Shown here in pieces: positions 1 to 64,000 of a stretch of DNA of 64,000 nucleotides. Both the position numbers and the translations under genes were made by a program. This DNA is from Kiritimatiellia bacterium (GTDB taxonomy: Bacteria; Verrucomicrobiota; Kiritimatiellia; CAIVKH01), in contig JANWZO010000005.1 in the NCBI GenBank assembly GCA_025054615.1, positions 62,001-126,000 on the forward strand, written 5' to 3'. The notes under the pieces are model-generated. The model saw nothing but the letters and a program-made list of their open reading frames with translations, was not told where the DNA came from and searched no databases. Position 1 is the stretch's first letter; each line of letters starts with the position of its first letter.

Positions 1-195
1 AAAGCTTTGAATCTTCAGTCCAGAATGGTTTCGGTTCTCGGGAGGCGTACACGTCACGCCCAAATCCGGCGTCCCTCCAGTGTGTCGGCGGAATGACGGC
101 GTATATTTACGCGACCGCGCGCTCCGACCGCATCCCGCCCCGAAAACGCCCTTCACAGACCGCCTGGGTCGCCGACTAGGAAACTTCGCGGCGAA

Positions 196-1659
196 TCACT
201 CGACAGTCTCCATCAGGATGGTGTCGATCAACTTGCCGCCGACGTCCACCTCCGTCACGGCAACAACGCGGCTGCCGGAGCGAACGAGTCCGTGGTCCCT
301 CAGGGCTTGAACTGCCTTGGCGAAGTTGCTTTCAGGGTTTTCCCCGAATTCCATATAGAAGGGGGTGAGCCCCCAGTGGAGCGTGAGCTGGTTCAACAGA
401 ATCTTGCTGTCCGTGAAAGCATATAGCGGAGAATGCAGGGGGCGGAGCCATGAGGCATTCCTCGCCATCGATCCGCGCCGCGTGAAGACAATCAGCGCTT
501 CCGCATTGACTTCCTTAGAAAGCACGAAAGCCGATTTGACCATCTTGGCGCCCAAGCTGTCCATTCGGGCAGCCTCCGCATAGTTGGCGCCGCCGCTCCG
601 TTCAACGCGGCGCGCGATACGATCCATCACCTCAATGCATTTGACCGGATAGCGCCCCACTGAGGTTTCGCCGGACAGCATGATGGCGTCCGCCTGCTCG
701 TAGACCGCGTTGGAGACATCGGTAATCTCTGCCCGCGTCGGCGAGGGATTTTCAATCATGGACTCCAGCATGTGCGTGGCGACGATGACGGGTTTGCCGC
801 GGATGATGCATTGTTTGACCACGCGCCGCTGGATGATCGGCAGCTCTTCATAGGGGCACTCCATGCCCAGATCGCCGCGCGCCACCATCACGCCATCTGC
901 AGCGTCGATGATCGCGTTGACGTTGCGTACGCCCTCTTGGTCCTCGAGCTTGGCGATCACGCGCTGCGGGGCTTTTCGATAATCGAGAATCGCCTTGAGC
1001 CGCATGACGTCCGCCGCCTCTCGACAGAACGACATCGCGATGAAGTCCACACCAAGCTCGATGCCCAACTCGACATCGCGAATGTCTTTGTCCGTCAGGG
1101 CGGGCAGATTCACTCGTACACCAGGCAGGTTGATGTGCCGGCGGCTGCCCAGGACGCCTTCGGTCAGCACCTCGCAGGTAAGCTGATTCCTACGCTTCTC
1201 CAGCACCTTGAGCTGGATCATGCCGTTGTCGACGACAACGATGTCTCCCACGCGGATGTCGTCAACCAATTGATCGTAATTGACGTCCACGGAATACTGC
1301 TCTTCTGACTTTTCGCCGCGCACCGTTAGGGCGATCCGCTCTCCAGGCTTCAGGTTGAGCTGGGTGGGCAGGTCGCCCGTCCGGATGGCCGGTCCCTGCA
1401 GGTCCATCAGAATACCGACCAATTTGCCCCTTTCGACAGCGGCCTCCCGAATCCGGCTGACCAGGGCGCGGGTGCTCTCCGGCGTGGCGTGGCTCATGTT
1501 GATCCGCGCCACGTTCATGCCCGCGTCGATCAATCGGCGGATCATTTCGGGCGATTCCGTCGCCGGTCCGAGCGTAGCGATGATTTTAGTTCGGCGAATT
1601 GCGTTTACCGACCGCGGAGGACATTCCGGAACGATTTCTGAATTTTCGCTCAACGACAT
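196..1659 (-). CDS. pyk: Pyruvate kinase
   Basis: Last step of glycolysis: phosphoenolpyruvate plus ADP to pyruvate plus ATP, in the cytoplasm. The 487-residue product has the barrel-domain start TKIIATLGPA (about 24-33), the active-site stretch VIAKLEDQEGVRN (234-246, with the catalytic Lys at 237), MVARGDLG (258-265) and the SGETSVGRYP signature, followed by the usual C-terminal domain; the length is normal for the family. The frame is open 19 codons further up to 1716, but the ATG at 1659 is preceded by AAAGGAA at good spacing and begins the family-like sequence. It is transcribed away from the tRNA genes and a candidate promoter lies at 1681-1709. Family assignment is certain. Confidence 0.96.
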   Translation of the reverse strand: MSLSENSEIVPECPPRSVNAIRRTKIIATLGPATESPEMIRRLIDAGMNVARINMSHATPESTRALVSRIREAAVERGKLVGILMDLQGPAIRTGDLPTQLNLKPGERIALTVRGEKSEEQYSVDVNYDQLVDDIRVGDIVVVDNGMIQLKVLEKRRNQLTCEVLTEGVLGSRRHINLPGVRVNLPALTDKDIRDVELGIELGVDFIAMSFCREAADVMRLKAILDYRKAPQRVIAKLEDQEGVRNVNAIIDAADGVMVARGDLGMECPYEELPIIQRRVVKQCIIRGKPVIVATHMLESMIENPSPTRAEITDVSNAVYEQADAIMLSGETSVGRYPVKCIEVMDRIARRVERSGGANYAEAARMDSLGAKMVKSAFVLSKEVNAEALIVFTRRGSMARNASWLRPLHSPLYAFTDSKILLNQLTLHWGLTPFYMEFGENPESNFAKAVQALRDHGLVRSGSRVVAVTEVDVGGKLIDTILMETVE

Positions 1660-1680
1660 GATGGTTCCTTTCGACCTAAC

Positions 1681-1709
1681 ACGATACGGACGGCGCTCCG
1701 CCGGCGCAA
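1681..1709 (-). promoter_or_regulatory. Candidate sigma-70 promoter of pyk
   Basis: On the minus strand TTGCGC (-35) is followed after exactly 17 bases by TATCGT (-10). A start about 8 bases on would give a 5' leader of about 15 nt containing the AAAGGAA ribosome site. Each hexamer matches 4 of 6 consensus bases, so this is a plausible but unproven promoter. Confidence 0.4.
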
Positions 1710-1758
1710 TCGCCACACCATAAAGTTTTTGTTACGCAGTCGGGGCCTCTCGACCGTC

Positions 1759-1786
1759 TTGACACCCTGCCCGCATCCGATACTGT
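1759..1786 (+). promoter_or_regulatory. Candidate promoter of tRNA-Val
   Basis: A perfect TTGACA -35 box (1759-1764) is followed after 16 bases by TACTGT, a weak -10 box, ending 11 bases before the mature tRNA. Position and -35 box are good; the -10 is poor. Confidence 0.45.
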
Positions 1787-1797
1787 CATCTTTTGCC

Positions 1798-1874
1798 GGG
1801 CGTATAGCTCAGTTGGCTAGAGCACTTCCTTGACATGGAAGGGGTCACAGGTTCAAGTCCTGTTACGCCCACCA
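1798..1874 (+). tRNA. tRNA-Val (GAC)
   Basis: A complete 77-nt cloverleaf with encoded CCA. The acceptor arm GGGCGTA pairs with TACGCCC, the D arm has AGCTCAGTTGGCTAGAGC, the anticodon stem CTTCC/GGAAG frames the loop TTGACAT with anticodon GAC, and the T arm contains GGTTCAAGTCC. GAC reads valine codons GUC/GUU. Confidence 0.96.
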
Positions 1875-1971
1875 TTTTAACCGGATATTCTTCGGTCAAC
1901 AGGCGGGGCGACTGGCTGACTCGGATTGTAGTTGATTTTCAGCGCGATCAGACGATTCTTGCCTTTGTATT

Positions 1972-2048
1972 GGTGACCGTAGCTCAGTTGGCAGAGCGTC
2001 AGGTTGTGGCCCTGAATGTCGCGGGTTCGAATCCCGTCGGTCACCCCA
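1972..2048 (+). tRNA. tRNA-His (GTG)
   Basis: Complete cloverleaf: acceptor GTGACCG/CGGTCAC, D arm AGCTCAGTTGGCAGAGC, anticodon loop TTGTGGC with anticodon GTG, T arm GGGTTCGAATCCC and encoded CCA. An extra 5' G at 1972 faces C73 (2045), the G-1:C73 pair used by histidyl-tRNA synthetase, so the start is set at 1972. It lies 97 nt after tRNA-Val; no separate promoter is obvious, so the two may share a transcript. Confidence 0.96.
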
Positions 2049-2163
2049 CGTCGAGGTCATTTCATCCCTTCTGGAGCTATTTCAAGCAAGTTTACGTAGA
2101 ATGACGTCGAAGGATGACTCCGGCCGATAAGGTTCAATCGCCGGGGTGTCGCCCTCATGCGGG

Positions 2164-3906
2164 TTAGAGAAAACCCTCCGCGTGGAGCTGGTCGAGAAAA
2201 TCCTTGGGTTCCTGATGGGCCGGCGGCGGTTCGGGTAGTTCCGGTGCTACTTTCTCCAGCTTGCGCCGCTTGATCCAGAAATATGGGTGGCTTTCGACTA
2301 ACGCGATCATCTTGGCGTGTCGGACAATCCGGTCGAATTCCGCGATGTATTCGCTCAAAAACATGCCCGCGATCGGCGCCCATTCGTGGTTGATGATTTT
2401 TTCGTTGAGGAGCGCCTTCGCGGAGAGGCTGCGCTCGGCGTAGCTGTCTCGGGCGATCAGAATCTGGTGGGCCATGCCTTGGAAGTCCTTCTGGTCCGGA
2501 TCAAGGGACCGGATCACGAGAAGCAGGATGTGATCCGCCTGTTCAAACAGTTCAAACAAAGCCTGCTGAGCTTCTCTTGGAAATGCCGCTCCGCGCGTCT
2601 TCAGACGCTGTTCGGTTAGATCCGCGATATTCTCATTATGGTCGCCTATCCTCTCGATGTCGACCATGCACCGGTTCAGATGCTGGATCATGATGGCCTG
2701 ACGTCTTGAAAGGTAGCGAGTGGTGAGGCGCCTCAGGTAGTCTTTTAGGGCGGTCTGAATTTCATCGACCGCCTCTTCATTGCGTCGAATCGTTCGAAGC
2801 GTTCGGGGATTGAGTCGAAACATGATCTCAGCATTGAGCCTGAAGGTGTGCTCGCAGAGCGCCGCAACGCGTTGCAGTTCACGGATCGCCAGGTAGATGG
2901 CTTGCTCCGGCTTTGCGATCGCCTCATCTTCCAAATAACTCCCGGCCTGAGGCGGCGAGCGCGACGGCATCAGCTTGCAAACCAGCCAAACAAACGGCCG
3001 GCGCATCGGGAGCACCGCGACGGCGGTCATCACCATCACCGCGGTGTGCAAATTGGCCGTTTGTCGGACCAGATCCGACGAACTGGCGCAGATGAGGGGA
3101 ATCAGCAGTGGCTCTGCGACGAGGGCTAACGCGGATCCGACGAGGTTGAAAAGAAGGTGCGCCACGGCTCCCCGTTTTGCTTCGACCGACGTGCCGATCG
3201 ATCCGAGGAGCGCGGTCGAGCAGGTCCCGATGTGCGCCCCCAGCACCAGCGGAAACACGGTCTCGAGCGATGAGAACACCCCAGCATCGATCAGGGCGAA
3301 AATCATTCCGATCATCGCGCCGCTGCTCTGGATCACCGCGGTCGCTGAAGCAGCAGCCGCCAGAGCGGCCAACTGGCCGAAAAACCCAGATCCTTGTGGC
3401 GCCGCCACCAGCGGGCGAATCGCCTCCCGATGGGGGGATACGGCCTCGCTCATGAGATTCATGGACAGAAAGAGTAGGCCAAACGCCGCAATCGCCTGAC
3501 CCAACGCATTCCACGGGGGTCGCCGTAAGCCGAAGTGAATTATGGCTCCGAAAAGGATGGGGATGAAAAAATAGTGCCCCACCTTGAACGAGATCAGTTG
3601 CATCGAGAGCGTCGTTCCGATGTTCGCGCCCACAATCGGGCCGATCGCCTGGGACAAGGTGAGCAGGCCGGCGTTAAGGAAACCAACCACCATCACCGTT
3701 GTCGCGCTGCTATGCAGAAGAAAACCAAGCACGATCCCGAGCGCGGCGCCGACCCATCGTCCTCTCGTGGCCCGTCGAACCAGATTGCGCAAGGTGCGGC
3801 TGGCGGACTTTTGCAAGCCCTCGGTCATCCACTGGATTGAAAATAAGAACAGGGCAAGTCCGCCGCCCACGCGCAACAGAGTCAGCGCGAGGGAATCAGC
3901 GTCCAT
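2164..3906 (-). CDS. Na+/phosphate cotransporter family protein with PhoU-like C-terminus
   Basis: A 580-residue inner-membrane protein. The first ~310 residues hold hydrophobic segments with the duplicated Na/Pi-cotransporter signatures: HSSATT and GANIGTT in the first repeat, QSSGA and GAHIGT in the second. Residues ~340-540 are a helical, charged PhoU-like domain, followed by a Pro-rich tail. By family this would be a sodium-driven phosphate importer (NptA/YjbB type); the PhoU-like part suggests regulation, but the substrate is not proven by sequence. Its start overlaps the end of the NUDIX gene upstream by 11 bp, so the two are probably co-transcribed. Confidence 0.88.
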
Positions 3907-4432
3907 GGTCCCCCCGGGAACCGTTCGGTGTTCCAGCCTCGAGCTCGTAGCCCAGCATCGAATCGCCGTCGAACAAAAAGCGGCCTTTGAAAGGGCGGCC
4001 CTCGATCATCAGTGGGAGCCAGATGCGATCGTCCGCCCACATCTCATGGTACGGTATCGCATCGAGGGGGGTCCACAAGGGGTCCGCCTCGTCCGTCGAC
4101 TGCGCCTCGCCGAGGACGTCGGCGGCTGTGAAGACGTACCCGTGAATCGAATGCCCGTCGGCGAATTGGAACAGCAGCTCTCCGGCCGGCCGGACGTGGA
4201 CGGGGGTGACTCGTAATTCCTCTTGAACTTCTCGGATGGCGCACTCCAGTGGCGATTCCCCGGGGTCGATCCGGCCGCCAGGTCCATTGACTTTGCCCGC
4301 GCCGAGTCCGCGCTTCTTGCGAATGAACAGGATGTTGCCACCGCGAATAACAAACAGGAGCGTCGCCCGCTCGGCGGGCGCCCAGGTATCCCAATCGATT
4401 TCGCTGAACTCTCGGATCGGTTTCCGGACCAT
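3896..4432 (-). CDS. NUDIX hydrolase, MutT/MTH1-like
   Basis: A 178-residue NUDIX-fold protein, likely a cytoplasmic nucleoside-triphosphate pyrophosphatase (an oxidised purine dNTP sanitiser such as MTH1 is the nearest type; inference). The Nudix box is seen as GRIDPGE, seven residues, then REVQEELRV at about 53-75. It keeps the metal-binding REXXEE glutamates, but the usual Gly near the end of the box is Arg. The N-terminus [25 protein letters not shown] is typical of MTH1-like enzymes. It is first in a two-gene unit with the Na/Pi cotransporter, overlapping it by 11 bp, and diverges from the NqrM-like gene. Confidence 0.88.
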
Positions 4433-4548
4433 AGGCGATTATCTTGGAATTCATCCGAAGGGAACGCGATGATTTTTTCAGCCGGGTGCTCCCATCAGCA
4501 GCCGCCGCGCTCTTGACCTCACAGAGTCACGCGCGTACGGTTCCGAAT

Positions 4549-4770
4549 GTGAGTACATTCGCGGCATATCTGGTTGCCATCGTTGTGATCCTGGGTCTGT
4601 GCGCTCTGGGATTATCGATCGGTATTCTACTTCGCGGTCGAGGTTTCCAGACCTGCGGGCGGGCGCAGACAACAACGGCTGACGGAGAGGAGATTGTCTG
4701 CCCCGCATGTGGACAGGGCGAATGCCGCCAGAAGAGTGACGCTCGCCGGACTTTCTCCTCTTCATCGTAG
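4549..4770 (+). CDS. Small membrane protein resembling NqrM (DUF539)
   Basis: A 73-residue product when begun at the GTG at 4549 (the open frame reaches back to 4444). It has one N-terminal membrane helix (about residues 4-25, [20 protein letters not shown]), then a basic stretch and four cysteines in the pattern TCG...CPACGQGEC. This layout matches NqrM, the small factor that helps insert iron into Na+-translocating NADH:quinone oxidoreductase; the spacing of the first two cysteines is longer than usual. No nqr genes are in the window. No clear ribosome site precedes either start. Coding status is likely, function tentative. Confidence 0.55.
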
Positions 4771-4800
4771 TTCGGGCCGTCGACTGGGATTGGCTACAAT
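4771..4800 (+). promoter_or_regulatory. Possible promoter of prfA
   Basis: TACAAT at 4795-4800 matches five of six -10 bases and lies 17 bases before the prfA ATG, giving a very short leader. The -35 position holds TTCGGG, a poor match. Weak evidence. Confidence 0.3.
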
Positions 4801-4817
4801 TTCCCGGTCTCCCCGCT

Positions 4818-5909
4818 ATGATTGACCCTGCCTATATCGACAAGTTGACGTCGAGGCTTGCCGTCCTGGAAGCCGAGCTGGCAGATCCCGCCACTGTCGC
4901 CAATCAAGCCAGGTACCGGACGCTGCTCGCTGAGCACCAAAACCTTCAGCGAGTGCGCGAAACGGCGGACACTTATTTTCGGCTCCTTCGCGAGCGGGAC
5001 GAAGCGGTCGCCCTTTCAAATTCCGATGAACCCGAATTGCGGGATATGGCGCGGTCCGAGGTCGTGCGTATCGAGTCGGAACTGCCAGCCGCGGAACATG
5101 CGCTGAAACTGGCCCTGCTTCCTCCAGACCCGGATGACAGCCGCAACACCATTATGGAAATTCGCGCCGGCACGGGTGGCGAAGAGGCGGCCCTTTTTGC
5201 CGCGGATCTTTTCCGCATGTATTCAAAGTTTGCAGCATCGCGCGGTTGGCGGGTCGCCGTCATCGACGCCAGCCCGTCTGATCTCGGCGGCTTCAAGGAA
5301 ATCATCTTCAGCGTCGAAGGAGAAAACGTGTACCGGTTGCTGCGCTACGAAAGCGGGTGCCATCGGGTCCAGCGCGTCCCCGAAACCGAGGCTCAAGGAC
5401 GCATTCACACTTCGGCGGCAACGGTCGCCGTGCTGCCCGAAGCGCAGGAGACGGACGAGGTCGTCATCCGGCCGGAAGACATACGCATCGACCTTTTCCG
5501 CGCCTCGGGCGCAGGCGGGCAGAAGGTCAACAAAACGGAGTCCGCGGTGCGGATCACGCATCTACCGACCGGACTGGTGGTGCAATGCCAGGATGAGCGG
5601 TCCCAACACAAAAACCGGGAGCGCGCGCTGAAGGTGCTTGCGGCGCGGCTCCTGGACCGAATCCGGTCGGAAGAACAGGCCCGGCTGGCCGGCGAGCGCC
5701 GGGCGCAGGTTGGTTCCGGGGACCGGAGTGAGCGGATCCGCACCTACAATTTCCCGCAAAATCGCGTGACAGACCACCGGATCAATTTGACTCTTTATAG
5801 CCTCGACCGAGTGATGGAGGGGGAGCTCGATCCGTTGGTTCAGGCCCTGTACGAGCGGGATTTGGAGCTGAAACTGCAGCAACACTTGGGACATGCAGCC
5901 GTGCGCTAA
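4818..5909 (+). CDS. prfA: Peptide chain release factor 1
   Basis: Recognises UAA and UAG stop codons and triggers peptidyl-tRNA hydrolysis on the ribosome. The 363-residue product has the codon-reading tripeptide P-E-T at 188-190 (the PxT type that marks RF1 rather than the SPF of RF2) in the context [19 protein letters not shown]. The catalytic GGQ is at 233-235. Length and domain order (N-terminal helices, PCRF domain from ~60, GGQ domain) are normal. No prmC methyltransferase gene follows, unlike the common prfA-prmC pairing. No strong ribosome site precedes the ATG. Confidence 0.96.
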
Positions 5910-5948
5910 TCTGCCGGTCCGTTTGGCGAGCTAACGACAAGACATGCT

Positions 5949-5969
5949 GACCAAGGGCTAACCCTGGTC
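5949..5969. terminator. Hairpin after prfA
   Basis: GACCAAGGG and CCCTGGTC form an 8-bp stem with one bulged A around the loop CTAA. No T-run follows, so this is at best a weak or factor-assisted terminator. Confidence 0.3.
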
Positions 5970-6011
5970 TGCTGTTGCCGGGACGGGGATCTTGAGCTTG
6001 GACTTCAATCG

Positions 6012-6042
6012 GAATCGCTATTGATCCCCAGGATGGCGATTC
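6012..6042. terminator. Second hairpin after prfA
   Basis: GAATCGC (6012-6018) and GCGATTC (6036-6042) are perfectly complementary, and the 17-nt loop contains a further ATCC/GGAT pairing. The 3' side runs into TTAGCC rather than a T-tract. It lies between prfA and the TRAM gene and may end prfA transcription. Confidence 0.35.
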
Positions 6043-6118
6043 TTAGCCTAATGCCGCGGATGCTACATGCTTCGGGCGTTCCATGGGATCCGAATCAACA
6101 CCGCTACAGCCGACCGCG

Positions 6119-7012
6119 ATGCCCCCGTGCAGGCGGATTTCCTTCTTTTTATTGGCCGCCGCCGTAATGTTCGCTCCGATGGGCTTGGTGCTCGCTCGCG
6201 ATGAACGGGCGCCAGAGCAGGAGGTTTCCATTCTCGGGACGCGGGAAGATGCAGGGACCTCCGTCAGCGCCGGCGAGATTCTTGACGCGACACAGACCAA
6301 TAGTCTGAAGCCGGAAGTCGGCCAGCGATACCGCGTTCGGCTCCTCGGCGAATCTCCCGATGGCGCGTGGATGCTCGCGCGGATTGGGGAAACCTTGACC
6401 TACGTACGCGGCGGTACATCGGGCGAGGTGGTTGAGGTTGAGGTGACCCGCGTATATCGGACCACCGCAGATGCGAAAATTCTAAGCCTCGAGACCTCCA
6501 TACCTCCTGATACGGCGATCTCACCAGCGAGGAAGCCGTCGTCAGTCGAGCCGACAGTTTCCATAACCGAACCGCAAGAAGTCTACACGGGTGTGGTCGA
6601 GCGGCTCGGGAGCAAGGGAGACGGACTGGTCTACGTCGAAGGGACCCCGGTTTACATTTCAGGGGCCCAGCCCGGCGAGCGTGTTGTCTTCGAAATCACG
6701 TCAAAACGGGAGCGCTATTGGACGGGGAAGCTGCTGAGAAGAATATGGGCTGAAGAGCCTGGACGCACACGTCCGTCCGAGGCGCGGCCGTGGCGGGCGC
6801 CGCGGGTTGTCGAAGGGGCAGAATTCGAAGTTGTGGTGAGCGAACGCGAAATCCGCAACCCGGACAAAAATGGGGTAGCGCGAATCGATGGATTGGCGGT
6901 CATCGTGCCCGACTCCCGCCCCGGCGACAGGGTGAGGATTCGAATCGTCGAGCGGCGGCCCACACTGGCGCGGTCGGAAATCATCGAACGCCTACCTCAA
7001 GAGGCCAAGTAA
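6119..7012 (+). CDS. Exported or membrane-anchored protein with three TRAM-like domains
   Basis: A 297-residue protein of unknown function. The N-terminus (MPPCRRISFFLLAA onward, to about residue 26) is a signal peptide or membrane anchor. Three beta-rich units resemble TRAM domains: about 75-125 (YRVRLLGESPDGAWMLAR), 155-215 (GSKGDGLVYVEGTPVYI) and 240-292 (NGVARIDGLAVIVPD, then RPGDRVRIRIVE). TRAM domains normally bind RNA in cytoplasmic enzymes such as MiaB and RlmD. The start at 6119 is preferred because codons between an upstream ATG at 6083 and 6119 lack the GC-rich third positions of the gene; neither start has a clear ribosome site. It stands alone between prfA and a tRNA gene. Confidence 0.75.
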   Translation: MPPCRRISFFLLAAAVMFAPMGLVLARDERAPEQEVSILGTREDAGTSVSAGEILDATQTNSLKPEVGQRYRVRLLGESPDGAWMLARIGETLTYVRGGTSGEVVEVEVTRVYRTTADAKILSLETSIPPDTAISPARKPSSVEPTVSITEPQEVYTGVVERLGSKGDGLVYVEGTPVYISGAQPGERVVFEITSKRERYWTGKLLRRIWAEEPGRTRPSEARPWRAPRVVEGAEFEVVVSEREIRNPDKNGVARIDGLAVIVPDSRPGDRVRIRIVERRPTLARSEIIERLPQEAK

Positions 7013-7143
7013 GTGGCGCCTTTCTAGTGCGCGAGACGTTGCTGATCCGCCGCACCTTCGGTCTACGCTGCCTAAGCGGCATCATAAGATATCTTGGTCC
7101 GATCGAATTGGCCGTCGGGCAGTGTTGTGCCGAAATAGCCGGG

Positions 7144-7215
7144 TTTTTCCATGGTCTGTAAATTCCATGGAATGGAAATGGTCGCCGATTGATTTTCCAT
7201 ACGATGGAAAATTTT
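7144..7215 (+). repeat. Dyad intergenic repeat, copy A (72 bp)
   Basis: Begins with the half-site TTTTTCCAT, then G-GTCTGTAA, a first palindrome TTCCAT-GGA-ATGGAA (7163-7177), a 15-base spacer and a second palindrome ATTTTCCAT-ACG-ATGGAAAAT (7193-7212 region, nine paired bases). Aligned without gaps it is identical to copy C (59113-59184) at 56 of 72 positions, with differences concentrated in the spacer. It lies 107 bp upstream of tRNA-Lys, in the same orientation relative to its downstream gene as the other copies. Confidence 0.8.
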
Positions 7216-7278
7216 GCGCGGCGAGTTTAGGCCTGGGGGAGGCTGAGGGTTAGTACCGGGGCGCGGACGTTGGGTTTT

Positions 7279-7307
7279 TTGACAAACGTGTGTCAATCTC
7301 CTATAGA
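7279..7307 (+). promoter_or_regulatory. Promoter of tRNA-Lys with overlapping palindrome
   Basis: TTGACA (7279-7284) and TATAGA (7302-7307) are separated by exactly 17 bases and end 15 bases before the tRNA: a strong sigma-70-type promoter. The -35 box is the left arm of a near-perfect palindrome TTGACAAACGTGTGTCAA (7279-7296, 16 of 18 positions symmetric). That palindrome could be an operator through which a dimeric repressor blocks the promoter (inference). Confidence 0.7.
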
Positions 7308-7322
7308 TTACGGGTCTGGTCC

Positions 7323-7398
7323 GGGCCGGTAGCTCAGTTGGTAGAGCACGAGACTTTTAATCTTGTGGTCGAGGGTTCGATTCCCTCCCGGCTCACCA
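7323..7398 (+). tRNA. tRNA-Lys (TTT)
   Basis: A 76-nt cloverleaf with encoded CCA: acceptor GGGCCGG/CCGGCTC (one G-U pair), D arm GCTCAGTTGGTAGAGC, anticodon stem CGAGA/TCTTG with loop CTTTTAA and anticodon TTT, T arm GAGGGTTCGATTCCCTC. It sits downstream of a strong promoter and only 7 nt before the start codon of the acyltransferase gene. Confidence 0.97.
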
Positions 7399-7405
7399 CT
7401 ACGAC

Positions 7406-8392
7406 ATGACCCGCCTTCGAACGATCCGCGCCGCTCCGGAGGTCTGGCTTGCGCGGGCCGCCATATGGATAGTTCCACGGATGTCGCGCCGCGCCCTGAT
7501 TCGGACGGCCCGGGCGCTGGGATCGCTGGCCTACTACGTGGGCAGAGGGCGTACGCGCCGCATCGCCGAGGCCAATCTGGCGATTGTGTTTCCGGAACGT
7601 TCGCCGCGGGAGCGCCGCCGCATCTTGAAGCGATCGTTGCAGACGTTTGCGCAGTCGATGTTGGAGGTCTTCTGGCTCGGTCGCGACGCCGGGAAGCGGC
7701 TCGCATCACTTGTGGAGCTAGATTCCTCCTATGACGCGCTGTTGCGGCCGGGCCCCGCGATTTGCGTGACGGCGCACCTTGGCAACTGGGAAGCGCTTGG
7801 GATGGCGTTGAGTCTGCGGACGGGCGAGCCGCTGGTGAGCGTGGCCGCGGCGATCAAAAACCGGCGCGTGGATGAATTATTTGTAAACCTTCGGCGGGTG
7901 ACTGGGCAGGAAATCGTTCCGCGCAAAGGCGCCGTGAGGTCGCTGCTTCGGGCGTTGCGCAGTGGCCGCAAAATCGCGCTGGTGCTGGACCAGAACACAA
8001 AGCCGGTGGAGGGCGGAATTTTTGTCGACTTTCTTGGCTTGCCCGCGCCCGTATCCACGGCGCCCGCGCTGTTGGCGCTGCGGACCGGCGCGCCGATTTA
8101 CGTGGGGGCGGCCATTCCCGTGGAAGGCGGCCGCTATCGGGCGACGCCAGTCGTTCATGTGCCGTTGGAAACCAGCGGGGGTACAGATGAGGAGGTCGTC
8201 CGCGCGACCACGGCGCGGATTGCGGCTGAACTGTCCGCCTTGATCCGGGCATACCCGGAGGCGTGGGTGTGGAGTTACAAGCGGTGGAAAATTCGGCCTC
8301 CGGGGGCGCTTGAAGCGGCGTACCCCTTTTATTCGCGGCCACTTCATGAAACAGATTTGCCGCGGAATCGGCCGCTGCCCGAGGGGCTGTGA
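7406..8392 (+). CDS. Lysophospholipid/lauroyl acyltransferase (LpxL/HtrB family)
   Basis: A 328-residue inner-membrane acyltransferase of the LpxL/LpxM family, which adds secondary acyl chains to lipid A from acyl-ACP. Visible are a hydrophobic N-terminal segment (about 10-45), the catalytic HX4E block as HLGNWE at 124-129, the later ALVLDQNTKPVEGG region and the C-terminal YPEAWVWSYKRWK seen in this family. Lipid A is the expected acceptor, but related members act on other lipids. The ATG lies 7 nt after the tRNA-Lys CCA, with no ribosome site of its own. The message is therefore probably cut out of a tRNA precursor and starts almost leaderless. Confidence 0.85.
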   Translation: MTRLRTIRAAPEVWLARAAIWIVPRMSRRALIRTARALGSLAYYVGRGRTRRIAEANLAIVFPERSPRERRRILKRSLQTFAQSMLEVFWLGRDAGKRLASLVELDSSYDALLRPGPAICVTAHLGNWEALGMALSLRTGEPLVSVAAAIKNRRVDELFVNLRRVTGQEIVPRKGAVRSLLRALRSGRKIALVLDQNTKPVEGGIFVDFLGLPAPVSTAPALLALRTGAPIYVGAAIPVEGGRYRATPVVHVPLETSGGTDEEVVRATTARIAAELSALIRAYPEAWVWSYKRWKIRPPGALEAAYPFYSRPLHETDLPRNRPLPEGL

Positions 8393-8447
8393 TGCGGGCC
8401 AACTCCACGGTTGGCAACGCTTCGACGAGCCGATACGTTGCTGACCT

Positions 8448-9158
8448 ATGAGCGAGCCGATCGAACCGACGCCGGGTGGAACGGCCCTCTCCGCGATGCG
8501 TCGGCTTGCGGTGTTCCTCGCTGTGGCAGTCGCGGGGATCGCCGCGAGCCACTACACGCACATCGGCGAATATTTCAATACCTCCTCGATGCAGGAACTG
8601 GCGGATCGGATGGGCCCCCACGGGGTGGCAATCATCATGGCACTTGGGATCGTGACACCGCTGATGTTTTTGCCGCGCTGGCCGATTGCCTTTCTTGCGG
8701 GCCTCCTCTATGGAGTGGGCTGGGGCACTTTGTTGTCGACGGCGGCGTCGACGATCGGCGCGTGGCTCCATTTCATGTTGTCCAGGACGCTGCTGGCGCC
8801 GGCGTCTGAGCGGGTGAAGCGCCGGCTCGGGCTGGAGCATGTTCAGATCCCGCGGGACCGCCAGTTCCTGGTCCTGTTTCTGCTGCGCGCGTTTCCCCTT
8901 TCGAGCTTTGTGGCGACCAATGTGCTGGCGGGTGCGCTCCGGTTGAGCCGGGGCCGTTTCTTTATGGCGACGTTTCTGGGTATGTTGCCCTCTTCATGGA
9001 TGTATGCATCCTGGGGCAAGCTAATGAAAAAACCGGATCCGCATTTTTACGGTCTGGCGGCGGTTTCGGTTGTGCTGATTGTCGCAGGAGCGGTGGCGGC
9101 GCAGAAGGTTCTTTCGCCCTATTTCCGGCCACGGCCGGAAGATGCCGGAGCGGAATAA
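8448..9158 (+). CDS. TVP38/TMEM64 (VTT-domain) family membrane protein
   Basis: A 236-residue polytopic membrane protein. The conserved VTT/SNARE-associated core covers about 70-195, with the loop AGLLYGVGWGTLLSTAAST and the segment LLRAFPLSSFVATNVLAGA, whose pattern (FPLxPF-like) is typical of the family. One helix precedes it (20-38) and one follows (~205-222). Family members are proposed lipid scramblases or transporters; the substrate here is unknown. It follows the acyltransferase by 55 bp on the same strand and may share its transcript. Confidence 0.8.
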   Translation: MSEPIEPTPGGTALSAMRRLAVFLAVAVAGIAASHYTHIGEYFNTSSMQELADRMGPHGVAIIMALGIVTPLMFLPRWPIAFLAGLLYGVGWGTLLSTAASTIGAWLHFMLSRTLLAPASERVKRRLGLEHVQIPRDRQFLVLFLLRAFPLSSFVATNVLAGALRLSRGRFFMATFLGMLPSSWMYASWGKLMKKPDPHFYGLAAVSVVLIVAGAVAAQKVLSPYFRPRPEDAGAE

Positions 9159-9192
9159 AGCGCCTCGTGCCGCTCGGCGGGAGGATTGACGC

Positions 9193-10659
9193 ATGCAGAG
9201 TCGATACTGGTTCTGGATTGCCGCGGCGATGTGCGCGGGTCGGATTGCGGTGGCTGCTACGGTCGACGTCACCGGCCCGCGCCAGGTTTCATTGCACCTG
9301 TACGATACGGGTCGCGCGCTAGCGTTTGAGCTGCGGCAGGTCACCGCGCCTGCCGGAACCGTACTTTTGCGCGTGCGCGACCTGCCGGCGAGGATAGACC
9401 CCACCACCGTGAGCGTAACGCCCGCTGCCGGTGGCGCTGGCATCGACATTCTGGAACAGCGTTTCGAGCATGATCTGGCCGAGTCATCCCGAATGTTGCG
9501 GCGCTATCTGAACCGGACGGTTACTGTCGGGCAGGGCGCCGCTGCGGTGGAGGGCCGAATCATCGGCCTGCCCGATTGGAAAGAGCCGCCTCGCCCGTCG
9601 GTCCCCCTCGTATTGTCGAAAACGGACGGCTCCGTGGCTGCGTTTTTTTCTCCCGCGGAAGCCGCGCGCATCCACTTCCCCGACGGCGGGGCCGCGCTGG
9701 TTGCCGCGCCAACGCTGCTCTGGCGCGCAAGGCTCGCCGCGGATGGCCAGCAAAACTTTCGGCTGTCGTACCAGTTCGACGGACTTACTTGGCGGGCCTT
9801 CTACGACGCGGTGGTCCGGCCGGATGGCGGGTCCGCGAGGATCATGGGGCGGATCCTAATCGAAAACCGGTCCGGCGGTCATTTTTCTGACGCTGCGGTG
9901 ACGCTCCTGGAGACAGAGCGCGGCCGGTCGGCGGGGGCTCCGCAATCGGATGAACCGGCGCCGCAGCGATACTCCTACAGGATTCCGCAGCCGCGCGAGG
10001 AGCGGATGATCGCGACGCTATCGCCTGTGCAGTCGCATGCACTCGAACAAAAGGTGAGCCTTCGGGACGGCGAATGGGTCTTGTTGCCGTTGGCGGCGTC
10101 CGATTCGGTTCCCATTCGGCGCTTTTACGTCTACGACGGCGTGAGATTTGATCGGTTCCAGCGAAACCGGAGGAACGACTGGAATTATGGGACGGAGTAC
10201 CACACCACCGTCGACGAGCATATTGAATTCGAGAACATGGGCGCCGTCGGGTTGGGCGTCAACTTCCCGCAGGGACTGATCCGGCTATATCAGCAAAGGT
10301 CCGATGGATCCGTGGATTTGGTGGGCGAAGAGGTCATGGCGCCCGTGCTGTCCGGAGGACGGGGTTCCGTCCGCGTTGGCCCCGCCGTCGGGCTCCGCGG
10401 CGAGCGCGAACGTACGGGCTATGTGGAAATCCGGCCACTCCACGAGTATGAGGAATCTTTTGAAATCCGACTGGCGAACGAATCGGACCAGCCCGCCGAG
10501 ATTCGCGTGGTCGAGCATCTATATCGCTGGCCGGACTATGAAATCGTCAAAGCCGACGCGGAATATCAGCAGACTGGCCCGCAGACCATTGAGTTTCGGG
10601 CCGAGTTGAAGCCCGGCGGGCGCCGGGCGATTCACTACACCGTGCGCTACCGTTGGTGA
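9193..10659 (+). CDS. Exported DUF4139-type protein
   Basis: A 488-residue protein with a signal peptide (about residues 1-21, MQSRYWFWIAAAMCAGRIAVA). The body is beta-rich with the DUF4139 hallmark LTWRAFYDAVV and the following GRILIENRSGGHFSDAAVTL, then a long C-terminal region with YVEIRPLHEYEESFEIRLAN. The family is widespread and its biochemical role is not established; it is expected in the periplasm or outer envelope. It is followed directly by a shorter paralogue, so the pair probably forms one unit. Confidence 0.8.
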   Translation: MQSRYWFWIAAAMCAGRIAVAATVDVTGPRQVSLHLYDTGRALAFELRQVTAPAGTVLLRVRDLPARIDPTTVSVTPAAGGAGIDILEQRFEHDLAESSRMLRRYLNRTVTVGQGAAAVEGRIIGLPDWKEPPRPSVPLVLSKTDGSVAAFFSPAEAARIHFPDGGAALVAAPTLLWRARLAADGQQNFRLSYQFDGLTWRAFYDAVVRPDGGSARIMGRILIENRSGGHFSDAAVTLLETERGRSAGAPQSDEPAPQRYSYRIPQPREERMIATLSPVQSHALEQKVSLRDGEWVLLPLAASDSVPIRRFYVYDGVRFDRFQRNRRNDWNYGTEYHTTVDEHIEFENMGAVGLGVNFPQGLIRLYQQRSDGSVDLVGEEVMAPVLSGGRGSVRVGPAVGLRGERERTGYVEIRPLHEYEESFEIRLANESDQPAEIRVVEHLYRWPDYEIVKADAEYQQTGPQTIEFRAELKPGGRRAIHYTVRYRW

Positions 10660-10667
10660 CCCCTCCG

Positions 10668-11975
10668 ATGAAGCGAGGGCTCATGCTGTGGCGGAGAGCA
10701 CTCTCCAGGTTTTTCCGGTCGACAGCGGTTGCGGCCGCAGCATGGATGCGCTTCTCTGCCGTGTATGCTGCCGCGCTACCGTCCGCGCCGATGGATGTAT
10801 CGATGGTGGTTGGAGAAGACCGGGCGGTTGTCGTTGAGCATCACCAGCGTGAACTTTCCGCTGGGCAGTCGGTCGCCCTATTTCGCCTTCCCGGCGAAAT
10901 CGATGTTTCAACGATTTCGCTAAGCGACCCGGATGGGGTGGCCCGCCTGCTCGACCTGCGCGTTCGCCCGTTTGAGTCGGTCGCAAAAGATCGCCCAAAT
11001 GCTGTCTGGCCGCTGCAGACTACGGCACCTGTTCGCCCTCAGGCTTGGCTGGTGGAAGCTCGCATTCGAGGGCCTGGCGGCGTGAGGCGTCTGGACGTGA
11101 TGTATTCGACTGACCGGCTGGCATGGCGCGCGAATTACGATGTTGTGGTCCGGGGCGACATTTCAAATTTGATGGAGCCGTTGTCGGTCGATTTGGAGGG
11201 ACGGTGCATCATATCGAACGGATTGGCGGTTCCGTTTGAATCGACGCGGATCCGGTTCAAAGGGGCGGCGCCCGGCATTCGAAGGCCTGCGACGGAGAAT
11301 CGACCTGACGGATTTCTCTGGCTCGATCCGGACAGTCCGTTGGCCGAACTATGGCGGCCACGCCGCCCGGAGCCGGAGCCGCCAGTGTTGTATGTCCTGC
11401 CGGAGCGCGTGGCGCTTCCTGCGGGTGGGGAGGCTGCCATTCGCTTTGCCCAGTTGCGCCGGGCGCCGGCGGAACGGGTCTTTTTGATGGAAAGCGAACG
11501 GGTGCCGCAGACCGGGTCATGGTATCCTCTGCATCAGGTGCTTGCTTTCGCGAACGACAGGCGGGCTGGCTTGGGGGTTCCGTTGCCGCCAGGACATGTG
11601 CGCGTTGCCTCAGGCGCCGGGCGGCTGGCGCTATTGGCGGAGGGCCGGCTGCCCCACACGCCGTCCGGATCGCCGTTACGGATCGAGATCGGACCCATGC
11701 CCGGCGTGGTCGGCGCGCGCCGGTCGCTGGGCCGGAGCCGCTCGGCCGCTGGATTTGCCGAAGAGACCATTGAGCTCCGCCTCATGAATCAACTGGCTTC
11801 CGATGTGCGCGTGGAGATCGTTGAGCGGCCCCCGGCCCCTTTGGGGTGGGATGTCACACGCTCGACCCTGCCCTACCGGACGGAATTCGGTCGATTGCGT
11901 ATGGAAATTCGTGTGCCGGCGCAGAGGGAGGAACGCGCGACCTACACGGTTCGTCTGAAGGAGCCCGAGGGCTGA
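10668..11975 (+). CDS. Second exported DUF4139-like protein (paralogue of the preceding gene)
   Basis: A 435-residue protein with an Arg-rich N-terminus and a hydrophobic stretch ending near AVYAA (about 10-37), read as a signal peptide. It repeats the layout of the gene before it: an N-terminal region with RLPGEIDVSTISLSDPDG, the core DRLAWRANYDVVVRG and a C-terminal ELRLMNQLASDVRVEIVERP. An alternative TTG start at 10653 would overlap the previous stop; the ATG at 10668 is preferred. The two genes look like a tandem duplication that has diverged strongly. Function unknown. Confidence 0.7.
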   Translation: MKRGLMLWRRALSRFFRSTAVAAAAWMRFSAVYAAALPSAPMDVSMVVGEDRAVVVEHHQRELSAGQSVALFRLPGEIDVSTISLSDPDGVARLLDLRVRPFESVAKDRPNAVWPLQTTAPVRPQAWLVEARIRGPGGVRRLDVMYSTDRLAWRANYDVVVRGDISNLMEPLSVDLEGRCIISNGLAVPFESTRIRFKGAAPGIRRPATENRPDGFLWLDPDSPLAELWRPRRPEPEPPVLYVLPERVALPAGGEAAIRFAQLRRAPAERVFLMESERVPQTGSWYPLHQVLAFANDRRAGLGVPLPPGHVRVASGAGRLALLAEGRLPHTPSGSPLRIEIGPMPGVVGARRSLGRSRSAAGFAEETIELRLMNQLASDVRVEIVERPPAPLGWDVTRSTLPYRTEFGRLRMEIRVPAQREERATYTVRLKEPEG

Positions 11976-11993
11976 AGACCTGCCAACCGCCGG

Positions 11994-12224
11994 CTACGGC
12001 TGGACGGACAGTAACGCCCGGGGATCCGGGATCGACGCCCGTTCGTTCTGAGCCCGTAACCAGCGCGCCTGAAATTGGTAGAGCAGGCTGAACAGCAGAA
12101 CCAAAACTATGACGAAAGCGGCAAATTTCAGGTTGTCTTTCAGCGGGCGGTTCCGGCTTGGGAAGTCGAGTCGGAAACGGCCATAGTTGATGATGGGCGG
12201 CGGTGTTCGCGGGTGGTGCTTCAT
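11994..12224 (-). CDS. Small single-pass membrane protein, unknown
   Basis: A 76-residue product with a Pro-rich, basic N-terminus, one membrane helix (about 33-52, KFAAFVIVLVLLFSLLYQF) and a short polar tail. The ATG at 12224 is preceded by AGGTGG five bases upstream, a good ribosome site, which favours it over the longer frame beginning at 12239. It is convergent with the DUF4139 pair and divergent from gpmI. I recognise no family. Confidence 0.5.
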   Translation of the reverse strand: MKHHPRTPPPIINYGRFRLDFPSRNRPLKDNLKFAAFVIVLVLLFSLLYQFQARWLRAQNERASIPDPRALLSVQP

Positions 12225-12343
12225 CCCACCTATTATCATACCATGGAACCTGCAGAGGGAAAACCTAATTGCGCTGAAAGGCTTGATTGGTAATCCGCTG
12301 CGCCTACCATCGCGCCAACGAACCGTTAAGCGAAGGGAATCTT

Positions 12344-14005
<1,662 letters not shown>

Positions 14006-14031
14006 TTTACCGACATCAAATTCGGGTATTC

Positions 14032-14122
14032 TTTCAAGCTGGATGTAGAATCCGCGGAGGCGCCTTCGCCCCTATCGGCAGCGATTGCGTTCAAGGCGGA
14101 GGGAGATGGATTCCGCTTGAAA
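14032..14122 (+). promoter_or_regulatory. Long inverted repeat upstream of the GH5 gene
   Basis: TTTCAAGC (14032-14039) and GAATCC (14048-14053) are complementary to GCTTGAAA (14115-14122) and GGATTC (14108-14113), giving a two-part stem. It encloses an inner GGCG-CCTT-CGCC hairpin. The structure would end 45 bases before the GH5 start. It may be a leader RNA fold; no known riboswitch class is recognisable. Confidence 0.35.
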
Positions 14123-14167
14123 TTCCGAATAGCTGAACAGGTTGCGCCAACCGAAAGGGCGGAAGGT

Positions 14168-16066
14168 ATGGGACAAGAGAGCACCCGTGTGCCGTTCGTC
14201 GCGATTGGCGGTATATGGTTTGCCTTAGTCGTGGCGGTCGTCGCCGCTCCGTCGAATCCGCCGAAATTGGCCAAAGTCGCACGATTAGACGTGTATGCCG
14301 AGCCCGAAGTGGGCGCCATTCACTACGGAGCGTCCACCGATGGAGGCGGCTCGATCCGGCGGGCTTCTTGGGTTTCGGCAGGCGAACGACCACGGATTTA
14401 TGTGGCGACCTGGCCCATCCGCCATTTTGAATGGACCTCCATCGGCCTGTCCTTCGTGCCATCGAACAGTGGAACGGTTGTCCTTGACCTGCTGGGACAA
14501 TGGGAGATGTCGCCATCTGGAACGATTTACCGGCAGGAGGTCTTGTGGGACGCCGTGACCGCCATCGGCGCATCGGTTTCGAACGGGAGTTTCGAGGTGA
14601 TGTCGGGCGGTTCGCCCGTGGGCTGGTTCAATCCCTGGGGCGGACCGGTGACTCTTGTAACTAATCCGGCGCCGGTTGACGGCGCGCGCGCCGTATCCGT
14701 CTGGCATGACCGCCGGTTGCGGACCATCATCAGTGTTACCGCAGGCGTTCCCGTGGAAATTCGAGCCTGGGCGCGCGCTGCCATTCCGGAGGGGTATATC
14801 GACTCGCAGAGAATTGAGGCCACGAATACCCCTGCCCATGAAGCCAGCCGGCGCTTCATGCGCGGCGTGAATCTAGCCAACTGGTTTGAAGCGCCACCAG
14901 GCGCCGATTGGGGCGGAGGGCCCATCGGCCCGGCCGACCTCGATGCGATTGCTGCCGAGGGATTTGACCACGTGAGGGTGCCGGTTCGGTGGAGCGCGCA
15001 TACCGGTCCGGCGCCGGACTACGTGATTTCCAACACTTTTTTCCAGCAGGTGAACGCCGTGGTCACCGGCGCGATCGCCCGGGGCCTGGGCGTGATTGTG
15101 AACGTTCACCACTTCGACGAGTTCTTTTCAAATCCGCCGGCTTGGACGAACAAGCTTTATGCAATATGGGACCAGCTTTCGGCCCTGTACGCCGGAGCGC
15201 CCTCGAATCTCGCGTTCGAAATTCTCAATGAGCCGCACGGCGGGGCGACGACCGAATTCATGAACGGGGTCTACGCGTATCTGATCCCGCGCATTCGAAA
15301 TCTTCATCCGGAGCGGCTGATTTTTGTGGGACCGGGCGCTTTCAACCATGTGGAAGAACTGAGCAACCTGCGGTTGCCGATCCAAGACTCGAATTTAGTC
15401 GTGACGATTCACTCCTACGAGCCCTTTCTGTTCGCAAATCAGGGCGCCACATGGGTTGGTTACCAGGCGCTGACCACAAATCTCGTCTATCCGGGTCCCC
15501 CGCCGGCGCCAATGTCTCCGCATCCGACCTCGGCAACCGACCCGGCCGTGGTTGAATGGTTCGAGCAGTACAATTCGCTTCCGAGCGAACGAAACCCTTG
15601 CAGCAGCAACGCCTTCGTGTACCTGCTGCGGCATGCAGCGGCTTGGTCGCGGTATTACGGGCGTCCGGTCCACGTCGGTGAATTTGGCTGCATCGCCAAG
15701 GCCGATGCCTCATCCCGCGCGCGGCATCTTCGGGAATTTCGAGAAGAGATGGATCGTCTGGGGCTCGGGTGGGCGCTCTGGGATTGGAAAGCCCTGTATT
15801 TTTATTGGGATCGCAGCGCCAATTCGCCTGCGGCGGGTCTTCGCGAGGCCTTGTTTCCTCCGATCCGATTGGCATGGGGGCTGGAGCCGATGCGAATCGA
15901 CTCTCTGCTGGCACGCGGCAAACGAATTGTTGTGGAGCAGGCGGAGGTCGACATCACGGCATGGTCGCCAATTCTGACTCAAATCCTCGACGATGCCCGA
16001 TTCGTGTTCCCCGTCACGGGATCAAGCCCAGTTGCCGCATTTCGATTGCGCTGGATCAGTCCCTAA
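14168..16066 (+). CDS. Secreted glycoside hydrolase family 5 enzyme
   Basis: A 632-residue exported retaining glycosidase of the endoglucanase/beta-mannanase superfamily. The signal peptide is about 1-27 (hydrophobic FVAIGGIWFALVVAVVAA). Residues ~130-210 (SNGSFEVMSGGSPVGWFNP) look like a CBM4/9-type carbohydrate-binding module. The GH5 barrel starts at FMRGVNLANWFE (~231). The acid/base Glu is in EILNEPHGG (Glu ~355) and the nucleophile in VHVGEFGC (Glu ~505), with IHSYEPF between. The start at 14168 is preferred over 14117 because it begins the signal peptide and has AAAGGG upstream. Exact polysaccharide substrate cannot be told from sequence. Confidence 0.88.
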   Translation: MGQESTRVPFVAIGGIWFALVVAVVAAPSNPPKLAKVARLDVYAEPEVGAIHYGASTDGGGSIRRASWVSAGERPRIYVATWPIRHFEWTSIGLSFVPSNSGTVVLDLLGQWEMSPSGTIYRQEVLWDAVTAIGASVSNGSFEVMSGGSPVGWFNPWGGPVTLVTNPAPVDGARAVSVWHDRRLRTIISVTAGVPVEIRAWARAAIPEGYIDSQRIEATNTPAHEASRRFMRGVNLANWFEAPPGADWGGGPIGPADLDAIAAEGFDHVRVPVRWSAHTGPAPDYVISNTFFQQVNAVVTGAIARGLGVIVNVHHFDEFFSNPPAWTNKLYAIWDQLSALYAGAPSNLAFEILNEPHGGATTEFMNGVYAYLIPRIRNLHPERLIFVGPGAFNHVEELSNLRLPIQDSNLVVTIHSYEPFLFANQGATWVGYQALTTNLVYPGPPPAPMSPHPTSATDPAVVEWFEQYNSLPSERNPCSSNAFVYLLRHAAAWSRYYGRPVHVGEFGCIAKADASSRARHLREFREEMDRLGLGWALWDWKALYFYWDRSANSPAAGLREALFPPIRLAWGLEPMRIDSLLARGKRIVVEQAEVDITAWSPILTQILDDARFVFPVTGSSPVAAFRLRWISP

Positions 16067-16106
16067 TCGAAATTCAAAATTTATGATTAGTCCGATAGAA
16101 AAGACC

Positions 16107-16997
16107 ATGCGAATGCGCGCGAGGAGGCTTGCGTTGATACTGGCCTCTGCTTTGTTCGCGTCTGGGTGCGCGACTGTTCCTTATCGTTACGGCGTTGACC
16201 GGACGGGGATGGGCCCTGCAGTCGACAAAATTCCGCCAGGGGAAGAGCAGATTGAACGGGGCAGGCCCAATCTCCTGATCGATGGAATCGGCTGGGTAGT
16301 GGGGATCCCATCAAAGATCCTGTTGCTGAACCTGAAAGTCGACAATCATAACATCGGCAATGAAACCGAAGCCGCGATTCGCGAATATCTCGCGGTCAAC
16401 GGACTGACTGAAGTCAAAGTACGCCTCAACCAGTACGCGCCGATCGACGAGTGGCGGCGCCTCCGGCGGAACCGCGAGGTTGGGTGGGGTTGGCGTTATA
16501 CGCTCGGCACACTCTCCTGGCTTTACTATACCCTCGTGCCCGGCCGAATCTTTGGTGGAGACAACTACAATCCCTACACGGACACGATTTCGCTCTATTC
16601 CGATGTGCCGGCGATCGCACTACACGAGGGGGGACACGCGAAGGATTTTGCGAAACGCAGAAGGAAGGGACTCTACGCCGCCGTCTATCTGATCCCCGGA
16701 GTCTCCCTTTACCACGAGGCGCAGGCCACCGGAGATGCGCTCGGATATTTGCGCGAGAATGCAGACGCCCGGGCCGAAAAAGAGGGCTATCACATTCTCT
16801 ATCCGGCGTATGCCACCTATATCGGGGGCGGTTTGGTTAAAGTGGTTCCGTTCTCCTGGATTACGTGGGGCGCAGTTGGGGTGGGTCACGTCGCCGGGCG
16901 CGTGCAGGGAGCCCGGGTCGACGAAATGCGGCAGCAGGCACGAGATGGAATCGATTCAGCCGACGTCCCGGGGCAAGATCGCGAGGGCGGCCTTTAG
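16107..16997 (+). CDS. Putative zinc metallopeptidase-like lipoprotein
   Basis: A 296-residue lipoprotein: basic start MRMRARR, hydrophobic stretch, lipobox LFASGC with the lipidated Cys at 21. It carries HEGGH at 173-177, matching the zincin HExxH motif, and about 25 residues later YHEAQATGDAL (202-212), placed like the third zinc ligand and flanking motif of M48-like peptidases. Between them is a hydrophobic segment (LYAAVYLIPGVSLY). I cannot assign a named peptidase family, and no substrate is apparent. An ATG at 16083 is an alternative start. Its last 42 bp overlap the end of the convergent SulP gene. Confidence 0.65.
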   Translation: MRMRARRLALILASALFASGCATVPYRYGVDRTGMGPAVDKIPPGEEQIERGRPNLLIDGIGWVVGIPSKILLLNLKVDNHNIGNETEAAIREYLAVNGLTEVKVRLNQYAPIDEWRRLRRNREVGWGWRYTLGTLSWLYYTLVPGRIFGGDNYNPYTDTISLYSDVPAIALHEGGHAKDFAKRRRKGLYAAVYLIPGVSLYHEAQATGDALGYLRENADARAEKEGYHILYPAYATYIGGGLVKVVPFSWITWGAVGVGHVAGRVQGARVDEMRQQARDGIDSADVPGQDREGGL

Positions 16998-18620
16998 CGC
17001 GTCAATCCGAGTGGGACAGTCCTGTACAGGAGAACCTTCTCCCAGCAACTGGAGGCGCTGAAGCCGGTCGCGCGCCTTGCCCTTGGCCCCCGCGACGATG
17101 ACATGGGCGCCGCCGGCCAGCGCATCGCGGATCACGTTTTCGATCGAAAGGCCGGCTGTAGTGCCGAGAATGGTCACATCGCTCAAGTCCAGAATGAGGA
17201 CGCTGGCATCCTTCATCGCAGCGTGTTGTCGCGAAATCGCATCCGCGACGCCGAAAATCATCGGGCCGCTCATGTGGAACAGAACCACCCTGCCGTGGGC
17301 GAGTTCGAACAACGTGCGCTCTTCATCGGTCAACGCCACGCCCTCGTGGGATGAGGGATCAATGGTTTTGATCATCGACTGTTGGTATTTCGACAGGTTG
17401 TCGATGGTCAGAATGTTGGCGATGAACATCCCCACTCCGACCGCGACGATAACGTCCACGAACACGGTCAGGAGCAGGACGCCATACATCAGACAGGTAG
17501 AGGTCATCGAGACCCGGTGGGCTCTGCGCATGAAGCTCCAATCGAGAATGCTGACGCCCGCCTTTGCTGTAATTGCGCCTAGGACCGCGAGCGGCACGTT
17601 GGAGAGGAGGGGACCGGCCGCTGCGGCGATCGCAAGTAGAATCAATGCGCGGAAGACCCCAGAACGCGGTGTGCTGGCGCCACTCTGAATATTGACGACC
17701 GTACCCATGGTGGCGCCGGCACCCGGCAGGCCACCAAACAGCCCCGATACGAGGTTGCCAATCCCCTGGCCGATCAATTCGCGGTTGGAATCGTGTTGAG
17801 TCCGCGTCAGACTGTCGGCGATTTTGGCGGTCAGCAGGGCATCGACGCATCCCAGTAGCCCGAGAATCATGCCGTCCAACACGACCACGAAGAGAAGATC
17901 TGGATCTACGATAGGCAGTTGGAATTTGGGCAGACCGGTCGGGATTGTGCCGAGTCGGCGGAGATCCACACCTCCCAACCAGAGTGTGGACAGCGCAGTA
18001 CCCATTATCAGGACAATCAGGTTCGGCGGGATCCATTGGCGCCAAGAAGACGGGACCAGGAATAGAAAGGCAAAGGCCCCCACAGCCAGAGCAAATTCAG
18101 GCCATTTGATGTCAACAGCTAGCCCGGGTAATTGCCTCACGATGCCGACGGCGCCGCCGCCAGGGGCTGGGTGCCCGAGAAAGGCGGGTATCTGCAGCAG
18201 GATCAGCAGGATGCCGATACCCGACATGAAGCCCGATACCACGGCATAGGGCATCAGGGTGATGAAGCGGCCCAGTTTAAGCCTTCCGACCGCGATTTGG
18301 GTCAGTCCAGCAATCATGACCGTAGTAAATCCGAGGGGAAGCGCGTGGTCTGGATACTTGGCGGACAGGTTGGTCAGGACGGCGGTGAACATCAGGGTCA
18401 TTGGCCCCGTGGGTTCGGAAATGAGCGTCCGCGTGCCGCCAAACAGCGCGGCGAACAGACCCACCAAAACGGCCCCGTATAGGCCAGCTTGTGCGCCGGC
18501 GCCGGATGCGACGCCAAAAGCCAGCGCCAGCGGCAGAGAAACAATCGCTGTGGTCAAACCGCCGAAGAGATCCCCCTTGAGACCCTCGCGGGAAAGCAGA
18601 AACCTCCATCGTTCGTTCAT
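16956..18620 (-). CDS. SulP/SLC26 family anion transporter with STAS domain
   Basis: A 554-residue inner-membrane transporter. The N-terminal ~430 residues are hydrophobic, opening with GGLTTAIVSLPLALAFGVASG, the conserved first membrane signature of SulP proteins, and containing GLFGGLPGAGATMGTVVNIQ. The last ~120 residues form a STAS domain (VLILDLSDVTILGTTAGLSI). Family members carry sulfate, bicarbonate, dicarboxylates or other anions; substrate is undetermined. ATG 18620 is preferred to an in-frame TTG at 18626. It stands alone on this strand and its 3' end overlaps the lipoprotein gene. Confidence 0.9.
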   Translation of the reverse strand: MNERWRFLLSREGLKGDLFGGLTTAIVSLPLALAFGVASGAGAQAGLYGAVLVGLFAALFGGTRTLISEPTGPMTLMFTAVLTNLSAKYPDHALPLGFTTVMIAGLTQIAVGRLKLGRFITLMPYAVVSGFMSGIGILLILLQIPAFLGHPAPGGGAVGIVRQLPGLAVDIKWPEFALAVGAFAFLFLVPSSWRQWIPPNLIVLIMGTALSTLWLGGVDLRRLGTIPTGLPKFQLPIVDPDLLFVVVLDGMILGLLGCVDALLTAKIADSLTRTQHDSNRELIGQGIGNLVSGLFGGLPGAGATMGTVVNIQSGASTPRSGVFRALILLAIAAAAGPLLSNVPLAVLGAITAKAGVSILDWSFMRRAHRVSMTSTCLMYGVLLLTVFVDVIVAVGVGMFIANILTIDNLSKYQQSMIKTIDPSSHEGVALTDEERTLFELAHGRVVLFHMSGPMIFGVADAISRQHAAMKDASVLILDLSDVTILGTTAGLSIENVIRDALAGGAHVIVAGAKGKARDRLQRLQLLGEGSPVQDCPTRIDALKAALAILPRDVG

Positions 18621-18731
18621 AACCAAAGGCTAACGAGATCCCAAACCGTCGGCAATGTCGAGAACATGTATCCGCTGGAGAGGCCATCTCTATTGAAGTA
18701 AGCTCTTGAGCTTCTGACCGAAAGCCCTGTC

Positions 18732-19424
18732 GTGGCTCCGATAGTCCAGATTCGGGATCTCACAAAAGTCTATCAGCAGGGTGAGATCGATATTGTGGCG
18801 CTTCGCGGCGTTTCGCTGGATATCGAGTCCGGTGAATTCGTCGCCCTGATGGGGCCAAGCGGTTCGGGAAAAAGCACGTTGCTGCACCTGATCGCGGGCA
18901 TCGACCGCCCCACGTCCGGTTCCTGCAGGGTCGAGGGCGTGGATGTCTCCTCGTTGACAGAGACCGAGTTGGCGGAATGGCGCAACAGCCATATCGGATT
19001 CGTCTTTCAGACCTTCAATCTCATCCCCGTGCTCACCGCGCTCGAAAACGTCGAGCTTCCCCTGCTCCTGACCGGTCTTTCGGCGGACGAACGCCGCGCG
19101 CATGCGGAGGCGGCCCTTGAACTGGTAGGGTTGAAAGACCGCCTGCACCACCTGCCGAGGCAGTTGTCCGGCGGCCAGGAACAGCGCGTCGCGATCGCAA
19201 GGGCGATTGTCACAGATCCAGTGTTGATTGTAGCCGATGAGCCCACGGGCAATCTCGACGCCAAATCCGCCGCGGAGGTCCTCGCGCTGTTGGAATTTCT
19301 TAATCAGCGGGCGGGCAAAACGATCATCATGGTCACGCACGATCCAAAGGCGGCGGCCCACGCGCGTCGTGTGTTGCACCTGGAGAAGGGCGAATTGCTG
19401 CGAGACGAGGAGGTGCGCCGATGA
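18732..19424 (+). CDS. ABC transporter ATP-binding protein (MacB/LolD type)
   Basis: A 230-residue ATPase of the lipoprotein-release/macrolide-export branch. Visible are Walker [10 protein letters not shown] (~38-46), the LSGGQ signature in [15 protein letters not shown], Walker B with [13 protein letters not shown] and the switch histidine in MVTHDPKA. The start is GTG with no strong ribosome site. Its stop overlaps the next start by ATGA, and it heads a four-gene operon with two permeases and a membrane-fusion protein. A small perfect palindrome (AAGCTC-TT-GAGCTT, 18700-18713) lies just upstream. Confidence 0.92.
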
Positions 19425-20563
19425 CCGCAGCCGGATTTGTCGTTCGAAATGCGATCCGCAACAAGCGGCGCGCGTTGCTTACGGTGCTAAGCGTCGCGGT
19501 CAGCCTGTTTCTGTTCACCACCCTGCAAACCGCGCTGCGGGAGATGACCAACCCTGCGGAAAGCGATCAGTCCGCCCTCCGCGTGATCACCCGTCACCGC
19601 GTCTCCCTCGCTAATGTGCTGCCGGAGCGCTACCTCCACCGCATTCGGCAGATCGACGGGGTTGAAGCGGTGACCAAGTTCACATGGTTCGGAGGCATCT
19701 ATCAGGACGAGCGGAACTTCTTTCCACAATTCGCCGTGGACCCGGAATCCATCTTCAAGGTCTTCACCGAGGCAAAGGTCGACCCCCTTCAGCTCGATGC
19801 TTTTTTGCGCGAGCGCAACGCGGCGGTCGTCGGCATCAAGACGATGGAGCGCTTCGGATGGAAGCTGGGAGATCGCATCACGCTCCGAGGGACCATTTGG
19901 GATTGCAATCCCGAGCTGGTTATTCGCGCGGTGTACAGGGGCGGTATCGACGAAACCAACCTAATGTTCCACCACGACTATTTTGACGAACTCATGGGTC
20001 GGCTTGGCATTACCGGTACGTTCTGGATTCGCGTGCGAAGCCCCGATGTCGTGCAGTCAGTGATCGATGCGATCGATCAGTCATTCCGCAACAGCGAGGC
20101 GGAAACGAAGACGGAAACTGAGCGCGCCTTTCAGTTGGGCTTCATTTCAATGTTCGGGAACATTCGCATGCTGATCGGTTCGATCTCAACGGTCATTGTG
20201 TTCACCATCATTTTGGTCACGGCCAGCACGATGAGCATGGCCATCCGCGAGCGGATCCGCGAAATCGCGGTGCTCAAGGCGCTGGGGTTTAATGGCCGCC
20301 ACCTGTTTGGCTTTATTCTCGCGGAGTCGTTCGGTCTGGCGATGGCAGGGGGACTTCTCGGATGCGTCGGCGCGTGGGCGCTTTATTCGAACATCGACAT
20401 CTACACAATCACGCGCGGCTTTTTCATCAAATTTGAAGTCACGCCGCATATTCTCGTCTCCGGCCTGTTGATCGCAGGGGCGCTCGGGGTGATCAGTTGC
20501 GTCGCGCCGGCGCGCGCCGCCATCCGCACTTCCGTGGTCGCCGGTCTCAAGGAGCTCGATTGA
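19421..20563 (+). CDS. ABC transporter permease, FtsX/MacB type (first of two)
   Basis: A 380-residue permease with the MacB/FtsX topology: one N-terminal membrane helix (~16-36), a large periplasmic domain and three C-terminal helices (about 245-275, 295-320 and 340-365). The signature [21 protein letters not shown] lies in the cytoplasmic coupling region. It overlaps the ATPase gene by 4 bp. Having two different permeases suggests a heterodimeric channel, as in LolC/LolE. Confidence 0.88.
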
Positions 20564-20585
20564 TGCGCTTCGGGAATTGCCTTTC

Positions 20586-21749
20586 ATGACCGCCATTCCT
20601 CTTAGCTACAATTTGCGGAATCTCCGCGTGCGATGGCGAACAACCGTCGCCACGATTCTCGGAGTGGCCTTGGTTGTGGCGGTGTTCATCATGGTCATGG
20701 CGCTCGCGCGCGGGCTGAAATCGACATACATCCAGACTGGCCACCCGATGAATCTTTTGGTGCTGCGGCGGGGATCGACGGCCGAGTCCAGCAGCCAGAT
20801 CATGCGCGAGGACATCATCCGCATGAAATACCTCGACGGAATTGCGCGCGACGCGAAGGGCCGCCCCCTGTTCTCGCCGGAGATTATCGTCCTCATTTAC
20901 CTCAATCGTTTGGGCGCCGAGGTCGGAGGCAATGTCGTCATGCGCGGCATGAATGAGATGGGTCTGGCGCTCCGAACGAACGTGGTGCTCACCGAGGGTC
21001 GAATGTTCCAATCGGGCCGTTTTGAATGCATCGTGAGCCGGCGGCTCGTGGACCGGTTCGCAAACTGTCGGATCGGCGAGCGCTTCCGCGCGGGCAAGGC
21101 GGAATGGACCGTGGTTGGCATCTTCGAGGCCGGCAAAAGCGCATACGAATCCGAAATATGGGCCGGTGCGGATGAGGTCCGTGATGCGTTCAACCGCAAT
21201 TTTTACGGGTCGGCGTTGATCCGACCCACAGATCTGAAAGCTGCGGAGCGCCTCATACGGCGGATCGAGTCCGATCGAACCCTCAACACCCGAGTCCTTT
21301 GGGAGACAGACTACTACCGGGAGCAGACCAAGACCGCGGGTCCCATCCAGTTCATGGGCGGGTTCCTTGCGGTGATCATGAGCATCGGCGCCGCTTTTTC
21401 GGCGATGAACACGATGTATGCCGCGGTGGGGGCGCGCGCGAGAGAAATTGGCACACTGCGCGTACTCGGCTTTCGGCGGCGGGCCATTTATGCGTCGTTC
21501 CTTCTCGAATCGATCGTGCTGGCGTCCATCGGCGGCCTGCTCGGATGCCTGCTCTCCATGCCGCTCAACGGCGTCGCGACGGGGGCGTTCAGTTGGACGA
21601 CGTTTTCCGAGGTCGCCTTCGAATTCCGCATCACTCCCGATCTGCTTGGGCAGGGGATGGCGTTCGCCGCGGTGATGGGCGTGCTGGGCGGCCTGCTACC
21701 TGCCCGGGTCGCGGCCCGGAAACCGGTGCTCGAAGCGTTGAAATCATGA
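20586..21749 (+). CDS. ABC transporter permease, FtsX/MacB type (second of two)
   Basis: A 387-residue permease with the same layout as its neighbour: N-terminal helix (TVATILGVALVVAVFIMVM), a periplasmic MacB-like domain and three C-terminal helices, with the coupling motif REIGTLRVLGFRRRAIYASF. The ATG at 20586 lies 22 bp after the previous stop; an in-frame TTG at 20577 is less likely. The pair shares little obvious identity outside the motifs, so this is an old duplication. Confidence 0.88.
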   Translation: MTAIPLSYNLRNLRVRWRTTVATILGVALVVAVFIMVMALARGLKSTYIQTGHPMNLLVLRRGSTAESSSQIMREDIIRMKYLDGIARDAKGRPLFSPEIIVLIYLNRLGAEVGGNVVMRGMNEMGLALRTNVVLTEGRMFQSGRFECIVSRRLVDRFANCRIGERFRAGKAEWTVVGIFEAGKSAYESEIWAGADEVRDAFNRNFYGSALIRPTDLKAAERLIRRIESDRTLNTRVLWETDYYREQTKTAGPIQFMGGFLAVIMSIGAAFSAMNTMYAAVGARAREIGTLRVLGFRRRAIYASFLLESIVLASIGGLLGCLLSMPLNGVATGAFSWTTFSEVAFEFRITPDLLGQGMAFAAVMGVLGGLLPARVAARKPVLEALKS

Positions 21750-21762
21750 CGGTGAGGAGACC

Positions 21763-22707
21763 ATGAATTCGGATACACTTTCCAAACTGGCCATACCCCC
21801 GGAAAAGAAACGGGCGGCGCGCCGCGGTCCGCGCGTCCTGCTGATTGCGATCGTGCTTTTTTTCGCTGTCGGCGTGGCGGTTTGGTGGGCCACTCGTCAA
21901 ACCGCAAGTCCGAAGCCCACCCCTGCAGCCGTGCGCGCGATCGAATCGGCCCCTGCAAACGAGGAGGAGAGAGATGTGGTCCTCACCGTCAGCGGCTACG
22001 TCATTCCCCGCGAGCGAATTGAAATTAGCCCGCGGTTCCAGGGAACCGTCGCATGGATCGGTGTCAAGAAAGGCGACGTGGTCCGCAAGGGCGACGTCCT
22101 TGTGAAACTGGAGGAGGAGGAGTACCGCCTGCGGGTTGAAGAGGCCGAGGCGCGCGCAGCGCGCGCCGAGGCAGAACTGGAATTCGCGCGCGCCCAGTTG
22201 CGTCGTGCCGAGCAGCTCCGCAGCGGAGATGCCTCGAGCGAGGAGGAGCTGGATGCCGCCCGCCGCGCCAGCCGGCTCGCCGAAGCAGAGCTTCGTTCGG
22301 CAAGGGCGTCACTAGAACTAGCGCGCCTATATTTGTCGTGGTGCACAATCCGTGCCCCCATTGACGGCGTGATCCTGGAGAAACTGGTGAGTCCGAATGA
22401 GCTCGTCACACCGGTGAATTTCGGCGGAAGCCGAGGTCCCAGCACCGCGTTCCTCGCAATGGCCGACCTCAACGACCTGCAGGTGGAAATTGACCTCAAT
22501 GAGGTCGATACGCCCAAGGTTTACCTCAACCAGCGATGCCGGATCAGTCCCGAGGCCTATCCCGAAAAGGTGTACGACGGCTTCGTTGCCGAGATCGCGC
22601 CCGAGGCGAACCGGTCCAAGGGCACCTTGCAGATCAAGGTCCAGATCCAAAATCCCGACCGATTCCTTACGCCGGAACTCAGCGCGAAAGTCGAATTTCT
22701 CAGGTAG
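21763..22707 (+). CDS. HlyD/MacA-type periplasmic adaptor (membrane-fusion protein)
   Basis: A 314-residue adaptor with one N-terminal membrane helix (~24-44). A lipoyl/biotinyl-like half domain (RFQGTVAWIGVKKGDVVRKG) leads into a charged coiled-coil hairpin (~115-185, rich in EAEARAARAEAELE) and the second lipoyl half CTIRAPIDGVILEKLV. A beta-barrel domain follows. It would link the ABC permeases to an outer-membrane channel; no TolC gene is in the window. The start follows GAGGAG at good spacing. Last gene of the exporter operon. Confidence 0.9.
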   Translation: MNSDTLSKLAIPPEKKRAARRGPRVLLIAIVLFFAVGVAVWWATRQTASPKPTPAAVRAIESAPANEEERDVVLTVSGYVIPRERIEISPRFQGTVAWIGVKKGDVVRKGDVLVKLEEEEYRLRVEEAEARAARAEAELEFARAQLRRAEQLRSGDASSEEELDAARRASRLAEAELRSARASLELARLYLSWCTIRAPIDGVILEKLVSPNELVTPVNFGGSRGPSTAFLAMADLNDLQVEIDLNEVDTPKVYLNQRCRISPEAYPEKVYDGFVAEIAPEANRSKGTLQIKVQIQNPDRFLTPELSAKVEFLR

Positions 22708-22764
22708 GCGAAATCGCCGGAATCGAACCTGCCCAACCTTGCGAGGGGGAATGCGGGGTCCGGT

Positions 22765-24435
22765 TCATGCCGGTTGCGCAGTGCCGAGGCGCGAGAGAAC
22801 GAGCATGATGTGAGGCAGGAGCTGCTTCTTGCGGCTCACGACGCCGTCCAGTTGAAAGAGGCCGTCAGAAAGCTCCGGATAATCGATAGCGTCCTTGACC
22901 CGCGGATCCCCGGCCACCAGCAGGAGGCTGTTCTGGTGCGTGATGTCCGTCACCATCAGCGCCGCAAAGTGAAGGTTGCGGTCGGTGGCCATTTTCGCTA
23001 GTGCGGCCTGCAAGCCCCGACGATGCTCGGCAAAATGGGCGAGGTCGAGTTCCTCGATCTGCGCGACGGCGAAACGCCAGCCCATCTCGGCATATTCCTT
23101 GCAATCCATCGCGACGGCTTCGTCGGGGGTTTTGAGTTCGAGCACGGACCCGGCCGCAAACAGTTTTTCCGCAAACGCCCGCGGGTCGAAGGCTGCGGCC
23201 TCGGCGAGCCAGTCGAGCACGGTGCGGTCGGCATGGGTCGACGTCGGCGATCGCAGCAGGAGGGTGTCGGATATGATGCCCGCGGCGAGGCAGAGAGCCA
23301 TTGGACGCGGGGGCGGAGCGTTGCGATGCATCAAAAATTTGCCGATGATCGTGCAGGTGGAGCCGACCGGTTCGTTGATGAATCGGATTGGCTCGCGGGA
23401 CGTCAACCCTCCGCCGAGCCGGTGGTGATCGATCACCTCGAGAATCTCCGCCTGGTCCGCTCCGGTCACCGCCTGACTTAGTTCGTTGTGGTCCACAAGA
23501 ATCAAGCGGGCCCTCGGCGGGTTCACGAGGTCCGACTTCGAGAAGACGCCGACAAGCCGGCCCTCGTCGTCCATGACCGGAAACAGGTCCTGCGCGGCCG
23601 CCGACACCTCGCGGGCGACGCTGTCGACGCGCGCATTCGCCGGAATGCGCGCGAATTCCGTCTCGATGGCGGGCCGTATGGATTTCGCGCTGCGGATCAA
23701 CAAGGTCGTGGTGGCGGTGTCGTGCGGGCTGTAGACGACGCTGACCCCCCGCTCGCGCGCGTTCTCCAGCAGTTCGTCCGCCATGGAATAGCCGCCTGTG
23801 ACGACAATCGCCCGGACGCCGTATTCGATGGCATGCGTCTGGATGGTCGGTCGGTCGCCGGTCACGATCAGGCATCGGCCGGGCGGGAATTTTTTCATCC
23901 GCTCCGTGAAGCCGCGAGCGCTCATCGCGGCGACCATCATCAGAAATGTCTGCGGCGCATCGGCATCGATGCCAAGGATGAGGGAGCCGCCGAGCACCTC
24001 AGTGAGCCTGCGCAGGCTTGTCTCGACCTCTCGGGAGTCGGCATCGGGGCGGTCTTCCGGAAGCACCAGCTCCATGAGCCGCGGGAACGAGATCAGGCCG
24101 CGAAGGTTTTTTTCGGCATCCAGCACGGGCATCACACGGATGCGCCTCTGCAGCATCCGCCGATACACGGTGTACAGCGGTTCGTCGGTTTGCGCCGAGA
24201 TGACGTCCTTTTGCGCGATATCGGCGATTGTAGGGCGCACGTCCATCACCAGGCGCGGCGGCGGAAGACCCGCCTCCTGCAGGGCGCATTGCGTCCGAGC
24301 ATTGATCTCGCCGCAACAGGCCGCCTCCGCAGCGAGCCGGTTGTGCTCCGCGAGAAACCATGCATATCCGATGGCTGCGCAGATGGCATCCGTGTCCGGA
24401 TTTTTGTGGCCAATCACGAGCAGGGGGGCACTCAT
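22765..24435 (-). CDS. ppaC: Manganese-dependent inorganic pyrophosphatase with CBS and DRTGG domains
   Basis: Hydrolyses pyrophosphate in the cytoplasm, pulling biosynthetic reactions forward. The 556-residue protein is a family II PPase interrupted by a regulatory insert. The DHH part begins with GHKNPDTDAI (9-18) and resumes with ILVDHNELSQ, VIDHHRLGG and SDTLLLRSPTST; the DHHA2 part ends with SRKKQLLP. The insert holds a CBS motif, a DRTGG-like domain (~190-270) and a second CBS motif (VMDDEGRLVGVFSKSDLV). In characterised CBS-PPases such inserts bind adenine nucleotides, inhibiting or activating the enzyme. Convergent with the exporter operon, divergent from the pullulanase gene. Confidence 0.92.
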   Translation of the reverse strand: MSAPLLVIGHKNPDTDAICAAIGYAWFLAEHNRLAAEAACCGEINARTQCALQEAGLPPPRLVMDVRPTIADIAQKDVISAQTDEPLYTVYRRMLQRRIRVMPVLDAEKNLRGLISFPRLMELVLPEDRPDADSREVETSLRRLTEVLGGSLILGIDADAPQTFLMMVAAMSARGFTERMKKFPPGRCLIVTGDRPTIQTHAIEYGVRAIVVTGGYSMADELLENARERGVSVVYSPHDTATTTLLIRSAKSIRPAIETEFARIPANARVDSVAREVSAAAQDLFPVMDDEGRLVGVFSKSDLVNPPRARLILVDHNELSQAVTGADQAEILEVIDHHRLGGGLTSREPIRFINEPVGSTCTIIGKFLMHRNAPPPRPMALCLAAGIISDTLLLRSPTSTHADRTVLDWLAEAAAFDPRAFAEKLFAAGSVLELKTPDEAVAMDCKEYAEMGWRFAVAQIEELDLAHFAEHRRGLQAALAKMATDRNLHFAALMVTDITHQNSLLLVAGDPRVKDAIDYPELSDGLFQLDGVVSRKKQLLPHIMLVLSRLGTAQPA

Positions 24436-24593
24436 CAGCTTTAGCCTACCAAAAATCCGGCCCGCGATTCATCCTCAAATCTTGCGAAGGAAATGGCGCG
24501 CTCCATTACCATTTGCCCGTCCGAGCGGGAATTGGAAAACGCTTGTGGCGCAGCCCTAAAACGGCTGTATGATCACGGCGCACTGATCCATCC

Positions 24594-26513
24594 ATGGACT
24601 TCGGTTCTGCATCCTTTCGAAGGCGCTATCACTATGACGGCGCAGACCTTGGCGCAATTTGGTCCAAGTCCCGCACGCGATTTCGGCTTTGGGCGCCACT
24701 GGCGGATGAGATTCACCTTGTTTTGTACCGCGAAGGGCTGGGCGGACCGGTTGTCGGCATGTGGCCGATGCGGCGGGCCGAAAAGGGAACATGGGTGCGG
24801 GAGGTGGAGGGGGATTGGGCCGGAGTTTATTATACCTATCGCGTGCGCCACGGCGCCGAGACTCGCGAAGCCGTCGACCCCTATGCCAGGGCGGTCGGGG
24901 CGAATGGGCAGCGAGGCATGATTGTGAACCTCGCGGCGACCCACCCGCCGGGCTGGGCGCGCGACCGCAAGCCACCGTTCCGCCGTCCGACGGATGCAAT
25001 CATCTACGAGCTGCACGTCCGGGATGCGACAATCCACCCTTCAGCCGGCGCCAGATGGGCGGGAAAATTTCTCGGCCTGACGGAGCGCGGGTTGCCGTTT
25101 AGCGCCGGACTTGACCATCTTCGACAGATGGGTGTGACCCATGTCCATTTGCTGCCTGTCTTTGACTTTGCGAGTGTCGATGAGACCCGCACGGGCAAGC
25201 GGCAGTACAATTGGGGTTATGACCCTCTAAACTACAACGTGCCGGAGGGATCGTATTCCACGAACCCATTCGACGGGGCGGTCCGAATTCGTGAGTTCAA
25301 GCAGCTCGTGCTCGCTTTCCACCGCGCCGGATTGCGCGTGGTGATGGATGTGGTTTACAACCACACGTTCTTTGGCGGGGAATCGCATTTTCACAAGATT
25401 GTGCCCGGCTACTACCACCGCCAAACGGCAGACGGCGGTTTTTCGAATGGATCGGGTTGCGGAAACGAAATCGCGTCAGACCGTTCGATGGTGCGGAAGA
25501 TGATCATCGACTCACTCTGTTATTGGGCCGCCGAATACCACGTCGATGGCTTCCGATTCGACCTCATGGGGCTTCACGATCTGGACACGATGAGAGCCGC
25601 TCGGCGCGCGTTGGATGCGATCGACCCCTCCATCCTGCTTTACGGCGAGGGCTGGACCGGTGGCGATACGCCACTCCCTTGGGAAAAGCGGGCCATGAAG
25701 ACCAACATTCGCAAGTTGGATCGGATCGCGGCCTTCAATGACAACATCCGCGACGCGATTAAGGGCCCGGTGATGGATCTTACCAGGAAAGGATTCGTGC
25801 AGGGTGAATCGGGACTGGAGGAAGCCATCAAGGCCGGAGTGATCGCGCAGGTCCGACACCCGCAGGTTGAATATCCGCCGGGCGATGATTGGCGCGGCCC
25901 CTGGGCCGGGGAACCGTGGCGGTGTGTGACTTATGATTCCTGCCACGACAATCATACGTTGTGGGACCGGCTTAGCTTGTCGGAGAAGCGTGCCCCCGTC
26001 TCGCTCCGGCTCCGCATGAACAAGCTGGCGGCGGCGATTGTCCTGACCTCACAGGGCATCGCGTTCCTACACGCCGGTGAAGAGTTCGCGCGCTCCAAAC
26101 GCGGGGTGGAGAACAGCTACAACAAGCCGGATTCCATCAACGCGCTGGACTGGCGCCGCAAGGAAAAATTCTCGGATCTGGTCGCCTATTACCGCGGACT
26201 GATCGCTTTGCGCAGGGCGACGCCGGAATTCCGCCTCGACTCTGCCGAAGAGATTCGTCGGCGGTTGACGTTTCTGCCAGGGGCGCCGGCAGGGACGGTC
26301 GCGTTCTTGATCGTGGGTGACCACCGCCATGTCGTGGTGGTTTATAACGCGAATCGCGAACCTGTTGGGGTCAACCTCCCTCTGGCGCGATGGTCCGTCG
26401 TTGTGGATGGAGAGCGCGCGGGCACGCGGCCACTTCGGAGATGCAGCGGCGGCCGGATTGAGGTCGCGCCGGTCAGCGCGTTTGTTGCATTCGGCTCGCC
26501 CGAGATTGCCTGA
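24594..26513 (+). CDS. pulA: Type I pullulanase-like glycogen/starch debranching enzyme (GH13)
   Basis: A 639-residue cytoplasmic enzyme (no signal peptide) expected to cut alpha-1,6 branch points in glycogen or maltodextrins. An N-terminal CBM48-like domain (~25-100, FRLWAPLADEIHLVLY) precedes the barrel. YNWGYDP at 205-211 is the type I pullulanase signature. GH13 regions follow: DVVYNHT, GFRFDLMGL with nucleophile Asp 323, LLYGEGWTGG with Glu 352, and YDSCHDNHTLWD. A TATGAT -10-like hexamer lies at 24568 with only a poor -35. Its 3' end faces the exported amylase 27 bp away, so the two act on related glucans in different compartments. Confidence 0.88.
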   Translation: MDFGSASFRRRYHYDGADLGAIWSKSRTRFRLWAPLADEIHLVLYREGLGGPVVGMWPMRRAEKGTWVREVEGDWAGVYYTYRVRHGAETREAVDPYARAVGANGQRGMIVNLAATHPPGWARDRKPPFRRPTDAIIYELHVRDATIHPSAGARWAGKFLGLTERGLPFSAGLDHLRQMGVTHVHLLPVFDFASVDETRTGKRQYNWGYDPLNYNVPEGSYSTNPFDGAVRIREFKQLVLAFHRAGLRVVMDVVYNHTFFGGESHFHKIVPGYYHRQTADGGFSNGSGCGNEIASDRSMVRKMIIDSLCYWAAEYHVDGFRFDLMGLHDLDTMRAARRALDAIDPSILLYGEGWTGGDTPLPWEKRAMKTNIRKLDRIAAFNDNIRDAIKGPVMDLTRKGFVQGESGLEEAIKAGVIAQVRHPQVEYPPGDDWRGPWAGEPWRCVTYDSCHDNHTLWDRLSLSEKRAPVSLRLRMNKLAAAIVLTSQGIAFLHAGEEFARSKRGVENSYNKPDSINALDWRRKEKFSDLVAYYRGLIALRRATPEFRLDSAEEIRRRLTFLPGAPAGTVAFLIVGDHRHVVVVYNANREPVGVNLPLARWSVVVDGERAGTRPLRRCSGGRIEVAPVSAFVAFGSPEIA

Positions 26514-26540
26514 TACGCAGCGCCAACGCCGTCGCGCGTT

Positions 26541-29255
26541 TTATCGGCTCGCCAGTTCTTCGCTTCCTGTCGCGAATACGGCGACCTCCCCGGGTTGGAG
26601 CCTCACCACAAGTCCATTTTCGCGCAGTGTCCACTCGCGTCCTTCCAAGACCGGCCGCCAGGGACCTGGGACGGGGAGCCGAATCAGCGCCGACTGCGGA
26701 GCACGGCTGAAATTGCCGACAGCCAGCACGGAACCGCCGGCTCCCGTGCGATCCACAGCGGCGATGCCCTCGGGAAGGCCTTCGTGGATCGAGACCCACT
26801 CGCCCCGCAGCGCAGGATGGGTGGTCCGCAGCCGGGTCAGCTCGCGAACTGCGCGAAAGAGCTGGCGATTTTCACCCGCAAAGATCCCTCGGGTGCGGTC
26901 CCAACGGATGGGATTCGGGCCGACGATTTTGGGCGTGTCTTCTCCATGCTCCTGTCCGGCATAGGCCATCATCGGTCCGGGCGCCAACACCATCATTGCA
27001 TAGGCGAGTTCCGCGCGGCGACGCGCCTCGGATCTGGAATAGCCTCGGGCGAGCAACCCTCGCATGATGCGTTCCTCATCGTGACTCTCCACATACGCGA
27101 TGCGCTGCAACGCGCTCGTGAAGCCGATCCGCATGGGCACCATCAGGTCGGCGAAGGCTGCGCGGTCGAGCGTGGCGTCCAACACCATCCTCCTTAGGTT
27201 CCACATAAAGTAATCCCCCCACGTCGTATCCATCTCCGTCTGGTTGACCAGCGCAGGGTCGGAGGGCATATGCTCGGCGATCATCCACGCGTCGGGATCC
27301 GTTTTTCGTCCGACATACGCGAACCAACCAGCTCCCCAGTCGTTGTAGCCCTCCCACTCGACGAAGCGTGTTGCGTCGAAGCGAATCCCATCGATGCGGT
27401 ACTCACGCAGCCAGAACGCGATCGCATCCTGCATATAGCGGCGAACGGCGCGCGAGCGCTGGTCGATGTCGGGAAAGCCCCAATTCTCCCCTCGATATTC
27501 CCGGAAATAGGGACTTGCGGCGTAGTCATGGCCGTAGAGTTGGAACAGGGGGCTACTCCGGTCCATGTGGTTGTATACGGCGTCCTGGATCACCGCGATT
27601 CCCCGTCGGTGCGCCTCATCGATCAGCCGTTTGAGGTCGCGCGGTGATCCGTAGGTCGGCTCAACCGCGAAGTGAAAGGCAGGATTGTAGCCCCAACTGT
27701 CGGTGCCCGGCACAGCCGTCCATGGCATGATTTTTAGCGCATTGAACCCGAGGTCTCGGATGTAATCCAGCCGCGAGATCAAGCCGGTAAATCCGCCGCC
27801 GGGCTGCATATCCATGAGGTGAAGTTCGTAGATCGCCAACTGGTCCAACGGCGGTCGGATACGGTTCGTGACGGTCCAGACAAAGGCTTCGTCGCCGACT
27901 CTCAACACGGCGCGGGCGTTCCACGGTTGATAACATTTTTGTCCCGCTGCGTTCGTCCACACGATTTCCCGCGCATAGGGGTCGGCGAGCAGGCGGCGGC
28001 CCTCGATCGCATATTGATAGCGCCATACGCCATTTGAAATCGGCCGGCGCACCCACCACGTGCCGTCGGGCGAGTAGTTCATCATGTCGGCAAAAAGATC
28101 CCACCCGTTGAAGTCGCCCACGAGAGAGACGAACCTCTTGCCCGGCGCATGCAGGGCGAAGGTCGCCGTTCCATCCCCGTGGATGGTTGCTCCCCACGGC
28201 GTTCCGGGAGGAATCGGTTCGATCCGGTGAGGGGGCAGCTTCCAAAATGCGATCTCGTGGAGCGACACCCGTCCCGCGCGCTCCGCGGAGGCCGTCAGCA
28301 GGTGCCGCCCGAACTCGAGCGTTTCGAATGGGATCTTCAGCTCGAGCGGCGTTCGGGTGGAAGAGGCGATGACATTCCCATTTAGACGTAGCTCGACCCG
28401 GTCGGCGCGCTTCGCGCGCAGCGCCACCTCCGGCGCTTCCACTACCACCTGGTCCGGTTCCGGCGCGATGATTTTCACCTCGGGGTCATCCGCTCCAACT
28501 TCAAACGAAATCGCGATGTTGTAGTTGCGGCCCGCATCGGTGTCCCATTCGTCGCCCCAGTGGGCGGCCATGTGCAGGGTGTGGATGACCTGTTCCGGCC
28601 GGTTGAATGGGCCGAGCACGGCGATCGAAACGCCGTTGGAATCCGGACGGCTCAGAGGGGTGTCGAGTGCGAGGCCGTCACGGGTCGGAAAGGAGCCGGA
28701 CGGCCAGTAGGCGCGAATCGGCGGCTGCCACATGTCGTTTTCCGCGTTGACGCCCCATCGAAGGAATCCCCCCGGCTTGCTGCGGAAGACTTTCACGATG
28801 ATCCGGTCATTGATTGTCGGCTCCAAAGGATCAACGGCGATTCGACCGAACGACACCGGGATGTTGAAATTTTTCTCGTCTTTATTGGACCAGGATCCAT
28901 CGTCCCAGTGAATGGCAAAATTGAGTGCGCGGACCAGTTGGCCGGTGTTATTGAACGGCCCCAGTACGGCTCGCAGGACGCCCTTTTCATCCGGTCCGGA
29001 CATTCGGGTCCTGGTGGCCACGCCGTGCTGCTCGGACCCTGGCGGACGATGGGCCGGGATCGCCTCTTCCCAGAGGGTACCAACGGCATTCACTCCCCAG
29101 TGGAGGATCGCCCCTTGCTTAGCACCATGAATTTCGATCGTGATGGGGTCATGGATGGAGGGATTGGGCGGAGAATGAACGATGCGAACGGAGTCGGCCA
29201 TCACTTCGCCAACCCATGCGATCGCCCCCATCAGCACGAATAAGTATACGAACAT
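26541..29255 (-). CDS. Exported multidomain alpha-amylase family enzyme (GH13) with duplicated N-terminal module
   Basis: A 904-residue exported enzyme. The signal peptide is ~1-20. Two homologous ~115-residue modules follow (about 22-136 and 138-252), sharing HWGVNA/RWGVNA, VLGPFN and NFNIPVS/NYNIAIS; these look like starch-binding beta domains. Next come an Ig-like region (~255-345), a CBM48-like domain (FVSLVGDFNGWD) and the GH13 barrel from ~470. Catalytic residues read as Asp 627 (GIRFDATRF), Glu 661 (MIAEHM) and Asp 726 (ESHDEE), with region I DAVYNH. Branching enzyme or amylase activity cannot be separated by eye. No partner gene is adjacent on this strand. Confidence 0.87.
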   Translation of the reverse strand: MFVYLFVLMGAIAWVGEVMADSVRIVHSPPNPSIHDPITIEIHGAKQGAILHWGVNAVGTLWEEAIPAHRPPGSEQHGVATRTRMSGPDEKGVLRAVLGPFNNTGQLVRALNFAIHWDDGSWSNKDEKNFNIPVSFGRIAVDPLEPTINDRIIVKVFRSKPGGFLRWGVNAENDMWQPPIRAYWPSGSFPTRDGLALDTPLSRPDSNGVSIAVLGPFNRPEQVIHTLHMAAHWGDEWDTDAGRNYNIAISFEVGADDPEVKIIAPEPDQVVVEAPEVALRAKRADRVELRLNGNVIASSTRTPLELKIPFETLEFGRHLLTASAERAGRVSLHEIAFWKLPPHRIEPIPPGTPWGATIHGDGTATFALHAPGKRFVSLVGDFNGWDLFADMMNYSPDGTWWVRRPISNGVWRYQYAIEGRRLLADPYAREIVWTNAAGQKCYQPWNARAVLRVGDEAFVWTVTNRIRPPLDQLAIYELHLMDMQPGGGFTGLISRLDYIRDLGFNALKIMPWTAVPGTDSWGYNPAFHFAVEPTYGSPRDLKRLIDEAHRRGIAVIQDAVYNHMDRSSPLFQLYGHDYAASPYFREYRGENWGFPDIDQRSRAVRRYMQDAIAFWLREYRIDGIRFDATRFVEWEGYNDWGAGWFAYVGRKTDPDAWMIAEHMPSDPALVNQTEMDTTWGDYFMWNLRRMVLDATLDRAAFADLMVPMRIGFTSALQRIAYVESHDEERIMRGLLARGYSRSEARRRAELAYAMMVLAPGPMMAYAGQEHGEDTPKIVGPNPIRWDRTRGIFAGENRQLFRAVRELTRLRTTHPALRGEWVSIHEGLPEGIAAVDRTGAGGSVLAVGNFSRAPQSALIRLPVPGPWRPVLEGREWTLRENGLVVRLQPGEVAVFATGSEELASR

Positions 29256-29401
29256 AGCACCTCGAGCTTAATCGATACAGAACGATGTTGCCAGAAAGAA
29301 GATGTCGAGCTCGATAAAGCTATTCATTTACGATCGATTATTAGATTGGATGGGGGCGAAAAGATGGCGCGACAACAGGGAAGGGGTGGGAGGAGCGTTA
29401 G

Positions 29402-30517
<1,116 letters not shown>

Positions 30518-30533
30518 CGCCTAATCTGTCTCG

Positions 30534-30564
30534 TCGCCGGGCGGTGGTGTAACGGGTCCGGCGA
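30534..30564 (+). terminator. Intercistronic hairpin between mreB and mreC
   Basis: TCGCCGG (30534-30540) and CCGGCGA (30558-30564) are perfectly complementary across a 17-nt loop. No T-run follows. It could attenuate or protect the message so that MreB is made in excess over MreC/MreD (inference). Confidence 0.35.
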
Positions 30565-30607
30565 TGCATGAGCGGCAAGAACTCGATCGAATCGGAGTCG
30601 GTTGCCC

Positions 30608-31459
30608 ATGAGGCAATCGCGCGTCATGGTCTGGGCGGCCCTAGCCGTCCTACTCGCGGCGCTCCTCAATCTCCCGCCAGCCGTCGGTAGTGGGGTGAAA
30701 AACGCGGTGCGATCCGCTATGGCGCCCTTGCAGGAATCGGTGGCCGAAACGATTCGCCGGTTGCGGGCCGGCTGGGACACGGTTCGCGGCCTGGGCGGAT
30801 TGGCGGCCGAGAACCAGCGCATGGCCACCGAAATTGCGAGGCTTCTGGGCGAGGTGCGCAACCTCCGATCCCTCGAGCGGGAAAACGAACAACTCCGAGC
30901 GGTACTCGGATTCACCAGCCGGGCGCAAGGTGATCTCATTCCTGCGGAGGTGATCGCCCGCGGCCGGGACGGTTGGTGGCAGACCTTCCGCATCAACAAG
31001 GGCCGGTCGCAGGGTGTCGAGACGAACATGGCCGTCATTTCCGTGGACGGGCTGGTCGGGCGCGTGGTTTCAGTCGCGGAACGCTCGGCCGAGGTTCTCC
31101 TGATTTCTGACCCAACCTGTCGGGTGGCGGGCCAGGTTTTGAGGACCGGTTCGTTTGGCATCGTGTCGGGGCGGGGGCCTCAATGGGACGGCTCCGTGGT
31201 GTGTCGAATGGAATTCATCAACAAAAATATCCCAATCCGGCCCGGCGACGAGGTGATTACTTCCGGGTTGGGTGGTGTTTTCCCGAGAGGGTTGTTGATC
31301 GGGTATGTCGATCGGGTCGCCGTGGACCGATCGGGGCTTTATCAATACGCCGACGTTATCTCGAAGGCAGATATCGGAACACTCGAATATGTCTTTGTTG
31401 TCAGGATGGTTTCGCCGGGAGCGCCCTACATTCGGGCCGATGAGGGAGTGGCGCGATGA
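30608..31459 (+). CDS. mreC: Rod shape-determining protein MreC
   Basis: A 283-residue bitopic scaffold of the elongation machinery, activating PBP2-RodA from the periplasmic side. It has an N-terminal membrane segment (~7-25), a coiled coil (~40-95, rich in ENQRM, LERENEQLR) and the beta-rich MreC core with GLVGRVVSV, FINKNIPIRPGDEVITSGLGGVFPRGLLIG. ATG 30608 lies just after an in-frame TTG. It overlaps mreD by ATGA. Confidence 0.93.
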   Translation: MRQSRVMVWAALAVLLAALLNLPPAVGSGVKNAVRSAMAPLQESVAETIRRLRAGWDTVRGLGGLAAENQRMATEIARLLGEVRNLRSLERENEQLRAVLGFTSRAQGDLIPAEVIARGRDGWWQTFRINKGRSQGVETNMAVISVDGLVGRVVSVAERSAEVLLISDPTCRVAGQVLRTGSFGIVSGRGPQWDGSVVCRMEFINKNIPIRPGDEVITSGLGGVFPRGLLIGYVDRVAVDRSGLYQYADVISKADIGTLEYVFVVRMVSPGAPYIRADEGVAR

Positions 31460-31959
31460 ATCAGGTGGCTATCCTGTTTTCGCTCGTAGTGGCCGCATTG
31501 TTGCAGGCCGCGCTGCCGACGTCCGTGTGGACGGGATGGGCGCCCGCCCCGCTGCTGGCCGGCGTGGTCGTTTATTTTTCGCTGGTCCGCTCGCGCGTCC
31601 ATTTGATGGAGGTCGCCCTGCTGGCGGGTTTGGTGGAGGACAGTCTGAGCCAGGTCCCGCTGGGCACGACCAGCTTCGCTTACGCCGTCTCGAGTCTGGC
31701 CATTGAGCGTTGGCGGGCGAGCTTGGCGGTCCGGCATTGGACCACGCATGCGGCTGTTGCCGCTGCGGTGAATGCCGCCACGACGGCATTTGCGTTTTTG
31801 ATGCTGTTGAAGGATGGGTTGATCGAGCCGCAGCCCTACGCGGTTGTGCTCCGGCTCGTCGGATCGGTGGTTTTGGGCGGGGTCTTCGGCCCGCTGGTTT
31901 TCCAGGCGATGGAGGGCCTGGATGACACGTTGGGCCTTGCGGAATCCGAGTCGGACTGA
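31456..31959 (+). CDS. mreD: Rod shape-determining protein MreD
   Basis: A 167-residue, very hydrophobic integral membrane protein with about five predicted helices, the expected size and position for MreD, partner of MreC. Sequence conservation in this family is low, so context carries much of the assignment: it overlaps mreC by 4 bp and mrdA by 1 bp. The stretch EVALLAGLVEDSLSQVPLGT resembles the conserved MreD loop. Confidence 0.85.
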   Translation: MNQVAILFSLVVAALLQAALPTSVWTGWAPAPLLAGVVVYFSLVRSRVHLMEVALLAGLVEDSLSQVPLGTTSFAYAVSSLAIERWRASLAVRHWTTHAAVAAAVNAATTAFAFLMLLKDGLIEPQPYAVVLRLVGSVVLGGVFGPLVFQAMEGLDDTLGLAESESD

Positions 31960-33782
31960 TGGCGCGCGAGAATCCATGGAATGACGAGGTGCTGCGCTTG
32001 CGCGCGCTGTTCGCCGTAATGATCGCCCTTTTTCTCGTGCTGGCGGGTCGCTTCTGGCAGATCCAGATCCATCGCGGCCCGATGTATGAACAGGATCAGT
32101 TCCGACAGAGCATCCGGCGCGTGCGCCTGCCCGGGGTTCGCGGTCGGCTGTTTGACCGGCACGGCCGGGCGGTGGCGGATAATCGGCCTAGCTACACGCT
32201 TTCCATCTATCTCGAAGAGCTGCGGAAACCTGGTTCATGGGACCGCACCATCGATGCGGTGGAAGAGTTGCTGCGGACTCTTTCGCCGATTGTTGGTTCC
32301 CCGCCCCGACTATCGCGGACCGAGATTCGGAACCACATCCGCAAGCAACTGCCCTTACCGCTGCATGCCTGGCGCGACCTCGATGAGGCCGCGATGGCTC
32401 GATTTGCCGAGCTGGCAGGCCGCATTCCGGGCGTTGACATCCAGGCGGACAGCACCCGCGTCTATCCCTTCGGCTCGAGGGCCGCGCATGTGCTCGGCTA
32501 TGTCGGCCGCGCGGATGCCTCCTCAGATGACGGCGAGGAGCCTTTCCACTATTACCTGCCGGAGGTAGCCGGCCGGAGCGGTCTGGAAAAAACGTTGGAT
32601 CCCCTGCTGCGCGGCGAAGCAGGCGGGCGGCTGGTCCGCGTCGATGTCACCGGCTATCGCCGCTACGACTTTGGGCAGCGGGATCCGCGGCCGGGTCGCG
32701 ACGTGATGTTGACGTTGGACATGCGCGTGCAGGGACTTGCCGAGCAGGCGCTTGGCGAGGATCCAGGCGCGGTTGTCGTGCTGGATCCCCGGAACGGAGA
32801 CATCCTCGCTATGGCCAGCCGTCCCGCGTTCGATCCGAACGAATTTGTGCCGTCCATTCCTCCGACGCGATGGCGGCAGCTCAACCAGGACCCCAAAACG
32901 CCTCTGCTGAACCGCGCGGTGGCCGGCGGCTACGCGCCGGGCAGCACGTTCAAGCTGGTCACCGCGCTGGCGGCTCTGGAAAGCGGGCGCAGCCATCTCG
33001 GCGACATCCACACCTGCTCGGGGTCGTTCCAGTTGGGCCGGACCACATTCCGCTGCTGGTTCCATCCGGGCCACGGGGTGCTGAACCTCCGACAGGCGAT
33101 CGAGCAGTCGTGCAATGTCTATTTCTTCGAGATGGGTTTGGCGGCAGGAATCGCGCGCATTCACGAGATGGCGTCCCGGATGGGCCTTGGATCGCGGACC
33201 GGAGTCGAACTCGATTTCGAAGTGGCGGGACTGGTTCCCAACGACGAATGGAAACGGCGCACGCAGAGGGACGCCTGGCGCGATGGGGATACTTGCAACG
33301 TGGCGATTGGCCAGGGCGCCATCGTGGTCACGCCGCTGCAGATGGCGCAAGTCACCATGCTTATCGCAAACGGCGGCCGGCTCTATCGCCCGAGGCTCGT
33401 CCGAGGCATTCGCGACTTCGGCGCCGATTCTTTCGCGATGAACTCGCCCGTGCTGGTCCGCGAGATGAACTGGCACGCTGCCGTGCTCGAAGCGGTGAGG
33501 CTGGGCATGCGGGATGTGGTGCATGGCGAACGCGGCACCGCACGGCGCGTCGCGATCTCGGGCGTGACGGTCGCTGGGAAGACTGGGACAGCGGAATTCG
33601 GCCGCAAGGAAGATCGACGGCGTCATGCGTGGATGGTGGCGTATGCGCCGTTCGATGCGCCGCGGTACGCGATATCGATCGTTGTCGACGAGGGGATTTC
33701 TGGCGGGGAAACGGCGGCTCCGCGGATGAGGCTCCTTCTTGAGGGATTGCTGGCGGCAAATGACTCGGAGGGTCAAGGCTGA
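31959..33782 (+). CDS. mrdA: Penicillin-binding protein 2 (elongation transpeptidase)
   Basis: A 607-residue class B PBP that cross-links peptidoglycan during elongation with RodA. One membrane helix (~17-33) anchors it. The pedestal domain has the RGRLFDRHGRAVADN motif (~61-75). The transpeptidase has the catalytic SxxK as STFK at 329-332, SxN as SCN at 384-386 and KTG at 541-543 (VAGKTGTAEF). The start codon shares one base with the mreD stop. Confidence 0.95.
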   Translation: MARENPWNDEVLRLRALFAVMIALFLVLAGRFWQIQIHRGPMYEQDQFRQSIRRVRLPGVRGRLFDRHGRAVADNRPSYTLSIYLEELRKPGSWDRTIDAVEELLRTLSPIVGSPPRLSRTEIRNHIRKQLPLPLHAWRDLDEAAMARFAELAGRIPGVDIQADSTRVYPFGSRAAHVLGYVGRADASSDDGEEPFHYYLPEVAGRSGLEKTLDPLLRGEAGGRLVRVDVTGYRRYDFGQRDPRPGRDVMLTLDMRVQGLAEQALGEDPGAVVVLDPRNGDILAMASRPAFDPNEFVPSIPPTRWRQLNQDPKTPLLNRAVAGGYAPGSTFKLVTALAALESGRSHLGDIHTCSGSFQLGRTTFRCWFHPGHGVLNLRQAIEQSCNVYFFEMGLAAGIARIHEMASRMGLGSRTGVELDFEVAGLVPNDEWKRRTQRDAWRDGDTCNVAIGQGAIVVTPLQMAQVTMLIANGGRLYRPRLVRGIRDFGADSFAMNSPVLVREMNWHAAVLEAVRLGMRDVVHGERGTARRVAISGVTVAGKTGTAEFGRKEDRRRHAWMVAYAPFDAPRYAISIVVDEGISGGETAAPRMRLLLEGLLAANDSEGQG

Positions 33783-33783
33783 C

Positions 33784-34896
33784 GTGAACTTGTATCCGCT
33801 CATTCTCGCCTGGAAACGCATGGAGTGGCTGGCGCTCGCCGCTGCAGCGGCCTTGGCGGTCATCGGCATTTTGTTCATCTACAGTGCCTCGTACCGCCAG
33901 GACGACATGCAGGTCACTGCCATGACGCTGCGTCAACTGGTCTGGGTGGTGCTTGGTATGGGCGTGATGCTCGCGCTGGCCGCTGCCGACTATCGGCGCG
34001 TCGCTGCGGTGGCGCCGGTTTTGTATGGCGCATCGCTGCTCCTGCTGGCGCTCGTCCTCGGCTTCGGGCGCACCATGTACGGCGCGACGCGCTGGCTCAA
34101 CGTCTTCGGCATCTATTTGCAGCCTTCCGAATTCGCCAAAATAGCCTCGATTCTCCTCCTTGCGCGGTATTTGGCCGAGCCTGGCCGGAATTTCGCTAGG
34201 CCTCAGGTGATTGCGCTGGCTGCATTAATCGTCGCCGTGCCGATGGCGCTGGTTATGCGTCAGCCGGATCTGGGGACCGCCCTGACGTTCGCCCCGATGT
34301 TTCTGGCCATGCTGTTTGTCGGCGGAATGCCGATCCGTTATGCCATCGTGCTTGTCTTTCTTGGCGCGGTCACCGCGGTGCCCGGCTGGTTTTTGTTGTC
34401 CGATTACCAGCGGGAGCGAATCCTTGTTTTTCTCGACCCGAGCCGAGACCCTCTCGGCTCCGGCTGGAACAGCATCCAGTCGAGCATCGCCGTCGGCTCT
34501 GGTGGATTGTTCGGCAAGGGATATTTGATGGGGACGCAAAACGTGCTGGGCTTCCTGCCCCGCACTGTCGCTCCGACCGATTTCATTTTCTCCGTGATTG
34601 CGGAGGAAACCGGGTTTGTCGGCAGCGTGACGCTGCTGACCCTGTATGCGATCCTCCTCGGTGGGGTTGTCCGCGCGGGCATCGCCTCCCGCGACAAGCT
34701 GGGGCGGCTGATTGCGACGGGAGTCGCCACACTGTTGTTCTGCCACATCTTTGTCAACCTGGCGATGACTGTTGGCCTCATGCCCATTACGGGCCTGCCG
34801 CTACCGCTCGTGAGCTACGGGGGATCGTTCATGATTACCGCGACGGCCGGCCTCGGCCTCGCGCAAAGCATCTATGTGCGCCGCGTCCGGCGCTGA
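33784..34896 (+). CDS. rodA: Peptidoglycan glycosyltransferase RodA (SEDS family)
   Basis: A 370-residue polytopic membrane glycosyltransferase that polymerises lipid II with PBP2. Hydrophobic segments fill the length. SEDS hallmarks include LGFGRTMYGATRWLNVFGIYLQ (with GATRWL), QPSEFAKIA, MRQPDLGTALTF, and the late PTDFIFSVIAEETGF and LPLPLVSYGGSFM. The GTG at 33784 has AAGG five bases before it; an ATG at 33760 overlapping mrdA is the alternative. Confidence 0.94.
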   Translation: MNLYPLILAWKRMEWLALAAAAALAVIGILFIYSASYRQDDMQVTAMTLRQLVWVVLGMGVMLALAAADYRRVAAVAPVLYGASLLLLALVLGFGRTMYGATRWLNVFGIYLQPSEFAKIASILLLARYLAEPGRNFARPQVIALAALIVAVPMALVMRQPDLGTALTFAPMFLAMLFVGGMPIRYAIVLVFLGAVTAVPGWFLLSDYQRERILVFLDPSRDPLGSGWNSIQSSIAVGSGGLFGKGYLMGTQNVLGFLPRTVAPTDFIFSVIAEETGFVGSVTLLTLYAILLGGVVRAGIASRDKLGRLIATGVATLLFCHIFVNLAMTVGLMPITGLPLPLVSYGGSFMITATAGLGLAQSIYVRRVRR

Positions 34897-34910
34897 AAGG
34901 AGACGTGTAC

Positions 34911-36518
34911 ATGTTCTTATGGGGATTCCTCAAACGCCTGTTCCGGCGGAAGATCAAAAAGGAGATCATCATCAATGCGGAGAGCCTGGAGACTCGGGTC
35001 GCGGTCCTCATTGAGGGCAAGCTCGAAGATTTTTTCATCGAGCGCACGGGCCAGGATCGCATCGTGGGCAGCATCTTCAAGGGGCGCATTCAGAACCTCG
35101 AGGACGGTCTCCAGGCCGCCTTTGTGGATATCGGACTCAAGAAAAACGCCTTCATCCACTACTGGGACATGTTTCCGGACGACGCCTCGCGACTTGAGGC
35201 AGAGGAGGGCGTGGACAGCAAGCGGCCCGCCAAACGGAAGAAGTATGCGCCAGGCGAGATGGCGAAACTGTTCCCCATCGGTTCGGAAATCGTTGTGCAG
35301 GTCACCAAGGGCGCCATCGGCACAAAGGGCCCCCGCGTGACGGCAAATCTCAGCATTCCGGGCCGTTATCTCGTGATGATGCCGGGCACCTCTCTGAAGG
35401 GGGTTTCCCGGAAGATTGAGGACGAGAAGGAACGGGAGCGGCTGAAGCGGATTCTCGCGCGGCTCCCTGCGCCCGGTGGCAATGGCCTCATCGTCCGCAC
35501 CGCGGGCGAGGGCGCGCGGGCCGTCTCCTTCGTCCGCGATGTTCGCGCACTGTCCGAAATCTGGCGGGATATTGAAGACGGCATCAAGAACAAGCCAGCG
35601 CCGTGCAGGCTTTATCAGGAGCCGGACCTCATCGAGCGGACCGTCCGCGACTCTCTCACGGAAGATGTCGATCGCATCGTCATCGATTCGCGCGAGGAAT
35701 ACGACCGTGTCCGGGCCGTACTCGCAAAATACGGACGTCGCGCCCGCACGCGGGTTCAACTTTACGAGGGCGAAGCTCCGATCTTTGAGCATTTCGATGT
35801 GGAACGGCAGCTCGAAAACGCCTTTAGCCGGAAGGTCTGGCTCAAGAGCGGCGGCTACCTCATCATCGACGAGACCGAGGCGTTGGTCGCCATCGATGTC
35901 AACACGGGCCGTCACAAGGGCGCCCAAAACCAGGATGACGCGATTTTCGAGGTCAACCAGGAGGCCGCCGAGGAGGTCGCCCGACAGCTCCGCCTCCGCA
36001 ACATCGGCGGGCTTGTCGTGATTGACTTCATCGACATGAAATCGCGCAAGCATCAGAACCAGATCTATCGGATGGTCAAGGACGCCCTAAAAAACGACAA
36101 GGCGCGGACCAATGTCCTTCCGCTTTCACAGCTCGGGCTAATGGAAATGACCCGCCAGCGACAGGAGGAGAGCGTCCGCGCGACGACCTATATGAACTGT
36201 CCCTACTGCGAGGGCCGTGGGAAGGTGAAATCCGCCCTGACCATGAGCGTCGAAATTCAGCGACGGATTGCCGAAGTGATGCGCCGGCACAAACCCAGCG
36301 CCGAAAATCCCCTCAACCTGAAGATCACGATCCACCCGCTGGTGCTCGAGCGACTGCGGAGCGAGGATGAGGAACTGCTGGTCGCGCTCGAGGAGCGTTA
36401 TCATGGCCGTCTCACGTTCGTGTCCAGCCCGGCTATGCACGTGGAGGAATTCACGATTGTCAACGCGCAGACCAATGAGGAGCTGTTTAGCAACGCGAGC
36501 GCGCATCGCGCCGGCTAG
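34911..36518 (+). CDS. rng: Ribonuclease E/G family endoribonuclease
   Basis: A 535-residue RNase of the E/G family, acting on rRNA precursors and mRNA. An S1-like domain is interrupted as usual (GSIFKGRIQNLEDGLQAAFVDIG, then KNAFIHYWD). The DNase I-like catalytic region has AIDVNTGRHKG and IDFIDMKSRKHQNQI with the metal-binding aspartates. The zinc-link CPYC is at ~430. The N-terminal FLWGFLKRLFRRKIKKE is basic and amphipathic, possibly membrane-targeting. AAAGGAG lies 9 bases before ATG 34911. RNase G next to mre genes is a known arrangement in other bacteria. Confidence 0.93.
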   Translation: MFLWGFLKRLFRRKIKKEIIINAESLETRVAVLIEGKLEDFFIERTGQDRIVGSIFKGRIQNLEDGLQAAFVDIGLKKNAFIHYWDMFPDDASRLEAEEGVDSKRPAKRKKYAPGEMAKLFPIGSEIVVQVTKGAIGTKGPRVTANLSIPGRYLVMMPGTSLKGVSRKIEDEKERERLKRILARLPAPGGNGLIVRTAGEGARAVSFVRDVRALSEIWRDIEDGIKNKPAPCRLYQEPDLIERTVRDSLTEDVDRIVIDSREEYDRVRAVLAKYGRRARTRVQLYEGEAPIFEHFDVERQLENAFSRKVWLKSGGYLIIDETEALVAIDVNTGRHKGAQNQDDAIFEVNQEAAEEVARQLRLRNIGGLVVIDFIDMKSRKHQNQIYRMVKDALKNDKARTNVLPLSQLGLMEMTRQRQEESVRATTYMNCPYCEGRGKVKSALTMSVEIQRRIAEVMRRHKPSAENPLNLKITIHPLVLERLRSEDEELLVALEERYHGRLTFVSSPAMHVEEFTIVNAQTNEELFSNASAHRAG

Positions 36519-36533
36519 GGGGAGGGAGCCCTG

Positions 36534-37154
36534 ATGTCCCGCAATCAGCGGATCGGCCTTTTCGGCGGCTCGTTCAATCCCGTCCATCTCGGCCACCTCA
36601 TCGCTGCTCAGGATGCCATGGACCAGATGGGCCTCGACCGGGTGATCTTCTTGCCCGCGGCCCATCCTCCTCACAAGCACGCGGAGATCCTCGCACCGGC
36701 CGCCGACCGACTGGCCATGTTGCGCCTGGCGATCGGCAGCGACGAGCGCTTCGAGGTCTCCTCCGAAGAGATCGACCGCGGCGGCGTCTCCTTCACCGTC
36801 GAGACCCTTCGCCGCTTCCGCGAGCGACTGCCAGACACCGATTTGTATTTCATTATCGGGGCGGATACCCTGTTTGAGCTCCACACGTGGCGAGAAATCG
36901 GTGCGGTACTCCAGTTGGCAGAAATCGTCACGGTCGGGCGCCCGGGCCTGACCGTCGGCGAATTGAACAGCCAATCCCTGCGGCTGCCCGAGCCGTGGCC
37001 CGCGAGGCTCGCAGCGAATATTGTCGCGGGGCACCACATTGAAATCTCATCGACCGACATCCGCAACCGGGTGTCCCGCCGTCGGTCGATCCGATTTCTT
37101 GTGCCGGACGCCGTCGAACGGTATATTCGCGAACACGGTCTATACCGCGGCTAG
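36534..37154 (+). CDS. nadD: Nicotinate-nucleotide adenylyltransferase
   Basis: Joins nicotinate mononucleotide and ATP to make nicotinic acid adenine dinucleotide in NAD synthesis. The 206-residue product has GLFGGSFNPVHLGHL (about 8-22, with the nucleotidyltransferase HxGH), the substrate loop PPHKH and the ISSTDIRNRV motif near the C-terminus. GGGAGGGAG precedes the ATG. It lies between rng and rsfS; nadD-rsfS pairing is common in bacteria. Confidence 0.95.
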   Translation: MSRNQRIGLFGGSFNPVHLGHLIAAQDAMDQMGLDRVIFLPAAHPPHKHAEILAPAADRLAMLRLAIGSDERFEVSSEEIDRGGVSFTVETLRRFRERLPDTDLYFIIGADTLFELHTWREIGAVLQLAEIVTVGRPGLTVGELNSQSLRLPEPWPARLAANIVAGHHIEISSTDIRNRVSRRRSIRFLVPDAVERYIREHGLYRG

Positions 37155-37159
37155 GAGAC

Positions 37160-37501
37160 GTGTCCATCGATACGCGATCGCAGGTGCTCGTGGCGCAGGA
37201 GGCGCTACGTTCGAAAAAGGGCGAGCAGATCAAAGTGCTCGACGTCTCGGGAATCTCCCCTGTGACGGATTATTACATCATCGTCACCGGAAACAGCACG
37301 CCCCATCTCAAGGCCCTGGCCGAAGAGGTGGAGAAGGAGCTGGACCGCGCAGGGATCCGTTGCTATCGGCGCGCTGGGACTCCGGAAAGCGGCTGGATCG
37401 TCGAGGACTACCTCGATTTCGTGGTCCACATCTTCTCGCCGGACATGCGGGAATACTATCAGCTCGAGCGGCTCTGGAGCGACGGGAAGGTCATCCTCTA
37501 A
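37160..37501 (+). CDS. rsfS: Ribosomal silencing factor RsfS
   Basis: A 113-residue Iojap/RsfS protein that binds ribosomal protein uL14 and blocks subunit joining when nutrients are low. Typical features are KVLDVSGISPVTDYYIIVTGNS, the acidic ESGWIVEDYLDFVVHIFS and the terminal YYQLERLW. It starts with GTG five bases after nadD, with AGGAG just upstream. Confidence 0.94.
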   Translation: MSIDTRSQVLVAQEALRSKKGEQIKVLDVSGISPVTDYYIIVTGNSTPHLKALAEEVEKELDRAGIRCYRRAGTPESGWIVEDYLDFVVHIFSPDMREYYQLERLWSDGKVIL

Positions 37502-37516
37502 CGCTAGGATCCTCTG

Positions 37517-38644
37517 ATGCGGCGCCGGCTGGCCAAAGTCGTTTTATTTCTTCTAAGTCTCGGTGTCGGACTATCTATCGTTGACACCCTGCTTGCTCGA
37601 CTGGATCCCAGCCTCGAGCCCCCTCCGAGGGTCGAGCGCGTCATCCGGCTTCGGGAGCACGCGCCGAACCAAAATCGTTGGGTTCGGCCGACTCGCGAAT
37701 ATATGCAGGGTGTCGATTCGCTTGAACGGAAATTCTATCGGTTGGCCACGGATGAAAATGGTTTTATCATGCCCTCGGCCATTCATGAAACGCCCGATAT
37801 TGAGCTCGTCTTTTTGGGTGGATCGACAACCGAGTGCCTATATGTAGATGAAACCAATCGATTCCCGTATCTCGCCGGCCGTTTGCTCGAGTCGCGGACG
37901 GGATTGCGCATCAATTCCTACAATGGCGGCCATAGCGGGAACCATTCGATGCATTCCCTCAACGTGCTGATTAATAAAGTTTTGCCCATGCAGCCCGACG
38001 CCGTCATCCTCTGCCACAATATCAATGATTTTGCGACGCTGCTCTACGAAGGCACATAATGGAATGCGAATCCCACGCGAAGCCTTATTGCGACAGTCGG
38101 AACACGTCGTGGCTGGATGCGAATCGTGGGCTGGCCTCTGCGAATGTTTCCCCATCTGCACACCTGGCTTGGTGCTCAGGTGTTTCGTTTTGTCTCCCGT
38201 GGTCGGGATGACGAATTCCACAATGCGCGCGGGAGGTCCAAGAATTTCGATCTCGACCGAATGACGGGACAATTTGAAACCTCTTTGGAGCAATTTATTG
38301 GCGTCGCAAAACGAGCGGGACTCAATGTGGTGTTGATGACACAACAGAATCGGATGGAGGCAGAACCTAGGGATGCGCTGCAGCGGAGGTCCGCAGAACA
38401 TTTTGAGAAACAGGGTATACCGTGGGAACACGTCTTTGCAGGCTACGCTGCCTTCAACGAAACAATACGCAAAACCGCTATCCGTCACCAACTCCCCCTT
38501 GTGGATCTTGACGCGCGGATCGCCAAAACATCGGAATTTATGTATGACATGGTTCACGCGAACGATCGCGGCTCAATCGCGATTGCTGAAGCGATCGCCG
38601 AGGAACTCGAACCGCTGTTGCCGAAATGGGCGGCCCATCGCTAG
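37517..38644 (+). pseudogene. SGNH/GDSL-type hydrolase interrupted by an in-frame TAA
   Basis: Two open frames in the same phase (37517-38059 and 38060-38644) are separated only by TAA at 38057-38059 (codon 181). Reading through gives a continuous ~375-codon protein. It has an N-terminal membrane anchor (~7-23), the block I motif FLGGSTTECLYV, a GHSGNHS block, HNINDF, and near the end YDMVHANDRG, which supplies the catalytic Asp and His. The first fragment lacks those residues and should be inactive as a hydrolase. It could be a true nonsense mutation, a sequencing or assembly error, or readthrough. An ATG at 38117 could restart the second half. It follows rsfS by 15 bp; substrate is unknown. 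Confidence 0.75.
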
Positions 38645-38674
38645 ATTTGTTTCTTATATAGCTGGAGGAGCGCC

Positions 38675-40663
38675 ATGCACGAAATCGAGTCGCATCTGAA
38701 AGAACAGCGCACGTTTCATCCGCCGCCCGAGTTTGCGCGCCGCGCCCGCATCTCGTCCCTGGCCGAATATGAGCGGCTTTACCGGGAATCCGTGGAGAAT
38801 CCCGGCGAATTCTGGCTGCGGATGACCCGGGAAAACATCGAATGGGCCGTGCCGCCCACCCGCGGGTTTTCTCAGCGATTTGACATCATCGGCGAGAAGG
38901 CGGAGCCCTATGTGGAATATTTTGCAGACGGCCGGCTGAATGTTTGCGCGAACTGCCTAGACCGGCATATCCGCGCCGGCCGAGCGAACCGCACCGCGCT
39001 GATCTGGCAGGGCGAGCGCGAGGACGAACACCGCACGATCACCTACGGCGAACTGCACCGCATGGTTTGCCGGATGGCAAACGTCTTGAAAAAGCATGGC
39101 GTCAAAAAAGGCACGACCGTCACCATTTTCATGCCGATGATCCCCGAACTGCCGGCCGCCGTCCTGGCGTGCGCGCGGCTCGGCGCCATCCATTCGGTCG
39201 TGTTTTCCGCATTCAGCCCCGATTCACTGAAAAGTCGAATTCAGGACTGCCAGTCGTACATGGTCCTCACGAGCGACGTCGGATTCCACGCAGGCAAGGT
39301 TATCGATCTAAAGAACAAAACCGACCAGGCGTTGGCCGATTGCCCGAGCGTTAAAAAGGTGCTCGTCTATAATCGCGGAAACACGCCGGTGTCCATGCAG
39401 CCGGGGCGGGACTACTGGTGGCATGAAGAGTTGGCGTCCCCCGACATTTCCGATGACTGTCCAGCGGAAGCGTTTGATGCCGAAACCCCGCTCTTCATCC
39501 TCTACACCAGCGGCAGCACGGGCAAACCCAAGGGAGTCCTGCACACCAGTGGGGGTTACCTGACCTATGCCCATGTAACCTTCAAATATGTGTTTGACTA
39601 CCGTGAGGAGGACATCTTTTGGTGCACCGCAGACGTAGGCTGGATCACCGGGCATTCGTATCTCGTCTACGGCCCGCTCTCCAACGGGGCGACCTGCGTG
39701 ATGTTCGAGGGCGTGCCGACATGGCCCCAGCCTAATCGGTATTGGAAAATCATTCAGGACCGCAAGGTCACCATTTTTTACACCGCGCCCACGGCAATCC
39801 GCGCCCTGATGCGGCTCGGCGAGGAATGGCCGAACCAATTTGATTTGTCCTCTCTGCGCCTCCTAGGCACCGTCGGCGAGCCGATCAACCCTGAGGCGTG
39901 GATGTGGTATCACCGCGTCATCGGGCGGGAACGATGCCCGATCGTGGACACGTGGTGGCAGACAGAAACGGGCGGAATCATGATCGTCACGCTGCCCGGA
40001 GCAATGCCGACCAAACCTGGTTCCGCCGGCCGGCCCTTCTTCGGCGTACAGCCGGTCATCCTCAAGGAAGACGGCACCGAGGCCGGCGTCGATGAAGGAG
40101 GAGCGCTCTTCATCCGGCACTCCTGGCCAGGCATGTTGCGCGGCGTCTATGGCGATCCCCGCAGCGAACTGATCAAAAAAGTTTATTTCTCCCGCGTGCC
40201 GGGCCTTTACTTCACGGGCGATGGCTGCCGTCGCGACGCGGATGGCTACTACTGGCTCCTCGGGCGCATTGATGACGTCTTGAATGTCTCCGCCCATCGG
40301 ATATCGACCGCCGAACTCGAAAGTGCCCTCGTATCGCATCCCGCCGTCGCGGAGGCGGCCGTGGTGGGATACCCCCACGAAACGAAGGGGCAGGGGATTT
40401 ACTGCTACGTCACGCTGAAAAAAGGATTCGAGCCGTCGGAAGAGTTGCGGAAGGCGCTCATTCAGACCGTGCGGACCCAGATCGGCCCGATCGCAACGCC
40501 GGACAAGATCCACTTTGCCGACGCGCTCCCCAAGACCCGCTCGGGCAAGATCATGCGCCGTATCCTTCGAAAGATCGCAGAGGGCCAGCTCGACCAGATC
40601 GGCGACACAAGCACCCTGGCAGATCCCACCGTTGTGGAAACTCTGGTCCGCGGGCGCCTCTAG
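38675..40663 (+). CDS. acs: Acetyl-CoA synthetase
   Basis: Converts acetate, ATP and CoA to acetyl-CoA through acetyl-AMP. The 662-residue enzyme has the AMP-binding P-loop YTSGSTGKPKG (~275-285), WWQTETGG, the hinge/catalytic segment DDVLNVSAHRISTAELESAL and the C-terminal KTRSGKIMRR, whose Lys is the usual acetylation-controlled residue. The common NVSGHR is NVSAHR here. GGAGGAG lies before the ATG. It begins a new block after the SGNH gene and is followed by a hairpin. Confidence 0.94.
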   Translation: MHEIESHLKEQRTFHPPPEFARRARISSLAEYERLYRESVENPGEFWLRMTRENIEWAVPPTRGFSQRFDIIGEKAEPYVEYFADGRLNVCANCLDRHIRAGRANRTALIWQGEREDEHRTITYGELHRMVCRMANVLKKHGVKKGTTVTIFMPMIPELPAAVLACARLGAIHSVVFSAFSPDSLKSRIQDCQSYMVLTSDVGFHAGKVIDLKNKTDQALADCPSVKKVLVYNRGNTPVSMQPGRDYWWHEELASPDISDDCPAEAFDAETPLFILYTSGSTGKPKGVLHTSGGYLTYAHVTFKYVFDYREEDIFWCTADVGWITGHSYLVYGPLSNGATCVMFEGVPTWPQPNRYWKIIQDRKVTIFYTAPTAIRALMRLGEEWPNQFDLSSLRLLGTVGEPINPEAWMWYHRVIGRERCPIVDTWWQTETGGIMIVTLPGAMPTKPGSAGRPFFGVQPVILKEDGTEAGVDEGGALFIRHSWPGMLRGVYGDPRSELIKKVYFSRVPGLYFTGDGCRRDADGYYWLLGRIDDVLNVSAHRISTAELESALVSHPAVAEAAVVGYPHETKGQGIYCYVTLKKGFEPSEELRKALIQTVRTQIGPIATPDKIHFADALPKTRSGKIMRRILRKIAEGQLDQIGDTSTLADPTVVETLVRGRL

Positions 40664-40679
40664 CCCACGGCCGCGTGGG
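40664..40679 (+). terminator. Hairpin directly after acs
   Basis: CCCACG-GCCG-CGTGGG forms a perfect 6-bp GC-rich stem starting at the base after the acs stop, followed by ATCTTT. The short T-run makes this a modest intrinsic terminator candidate. Confidence 0.45.
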
Positions 40680-40711
40680 ATCTTTCCGCGCAGAAAACGT
40701 TGGATTTCTGA

Positions 40712-41881
<1,170 letters not shown>

Positions 41882-41897
41882 GAAGAAGGAGTCGAAG

Positions 41898-42257
41898 ATG
41901 AGATTCTGCATGCTTGCCATGGCGCCGCCACCCGGCGCGGAGTCCGAACAGTCGCCCTTGTTCATGTTTGGGTGGCTGGCGATCATGCTTCTGCTGTTCT
42001 ATGTGATGTTGATACGTCCCCAGCGCCGACGCGAGAAAGAGCGGCAGGAAATGCTCTCGAAAATCAAGACAGGTGACCGCGTGCTGTTCGCGGGCGGAAT
42101 CATTGGCATCGTTTCGAACGTGAAGGAAAAAAGCGTCGTCATCCGAGTTGCCGAGAAGACGAAGCTCGAGGTCGTGAAGGGCGCGATCAATCAGGTACTG
42201 GCGAGCGGCGAGTTGCCCGCCGACGTGGACCAGGAGCATACGCCCGTCTCCAAGTAA
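41898..42257 (+). CDS. yajC: Preprotein translocase subunit YajC
   Basis: A 119-residue accessory subunit of the SecDF complex. It has one membrane helix (~24-42, FMFGWLAIMLLLFYVMLI), then the conserved RPQRRREKERQEMLSKIKTGDRVLFAGGIIGIV. AGAAGGAG precedes the ATG at 41898; the frame extends upstream inside tgt but lacks a ribosome site. It lies between tgt and secDF. Confidence 0.94.
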   Translation: MRFCMLAMAPPPGAESEQSPLFMFGWLAIMLLLFYVMLIRPQRRREKERQEMLSKIKTGDRVLFAGGIIGIVSNVKEKSVVIRVAEKTKLEVVKGAINQVLASGELPADVDQEHTPVSK

Positions 42258-42275
42258 GTTCCGAAGGAGCCCGAT

Positions 42276-44732
42276 ATGGATAAGCAGTCGGTCTGGAAAT
42301 GGCTTTTGCTAATCGCGCTTACGGCATGGTCGATCGCAGTCGTCTATCCTCCTTCCGAAAAAATTCGGCTCGGGCTCGACCTGCAGGGCGGCACGCGCTT
42401 CGTGCTCCAGGTCGAAACCGCCGAGCTCGACGAGAACGCCGCGCGCGATGCGCAGGCCCGCGCCATCGAAGTCATTCGAAACCGTGTCGATGCGATGGGC
42501 GTCGCCGAACCCGTCATCTACGCCGAGCCCGGCAACCGGATCGTCGTGGAAATTCCCGGTCTGAAGACCGAAGACCGCGCGCGCGCGATCAAGAACATCC
42601 AGAGCGCCGCCTATCTCGAATTCCGACTGGTCCACCCGGAAAATGACCGGCTCGTCGAAGACTTCCTGAACAAGGGGGTTGCTCCAGAGGGATATCGAAT
42701 TGTGACTGTTCCCACGCCCGGCGGCCGCGAGGAAAAATTGTTGCGGCGCGACAAATCGCGGGATCCCGTCGGCACAACGGAAGAAGAGGTCCGCCGGCGC
42801 GTCGCCGCCTTCAATGCGCCGCCGGGTTACGAGCTGTTGCTCGAGCGCGTGCGGAGGAATGAGCAAGACCTCTTCCGACCCGCCTACGTGCACAAGCGCG
42901 CGGAGCTGAAGGGGGACAGTATTGCTAATGCGGGAATCGACTACGACATGGTTCAGCGCCCGGTTGTCACCCTCAGCTTTGACCGCCGCGGAGCCAAGCG
43001 TTTCGAAAACCTCACTCGGGATTACGCGCCCGGCGGAGCGAAGAATCCCGGAAACCAGATGCGACAGCTCGCAATCGTCCTGGACGGCACACTCTATTCC
43101 GCGCCCACGATTCGCGAGCCAATCTACGGCGGCAACGCTCAGATCACGGGCAGCTTCACCCTGCGCGAGGCGCAGGACCTCGCCCTCGTGCTCCGAGCCG
43201 GCGCCCTTCCTGCCCCCGTTCGTTTGCTTGAGGAGCGCACGGTAGACCCAACACTCGGGCAGGATTCCATAGCCTCCGGGCGAACCGCCACGCTGATCGG
43301 CGCGGCGGCAACCGTCCTCTTCATGGTCGTTTATTACCAACTCGCGGGCGTCGTGGCGAACGGCGCGCTGCTGATGAACCTCGTCTTGTTTCCTGTCGCG
43401 CTCATCATCACCGGCGGCTTTCTCAGCGTGTTTGCGAACACCGGCGAGGCAGGAAGCGCGGTCCAACTGCCGACACTCACCCTGCCCGGCATCGCCGGCA
43501 TCGCCCTCACGATCGGTATGGCGGTCGATGCGAATGTCCTGATCTTTGAGCGCATGCGTGAAGAGCAAAAGCTGGGCAAACGCTTCAAATTCGTCATCGA
43601 GGCGGGCTACCAGAAGGCGTGGAGCGCCATTTTCGACGCCAACATTACGACCTTAATCACCGCCATCATCCTCTTCTGGCAGGGCACAGGGCCTGTGCGC
43701 GGCTACGCCGTCACCCTGTCCGCCGGCGTCATCGTCAGCATGTACACGGCGCTCGTCATCACGCGCATGCTTTTCGACCTGCTGAGCCGCGGGTCGATTC
43801 AGTCGCTCCGCATGCTGGAGCTCATCCGCGAAACACGGTTCGACTTTCTCCGCCATGCCAAGCTATTCATAGGCCTTTCGGTTGCAGTGATCGTGGCAAC
43901 ATGGGGGGTATTCATTTCAAAGGGACCGGCCAATTTCGGAGTCGATTTTCTCGGGGGCGACGCGGTCACTCTTCAATTTTCGGAAAAGGCCCCCGTAGAT
44001 CAGATCCGCGCGACGTTGGAAGCGGCCGGAATTCGAGACGCGACCATCCAATACCAGCGGGCCGCTGTCGTCGAGGGCTCGGAATCTATCCACGAATATC
44101 TGGAAATCAAATCGCCGTTCGGCACGGGCAAGCAGGCCGCCGAGGCCATCACAGGAGCCTTCGCGGCACAGGGATTCCGAGTGATCAAGGAGGACAGCAT
44201 CGGCCCGCAAATCGGGCGAGAACTTCAGCGTAAGGCCATCATCGCCACGCTCGCTGCGATGGCGGCGCTTATTATCTATGTGTCGATCCGGTTTGAATTT
44301 CCCTTTGCCGTGGGCGCAGTGGTTGCCGTCTTCCATGACGTTCTCATCGCCGTCGGCGTGTTCTGCCTGCTCGGCGGAACGTTGGACCTCACGATGATTG
44401 CCGCCGTGCTTACGATCATCGGCTACTCGGTGAACGACACGATCGTGATCTTCGACCGGATTCGCGAGAATCTGAAACTGAACCCGGGCAAGCCGTTTGC
44501 CGAGCTTGCGAATCTCAGCATCAACCAAACGCTGTCTCGGACGATTCTCACGACGTTGACAACCCTGTTTGTTGTCGTTGCGCTGCTCCTCTTCGGCGGA
44601 GGCGCGATCTACGAGCTGTCGATGTTGCTCTTCATCGGCATGATCGCGGGCATTTATTCCACCATCTACATCGCGACGCCCGTCGCGATGCTCTGGCATC
44701 GGAAGGACAAAGCGCCGACCGGTGTCGTCTGA
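42276..44732 (+). CDS. secDF: Fused protein translocase subunit SecDF
   Basis: An 818-residue fusion of SecD and SecF, which uses the proton or sodium gradient to help pull exported proteins across the membrane. The SecD half (~1-510) has an N-terminal helix, RLGLDLQGGTRFVLQVE, the P1 periplasmic domain and six helices with GMAVDANVLIFERMREE. The SecF half (~515-818) repeats this with GVDFLGGDAVTLQF and GYSVNDTIVIFDRIREN. A single-chain SecDF is seen in several phyla. It overlaps recJ by 11 bp. Confidence 0.95.
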   Translation: MDKQSVWKWLLLIALTAWSIAVVYPPSEKIRLGLDLQGGTRFVLQVETAELDENAARDAQARAIEVIRNRVDAMGVAEPVIYAEPGNRIVVEIPGLKTEDRARAIKNIQSAAYLEFRLVHPENDRLVEDFLNKGVAPEGYRIVTVPTPGGREEKLLRRDKSRDPVGTTEEEVRRRVAAFNAPPGYELLLERVRRNEQDLFRPAYVHKRAELKGDSIANAGIDYDMVQRPVVTLSFDRRGAKRFENLTRDYAPGGAKNPGNQMRQLAIVLDGTLYSAPTIREPIYGGNAQITGSFTLREAQDLALVLRAGALPAPVRLLEERTVDPTLGQDSIASGRTATLIGAAATVLFMVVYYQLAGVVANGALLMNLVLFPVALIITGGFLSVFANTGEAGSAVQLPTLTLPGIAGIALTIGMAVDANVLIFERMREEQKLGKRFKFVIEAGYQKAWSAIFDANITTLITAIILFWQGTGPVRGYAVTLSAGVIVSMYTALVITRMLFDLLSRGSIQSLRMLELIRETRFDFLRHAKLFIGLSVAVIVATWGVFISKGPANFGVDFLGGDAVTLQFSEKAPVDQIRATLEAAGIRDATIQYQRAAVVEGSESIHEYLEIKSPFGTGKQAAEAITGAFAAQGFRVIKEDSIGPQIGRELQRKAIIATLAAMAALIIYVSIRFEFPFAVGAVVAVFHDVLIAVGVFCLLGGTLDLTMIAAVLTIIGYSVNDTIVIFDRIRENLKLNPGKPFAELANLSINQTLSRTILTTLTTLFVVVALLLFGGGAIYELSMLLFIGMIAGIYSTIYIATPVAMLWHRKDKAPTGVV

Positions 44733-46470
44733 TCGGCTCAAACAACTCCCGGCTTTTCGGGAAAAACGGTGGCGCGACAACGCGGCTGCCGCGATTCCGG
44801 AGCCCGAGTGGGCGCGCGAGCTGAAGCTGCCGCCGCCGATCGCAAGGTTGTTGGCGGCCCGCGGCATCCTCAGCGCAGACCAGGCGCAGAGCTTCTTGAG
44901 CCCTCGCCTGAGTTCCCTGGGAGATCCTTTCGCGCTGCCCAACATGCGCGCCGCCGTCGACCGGATTTGGCAGGCCCTGCTCAGGAATGAGACGATCGCA
45001 GTGTTTGGCGATTACGACGTTGACGGCATTACCAGTACGGCCCTGATGACGCGTGTGCTTCGCGCGATGGGTGGCCGAGTCCATCCCTTTCTGCCGCACC
45101 GGCTCGAAGAGGGATATGGCCTGGGGCTGGACGCCTTCCGCCGATGTGTCGAAACAGTCCGTCCATCTCTCCTCGTCACGGTCGACTGCGGGACGGGATC
45201 TGTCGACGCTGTTCAGGAGGCCGCCCGCCTCGGGATCGATGTCGTCATCACGGACCACCATGAGCCCGGTTCGCGGACGGCTCCGGCATTGGCCGTAGTG
45301 AACCCGAAGCTGCATGCCGATTCCTCCCTGCATTCGCTTGCCGGTGTCGGTGTCGCGTTCAAACTCTGCCACGCCCTTGTCAAACAGGGCCGTCTGGACG
45401 GTCACCCCGCCGCATCAGCGCTGGACCTCCGCCTGTTTCTCGACCTCGTGGCGATGGGCACCATTGCCGATGTCGTCCCGTTGGTCGGCGAGAACCGAAC
45501 CTTTGTCCGTCACGGGCTGTCGGCGATCAACCGAAACGCGCAGCCAGGGCTTCGCGCCCTCATCGACGTCGTAGGCATCGAGCGGCAGGTGGACGTCTGG
45601 GAAGTCAGTTACCTGCTCGCCCCTCGACTCAATGCGGCAGGCCGTCTCGGCGATGCTCAGTGCGCGCTCGAGTTGTTATTGGCGGATGAGGGGCCGGATC
45701 TCGTCCATAGGGCGCGGGCGCTTGACGAGTCGAATCGAAAGCGCCGCGAGCTGGAAGACCAAACGCTTCGCGAAGCCATCGCCGATCTCGACTCGCGCTT
45801 TGACCCGGCGCGCGACTTTGGCCTCGTCGTCGCAGGCGAAGGATGGCATCCCGGCGTCATTGGGATTGTCGCCTCGCGCCTCCTTCAGCGCTTCGGCCGG
45901 CCGACAGTCGTCATCTCCATAAACGGAGAAGAAGCCCGAGGCTCTTGTCGGGGCATCGAGGGCTTCCATGTTGTAAAGGCTCTTGAACGGTGCGCGGAGC
46001 TTTTGGACCGCTACGGCGGACATGCGGCCGCCGCCGGGCTTCAATTGGAGCCCTCGCGTATTCCGAAATTCGCCGACGCATTCAACAAGGCGGCCGCTGA
46101 CCTGATGGACCGGCGCCCACCGCAGCCCAGCATCGTCATCGATGGCTGGGTAGGCCTCCACTCGATCGACGAGGATTTTCTCGAAGCCCTCGACCGACTT
46201 CGACCCTTCGGCATCGGAAATCCTGCGCCCACCTGGGCCGTCCGCGGTGTCAGCCTGGCCCAGCCTCCGCGCGTGGTCGGGTCTGGACACCTCAAGCTGC
46301 TGCTCGCCGAAGGCGGTCGGCTTTATGACGCGATCGGCTGGGGGATGGGACCTCGCGAGGTTCCGGAAGGTCCCCTCGATGTTGCGTTTCAGCCGCGCCG
46401 GGAATGGTTCAACGACGTTCAACGCATTTCGCTCCACATTCAGGATTTTCGGCCCGCGACACCTCCGTGA
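44722..46470 (+). CDS. recJ: Single-stranded-DNA exonuclease RecJ
   Basis: A 582-residue 5'-3' exonuclease acting in recombination and mismatch repair. DHH-family motifs are FGDYDVDGITSTALM, LVTVDCGTGS, VVITDHHEPG and LAGVGVAFKL; the DHHA1 part has the GGHAAAAGL motif; an OB-like domain closes the protein (VRGVSLAQPPRVVGSGHLKLLL). The start is GTG, overlapping the end of secDF by 11 bp. It overlaps menG by the GTGA at its stop. Confidence 0.94.
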   Translation: MSSDRLKQLPAFREKRWRDNAAAAIPEPEWARELKLPPPIARLLAARGILSADQAQSFLSPRLSSLGDPFALPNMRAAVDRIWQALLRNETIAVFGDYDVDGITSTALMTRVLRAMGGRVHPFLPHRLEEGYGLGLDAFRRCVETVRPSLLVTVDCGTGSVDAVQEAARLGIDVVITDHHEPGSRTAPALAVVNPKLHADSSLHSLAGVGVAFKLCHALVKQGRLDGHPAASALDLRLFLDLVAMGTIADVVPLVGENRTFVRHGLSAINRNAQPGLRALIDVVGIERQVDVWEVSYLLAPRLNAAGRLGDAQCALELLLADEGPDLVHRARALDESNRKRRELEDQTLREAIADLDSRFDPARDFGLVVAGEGWHPGVIGIVASRLLQRFGRPTVVISINGEEARGSCRGIEGFHVVKALERCAELLDRYGGHAAAAGLQLEPSRIPKFADAFNKAAADLMDRRPPQPSIVIDGWVGLHSIDEDFLEALDRLRPFGIGNPAPTWAVRGVSLAQPPRVVGSGHLKLLLAEGGRLYDAIGWGMGPREVPEGPLDVAFQPRREWFNDVQRISLHIQDFRPATPP

Positions 46471-47252
46471 GCGACACCAGCCGCGCTGGAAAAGCCCAGG
46501 CCTCGCGCGTACAGTTCGGCAACATGCAGAACGGCACGCCGAGGACAGAGCCATCCCGCCATGAAGTGTGGCGTATGTTTGACCGCATCGCGCCGCGCTA
46601 TGATCTTCTCAATCGCGTTCTGTCCGGCGGCATCGATGTGCGCTGGCGCGCGCGCATTGCAAAACTCCTCCCGCCCGGCGAACGCCTCCGGCTGCTAGAC
46701 GTCGCAACCGGTACGGCCGACCAAATCCTTTTGCTCATGGAGCGGGCGCCGTCCATTGTCGAGGCAGTCGGCATTGACTTGGCCGAAAACATGCTTGAGC
46801 TTGGACGTGAAAAAGTGTCGCGCCAACTGCCGGGCCGCGCCGTCACGCTCAAGCGAGGTGACGCGCTCGCGATACCGGAGCCGGATGCCTCGTTCGACGT
46901 TTGTACCATCTCGTTCGGCATCCGGAATGTCACCGACGTCGTTGCCGCGCTTCGCGAGATGCGCCGCGTGCTGCGGCCCGGCGGCCGCGCTTTCGTCCTC
47001 GAATTTTCGCAGCCCGAGGCCCGTTGGTTTCGCGCGCTCTATTACTTTTATCTCCGCCATCTCCTGCCCGCCGTGGGCGGCTGGCTCTCTGGAGACCGCA
47101 GCGCGTATCGATACCTGAACGTGACCATCGAATCGTTCCCCAGCGGAGAGGCATTCTGCGAACTCATGCGCCGGGCGGGATTTTCGAATGTTCACGCAGT
47201 TCCCCTTACGATGGGAATCGCGACGATCTACCACGGCGACGCCTCCCCATGA
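46467..47252 (+). CDS. menG: Demethylmenaquinone methyltransferase (UbiE/MenG family)
   Basis: SAM-dependent methyltransferase for the last step of menaquinone synthesis. The 261-residue product has the family opening VWRMFDRIAPRYDLLNRVLS, SAM motif I LLDVATGTAD, CTISFGIRNV and LRPGGRAFVLEFSQP, and the ending YLNVTIESFPSG. Because menF follows directly, a menaquinone rather than ubiquinone role is likely. The chosen GTG overlaps the recJ stop; an ATG at 46524 is a shorter alternative. Confidence 0.92.
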   Translation: MSDTSRAGKAQASRVQFGNMQNGTPRTEPSRHEVWRMFDRIAPRYDLLNRVLSGGIDVRWRARIAKLLPPGERLRLLDVATGTADQILLLMERAPSIVEAVGIDLAENMLELGREKVSRQLPGRAVTLKRGDALAIPEPDASFDVCTISFGIRNVTDVVAALREMRRVLRPGGRAFVLEFSQPEARWFRALYYFYLRHLLPAVGGWLSGDRSAYRYLNVTIESFPSGEAFCELMRRAGFSNVHAVPLTMGIATIYHGDASP

Positions 47253-48595
47253 GCACGGCCGCGCAGGCCTGGATGGACGCGCGTGATCGGCTCCTCGCTC
47301 GAGCTGCCTCCGCGCGAGGCCCGTGCCGACTTCGCGAGACGGTGGGCGAGCCGGTCGACCTGCTCGACTGGTTGTCCGCTCAGCAACATCGGATTCGAGG
47401 ATATTGGCTAGATCGAGATGGCGATCTTGAGGTGGCCGCGATCGGGGAAGCCTTGGAAATCAAGGGCACCGTGCCCGGCGCTTTTGGACCGTGCGTCGAA
47501 TCAGCGCGCGCCGCGCTCGCTGACGCCGACCCGGATATGCGTTTTTACGGGGGCTTCCGGTTTGGCCCTTGGCATCCGAGCGATCCGGCGTGGCGACCCT
47601 TTCAAGCCTATCGATTTATCGTGCCCCAGGTGGAGCTGGTTCGCCGCGGTGATGGGGCGCCCGAACTGGTCTGCAATGTGATCGGGTCAGGTCACGGTAC
47701 GGACGAAGCCGTAAGCATCTTGCGGTCGCTGGCCCCGCTCCCGAGCGCGGGTGTAGCGTCTTCGCGACCCAGTGTGGCGACGCGCCATGACTCACCGGAC
47801 CGAGCCGGCTGGATCGAAATGGTCGGCCGAGCGCTGAAGGAAATTCGAGCCGGCGCCCTGCAGAAGATCGTGCTCGCTCGTCGCGCGTGCTTTACGCTCG
47901 ACCGGCCGGCCGACCCGTTTTTTTTGATCCGGCGCATACGAGACGAAAGCGGGAAGTGCTTCCTTTATGCCGGAGTGCATGGGGCGGGGTTCGCGTTCAT
48001 CGGCGCTTCGCCCGAGCGATTGTTTTCGCGAAGCGGACGTCAGATTTTGAGCGAGGCGCTGGCGGGAACCCGCCCGCGTGGCACGTCGCCCGCCGAAGAC
48101 GCGGCAGCCGCTCGCGCGCTACTCGGCGATCCCAAAGAACGGCGGGAACACCGGCTTGTAGTGGACGGCATCCTCGAATCTTTGAAGTCTTTGACCACGG
48201 ACCTGCGCGCCGCCGAAGAGCCAGAAATCTTGAAGCTTGCCCGGGTTCTCCATCTACTGACGCCGATTGAAGGGCGGTTGGCGGACGGTGTCGACGACGG
48301 CCAATTGCTTCACGCTCTTCATCCCACTCCCGCGCTCGGCGGCCAACCCCGCGTCGCGGCCCTAGATCGAATCGCCCAGCTCGAAGCCTTCGACCGCGGG
48401 TGGTACGGCGGGCCTATCGGTTGGATCTCGCGCGACGCTGCCGAATTTGCGGTTGCGATCCGATGCGGGCTGGTGTCGAGTTCGATGCTTTGTTTGTTCG
48501 CAGGAGCGGGAATCGTTGAGGGCTCTGACCCCGAGAGAGAATGGGCCGAAACCGAGTCGAAGCTCTCCGGCTTCCTCGCGATGCTGGGTTGCTGA
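47249..48595 (+). CDS. menF: Isochorismate synthase
   Basis: Converts chorismate to isochorismate, the entry step of classical menaquinone synthesis. The 448-residue protein has the chorismate-binding core in its C-terminal half: KIVLARRACFTLDRP, FIGASPERLFSRSG, ALAGTRPRGTS, HRLVVDGILESL, LHPTPALGGQPR and the final FDRGWYGGPIGWISRDAAEFAVAIR. The ATG overlaps the menG stop by ATGA. Salicylate synthase or related enzymes share this fold, but the menG neighbour supports MenF. Confidence 0.9.
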   Translation: MSTAAQAWMDARDRLLARAASARGPCRLRETVGEPVDLLDWLSAQQHRIRGYWLDRDGDLEVAAIGEALEIKGTVPGAFGPCVESARAALADADPDMRFYGGFRFGPWHPSDPAWRPFQAYRFIVPQVELVRRGDGAPELVCNVIGSGHGTDEAVSILRSLAPLPSAGVASSRPSVATRHDSPDRAGWIEMVGRALKEIRAGALQKIVLARRACFTLDRPADPFFLIRRIRDESGKCFLYAGVHGAGFAFIGASPERLFSRSGRQILSEALAGTRPRGTSPAEDAAAARALLGDPKERREHRLVVDGILESLKSLTTDLRAAEEPEILKLARVLHLLTPIEGRLADGVDDGQLLHALHPTPALGGQPRVAALDRIAQLEAFDRGWYGGPIGWISRDAAEFAVAIRCGLVSSSMLCLFAGAGIVEGSDPEREWAETESKLSGFLAMLGC

Positions 48596-48807
48596 TACCG
48601 GGCCTCACGGTCGTTCTGGCCTTTCGGATTCCAAAAATAAGGCACGCGCCCTCTCCAAGCCAGTTGCCGTCGGTTGCATCGGCGTTCGGGCTTCCTAAGT
48701 TGAGCTTCGCCGCGGAGGTCCGAGCTGCAGCCCTCGAGAAAGTTGATATCGCAATCGCTTCGCGACGAGGACGTTAGAAAATTCGCACAAAAATCATCCG
48801 AATCCTG

Positions 48808-48843
48808 TTGACTTTTGGTGGGTCAAAGTGGGACAAAGTGGGG
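48808..48843 (+). promoter_or_regulatory. MraZ box upstream of mraZ, with overlapping -35-like hexamer
   Basis: Three direct repeats TGGGT, TGGGA and TGGGG start at 48819, 48829 and 48839, each separated by CAAAG, so the period is exactly 10 bp. Known MraZ boxes are TGGGN repeats with 5-bp spacers, bound by MraZ to autoregulate the division cluster. TTGACT at 48808-48813 could be the -35 box; no good -10 is visible at 17-18 bp. The rest of the gap from 48596 shows no other feature. Confidence 0.8.
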
Positions 48844-48857
48844 CAGAAAGTAGCACG

Positions 48858-49349
48858 ATGCCCACCAAATCCCAGATATCGGCCTCGAGCAGCGTTCCGC
48901 TTTCCACCGGCGTTTTTGTCGGGCAATTCCGCCATTTGCTGGACCCGAAGAAACGACTGACGATCCCTTCCCAGTGGCGGGACCAAGTGGGCGAACCCCA
49001 GCAGCTTTTCGTCATGCCGGGTGTGGATCAACGGTGCCTGACGGTGTTTCCGGCACGCGAACTTGCCAATCGAATCGAGCGGATCAAATCGATGTCAGTC
49101 GGCGACGGGAAGGGTCGCGATTTCATGCGGCTGCTCGGTTCGCGTTCGGAACTTCTGTCATGGGATGCGCAGGGGCGCATCCGCGTGAAGGACGAGCTGC
49201 TGGACTACGCCGGCCTGCAGTCGGACGTGGTTCTGGTGGGTGCGCTGGAATGCTTCGAACTATGGAGTCCGGACCTATGGCAAAAACATCAAGAATCCTC
49301 CGATACCTCCAGGAATTTGGGCGAGGCGGCGCGGTACGCCGGCTTCTAG
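48858..49349 (+). CDS. mraZ: Transcriptional regulator MraZ
   Basis: A 163-residue DNA-binding protein of the double AbrB-like fold that controls the division and cell wall cluster. The first half has FVGQFRHLLDPKKRLTIPSQWR, the second DAQGRIRVKDELLDYAGLQSDVVLVG and FELWSPDLW, both typical. ATG 48858 is preferred over an in-frame GTG at 48828 that lies inside the MraZ box. It heads the cluster and sits 15 bp after the box it should bind. Confidence 0.95.
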   Translation: MPTKSQISASSSVPLSTGVFVGQFRHLLDPKKRLTIPSQWRDQVGEPQQLFVMPGVDQRCLTVFPARELANRIERIKSMSVGDGKGRDFMRLLGSRSELLSWDAQGRIRVKDELLDYAGLQSDVVLVGALECFELWSPDLWQKHQESSDTSRNLGEAARYAGF

Positions 49350-49354
49350 AGCGG

Positions 49355-49831
49355 GTGGTTCCCGACCCGGCTCCCGCGCAGGGCCCCGCCTCGGTCCGAT
49401 GGGCGGACCTTTTCTGGGAACACTCTCCAGGCAGTGCCGTGGCGCGGCTTGAGAGCAGCAGCGTTGCGCAGGCCGATCTGTTCGGTTGGCTGGAACCGGA
49501 CGCGGCCGGGGCGCGGTCCCGAATCGCCGAGACGCCGCCTGCCAAGGGGGAGGCATCGGTGGTGCGCTCACGAGTTGAGGAATTGGCCCGGCCTGCGCCC
49601 GCATCGGGTGTGCGCAAGCTTCGATTAGTCTCGCCGGTTCGGTACGCGGACCGCCGTGGCTCTGTGAACCGCGAGGAGATCGCGCGGCTCCTCGAGGTGA
49701 CTCGCGGCGTCGACGGCGTTCGCCGCCTGCCGCAGGTGGAGCTGCCTCGTGGACCGTTTTTTGCGCGGGTGGAATTGTGGAAGGGGCGCCCTGTCGGCAC
49801 GCCCTTTGTGATGGAAAGGAGGGCGCGCTGA
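49355..49831 (+). CDS. Unknown protein between mraZ and rsmH
   Basis: A 158-residue frame filling the whole gap between mraZ and rsmH. Codons across it are strongly GC-rich at third positions like the neighbours, so it looks truly coding. The N-terminal third is Pro/Ala-rich with [11 protein letters not shown] and [10 protein letters not shown]; the middle is variable; the C-terminal ~55 residues ([16 protein letters not shown] through [14 protein letters not shown]) look like a compact domain. No membrane helix is seen. GTG 49355 is 5 bp after mraZ; an ATG at 49277 inside mraZ is possible, but that overlap lacks its codon character. I recognise no family. Confidence 0.6.
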
Positions 49832-49859
49832 TCCCGGCGCGGATTCGAGGCTGCCGGAG

Positions 49860-50792
49860 GTGCATGCACCGGTACTGCTGAAGGAGGCGATCGAGAACCT
49901 CGCGGTAAAGGCCGGCGGGATTTACATCGACGGAACCGTAGGGGGAGGCGGTCATGCGGAGGCGATCATGGAGCGGGTCGGAGGCGCAGGGCGGCTGCTC
50001 GGGATTGATCGCGATCCCGTGGCGCTCGAGCAAGCGCGTGCGCGGCTTGCGCGATTTTCGAACGCTGTTCTGGTTCAGGGGGTGTTTTCTTCCATGATCG
50101 AGCTTGCGCGAGGCGCCGGAATCGAGGCGGCGGATGGCGTTCTGCTGGATCTTGGCGTTTCGTCGATGCAACTGGACGCGCCGGAGCGGGGATTCAGTTT
50201 TCGAAGCGATGGTCCCCTCGATATGCGCATGGATCCCAATCTTCCGCGAACCGCCGCGGACCTGGTCAATACCCTGCCCGAAACGGCGCTGGCTGACCTG
50301 CTCTGGCGGTATGGCGAAGAGCGGTCTTCGCGGAGGATTGCCCGTTGGATCGTCGCGGCGCGAGCGCGGGCGCCGATCCGGACGACCGGCGAATTGGCGG
50401 ACCTCGTCTGTCGCGCGGTGGGTCGGGCAGGGGGGCGTATCCACCCGGCGACGCGGACCTTTCAGGCGTTGCGTATCGCGGTGAATGACGAGCTGGGCGA
50501 GCTGGAGCGCGGGTTGGAAGCGGCCCTCGGGCTGCTGAAACCCGGCGGGCGGCTCGTGGTGATCTCTTTCCACAGCTTGGAAGATCGGATCGTCAAACAG
50601 ACGCTGGGAGAACACGTCGGGCGGCGAGAATCTCTGCCCGGCGGCGGCGAGCGGATTGTGGTGAAGTCGCCGCAGGTCGCGTGGGTGACGCGGGGAGTCA
50701 TCACGCCAGGCCCCGAGGAAATCCGCGCGAACCCGCGGGCTCGATCAGCCCGCCTGCGGGCGGTGGAACGACTCGCTGGAAAGGCGGCGTAA
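49860..50792 (+). CDS. rsmH: 16S rRNA (cytosine1402-N4)-methyltransferase
   Basis: A 310-residue SAM-dependent enzyme (formerly MraW) that methylates C1402 in the ribosomal decoding centre. It has [11 protein letters not shown] at the start, the SAM motif [37 protein letters not shown] and [13 protein letters not shown]. The start is GTG with GAGG nine bases upstream. It lies in its usual place upstream of ftsL. Confidence 0.96.
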
Positions 50793-50801
50793 ACAGGAAA
50801 C

Positions 50802-51149
50802 ATGAGAAAAAGGCGCAATTTTCGAAAACGGGCAAGAGGGGCGAGGGCTCCGCGGCTGCTCCTCACGGCAGTGTTCCTTGCCATCGGCCTCGGCTTCCTC
50901 TGGCTTTGGATCCATACCCAGTGCGAGCGGCTTTCCCAGCAAATCCGGGCGTTGGAGCAGGAAAAAACGGCGCTTCGCCGACGCATCGTCAACGAGGAGT
51001 TCAGGTGGTCGAGCCTCACGACGTACGAAAACATGATGAAACTGCTGAAGGAACACGGAATCGAAATGAACTGGCCGACCGAGCGGCAGATCGTGCGGGT
51101 GCGGCGTGCTGCGTCCTCCGAGGATGGCTCGGCCCTCGCCCGGAATTGA
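50802..51149 (+). CDS. ftsL: FtsL-like cell division protein
   Basis: A 115-residue bitopic protein: a very basic N-terminus (RKRRNFRKRARGAR), one membrane helix (~19-37) and a coiled coil (CERLSQQIRALEQEKTALRRR). FtsL bridges FtsB/FtsQ and the FtsW-FtsI synthase at the septum. Sequence is poorly conserved in this family; size, topology and position between rsmH and ftsI support the call. Confidence 0.8.
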   Translation: MRKRRNFRKRARGARAPRLLLTAVFLAIGLGFLWLWIHTQCERLSQQIRALEQEKTALRRRIVNEEFRWSSLTTYENMMKLLKEHGIEMNWPTERQIVRVRRAASSEDGSALARN

Positions 51150-51156
51150 GGTCGCC

Positions 51157-52887
51157 ATGTCGGATTCGAGCCAACGCTGGAGGATCACCGCGATCGTACT
51201 CGCGATGTCCGCCGTCTGGATCGGGCTCGGCATCCGCCTCTCCCATCTGCACCTCGGCGACCATCCCCATCTTCTCGAGAAGATCGAACGGACCCGCCAG
51301 GTCTCCCAGCGTATCCTTGTGGGGCGGGGGCGCGTTCTGGACCGAAACGGCAACGTCCTGGCAGCGGACATCGCCACTCGCGATGTAGCGATTGACCCCG
51401 AATTTATACGAGATCACGGATATCCGCTGTTCACCGCGCAGCAGCTAGCCCGACTACTGATGATGGATCCGGCCGTTGTGTTCGCGCGGCTCGAAAAGCC
51501 AAGCCGATACGAGCTGCTCAAACGCCAGGTGCCGGATGACGTCATTCGGGAAATTCAAGCTATGGCGATGCCCGGCGTTCGCTGCGACGAGGCGATGACG
51601 CGACTCTATCCCCACACCTCCCTGATGTGCCATGTGATCGGGTTCGCCAACGCCGAAGGCGTCGGCAGCGCCGGCGTGGAGCAGCGATATGACCGTTACC
51701 TTCGTGGTGTGCCCGGCTACCGGGAGACCGAGGTGGACGGACGACGCCGGGAAGTGCGTAGCCGCCGCCGGCTCGAAATTCTGCCGCAGCCGGGGGGCGA
51801 CGTTTACCTGACCCTCGACCAGAACCTGCAGTACTTCGTGGAGCGCGCCCTCGACGATGCGCTGGCGACCAACGGCGCGATCGGCGCCTGGGCAATTGTC
51901 CAGCGGGTCCGCACCGGCGAAATCCTTGCCATGGCATCGCGCCCGGCATTTGACCTCAACGAGTTCAACCGCGCCCCGGAGATGGATCGGCTCAACCGGG
52001 CGATCGGTTATGTGTATGAGCCGGGGTCCATCTTCAAGATCATCGTCTACGCCGCGGCGCTGAACGAGGGTTTGCTGCGTCCCGATGAGATCATCGATTG
52101 CGAAAACGGGATATGGTTCCATGCGGGGCGCCCCCTTCGTGACTTCCATCCGTACGGCCGGCTGACAGCGACGGACGCGCTTAAAAAGTCGAGCAACATT
52201 GCCGCTGCCAAAATTGCCATTCGCTTAGGCGAGGATCGCCTCTATCGCTATCTACAGGCCTTTGGCATCGGCCGGCTCACGGGGATCGAGCTACCCGGCG
52301 AGGAAAGCGGCATCCTTCACCCGCGCCACCGATGGAGCAAGCTGAGCATCTCGCGGATTCCCATGGGTCATGAAGTGGCCGTTACAGGTCTGCAGATCCT
52401 GAACGCCCTTTCGGCCATTGCCAACGGCGGAGAGCTTATGCGTCCGCGTGTAGTTGACCGGGTGACCACCTCTAGGGGCCATTTGATCCTCAAGACCGAG
52501 CCGGAGGTCATCGGCCGGCCCATCCGCCCGGAAACGGCCCGAACGCTCACCGACATGCTGGTCCGCGTGACCGAAGAGGGCACCGGCAAACGTGCGCGGC
52601 TAGACGGATACACCGTGGCCGGAAAGACCGGCACGGCGGAGAAGCCGGGTGTGGGCGGGTACGACCGAGGGCGCAACCTCGCTTCGTTCATCGGCTTCCT
52701 GCCCGCGGAGCGACCGGAAATCAGCATCCTCGTCACGTTTGATGAGCCCCAGCACCTTACGCAGGGCGGGCAGGTCGCCGCGCCGGTGTTTCGCGCGATT
52801 GCCGAAAAGGCCGTTCGCTATCTCGACATTCCACCCGTCGAGGAGGCGCAAATCGTCGAACTTGAACCGGAGGCCGAGCCGTTGTGA
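51157..52887 (+). CDS. ftsI: Division-specific penicillin-binding protein (FtsI/PBP3)
   Basis: A 576-residue class B PBP, the septal transpeptidase working with FtsW. One membrane helix (~10-27) is followed by the pedestal (RILVGRGRVLDRNGNVLA). The transpeptidase has SIFK at 291-294, SSN at 345-347 and KTG at 490-492 (VAGKTGTAEK). The ATG at 51157 is preferred to the longer frame from 51106, which would overlap ftsL. Position after ftsL separates it from the mrdA paralogue in the mre operon. Confidence 0.95.
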   Translation: MSDSSQRWRITAIVLAMSAVWIGLGIRLSHLHLGDHPHLLEKIERTRQVSQRILVGRGRVLDRNGNVLAADIATRDVAIDPEFIRDHGYPLFTAQQLARLLMMDPAVVFARLEKPSRYELLKRQVPDDVIREIQAMAMPGVRCDEAMTRLYPHTSLMCHVIGFANAEGVGSAGVEQRYDRYLRGVPGYRETEVDGRRREVRSRRRLEILPQPGGDVYLTLDQNLQYFVERALDDALATNGAIGAWAIVQRVRTGEILAMASRPAFDLNEFNRAPEMDRLNRAIGYVYEPGSIFKIIVYAAALNEGLLRPDEIIDCENGIWFHAGRPLRDFHPYGRLTATDALKKSSNIAAAKIAIRLGEDRLYRYLQAFGIGRLTGIELPGEESGILHPRHRWSKLSISRIPMGHEVAVTGLQILNALSAIANGGELMRPRVVDRVTTSRGHLILKTEPEVIGRPIRPETARTLTDMLVRVTEEGTGKRARLDGYTVAGKTGTAEKPGVGGYDRGRNLASFIGFLPAERPEISILVTFDEPQHLTQGGQVAAPVFRAIAEKAVRYLDIPPVEEAQIVELEPEAEPL

Positions 52888-52902
52888 GGAGGAACTCTTG
52901 CC

Positions 52903-54393
52903 ATGATTCTCGGTAAATTGTGCTTGGAGACCATGAGACTCGAATCCATCACCCGCATTGTGCAGCCGATCCAGGTCCGGGGCCCTCTGCATTTCGATAT
53001 CGAGGGCATCGCCTACGATTCGCGGCAGGTGAAAGAGAATTATCTGTTCGTCGCGATCAAGGGCCGCAACGCGGACGGCGCAGCCTACATTGATGACGCA
53101 ATCCGGCGCGGCGCCGTCGCGATTGTCTCCGAGGAGGACCGCTGGCCCCGCCGAAACATCGCGCACATTCTGGTGGAAGACGCGCGCCGCGCCCTCGCCG
53201 AGATCGCCTGCGCGTTCTACGACAACCCGTCTCATCGGCTGCCCCTCGTCGGCATCACCGGGACCAACGGGAAAACCACAACCTCTTTCATGATTCGCGA
53301 CATCCTAGCGGCCGAGGGACGGAGCCCCGGTCTGATCGGAACAGTGCGTTATGAGATCGGATCGCGTGTAATCCCCGCAACCCGCACCACGCCCGAAGCA
53401 CCAGACATACAGTTCATGCTCGACCAGATGCTGCGCGCGGGATGTCGGAGCGCCGTGATGGAGGTCTCCTCTCATGCACTGGCTCAGCGGCGGGTCTGGG
53501 GCATCGATTTCGACGTCGGCGTCTTCACGAACCTTTCGCGCGACCACCTCGATTTCCACGGCACGATGGAGGCGTATTTCGATGCGAAAATGCAATTGTT
53601 CCGCGGTCTCGGCCTCCAGATCAAGCGGGCGAGCGCGGTCGTCAACATAGACAACCCGTGGGGCATGGAGCTGGTGCAAACCCGCGGGCTGCGCGCCCGG
53701 CTGATCACCTTCGGCGAGCATCCCGCCGCGGATGTCCGCGCCGAAGATATCGACTTGGGCCCGAGCGGTACCCGGTTCGTTGTCCGAAGCCCGTGGGGCG
53801 ACTGCGATGCGCATCTGCGCCTGCTGGGCCGGTTCAATGTCAGCAATGCGCTCGCCGCGATCGCCGCATGCGGCGCCCTCGGAATCCCGCCGGCGCGGAG
53901 CGCAGCGATCCTCGCGGGTCTGTCAAACGTTCCCGGCCGGCTGGAACGAATCGAGACGGGGCGCGGCTTCGATGTCTTCGTCGATTACGCGCATACGGAC
54001 GACGCCCTTGCGAAGGTTCTCGAGACGCTTCGCGAACTGGGGCCTCGCCGACTGATTGTGGTTTTCGGATGCGGCGGCGACCGGGATCGCAGCAAGCGCC
54101 CGCTCATGGGCGCCGTCGCCTATCAGCGCGCCGACTGGACCATCCTCACCAGCGACAACCCGCGCCGCGAGCGGCCCGAATCAATTATCGCCGAGATCGA
54201 AGAGGGCATGCCTAATCGGGACCGCCACGAGGTCGTCGTGGACCGTGCCGAGGCAATCGCCCGCGCGCTCGAAATTGCTCGACCGGGCGACATTGTTCTC
54301 ATCGCTGGCAAGGGGCATGAGACCGTTCAGGAATTTGCGACCACCGTCGTTCCCTTCGACGACCGTGAGGTCGTTCGCCTCCTGCTGCGCTAA
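52903..54393 (+). CDS. murE: UDP-MurNAc-tripeptide ligase
   Basis: Adds the third amino acid to the peptidoglycan precursor. The 496-residue ligase has the ATP loop GITGTNGKTTT (117-127), MEVSSHALAQRRV and the SDNPRRE segment; the DNPR motif is the mark of enzymes that add meso-diaminopimelate. GAGGAGG lies 10 bases before ATG 52903; a second ATG is 10 codons on. Confidence 0.95.
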   Translation: MILGKLCLETMRLESITRIVQPIQVRGPLHFDIEGIAYDSRQVKENYLFVAIKGRNADGAAYIDDAIRRGAVAIVSEEDRWPRRNIAHILVEDARRALAEIACAFYDNPSHRLPLVGITGTNGKTTTSFMIRDILAAEGRSPGLIGTVRYEIGSRVIPATRTTPEAPDIQFMLDQMLRAGCRSAVMEVSSHALAQRRVWGIDFDVGVFTNLSRDHLDFHGTMEAYFDAKMQLFRGLGLQIKRASAVVNIDNPWGMELVQTRGLRARLITFGEHPAADVRAEDIDLGPSGTRFVVRSPWGDCDAHLRLLGRFNVSNALAAIAACGALGIPPARSAAILAGLSNVPGRLERIETGRGFDVFVDYAHTDDALAKVLETLRELGPRRLIVVFGCGGDRDRSKRPLMGAVAYQRADWTILTSDNPRRERPESIIAEIEEGMPNRDRHEVVVDRAEAIARALEIARPGDIVLIAGKGHETVQEFATTVVPFDDREVVRLLLR

Positions 54394-54414
54394 CCCGATC
54401 GGTCGCTGAAACCC

Positions 54415-55821
54415 ATGGCGATTGCGGAAGAGGCATCGGATACGGGGACGCTGCCCGCCCCATCTTTCTCGCCGGATGACTTGGCCGACTGGTCCGGAGG
54501 AGATTGGCGCGGTCCGAAGCCCGATCGAGTTACGGGGTTTGCGATCGATTCCCGGGCGGTTCGGCCCGGGGATTGCTTCGTCGCGCTCCCCGGCAGTCGC
54601 TCGGATGGTCATTTTTTTTTGAGCGCTGCGCGGGATGCTGGCGCTGCATGCGCGATGGTGCGCGCGGCGTTTGAGCCGCCGTTCGAATTGGACGGTTTTC
54701 CGCTTCTCCGCGTGGATGACCCCCGGCGCGCTCTCGCATCGCTAGCGAAACAGCATCGCGCCCGCCTGCGGGGAACCTTTGTCTGCATTGCAGGGAGCTG
54801 CGGGAAAACCACCGTCAAAGAATTGACGGCTGACCTCCTTGGCGCCCTCGGTCCGGTCGCCCGCACCAAGGGCAACTGGAATAACGATCTGGGCGTCCCA
54901 CTGAGCTTGCTGCGAATGGCTCCCGAACACCGCTACGGCGTGTTCGAGGTGGGGATGAACCACCCAGGGGAGCTTGATCCGCTCGCGTCGATGGTCCGAC
55001 CGCACATTTCGGTAGTGACCTGCGTGGGGCCCGAGCACATCGAATTTTTCGACGGCGAGGAGAGTATCGCCCACGAAGAGGCCGCCGCGCTACGCGCGCT
55101 GGATGCGGAAGGGATCGCCGTCCTTCCTGCCGACGACAAGTGGTTTCACGTCCTGCGTTCCCATGTAAAAGGCAAGCTCTGCACAGTGTCGTTAACGGCG
55201 GATGCCGACTACCGCATTGAACCGGGGCCGCCGCCGCGATTTGTCGTGACCGAGTGGGCGACGGGCGAGAGCGTTCCGTTGGAGGCGCCGCTGCCGGGTC
55301 GCCATGTACTGTCGAATGCGGGTCTGGCGATCGCCGTTGCGCGGCTGCTGGGCGTGTCCTGGGGGGCGATCGCCGAGCGGCTCCGCGCGTTCCGGCCGCC
55401 GTCCATGCGGTGGGAGGCTATGGATCTTGGCGGGATTCGCGTGATCAACGATGCCTATAACGCGAATCCGTTGAGCATGCGCGCTGCGCTTGATGCGTTT
55501 GCCGCGACGCCCGTTGCGGGCCGACGTTGGCTGGTTCTGGGGGCGATGCGCGAGCTGGGCGCGCGCGAAAAGACGTATCACGAGGAGCTGGGCCGGGACC
55601 TCGCCAAGGGACCCTGGTTCGGCGCCATTTTCGTCGGCGCGGAAGGCGCGTGGATCCGCTCCGGCGCGGTCCGTGCCGGGTTCCAAAACGCTTTGACCGC
55701 CGCCGACGCGGAGGAGGCAGGCAAACTTCTGGTAAAACATCTACGACCCGGGGACGCTGTTTTGATCAAGGCGTCGCGTGGGGTCGGCTTGGAACGCGCG
55801 ATCGATGAGTTGCGTCGCTGA
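54415..55821 (+). CDS. murF: UDP-MurNAc-tripeptide D-alanyl-D-alanine ligase
   Basis: Completes the cytoplasmic pentapeptide precursor by adding D-Ala-D-Ala. The 468-residue product has AIDSRAVRPGDCFVALPG, the ATP loop GSCGKTTVKE (127-136), KGNWNNDLGVPLSLLRM and INDAYNANPLSMRAALD, all typical of MurF. It follows murE by 21 bp. A short copy of the dyad repeat begins 3 bp after its stop. Confidence 0.95.
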   Translation: MAIAEEASDTGTLPAPSFSPDDLADWSGGDWRGPKPDRVTGFAIDSRAVRPGDCFVALPGSRSDGHFFLSAARDAGAACAMVRAAFEPPFELDGFPLLRVDDPRRALASLAKQHRARLRGTFVCIAGSCGKTTVKELTADLLGALGPVARTKGNWNNDLGVPLSLLRMAPEHRYGVFEVGMNHPGELDPLASMVRPHISVVTCVGPEHIEFFDGEESIAHEEAAALRALDAEGIAVLPADDKWFHVLRSHVKGKLCTVSLTADADYRIEPGPPPRFVVTEWATGESVPLEAPLPGRHVLSNAGLAIAVARLLGVSWGAIAERLRAFRPPSMRWEAMDLGGIRVINDAYNANPLSMRAALDAFAATPVAGRRWLVLGAMRELGAREKTYHEELGRDLAKGPWFGAIFVGAEGAWIRSGAVRAGFQNALTAADAEEAGKLLVKHLRPGDAVLIKASRGVGLERAIDELRR

Positions 55822-55823
55822 TG

Positions 55824-55871
55824 TCCATGCTCTGTAAAAACTTTCCCCGCGCGTTCCATTCCATGTAAAAA
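55824..55871 (+). repeat. Dyad intergenic repeat, short copy B
   Basis: TCCATGCTCTGTAA (55824-55837) matches the left part of copy C base for base, and TTCCATTCCATGTAAAAA (55854-55871) matches its right palindrome with ATGGAA degraded to ATGTAA. The first palindrome and most of the spacer are missing. It lies between murF and mraY, inside what is otherwise a tight operon, in the same orientation as the other copies. Confidence 0.6.
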
Positions 55872-55904
55872 CGGGCCGCGGGCGCGATTCCCGCATCATC
55901 TCCC

Positions 55905-57035
55905 ATGCTGTTCTTCCTTCATGAATTGACTGAGTGGTGGACGCCGCTGCGCCTCTTTCGCTACATCACGTTCCGCGCGCTGATGGGCGCGGGTACGGCA
56001 TTTATCCTCTCGCTGATATTCGGTCCGCTGATCATTCGCTGGCTGCAGCGGCTCAAATTCGGCCAGTACGTTCGGGACGACGCCGTGCTGGCCCACCAGC
56101 GTCGCAGAAAGTCCGGCACGCCGACCATGGGCGGCGTCCTGATCATCGCGGCGGTTGTCCTCTCGACGGTGCTGTGGGCGGATGTGCGAAACGGATACGT
56201 CTGGTTCGCGCTGGCAACGATGCTCGCGATGGGCGCGGTCGGGTTCTGGGACGACTACCTCAAGATCTCCCGGAAAAACGCCAGGGGCCTGCCCGGCCGC
56301 ACCAAACTCGCGCTCGAGATCGCCTGGTCACTGGCCGTGGTGGCGGCCCTCTATCTGTGGGAGCCGTCCCGCACCCACGTCGCGAAACTAATGCTGCCGT
56401 TCCTGAAGGAGCCGGTCATTGCGGAAATGGCGGTTCCCGCGACCGCGCTGTTCCTCACGCTGGTGCTGGTGGGGTCCGCGAATGCGGTGAATCTGACCGA
56501 CGGGCTCGACGGCCTGGCGATCGGCTGCACCAACGCAGCGGCCGCGGCATACCTGGCCCTTGCTTATGTTGCTGGCAATGTCCTAGCCGCGAATTATCTG
56601 CTGGTGCCGTATGTCCCGGGGAGCGGCGAGCTGGCGGTCTTTTGCGGCTGCCTGCTGGGTGCGGGGTTGGGCTTTCTGTGGTTCAACTGCCACCCCGCGC
56701 GCGTCTTCATGGGCGACACGGGCAGCCTCGCGCTCGGCGGCGCGATCGGCATGGTCGCCGTCGCGATCAAACAGGAGCTTCTTCTGGTGATCGTCGGTGG
56801 CGTCTTTGTGATCGAGGCCCTCAGCGTGATCATTCAGGTGGCGAGCTTCAAGCTGACCGGGCGGCGCGTGTTCCGCGTGGCGCCCATTCATCACCATTTC
56901 GAGCAGATCGAGAAAGAACGAGCCGCTGCCGAGGGTCGCGATGTCGAGGTCGTGGAAACGATGGTGACGACCAGGTTCTGGATCCTTGGGATTCTCTTCG
57001 CGATGATCGGCCTCGCGACGCTCAAAATCCGCTGA
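55905..57035 (+). CDS. mraY: Phospho-N-acetylmuramoyl-pentapeptide transferase
   Basis: Transfers the MurNAc-pentapeptide to undecaprenyl phosphate to make lipid I, in the inner membrane. The 376-residue protein has about ten hydrophobic segments with HQRRRKSGTPTMGG, VGFWDDYLKI, NAVNLTDGLDGLAIG, ARVFMGDTGSLALGG and the HHHFE motif near the end. An insertion-like stretch EKERAAAEGRDVEVVE follows HHHFE. It is the last gene of the division cluster here; the next gene faces it from the opposite strand. Confidence 0.96.
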   Translation: MLFFLHELTEWWTPLRLFRYITFRALMGAGTAFILSLIFGPLIIRWLQRLKFGQYVRDDAVLAHQRRRKSGTPTMGGVLIIAAVVLSTVLWADVRNGYVWFALATMLAMGAVGFWDDYLKISRKNARGLPGRTKLALEIAWSLAVVAALYLWEPSRTHVAKLMLPFLKEPVIAEMAVPATALFLTLVLVGSANAVNLTDGLDGLAIGCTNAAAAAYLALAYVAGNVLAANYLLVPYVPGSGELAVFCGCLLGAGLGFLWFNCHPARVFMGDTGSLALGGAIGMVAVAIKQELLLVIVGGVFVIEALSVIIQVASFKLTGRRVFRVAPIHHHFEQIEKERAAAEGRDVEVVETMVTTRFWILGILFAMIGLATLKIR

Positions 57036-57062
57036 AGGCCGCGCGCGCGTCCGCTCCAGACG

Positions 57063-58997
57063 TCACTTGACGACAGCGCCGGATGGCATCTCGCCGTCCA
57101 CAGTTATGAGGCGCAACTGGTCCCCCGCCGAGGCTGCCAGCAGCATCCCGTTGGACTCGATTCCACGTATTTTTGCGGGCTTCAAATTGGCGACGACCAC
57201 GATGGTTTTCCCCACGAGCGACTCGGGTGCGTAATGCTTTGCGATACCCGCCACGATCTGCCGCGTTTCCTCGCCGACCTGGATGGAGAGTTTGAGAAGT
57301 TTGTCCGCGCCGGCGACTCGCTCCGCCTGGAGAATTTTCGCCGTGCGCAACTGAATTTTGGCAAAGTCGCCATAATCGATACGCGAGGCTTCGGCAGTTG
57401 CCGTCGAAGCGGATGCGGACGCGGCCTGCATCTCTGGACGGGCCGGCGCTGCGGTCGGCGGTTCCCTTTCGATGCGGGGGAAGAGCGCGCCGATTTCCCG
57501 AACTTCGCGGCCGGCGGGGAAAATTCCGAATTGCCGGATTTCCTCAATCCGGCACGACCCGCGCAGACCGATGGCTGACCGGAGCTCCTCCATTTTCGCG
57601 GGCATGACCGGCTGCAGCAGCGAGGAGAGAATTCGCAGCGATTCGCACGCGACGTACAGACAGGTGTTCAGCGGGGCTTTGTCGTCCAGTTTGGCTAGCG
57701 ACCACGGCTGCCGGACCTCGAGGTACTTGTTGACGCGTTTGACGGCGGAGAGAACGTCGGCGAGCGCCTGATCGACCCGCATGGAGTCGATTGCGCTGAA
57801 ACAACGGTCCACAGCGGTCTGCACCGCGGCGCGCAGCTCGGCGGATTCCGGATCCAGCTCGCCCGCAGGGAGTGCGGGCACAAACCCTCCGCAGTATCGG
57901 CGGATCATATTCGTTAGTCGGCTGAGTAGATTGCCGAGGTCGTTCGCGAGGTCCGCGTTGTACCGGCGCTGGAAGGCGTCTTCGGTGAAACTGGCGTCCT
58001 GCCCGAGGACCATCTCCGCCATGAGAAAATAACGGAAGGCGTCCACTCCGTAGCGGTCGATCATGTCCATCGGGTTCACGACATTCCCGAGCGACTTGCT
58101 CATCTTCGTGTCACCGGAAAGCCACCACCCGTGCGCGAAAACGGTTTTCGGCAGCGGCACGTCGAGGGCTTTGAGCATGGTCGGCCAGTAGACCGTGTGG
58201 GTCGTCAGAATGTCCTTGCCAATGAGGTGGTATTCGGCCGGCCACCACTGCTCGAATTTTGCGGGGTCGCTCTTGTAGCCAATCGCGCTGATGTAGTTGA
58301 CCAGCGCGTCGAACCAGACGTAGCAGACGTAGTCGCGGTCGAACGGTAGCTCAATGCCCCATGAGAGGCGGCTCTTGGGCCGCGAAATGCAGAGGTCCTG
58401 CAGCGGCTTGCGCAGGAAACCGAGCGTTTCGTTCCGGCGGAAATCGGGTTGGATGAATTCGGGGTGGGCATGAATATAGTCGATGAGCCACTGCTGGTAT
58501 TTGCTCATTCGGAAGAAATAGTTGGATTCTTTGATCCTGACGATGTTAGGCAGTTCCTCGGGCGATTTGCCGGGCGGCAAGTCTTTCTCCGTGACGAAGG
58601 TCTCGCTGGTCACGTCATAGAGGCCGTCGTATTCGGCTTTATAGATCTCGCCCTTGTCATACAAGTCCTGCAGGCAGGCCTGCACGACGCGTTTGTGGCG
58701 CTCCTCCGTGGTCCGGATGAAGTCATCATGCGTAATGTGAAGCCGCTTCCAGAGCGCTTGGAAATGGACGACGGTCGAGTCGGCCTGCTGTTGGGGTGTC
58801 ATGCCCGCCTTCTCCGCGGCGCGCTGGACCTTTTGGCCGTGTTCGTCGGTGCCGGTCAGAAACCACGTCGGGATGCCCTGAAGGCGATGATACCGCGCGA
58901 GGACATCGGCGAGGATCGTTGTATACGCGTGGCCGATGTGCGGTTTGTCGTTGACGTAGTAAATCGGCGTGGTGACGTAGAATTTCGAATGTTTCAT
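57063..58997 (-). CDS. metG: Methionyl-tRNA synthetase with C-terminal tRNA-binding domain
   Basis: Charges tRNA-Met. The 644-residue enzyme has the class I motifs HIGH (20-23, in NDKPHIGHAYTT) and KMSKS (298-302), a helical anticodon-binding domain and, from ~540, a Trbp111/EMAPII-like domain (DFAKIQLRTAKILQAERV, NLKPAKIRGIESNGMLLAAS). The frame is open up to 59306, but that extension runs through the dyad repeat and is not protein-like; ATG 58997 starts MKHSKFYVTTPIYYV as in the family. Convergent with mraY, divergent from tadA. Confidence 0.96.
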   Translation of the reverse strand: MKHSKFYVTTPIYYVNDKPHIGHAYTTILADVLARYHRLQGIPTWFLTGTDEHGQKVQRAAEKAGMTPQQQADSTVVHFQALWKRLHITHDDFIRTTEERHKRVVQACLQDLYDKGEIYKAEYDGLYDVTSETFVTEKDLPPGKSPEELPNIVRIKESNYFFRMSKYQQWLIDYIHAHPEFIQPDFRRNETLGFLRKPLQDLCISRPKSRLSWGIELPFDRDYVCYVWFDALVNYISAIGYKSDPAKFEQWWPAEYHLIGKDILTTHTVYWPTMLKALDVPLPKTVFAHGWWLSGDTKMSKSLGNVVNPMDMIDRYGVDAFRYFLMAEMVLGQDASFTEDAFQRRYNADLANDLGNLLSRLTNMIRRYCGGFVPALPAGELDPESAELRAAVQTAVDRCFSAIDSMRVDQALADVLSAVKRVNKYLEVRQPWSLAKLDDKAPLNTCLYVACESLRILSSLLQPVMPAKMEELRSAIGLRGSCRIEEIRQFGIFPAGREVREIGALFPRIEREPPTAAPARPEMQAASASASTATAEASRIDYGDFAKIQLRTAKILQAERVAGADKLLKLSIQVGEETRQIVAGIAKHYAPESLVGKTIVVVANLKPAKIRGIESNGMLLAASAGDQLRLITVDGEMPSGAVVK

Positions 58998-59112
58998 AGA
59001 CGAGCGACTATATCGCGTCCGCGCGGCGTTCAGCAATCCGGAGAAATGGGCGCGTCGCTCGCCTGCCCGCGCGAAAGGGTTGACGATTCCGGGGTCCTGC
59101 CACGTGGCCCGA

Positions 59113-59184
59113 ATTTTCCATGCTCTGTAATTTCCATGGCATGGAAAAGGTTCCGCGATGTTTTTCCATTCCATGGAAATTTCT
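59113..59184 (+). repeat. Dyad intergenic repeat, copy C (72 bp)
   Basis: Half-site TTTTCCAT, then GCTCTGTAA, first palindrome TTTCCAT-GGC-ATGGAAA (59131-59147), spacer, second palindrome TTTCCAT-TCC-ATGGAAA (59163-59179). The two palindromes are reverse complements of each other at 16 of 17 positions, so the element can fold either as two small hairpins or one long one. It is 56/72 identical to copy A and lies between the divergent metG and tadA genes, 70 bp before tadA. Confidence 0.8.
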
Positions 59185-59254
59185 GCCGATGATCCGCGAG
59201 GAGGCCGTGGATTCCGCTGGAAATGAGGGATGGACGCCGGATAGGAATCGCGGC

Positions 59255-59752
59255 ATGAACGGACCGGAACCGACCCCACTGCCGCACGACGCGAACTGGG
59301 CGCCATGCGAGGAGCACATGCGGACCGCGATCCGCCAGGCGGAGCGCGCGGCGGCCCTGAACGAGGTGCCCGTGGGAGCGGCGATCTATCTAGGAAATCG
59401 CCTGCTGGGTCAGGCGCACAACCAGGTGGAGATGCTCAAGGATCCGACGGCGCACGCGGAGATGATCGCGATTACGCAGGCGGCGAGCGCGCTGGGGGAT
59501 TGGCGCCTGACCGATTGTGTCCTCTATGTGACGAAGGAGCCGTGCCCGATGTGCGCGGGCGCGATTGTGCTGGCGCGAATTCCGATGGTGGTCTGGGGTG
59601 CGACAGATCCGTTGCGCGGGGGGGCGATTTCGCGGTTTCAAATTTTTCAAAGCGAGGCGCTCAACCACAGGGTGGATTATCGCGCGGGATTTCTCGAGGA
59701 GCCGTGCCTCGAGCTGCTCCAATCGTTTTTCAGAAAGCTTCGCCAGGAGTGA
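59255..59752 (+). CDS. tadA: tRNA-specific adenosine deaminase
   Basis: Converts adenosine 34 to inosine in tRNA-Arg (ACG). The 165-residue enzyme has the zinc deaminase motifs HAEMIAI (His and Glu at 67-69) and PCPMCAGAI (Cys 97 and 100), plus RGGAISRFQIFQ and the C-terminal FFRKLRQ typical of TadA. ATG 59255 is preceded by TAGGAA; the longer frame to 59120 starts inside the dyad repeat. Its last 23 bp overlap the end of the convergent membrane-protein gene. Confidence 0.94.
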   Translation: MNGPEPTPLPHDANWAPCEEHMRTAIRQAERAAALNEVPVGAAIYLGNRLLGQAHNQVEMLKDPTAHAEMIAITQAASALGDWRLTDCVLYVTKEPCPMCAGAIVLARIPMVVWGATDPLRGGAISRFQIFQSEALNHRVDYRAGFLEEPCLELLQSFFRKLRQE

Positions 59753-61322
59753 ACCGGCAGACAACCGGACCGTTCGAAACTCCGGCGGGGCAGTCAAACA
59801 CGGGCGCGAAACGTTGAACCGCGGCGTCGGACAGCAGCGCGCCGAAGCGGGTGTTGCGCTGCTGCAGATAGACGCGAAGGCCGTCGGCATCGCGGACCAC
59901 GCCGCCGGGCGCCCAATTCAGGATGACGGGATGGAGCCGACCGGTGAGATCGATTGCGTTCGGATATCCTTCCGCGAGGAGGAAGCCCGGCGAGTCCGTT
60001 GCGATGGCGCCGCCGATCTCCGCCGGCGGGGGTAGGCCGGATTTCAGCGCGTCGCGTTTTTCGGCGAGGATGCGCGCCTCGGATCGGGCTTTGCGCATGG
60101 GCGTGGCGACCGAACCGATCATGCCGGAAAGCCACGCCATCAGTCCCAGCAGCACGAGGAACATGAGATAGACGGTGCGGGGCTGTAGGCCGGCCGCCGG
60201 ATCTGCGCGGTCGCGGAGCCACGAGGCAAAGCAAATGATGAACACGCCTATGCCCACCAGCCAGATCAGGCGCGCGCCGGCGGCCAGGGCGGCGAGGATA
60301 GCGCCACCCGAGACCATTTGGAGCAGAGGGGCCGCGAAGACGAGCACGAGCAGCGCCCACACGAAACGGGCGAGAGGCGCGGAACGCAGCTGCGTGGGCA
60401 TTGCGGCGGCCAGGATAAGCCCGACCGCGCCGAAGAGCATTCCCGGCAAACCGAATGCGGCGTAAACGGAGCCCAGCATCCATTTGGCGCCTCCGAGGAA
60501 GCCGAGCTCCGCGGCCGGTTCGAGGATGTCTTCCGACGCGATGGCGGTCAGAGACATAGAAGCGTCCGGCGCCCGGGGAAGCGGCACGCCAACGACCAGT
60601 GAATTCCACCAAAAGACAGGGACCAGTAGGATGGTGATCAGGATGGCTCCATTGATGAGACGAATGAAGGCCGGAAACGTTTCGGATTCGTCGGAGGTTG
60701 CCGGTGAAACCAGCCAGACGAGTCCCAGGGCCACCCACCAGGCTGCGTATTCCACATGGAAGAGAGAGGCAAGCCCGATCCACCATGCGGCGGACAGGGG
60801 CAGGATCTTCACACCTCGTGCGGCTGATGCCGCCGCATTCGCAAAGCCGGCTACAAGAAATGCGGCGGCCGCGGCATCCGGGGCTCCGCGAATTGTGTCG
60901 AACAGAAAACCGGCAATAAAAGCGGCCGCCGGCAGCAGCCAGTAGGCGAGATGTTGGTGGGGCCAGCAGCGGCGGCCGAAGGCGGGGATCGCGGCGATTC
61001 CCACGGCCGCGCAGAGGGCCGCTGCGAGGGTGGCGAGGCGGTCCCAAGGCACGCCCGCCGCGCTCAGAGCGGCGAGGATCGCAATCCAGAGAGCGTTTTC
61101 CCCGGCGGGCAGCCGTTCGGCCGGCGTGCCGATGAAGCCGTGGTCGGAAAAATGGCGAGCTAGGGCGTGGAAGAGAAGCCCCTCGTCGGTCGGAACGGCG
61201 GGAGCCTTTGTTCCACCCATCAGCAAAAGGGCGCCAAAAAACAGGGCCAATGCCGCGGCAGCCTGAATCCATGGGGTGGACAAGAGCGGCGGAGTTTCAG
61301 CAGTATTGTTAGATTCGTTCAT
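59730..61322 (-). CDS. Polytopic membrane protein, GT-C-like
   Basis: A 530-residue inner-membrane protein with roughly ten hydrophobic segments between residues 17 and ~405 and a soluble C-terminal part (~415-530) with ILAEKRDALKSGLPPP and AIDLTGRLHPVILNW. An acidic residue pair after the first helix (PTDEGLLFHALA) and the general layout resemble GT-C glycosyltransferases, as does the C-terminal domain that speaks of a place-name-like soluble region in that group; I cannot name a family or substrate. Its start overlaps the SH3 gene upstream by ATGA, so the two are co-transcribed; its end overlaps tadA by 23 bp. Confidence 0.65.
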   Translation of the reverse strand: MNESNNTAETPPLLSTPWIQAAAALALFFGALLLMGGTKAPAVPTDEGLLFHALARHFSDHGFIGTPAERLPAGENALWIAILAALSAAGVPWDRLATLAAALCAAVGIAAIPAFGRRCWPHQHLAYWLLPAAAFIAGFLFDTIRGAPDAAAAAFLVAGFANAAASAARGVKILPLSAAWWIGLASLFHVEYAAWWVALGLVWLVSPATSDESETFPAFIRLINGAILITILLVPVFWWNSLVVGVPLPRAPDASMSLTAIASEDILEPAAELGFLGGAKWMLGSVYAAFGLPGMLFGAVGLILAAAMPTQLRSAPLARFVWALLVLVFAAPLLQMVSGGAILAALAAGARLIWLVGIGVFIICFASWLRDRADPAAGLQPRTVYLMFLVLLGLMAWLSGMIGSVATPMRKARSEARILAEKRDALKSGLPPPAEIGGAIATDSPGFLLAEGYPNAIDLTGRLHPVILNWAPGGVVRDADGLRVYLQQRNTRFGALLSDAAVQRFAPVFDCPAGVSNGPVVCRFTPGEAF

Positions 61323-62230
61323 CGCACTCGCCTCTCAATGCGTTCGACGATGACCACGGGCGGACGGACGCCTTGAACCCAGTATTCACGGCCGTGGATC
61401 ACAAGGGATTCGTTGAGTAACGATTTGAGCTGGGCCGTATTGCCTCGGACGAAACAGACGGTGACCCACTGGACCCCTTGGCGCCGGACCAGCCGAAAAT
61501 CGCTAGGCCGATTGATCAAAAATGGCGCCGGCTTCAGCTCTCCCTCATATTTCACGAACCGGCCCTGCCCTTCCAAGGGGACGAGCCGAAGATCACTGGG
61601 TGCCGACGGGAGAATGACCGCACCACCGGATTCCTCGGCGGGAGGCACGGAAGAATGGATGCGGGGAGCGGACTCCTGCTCGCCGGGTTCGGCGGGGCCC
61701 GAGGGTGGCGATGGGGCCTCAGGCGATGACGCGCGCTCCGGCAGGCCGCCGGCTTCGGGCGCCATCTCGGCGTCAGGGGTGAGCGAAGTAAGTTCAACGA
61801 ACTCGCGGCTGACCCAGAGTGTGGCGTTTGTGGGCGCAACTTTCAGCCACTCGCCAAATTGGCCCCGTATGGTGACCGGGCTGCCGGCGGGGAGGCTGCC
61901 GACGATGCTGTAGTTGATTCCCGGACCCGCCCGAAGGTTCAGTTTATTCACAGTCACCACGCCGTCGCGGATGAATTCGCGGTAGGCCCAGACATCAACG
62001 GATTCAGGAGCTATGATCTCGACCCATCCTTCAATTTCAGATCGCACTGCGAGACGGTCGCCGGTGTGCGCCTGCGCGACCACCTCGGCTTGCAGGTCGG
62101 GCCGCGCGCGAAGGTTAACGCGGTCCGACCGAACGCGCGCCCAGACGGTTTCTGACCGGGCGTCACCGGCGACGGCGCCAGCCAGCAGAATAACTGCCAA
62201 AATCCGGCGAGCTAGATTGCAACCGCGCAT
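61319..62230 (-). CDS. Exported protein with two SH3b domains
   Basis: A 303-residue exported protein. The signal peptide is ~1-25 (ARRILAVILLAGAVAG). Two bacterial SH3 domains follow: ~27-87 (RVNLRARPDLQAEVV) and ~90-148 (KLNLRAGPGINYSIVGSL). A Pro/Glu-rich linker (~150-205) leads to a C-terminal beta-rich region (RFVKYEGELKP, YWVQGVRPPVVIVE). SH3b domains often bind peptidoglycan. The frame is open to 62449, but only the ATG at 62230 begins a signal peptide. Partner of the membrane protein gene downstream. Confidence 0.78.
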   Translation of the reverse strand: MRGCNLARRILAVILLAGAVAGDARSETVWARVRSDRVNLRARPDLQAEVVAQAHTGDRLAVRSEIEGWVEIIAPESVDVWAYREFIRDGVVTVNKLNLRAGPGINYSIVGSLPAGSPVTIRGQFGEWLKVAPTNATLWVSREFVELTSLTPDAEMAPEAGGLPERASSPEAPSPPSGPAEPGEQESAPRIHSSVPPAEESGGAVILPSAPSDLRLVPLEGQGRFVKYEGELKPAPFLINRPSDFRLVRRQGVQWVTVCFVRGNTAQLKSLLNESLVIHGREYWVQGVRPPVVIVERIERRVR

Positions 62231-62286
62231 GGAACCGATACTATGCCCAAACTCATATCCGGCGAAGACATTTTTGACAGGAGCAC

Positions 62287-64000
62287 ATGGTGCAGCACCT
62301 TTACCCGCGTTTGCCCTGGCAGCCCGGCGGTTGGCTTGTCCCTCCCTGGTTGGGTGCGGATGGGCCGCGTGTGAAGCTCTCATGGCGTCTCGACGAGCGG
62401 GAAGGATCGATCTGGCCCGCCGGCGAAGAGGATACCTGGGGCTTCGCATGGCGGCCGAGCCGCATGGTTTGGGCGACGCCGCACGGAGTCATCGAATATG
62501 GGAAGGACGTGGCCGGGCCGCCGGCGTTCTGCGCCGTGTGCCCGGAGCCGGACGTGTTATGGGGCGAGTCCGATCTCGACCACAAGCCTACCTTGGAGGG
62601 GGAGAAACCACCCGTACCCGGCGGGCCCGCCGTTCAGGTGCTGGAGACCGAACAGGTAACGGTGCGGCTTTTCCTTCAGGAAGAAAAAGGCAGGCTGCGA
62701 TTCGCCGCCGTCGTCAGCCGGGACGTATCGGACGACGGCACGGCGACGTGGAACAAGTACCGATCCGAAAGCCCGGCGGCATTTCTCGCGGGCGCCTTGT
62801 CGCCATATCTGGAGTTTGCGCGGAGCCAGTCGGCAACCAACGAGAGCGACTTCCGCCGAATGGAGGGCGTGGTGGCCCGGATGATCCGCGACCTGCGCAC
62901 AGGAGTGGACCCTCGCCGATTGATGTGCATTCCCGCTCGATCCTCCGACCGCCAAATGAGAACTGCGGACGTTCTCATCGCGGCGCGGGCCTGGCTCGAG
63001 GTGAGGCCCTCGATTGCGATGGAGCTGATTCGCACGGTCTTCAGCGGGCAGACGCCCGATGGAGACCTCCCCGCTTTCTACGACGAACTTGGACACCCGT
63101 CGACGGAAACCTTTGACCGCCCCGGATTCGCGCACATCGTGTGGCTGGTCTGGCAGCGCGAGCCGGATCGCGCGTGGTATGACGAGATTGCGCCGCGCGC
63201 CGTTCGATATGTTGAGGCGTTGATCCGCGCGATGGATCCCGATCGGCAAGGGTCGCCTCGCTGGCTGCGTGCCGGGGATTCTTTGGTTCCCAGTATCTAC
63301 GATACCCAGTTGCGATCGCCGGATCTACCCGCCCTCCTTGTTCGCGAGGTTGACGCGCTGGAGCAGTTGGCGGGCGCGGTGGCGGTGCGGTCGCTCGACC
63401 TCGGCGACTTGTTGGCATACCGAGACCGATTGTTGAGCCGGTTGCGTTCCGATTTTTGGAATCCCGAGCTTCGCTGCTTTATCGAGCAGTTCGAGGATGG
63501 GCGGCCGGTATTGAGAAAGTCGATCACTTCACTGGTTCCCTTGGTCTGCCGCCAGTTGACGCGAGAGGAGGAACAGGCCCTGCTGGACCTGCTCGTCAAC
63601 AGGGACTTTCTGTTAAGCCCGGCGGGGCTTCTTTCCTGGTCGGACTGGTCCGCGGAATCTGAATCCTCGATCCTGCCCGAAATCCAGGTGATGTTTCTCG
63701 ACGCACTGAGCGAGCGTCGCGCGAGTTCGCAGCGTTCGACCTTGCGCGGCTCGCTGCTGTCGCACCTGCCGCCCGGCGAAACCCCCGCGGAACAAGCGCT
63801 TTTGCTGGTTTTGTTGTCTGTGCGAGCGGAGATCCACCTGCATACGCGGCTTATTTCCCCAGCGTTGAACTGGATGAATCGAAATCGCCGCTTTGTGGTC
63901 GCGACCATCATCCTGTTGGCGGTTCTGATCAATGTCGGGGTTGTGATGTATTATCGGCTGCGGGAACGGACGCTCACCCTTCAGGCTGTTGAAACCAACA
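62287..64000 (+). CDS. Large protein with (alpha/alpha)6-like region and membrane helix, 3' end outside window
   Basis: The frame is open from ATG 62287, after CAGGAG, to the window edge without a stop: at least 571 residues. The N-terminus has no signal peptide (MVQHLYPRLPWQPGGW). Residues ~235-460 resemble helical (alpha/alpha)6 glycosidases of the GH37/GH63 kind: YRDRLLSRLRSDFWNPELRCF, then SITSLVPLVCR and LSPAGLLSWSDW. A membrane helix lies near 537-556 (FVVATIILLAVLINVGVVMY), with sequence continuing past it. Catalytic residues are not identifiable. Third positions are GC-rich throughout, supporting coding. It diverges from the SH3 gene across 56 bp. Confidence 0.65.
   Translation, partial: MVQHLYPRLPWQPGGWLVPPWLGADGPRVKLSWRLDEREGSIWPAGEEDTWGFAWRPSRMVWATPHGVIEYGKDVAGPPAFCAVCPEPDVLWGESDLDHKPTLEGEKPPVPGGPAVQVLETEQVTVRLFLQEEKGRLRFAAVVSRDVSDDGTATWNKYRSESPAAFLAGALSPYLEFARSQSATNESDFRRMEGVVARMIRDLRTGVDPRRLMCIPARSSDRQMRTADVLIAARAWLEVRPSIAMELIRTVFSGQTPDGDLPAFYDELGHPSTETFDRPGFAHIVWLVWQREPDRAWYDEIAPRAVRYVEALIRAMDPDRQGSPRWLRAGDSLVPSIYDTQLRSPDLPALLVREVDALEQLAGAVAVRSLDLGDLLAYRDRLLSRLRSDFWNPELRCFIEQFEDGRPVLRKSITSLVPLVCRQLTREEEQALLDLLVNRDFLLSPAGLLSWSDWSAESESSILPEIQVMFLDALSERRASSQRSTLRGSLLSHLPPGETPAEQALLLVLLSVRAEIHLHTRLISPALNWMNRNRRFVVATIILLAVLINVGVVMYYRLRERTLTLQAVETN

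Follow-up and report, generated by a model that had tools for sequence, protein, structure and literature searches.

Genomes of the class Kiritimatiellae carry dispersed intergenic arrays of a 17-bp palindrome, TTTCCA-N5-TGGAAA, whose units follow one another at steps matching turns of the DNA helix, and whose half-sites are conserved while whole arrays and single units come and go. Judging from the sequence evidence, we consider that these arrays probably (at a probability of about 0.55) serve as cooperative binding sites for a candidate dimeric DNA-binding protein, probably one that organises the chromosome. Each 17-bp unit would bind one dimer, with half-site centres 11 bp (approximately one turn) apart; neighbouring dimers separated by three turns (31/32 bp) or two turns (~22 bp) would occupy the same face of the DNA, and those separated by 1.5 turns (16 bp) opposite faces. 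Phased neighbours may then contact each other and assemble cooperatively. Here we infer a protein, its dimeric state, its cooperativity and its cellular role; since the arrays lie between genes whatever those genes are, and appear to be gained, lost, lengthened or shortened with their half-sites kept, their purpose would probably be found at the level of the chromosome, in nucleoid organisation or in the marking of transcription-unit boundaries, rather than in the control of particular genes.

The stretch of DNA analysed (64,000 nucleotides, hereafter the window) contains three such arrays only, according to a scan for phased pairs that returned 0 pairs in the reversed window and 0 at off-phase steps across the same 64 kb. 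Copy A (7144..7215) lies between a TRAM-domain gene and tRNA-Lys, copy C (59113..59184) between the divergent genes metG (-) and a tadA-like deaminase gene (+), and a degenerate two-site array (55822..55869; TGTCCATGCTCTGTAAA and GTTCCATTCCATGTAAA, step 31 bp) between a Mur ligase gene, probably murF, and mraY. At ≤2 mismatches, TTTCCATNNNATGGAAA matched six times in the window, against a mean of 0.15 and a maximum of 2 in shuffled sequence. An earlier interpretation made from the letters alone (the sequence-only reading) had described copies A and C as 72-bp elements identical at 56 of 72 positions in a gapless alignment, each built from two palindromes that were kept while changes gathered in the spacer. 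We reproduced the alignment exactly, and the distribution of changes was as described, with identity at 45 of the 50 positions covered by three 17-bp sites, which overlap or are in phase, and at 11 of the 22 elsewhere. The palindromes themselves stood, but their number had to be corrected, as each long copy consists of three sites, TTTCCAT-N3-ATGGAAA, at steps of 16 and 32 bp. In both copies it is the first site that has the variant right half TCTGTAA: site A1 (7146..7162) is the asymmetric variant TTTCCATGGTCTGTAAA, with right half TCTGTAAA, and site C1 (59115..59131) is the variant TTTCCATGCTCTGTAAT. The remaining sites are A2 (7162..7178; ATTCCATGGAATGGAAA, one mismatch), A3 (7194..7210; TTTCCATACGATGGAAA, exact), C2 (59131..59147; TTTCCATGGCATGGAAA, exact) and C3 (59163..59179; TTTCCATTCCATGGAAA, exact). 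A further claim, that the copies share an orientation relative to the downstream gene, does not hold in general. The genes on either side of copy C are divergent, and among variant sites in tandem gaps at other places 8 run with transcription and 4 against it, on which count a fixed orientation was rejected.

The sequence-only reading had named chance frequency across the genome and equal occurrence inside genes as findings that would count against the motif. Across the window's own genome (G000, 2.48 Mb) we found 162 sites at ≤1 mismatch, 107 of them exact, and none for the reversed pattern, which is far above chance. Sites were also nearly absent from genes: according to a simple home-made codon-model gene caller, applied to stretches many of which were picked because they bear arrays, 66 of 71 sites in the G000 stretches were outside genes and 5 inside, and in a 224-kb sample of a second genome (G013) all 89 of 89 were outside and 0 inside, although 85–88% of the DNA in these stretches is coding. 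In a third genome (G040), 13 of 57 sites fell inside called genes. Twenty G000 stretches around listed matches contained arrays of 2–8 sites, in which the usual step was 31/32 bp; steps of 16 bp occurred now and then, and 17 and 22 bp were each seen once. Numbering at least 20 and lying apart from one another, these small arrays with their 17-bp unit differ from CRISPR-like loci, which are few and consist of near-identical repeats of ~20–40 bp with unique spacers. The variant TTTCCATGNTCTGTAA had 89 matches at ≤2 mismatches and 1 in the control, and the variant half-site TTTACAGA recurred, with all 16 distinct variant-like matches at the sampled loci having another site at a distance of 16, 31 or 32 bp; such a phased, recurrent variant suggests a protein that would tolerate a degenerate half-site. 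In G000 and G013, spacer centres hold ~0–0.4 bits per position and half-sites 1.2–2.4 bits, the spacers showing an A/T preference only, next to each palindrome. With spacers uninformative and half-sites informative, the phasing is evidently kept without copying of the spacer sequence.

The steps themselves are narrowly distributed. Pooling adjacent sites from ~20 genomes, we counted 7 steps of 16–17 bp, 85 of 20–22 bp (mostly from a composite array in family f26, described below) and 293 of 29–33 bp, with 2 only at 23–28 bp and few above 33 bp; in the 224-kb sample of G013, 52 of the 53 steps under 120 bp were 29–33 bp long. Steps of 16, ~22 and 31/32 bp correspond to about 1.5, 2 and 3 turns of a helix with a 10.5-bp repeat, so that nearly all fall at the integral or half-integral turns expected of cooperative dimer operators, which suggests a protein bound to double-stranded DNA.

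A search of 84,980 species genomes with the pair pattern returned 16 stretches, of which 11 were from Kiritimatiellae and 5 from two bins labelled 'uncultured bacterium'. In a sample of 388 genomes from the phylum, all 36 of the 36 matching genomes belonged to the window's class, with 0 matches in the other classes. Within the class, TTTCCA-N5-TGGAAA was paired at 31/32 bp in 69 of 346 genomes, at up to 447 pairs each, and reversed-control pairs numbered zero among the same 346. Pairs were concentrated in families that we label f1, f7, f8, f16, f17, f21, f26 and f31 and in parts of f5 and f32, and genomes of the array-rich families hold from tens to several hundred pairs each; the large family f36 had pairs in one genome only (4 pairs), and the class-wide scan found none in f37, f10, f2 and f18. 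TTTCCA is constant across lineages, and motif positions 7 and 8 depend on the lineage, giving the forms TTTCCAAG-S-CTTGGAAA in f7, TTTCCAAT-S-ATTGGAAA in f26, TTTCCATG-S-CATGGAAA in f1 and TTTCCATT-C-AATGGAAA in genome G030. If the arrays bind a protein cooperatively, this preservation of exact helical phasing across families, despite turnover of spacers and positions, would bear on how dispersed binding-site systems originate and persist.

Turnover is visible at closer range between two sister species of f26, G079 and G080, both represented by metagenome-assembled genomes (MAGs), in which the flanks of arrays are ~93–99% identical. The G080 arrays in loci L127 and L123 are absent from the matching places in G079 (L134 and L135), other arrays are shared, and one array is longer in one species than in the other by one 31-bp unit, an indel that preserves the phase. 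Across six aligned orthologous arrays from this one MAG pair, where calling sites at ≤1 mismatch introduces some bias towards conservation, changes affected 2 of 372 positions in the twelve half-site bases, 4 of 155 in the five core bases and 19 of 241 in the spacers (half-site versus spacer, Fisher p = 1.1e-6). The sequence-only reading had left a choice between selection on the palindromes and recent copying; selection is supported by the contrast of 2/372 with 19/241, and gain or loss of whole units is borne out as well, at least in f26. Over a wider range, arrays of different genera do not share positions (159 arrays, ~20 genomes). In f26 (genus g53) the arrays of G080 (L120–L133, L143–L153) follow a standard composite of ~157 bp with steps 22-30-31-31-22; its spacers are related, A/T- and GC-rich inverted sequences flank it, and it resembles a miniature mobile element (MITE).

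With placement and turnover established, other explanations have to be weighed. A global transcription regulator, with the arrays as its operators at nearby promoters, would account for copy A, downstream of which a likely tRNA-Lys promoter can be picked out by eye, and for copy C between divergent genes, and cooperative regulators typically have phased operators. We nevertheless regard this as improbable, and as a general role it was rejected, because in G013 sites occupy convergent gaps (45%) as often as divergent ones (43%), and 20% of tandem gaps; arrays overall are distributed roughly as the gap types are (37 tandem, 15 divergent and 10 convergent, where the gaps number 115, 34 and 26). 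No neighbour gene family recurred beyond scattered matches among 496 proteins around 159 arrays in ~20 genomes, on which a recurrent neighbour gene as partner was also rejected, and a promoter scan reported none in the tRNA gap. The presence of arrays in all gap types, together with the lack of a recurrent neighbour family, argues against a promoter-tied regulon. More doubtful still is that the units act in RNA, as hairpins or bidirectional transcription terminators, the second of the two possibilities (dimer-protein array or RNA hairpin) between which the sequence-only reading had not chosen. In its favour, each unit can form a hairpin with a stem of 7 bp and a loop of 3 nt, the predicted fold of copy C is better than those of shuffled sequence (z about -4), and one or two sites take up almost the whole of some very short convergent gaps, of 23, 28 and 52 bp (L096:2919, L100:4405, L100:19460). 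If the stems were functional in RNA, however, the stable G-U orientation would be expected on the sense strand, and among asymmetric units in tandem gaps it was seen 19 times in sense and 29 times in antisense. The recurrent variant TTTCCATGSTCTGTAAA, with its TCTGTAA half, disrupts the stem; copies A and C have different folds, that of copy A being weak; the gap holding copy A is without a terminator-like site; the step lengths follow the DNA helix; and an Rfam search of the window matched tRNAs only. In the absence of strand bias, a common fold or an Rfam match, the RNA or terminator role was rejected, and the helically phased steps, the near-symmetric sites and the lack of strand bias favour the protein array over the hairpin.

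Harder to set aside are selfish REP/BIME- or MITE-like extragenic palindromes, which would spread by transposition or copying, be purged from genes after insertion and inherit their phasing from master copies; this is the strongest rival, although we think it unlikely. Speaking for it are the arrays present or absent at otherwise 93–99% identical sites (L127/L134, L123/L135), the spacers, step order and inverted flanks shared genome-wide by the f26 composites, and the different homogenisation of positions 7 and 8 in each lineage. Against it, spacer centres in G000 and G013 are essentially uninformative with half-sites near invariant, and orthologous half-sites change ~15 times less than spacers, where a neutral copy would decay evenly; this contrast argues least strongly in f26. 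REP and BIME sequences are short extragenic palindromes with more than 100 copies per genome, often in regularly spaced clusters, and BIMEs are bound by gyrase, IHF and Pol I (PMC2817692). The arrays resemble them in being high-copy, short and extragenic (162 sites; 0/89 and 5/71 in genes). Whole units of such repeats would be mobile or duplicated; here, array presence/absence and unit indels were seen in a comparison that does not polarise their direction. They differ in their spacer-independent helical phasing, in their near-symmetric 17-bp units and, in the printed arrays and the information profile, in having A/T flanks on both sides and no terminal tag of the GTAG/CGTC type described for REPs (PMC3733652). 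Nor do Y1/RAYT transposases track the arrays in a family-level search: one MAG (G050) has 33 pairs and no such transposase, and many array-free genomes have 5–20. A separate REP-like repeat co-occurs with the arrays, at L108:6370-6468 (G079:C7), where a dispersed element of ~100 bp carries inverted GC-rich palindromes, GGACGCGCGGAAGCGCGTCC ... GGTCGCGCTTCCGCGCGACC, with many copies in G080. That the arrays serve recombination, rearrangement or DNA uptake, lastly, seems a very remote possibility. Synteny with G079 stops exactly at several G080 arrays, but in an array-free control stretch of 16 kb (L108:3700-20000) almost every intergenic gap is also a break in gene order relative to G080, the pieces being mostly 93–97% identical; breaks at arrays are therefore not special, and the role was rejected. 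Only 3 array-bearing stretches (L116, L117 and L118, contigs that may be phage or host DNA) were found in the IMG/VR collection, which also speaks against it; on this count a phage origin of the arrays was set aside too. The gene-order breaks between the two MAGs stem from rearrangement on an extreme scale or from an artefact of the MAGs.

Some observations count against the protein array as well. Array positions are unconserved between genera and whole arrays are absent in a sister species, which suits a selfish element too, and the 157-bp composite of f26, with its related spacers, is MITE-like. Among candidate partners, none of the Y1/RAYT transposase, ParB-N, HU and Rho domain families tracked the presence of arrays in family searches of 44–56 genomes, and all four were rejected as partner or correlate. 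The extra ParB-family protein expected of a ParB/Noc-type system was not seen, carriers and non-carriers alike usually having one or two ParB-N matches.

The arrays can also be compared with other known site systems. The chromosome-organising proteins Noc, SlmA, MatP and ParB bind dispersed palindromic sites (NBS, SBS, matS and parS, respectively), and the Kiritimatiellae arrays share with these their dimer-sized palindromes scattered genome-wide, independently of gene identity. To our knowledge, such sites do not typically form intergenic arrays of 2–8 units phased at 31.5 bp, and the difference from ParB/parS extends to the protein, since carrying arrays does not go with having an additional ParB paralogue. 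Iteron and partition centromere arrays are short, helically phased repeats for cooperative loading; the likeness lies in sites repeated in helical phase, and the difference in that they occupy one or few loci per replicon, in contrast to many small arrays across the chromosome. The IclR operator, TGGAAATNATTTCCA, has the hexamer TTTCCA/TGGAAA in common with our motif, but its half-sites are in the opposite orientation and it is a single operator, not an array. Searches of the open-access full-text literature by sequence and keyword returned no earlier description of the motif.

If cooperative protein binding is correct, a class with few cultured members would have sequence-defined docking sites at gene boundaries throughout its genomes, and the arrays would offer ready bait for finding the protein that binds them. 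A bolder proposal, which we put forward only tentatively, is a chromosome-organising or transcription-boundary system confined to Kiritimatiellae, in which a dimeric protein without a described counterpart would occupy three-turn-phased arrays at up to ~45% of convergent and divergent gene boundaries, its sites mobile yet under selection.

Close to copy A, just upstream of tRNA-Lys, a promoter-like pair can be recognised by eye, TTGACA (7279-7284) and TATAGA (7302-7307) at a spacing of 17 bp, a pair that the consensus scan did not report, as its second hexamer does not end in T.
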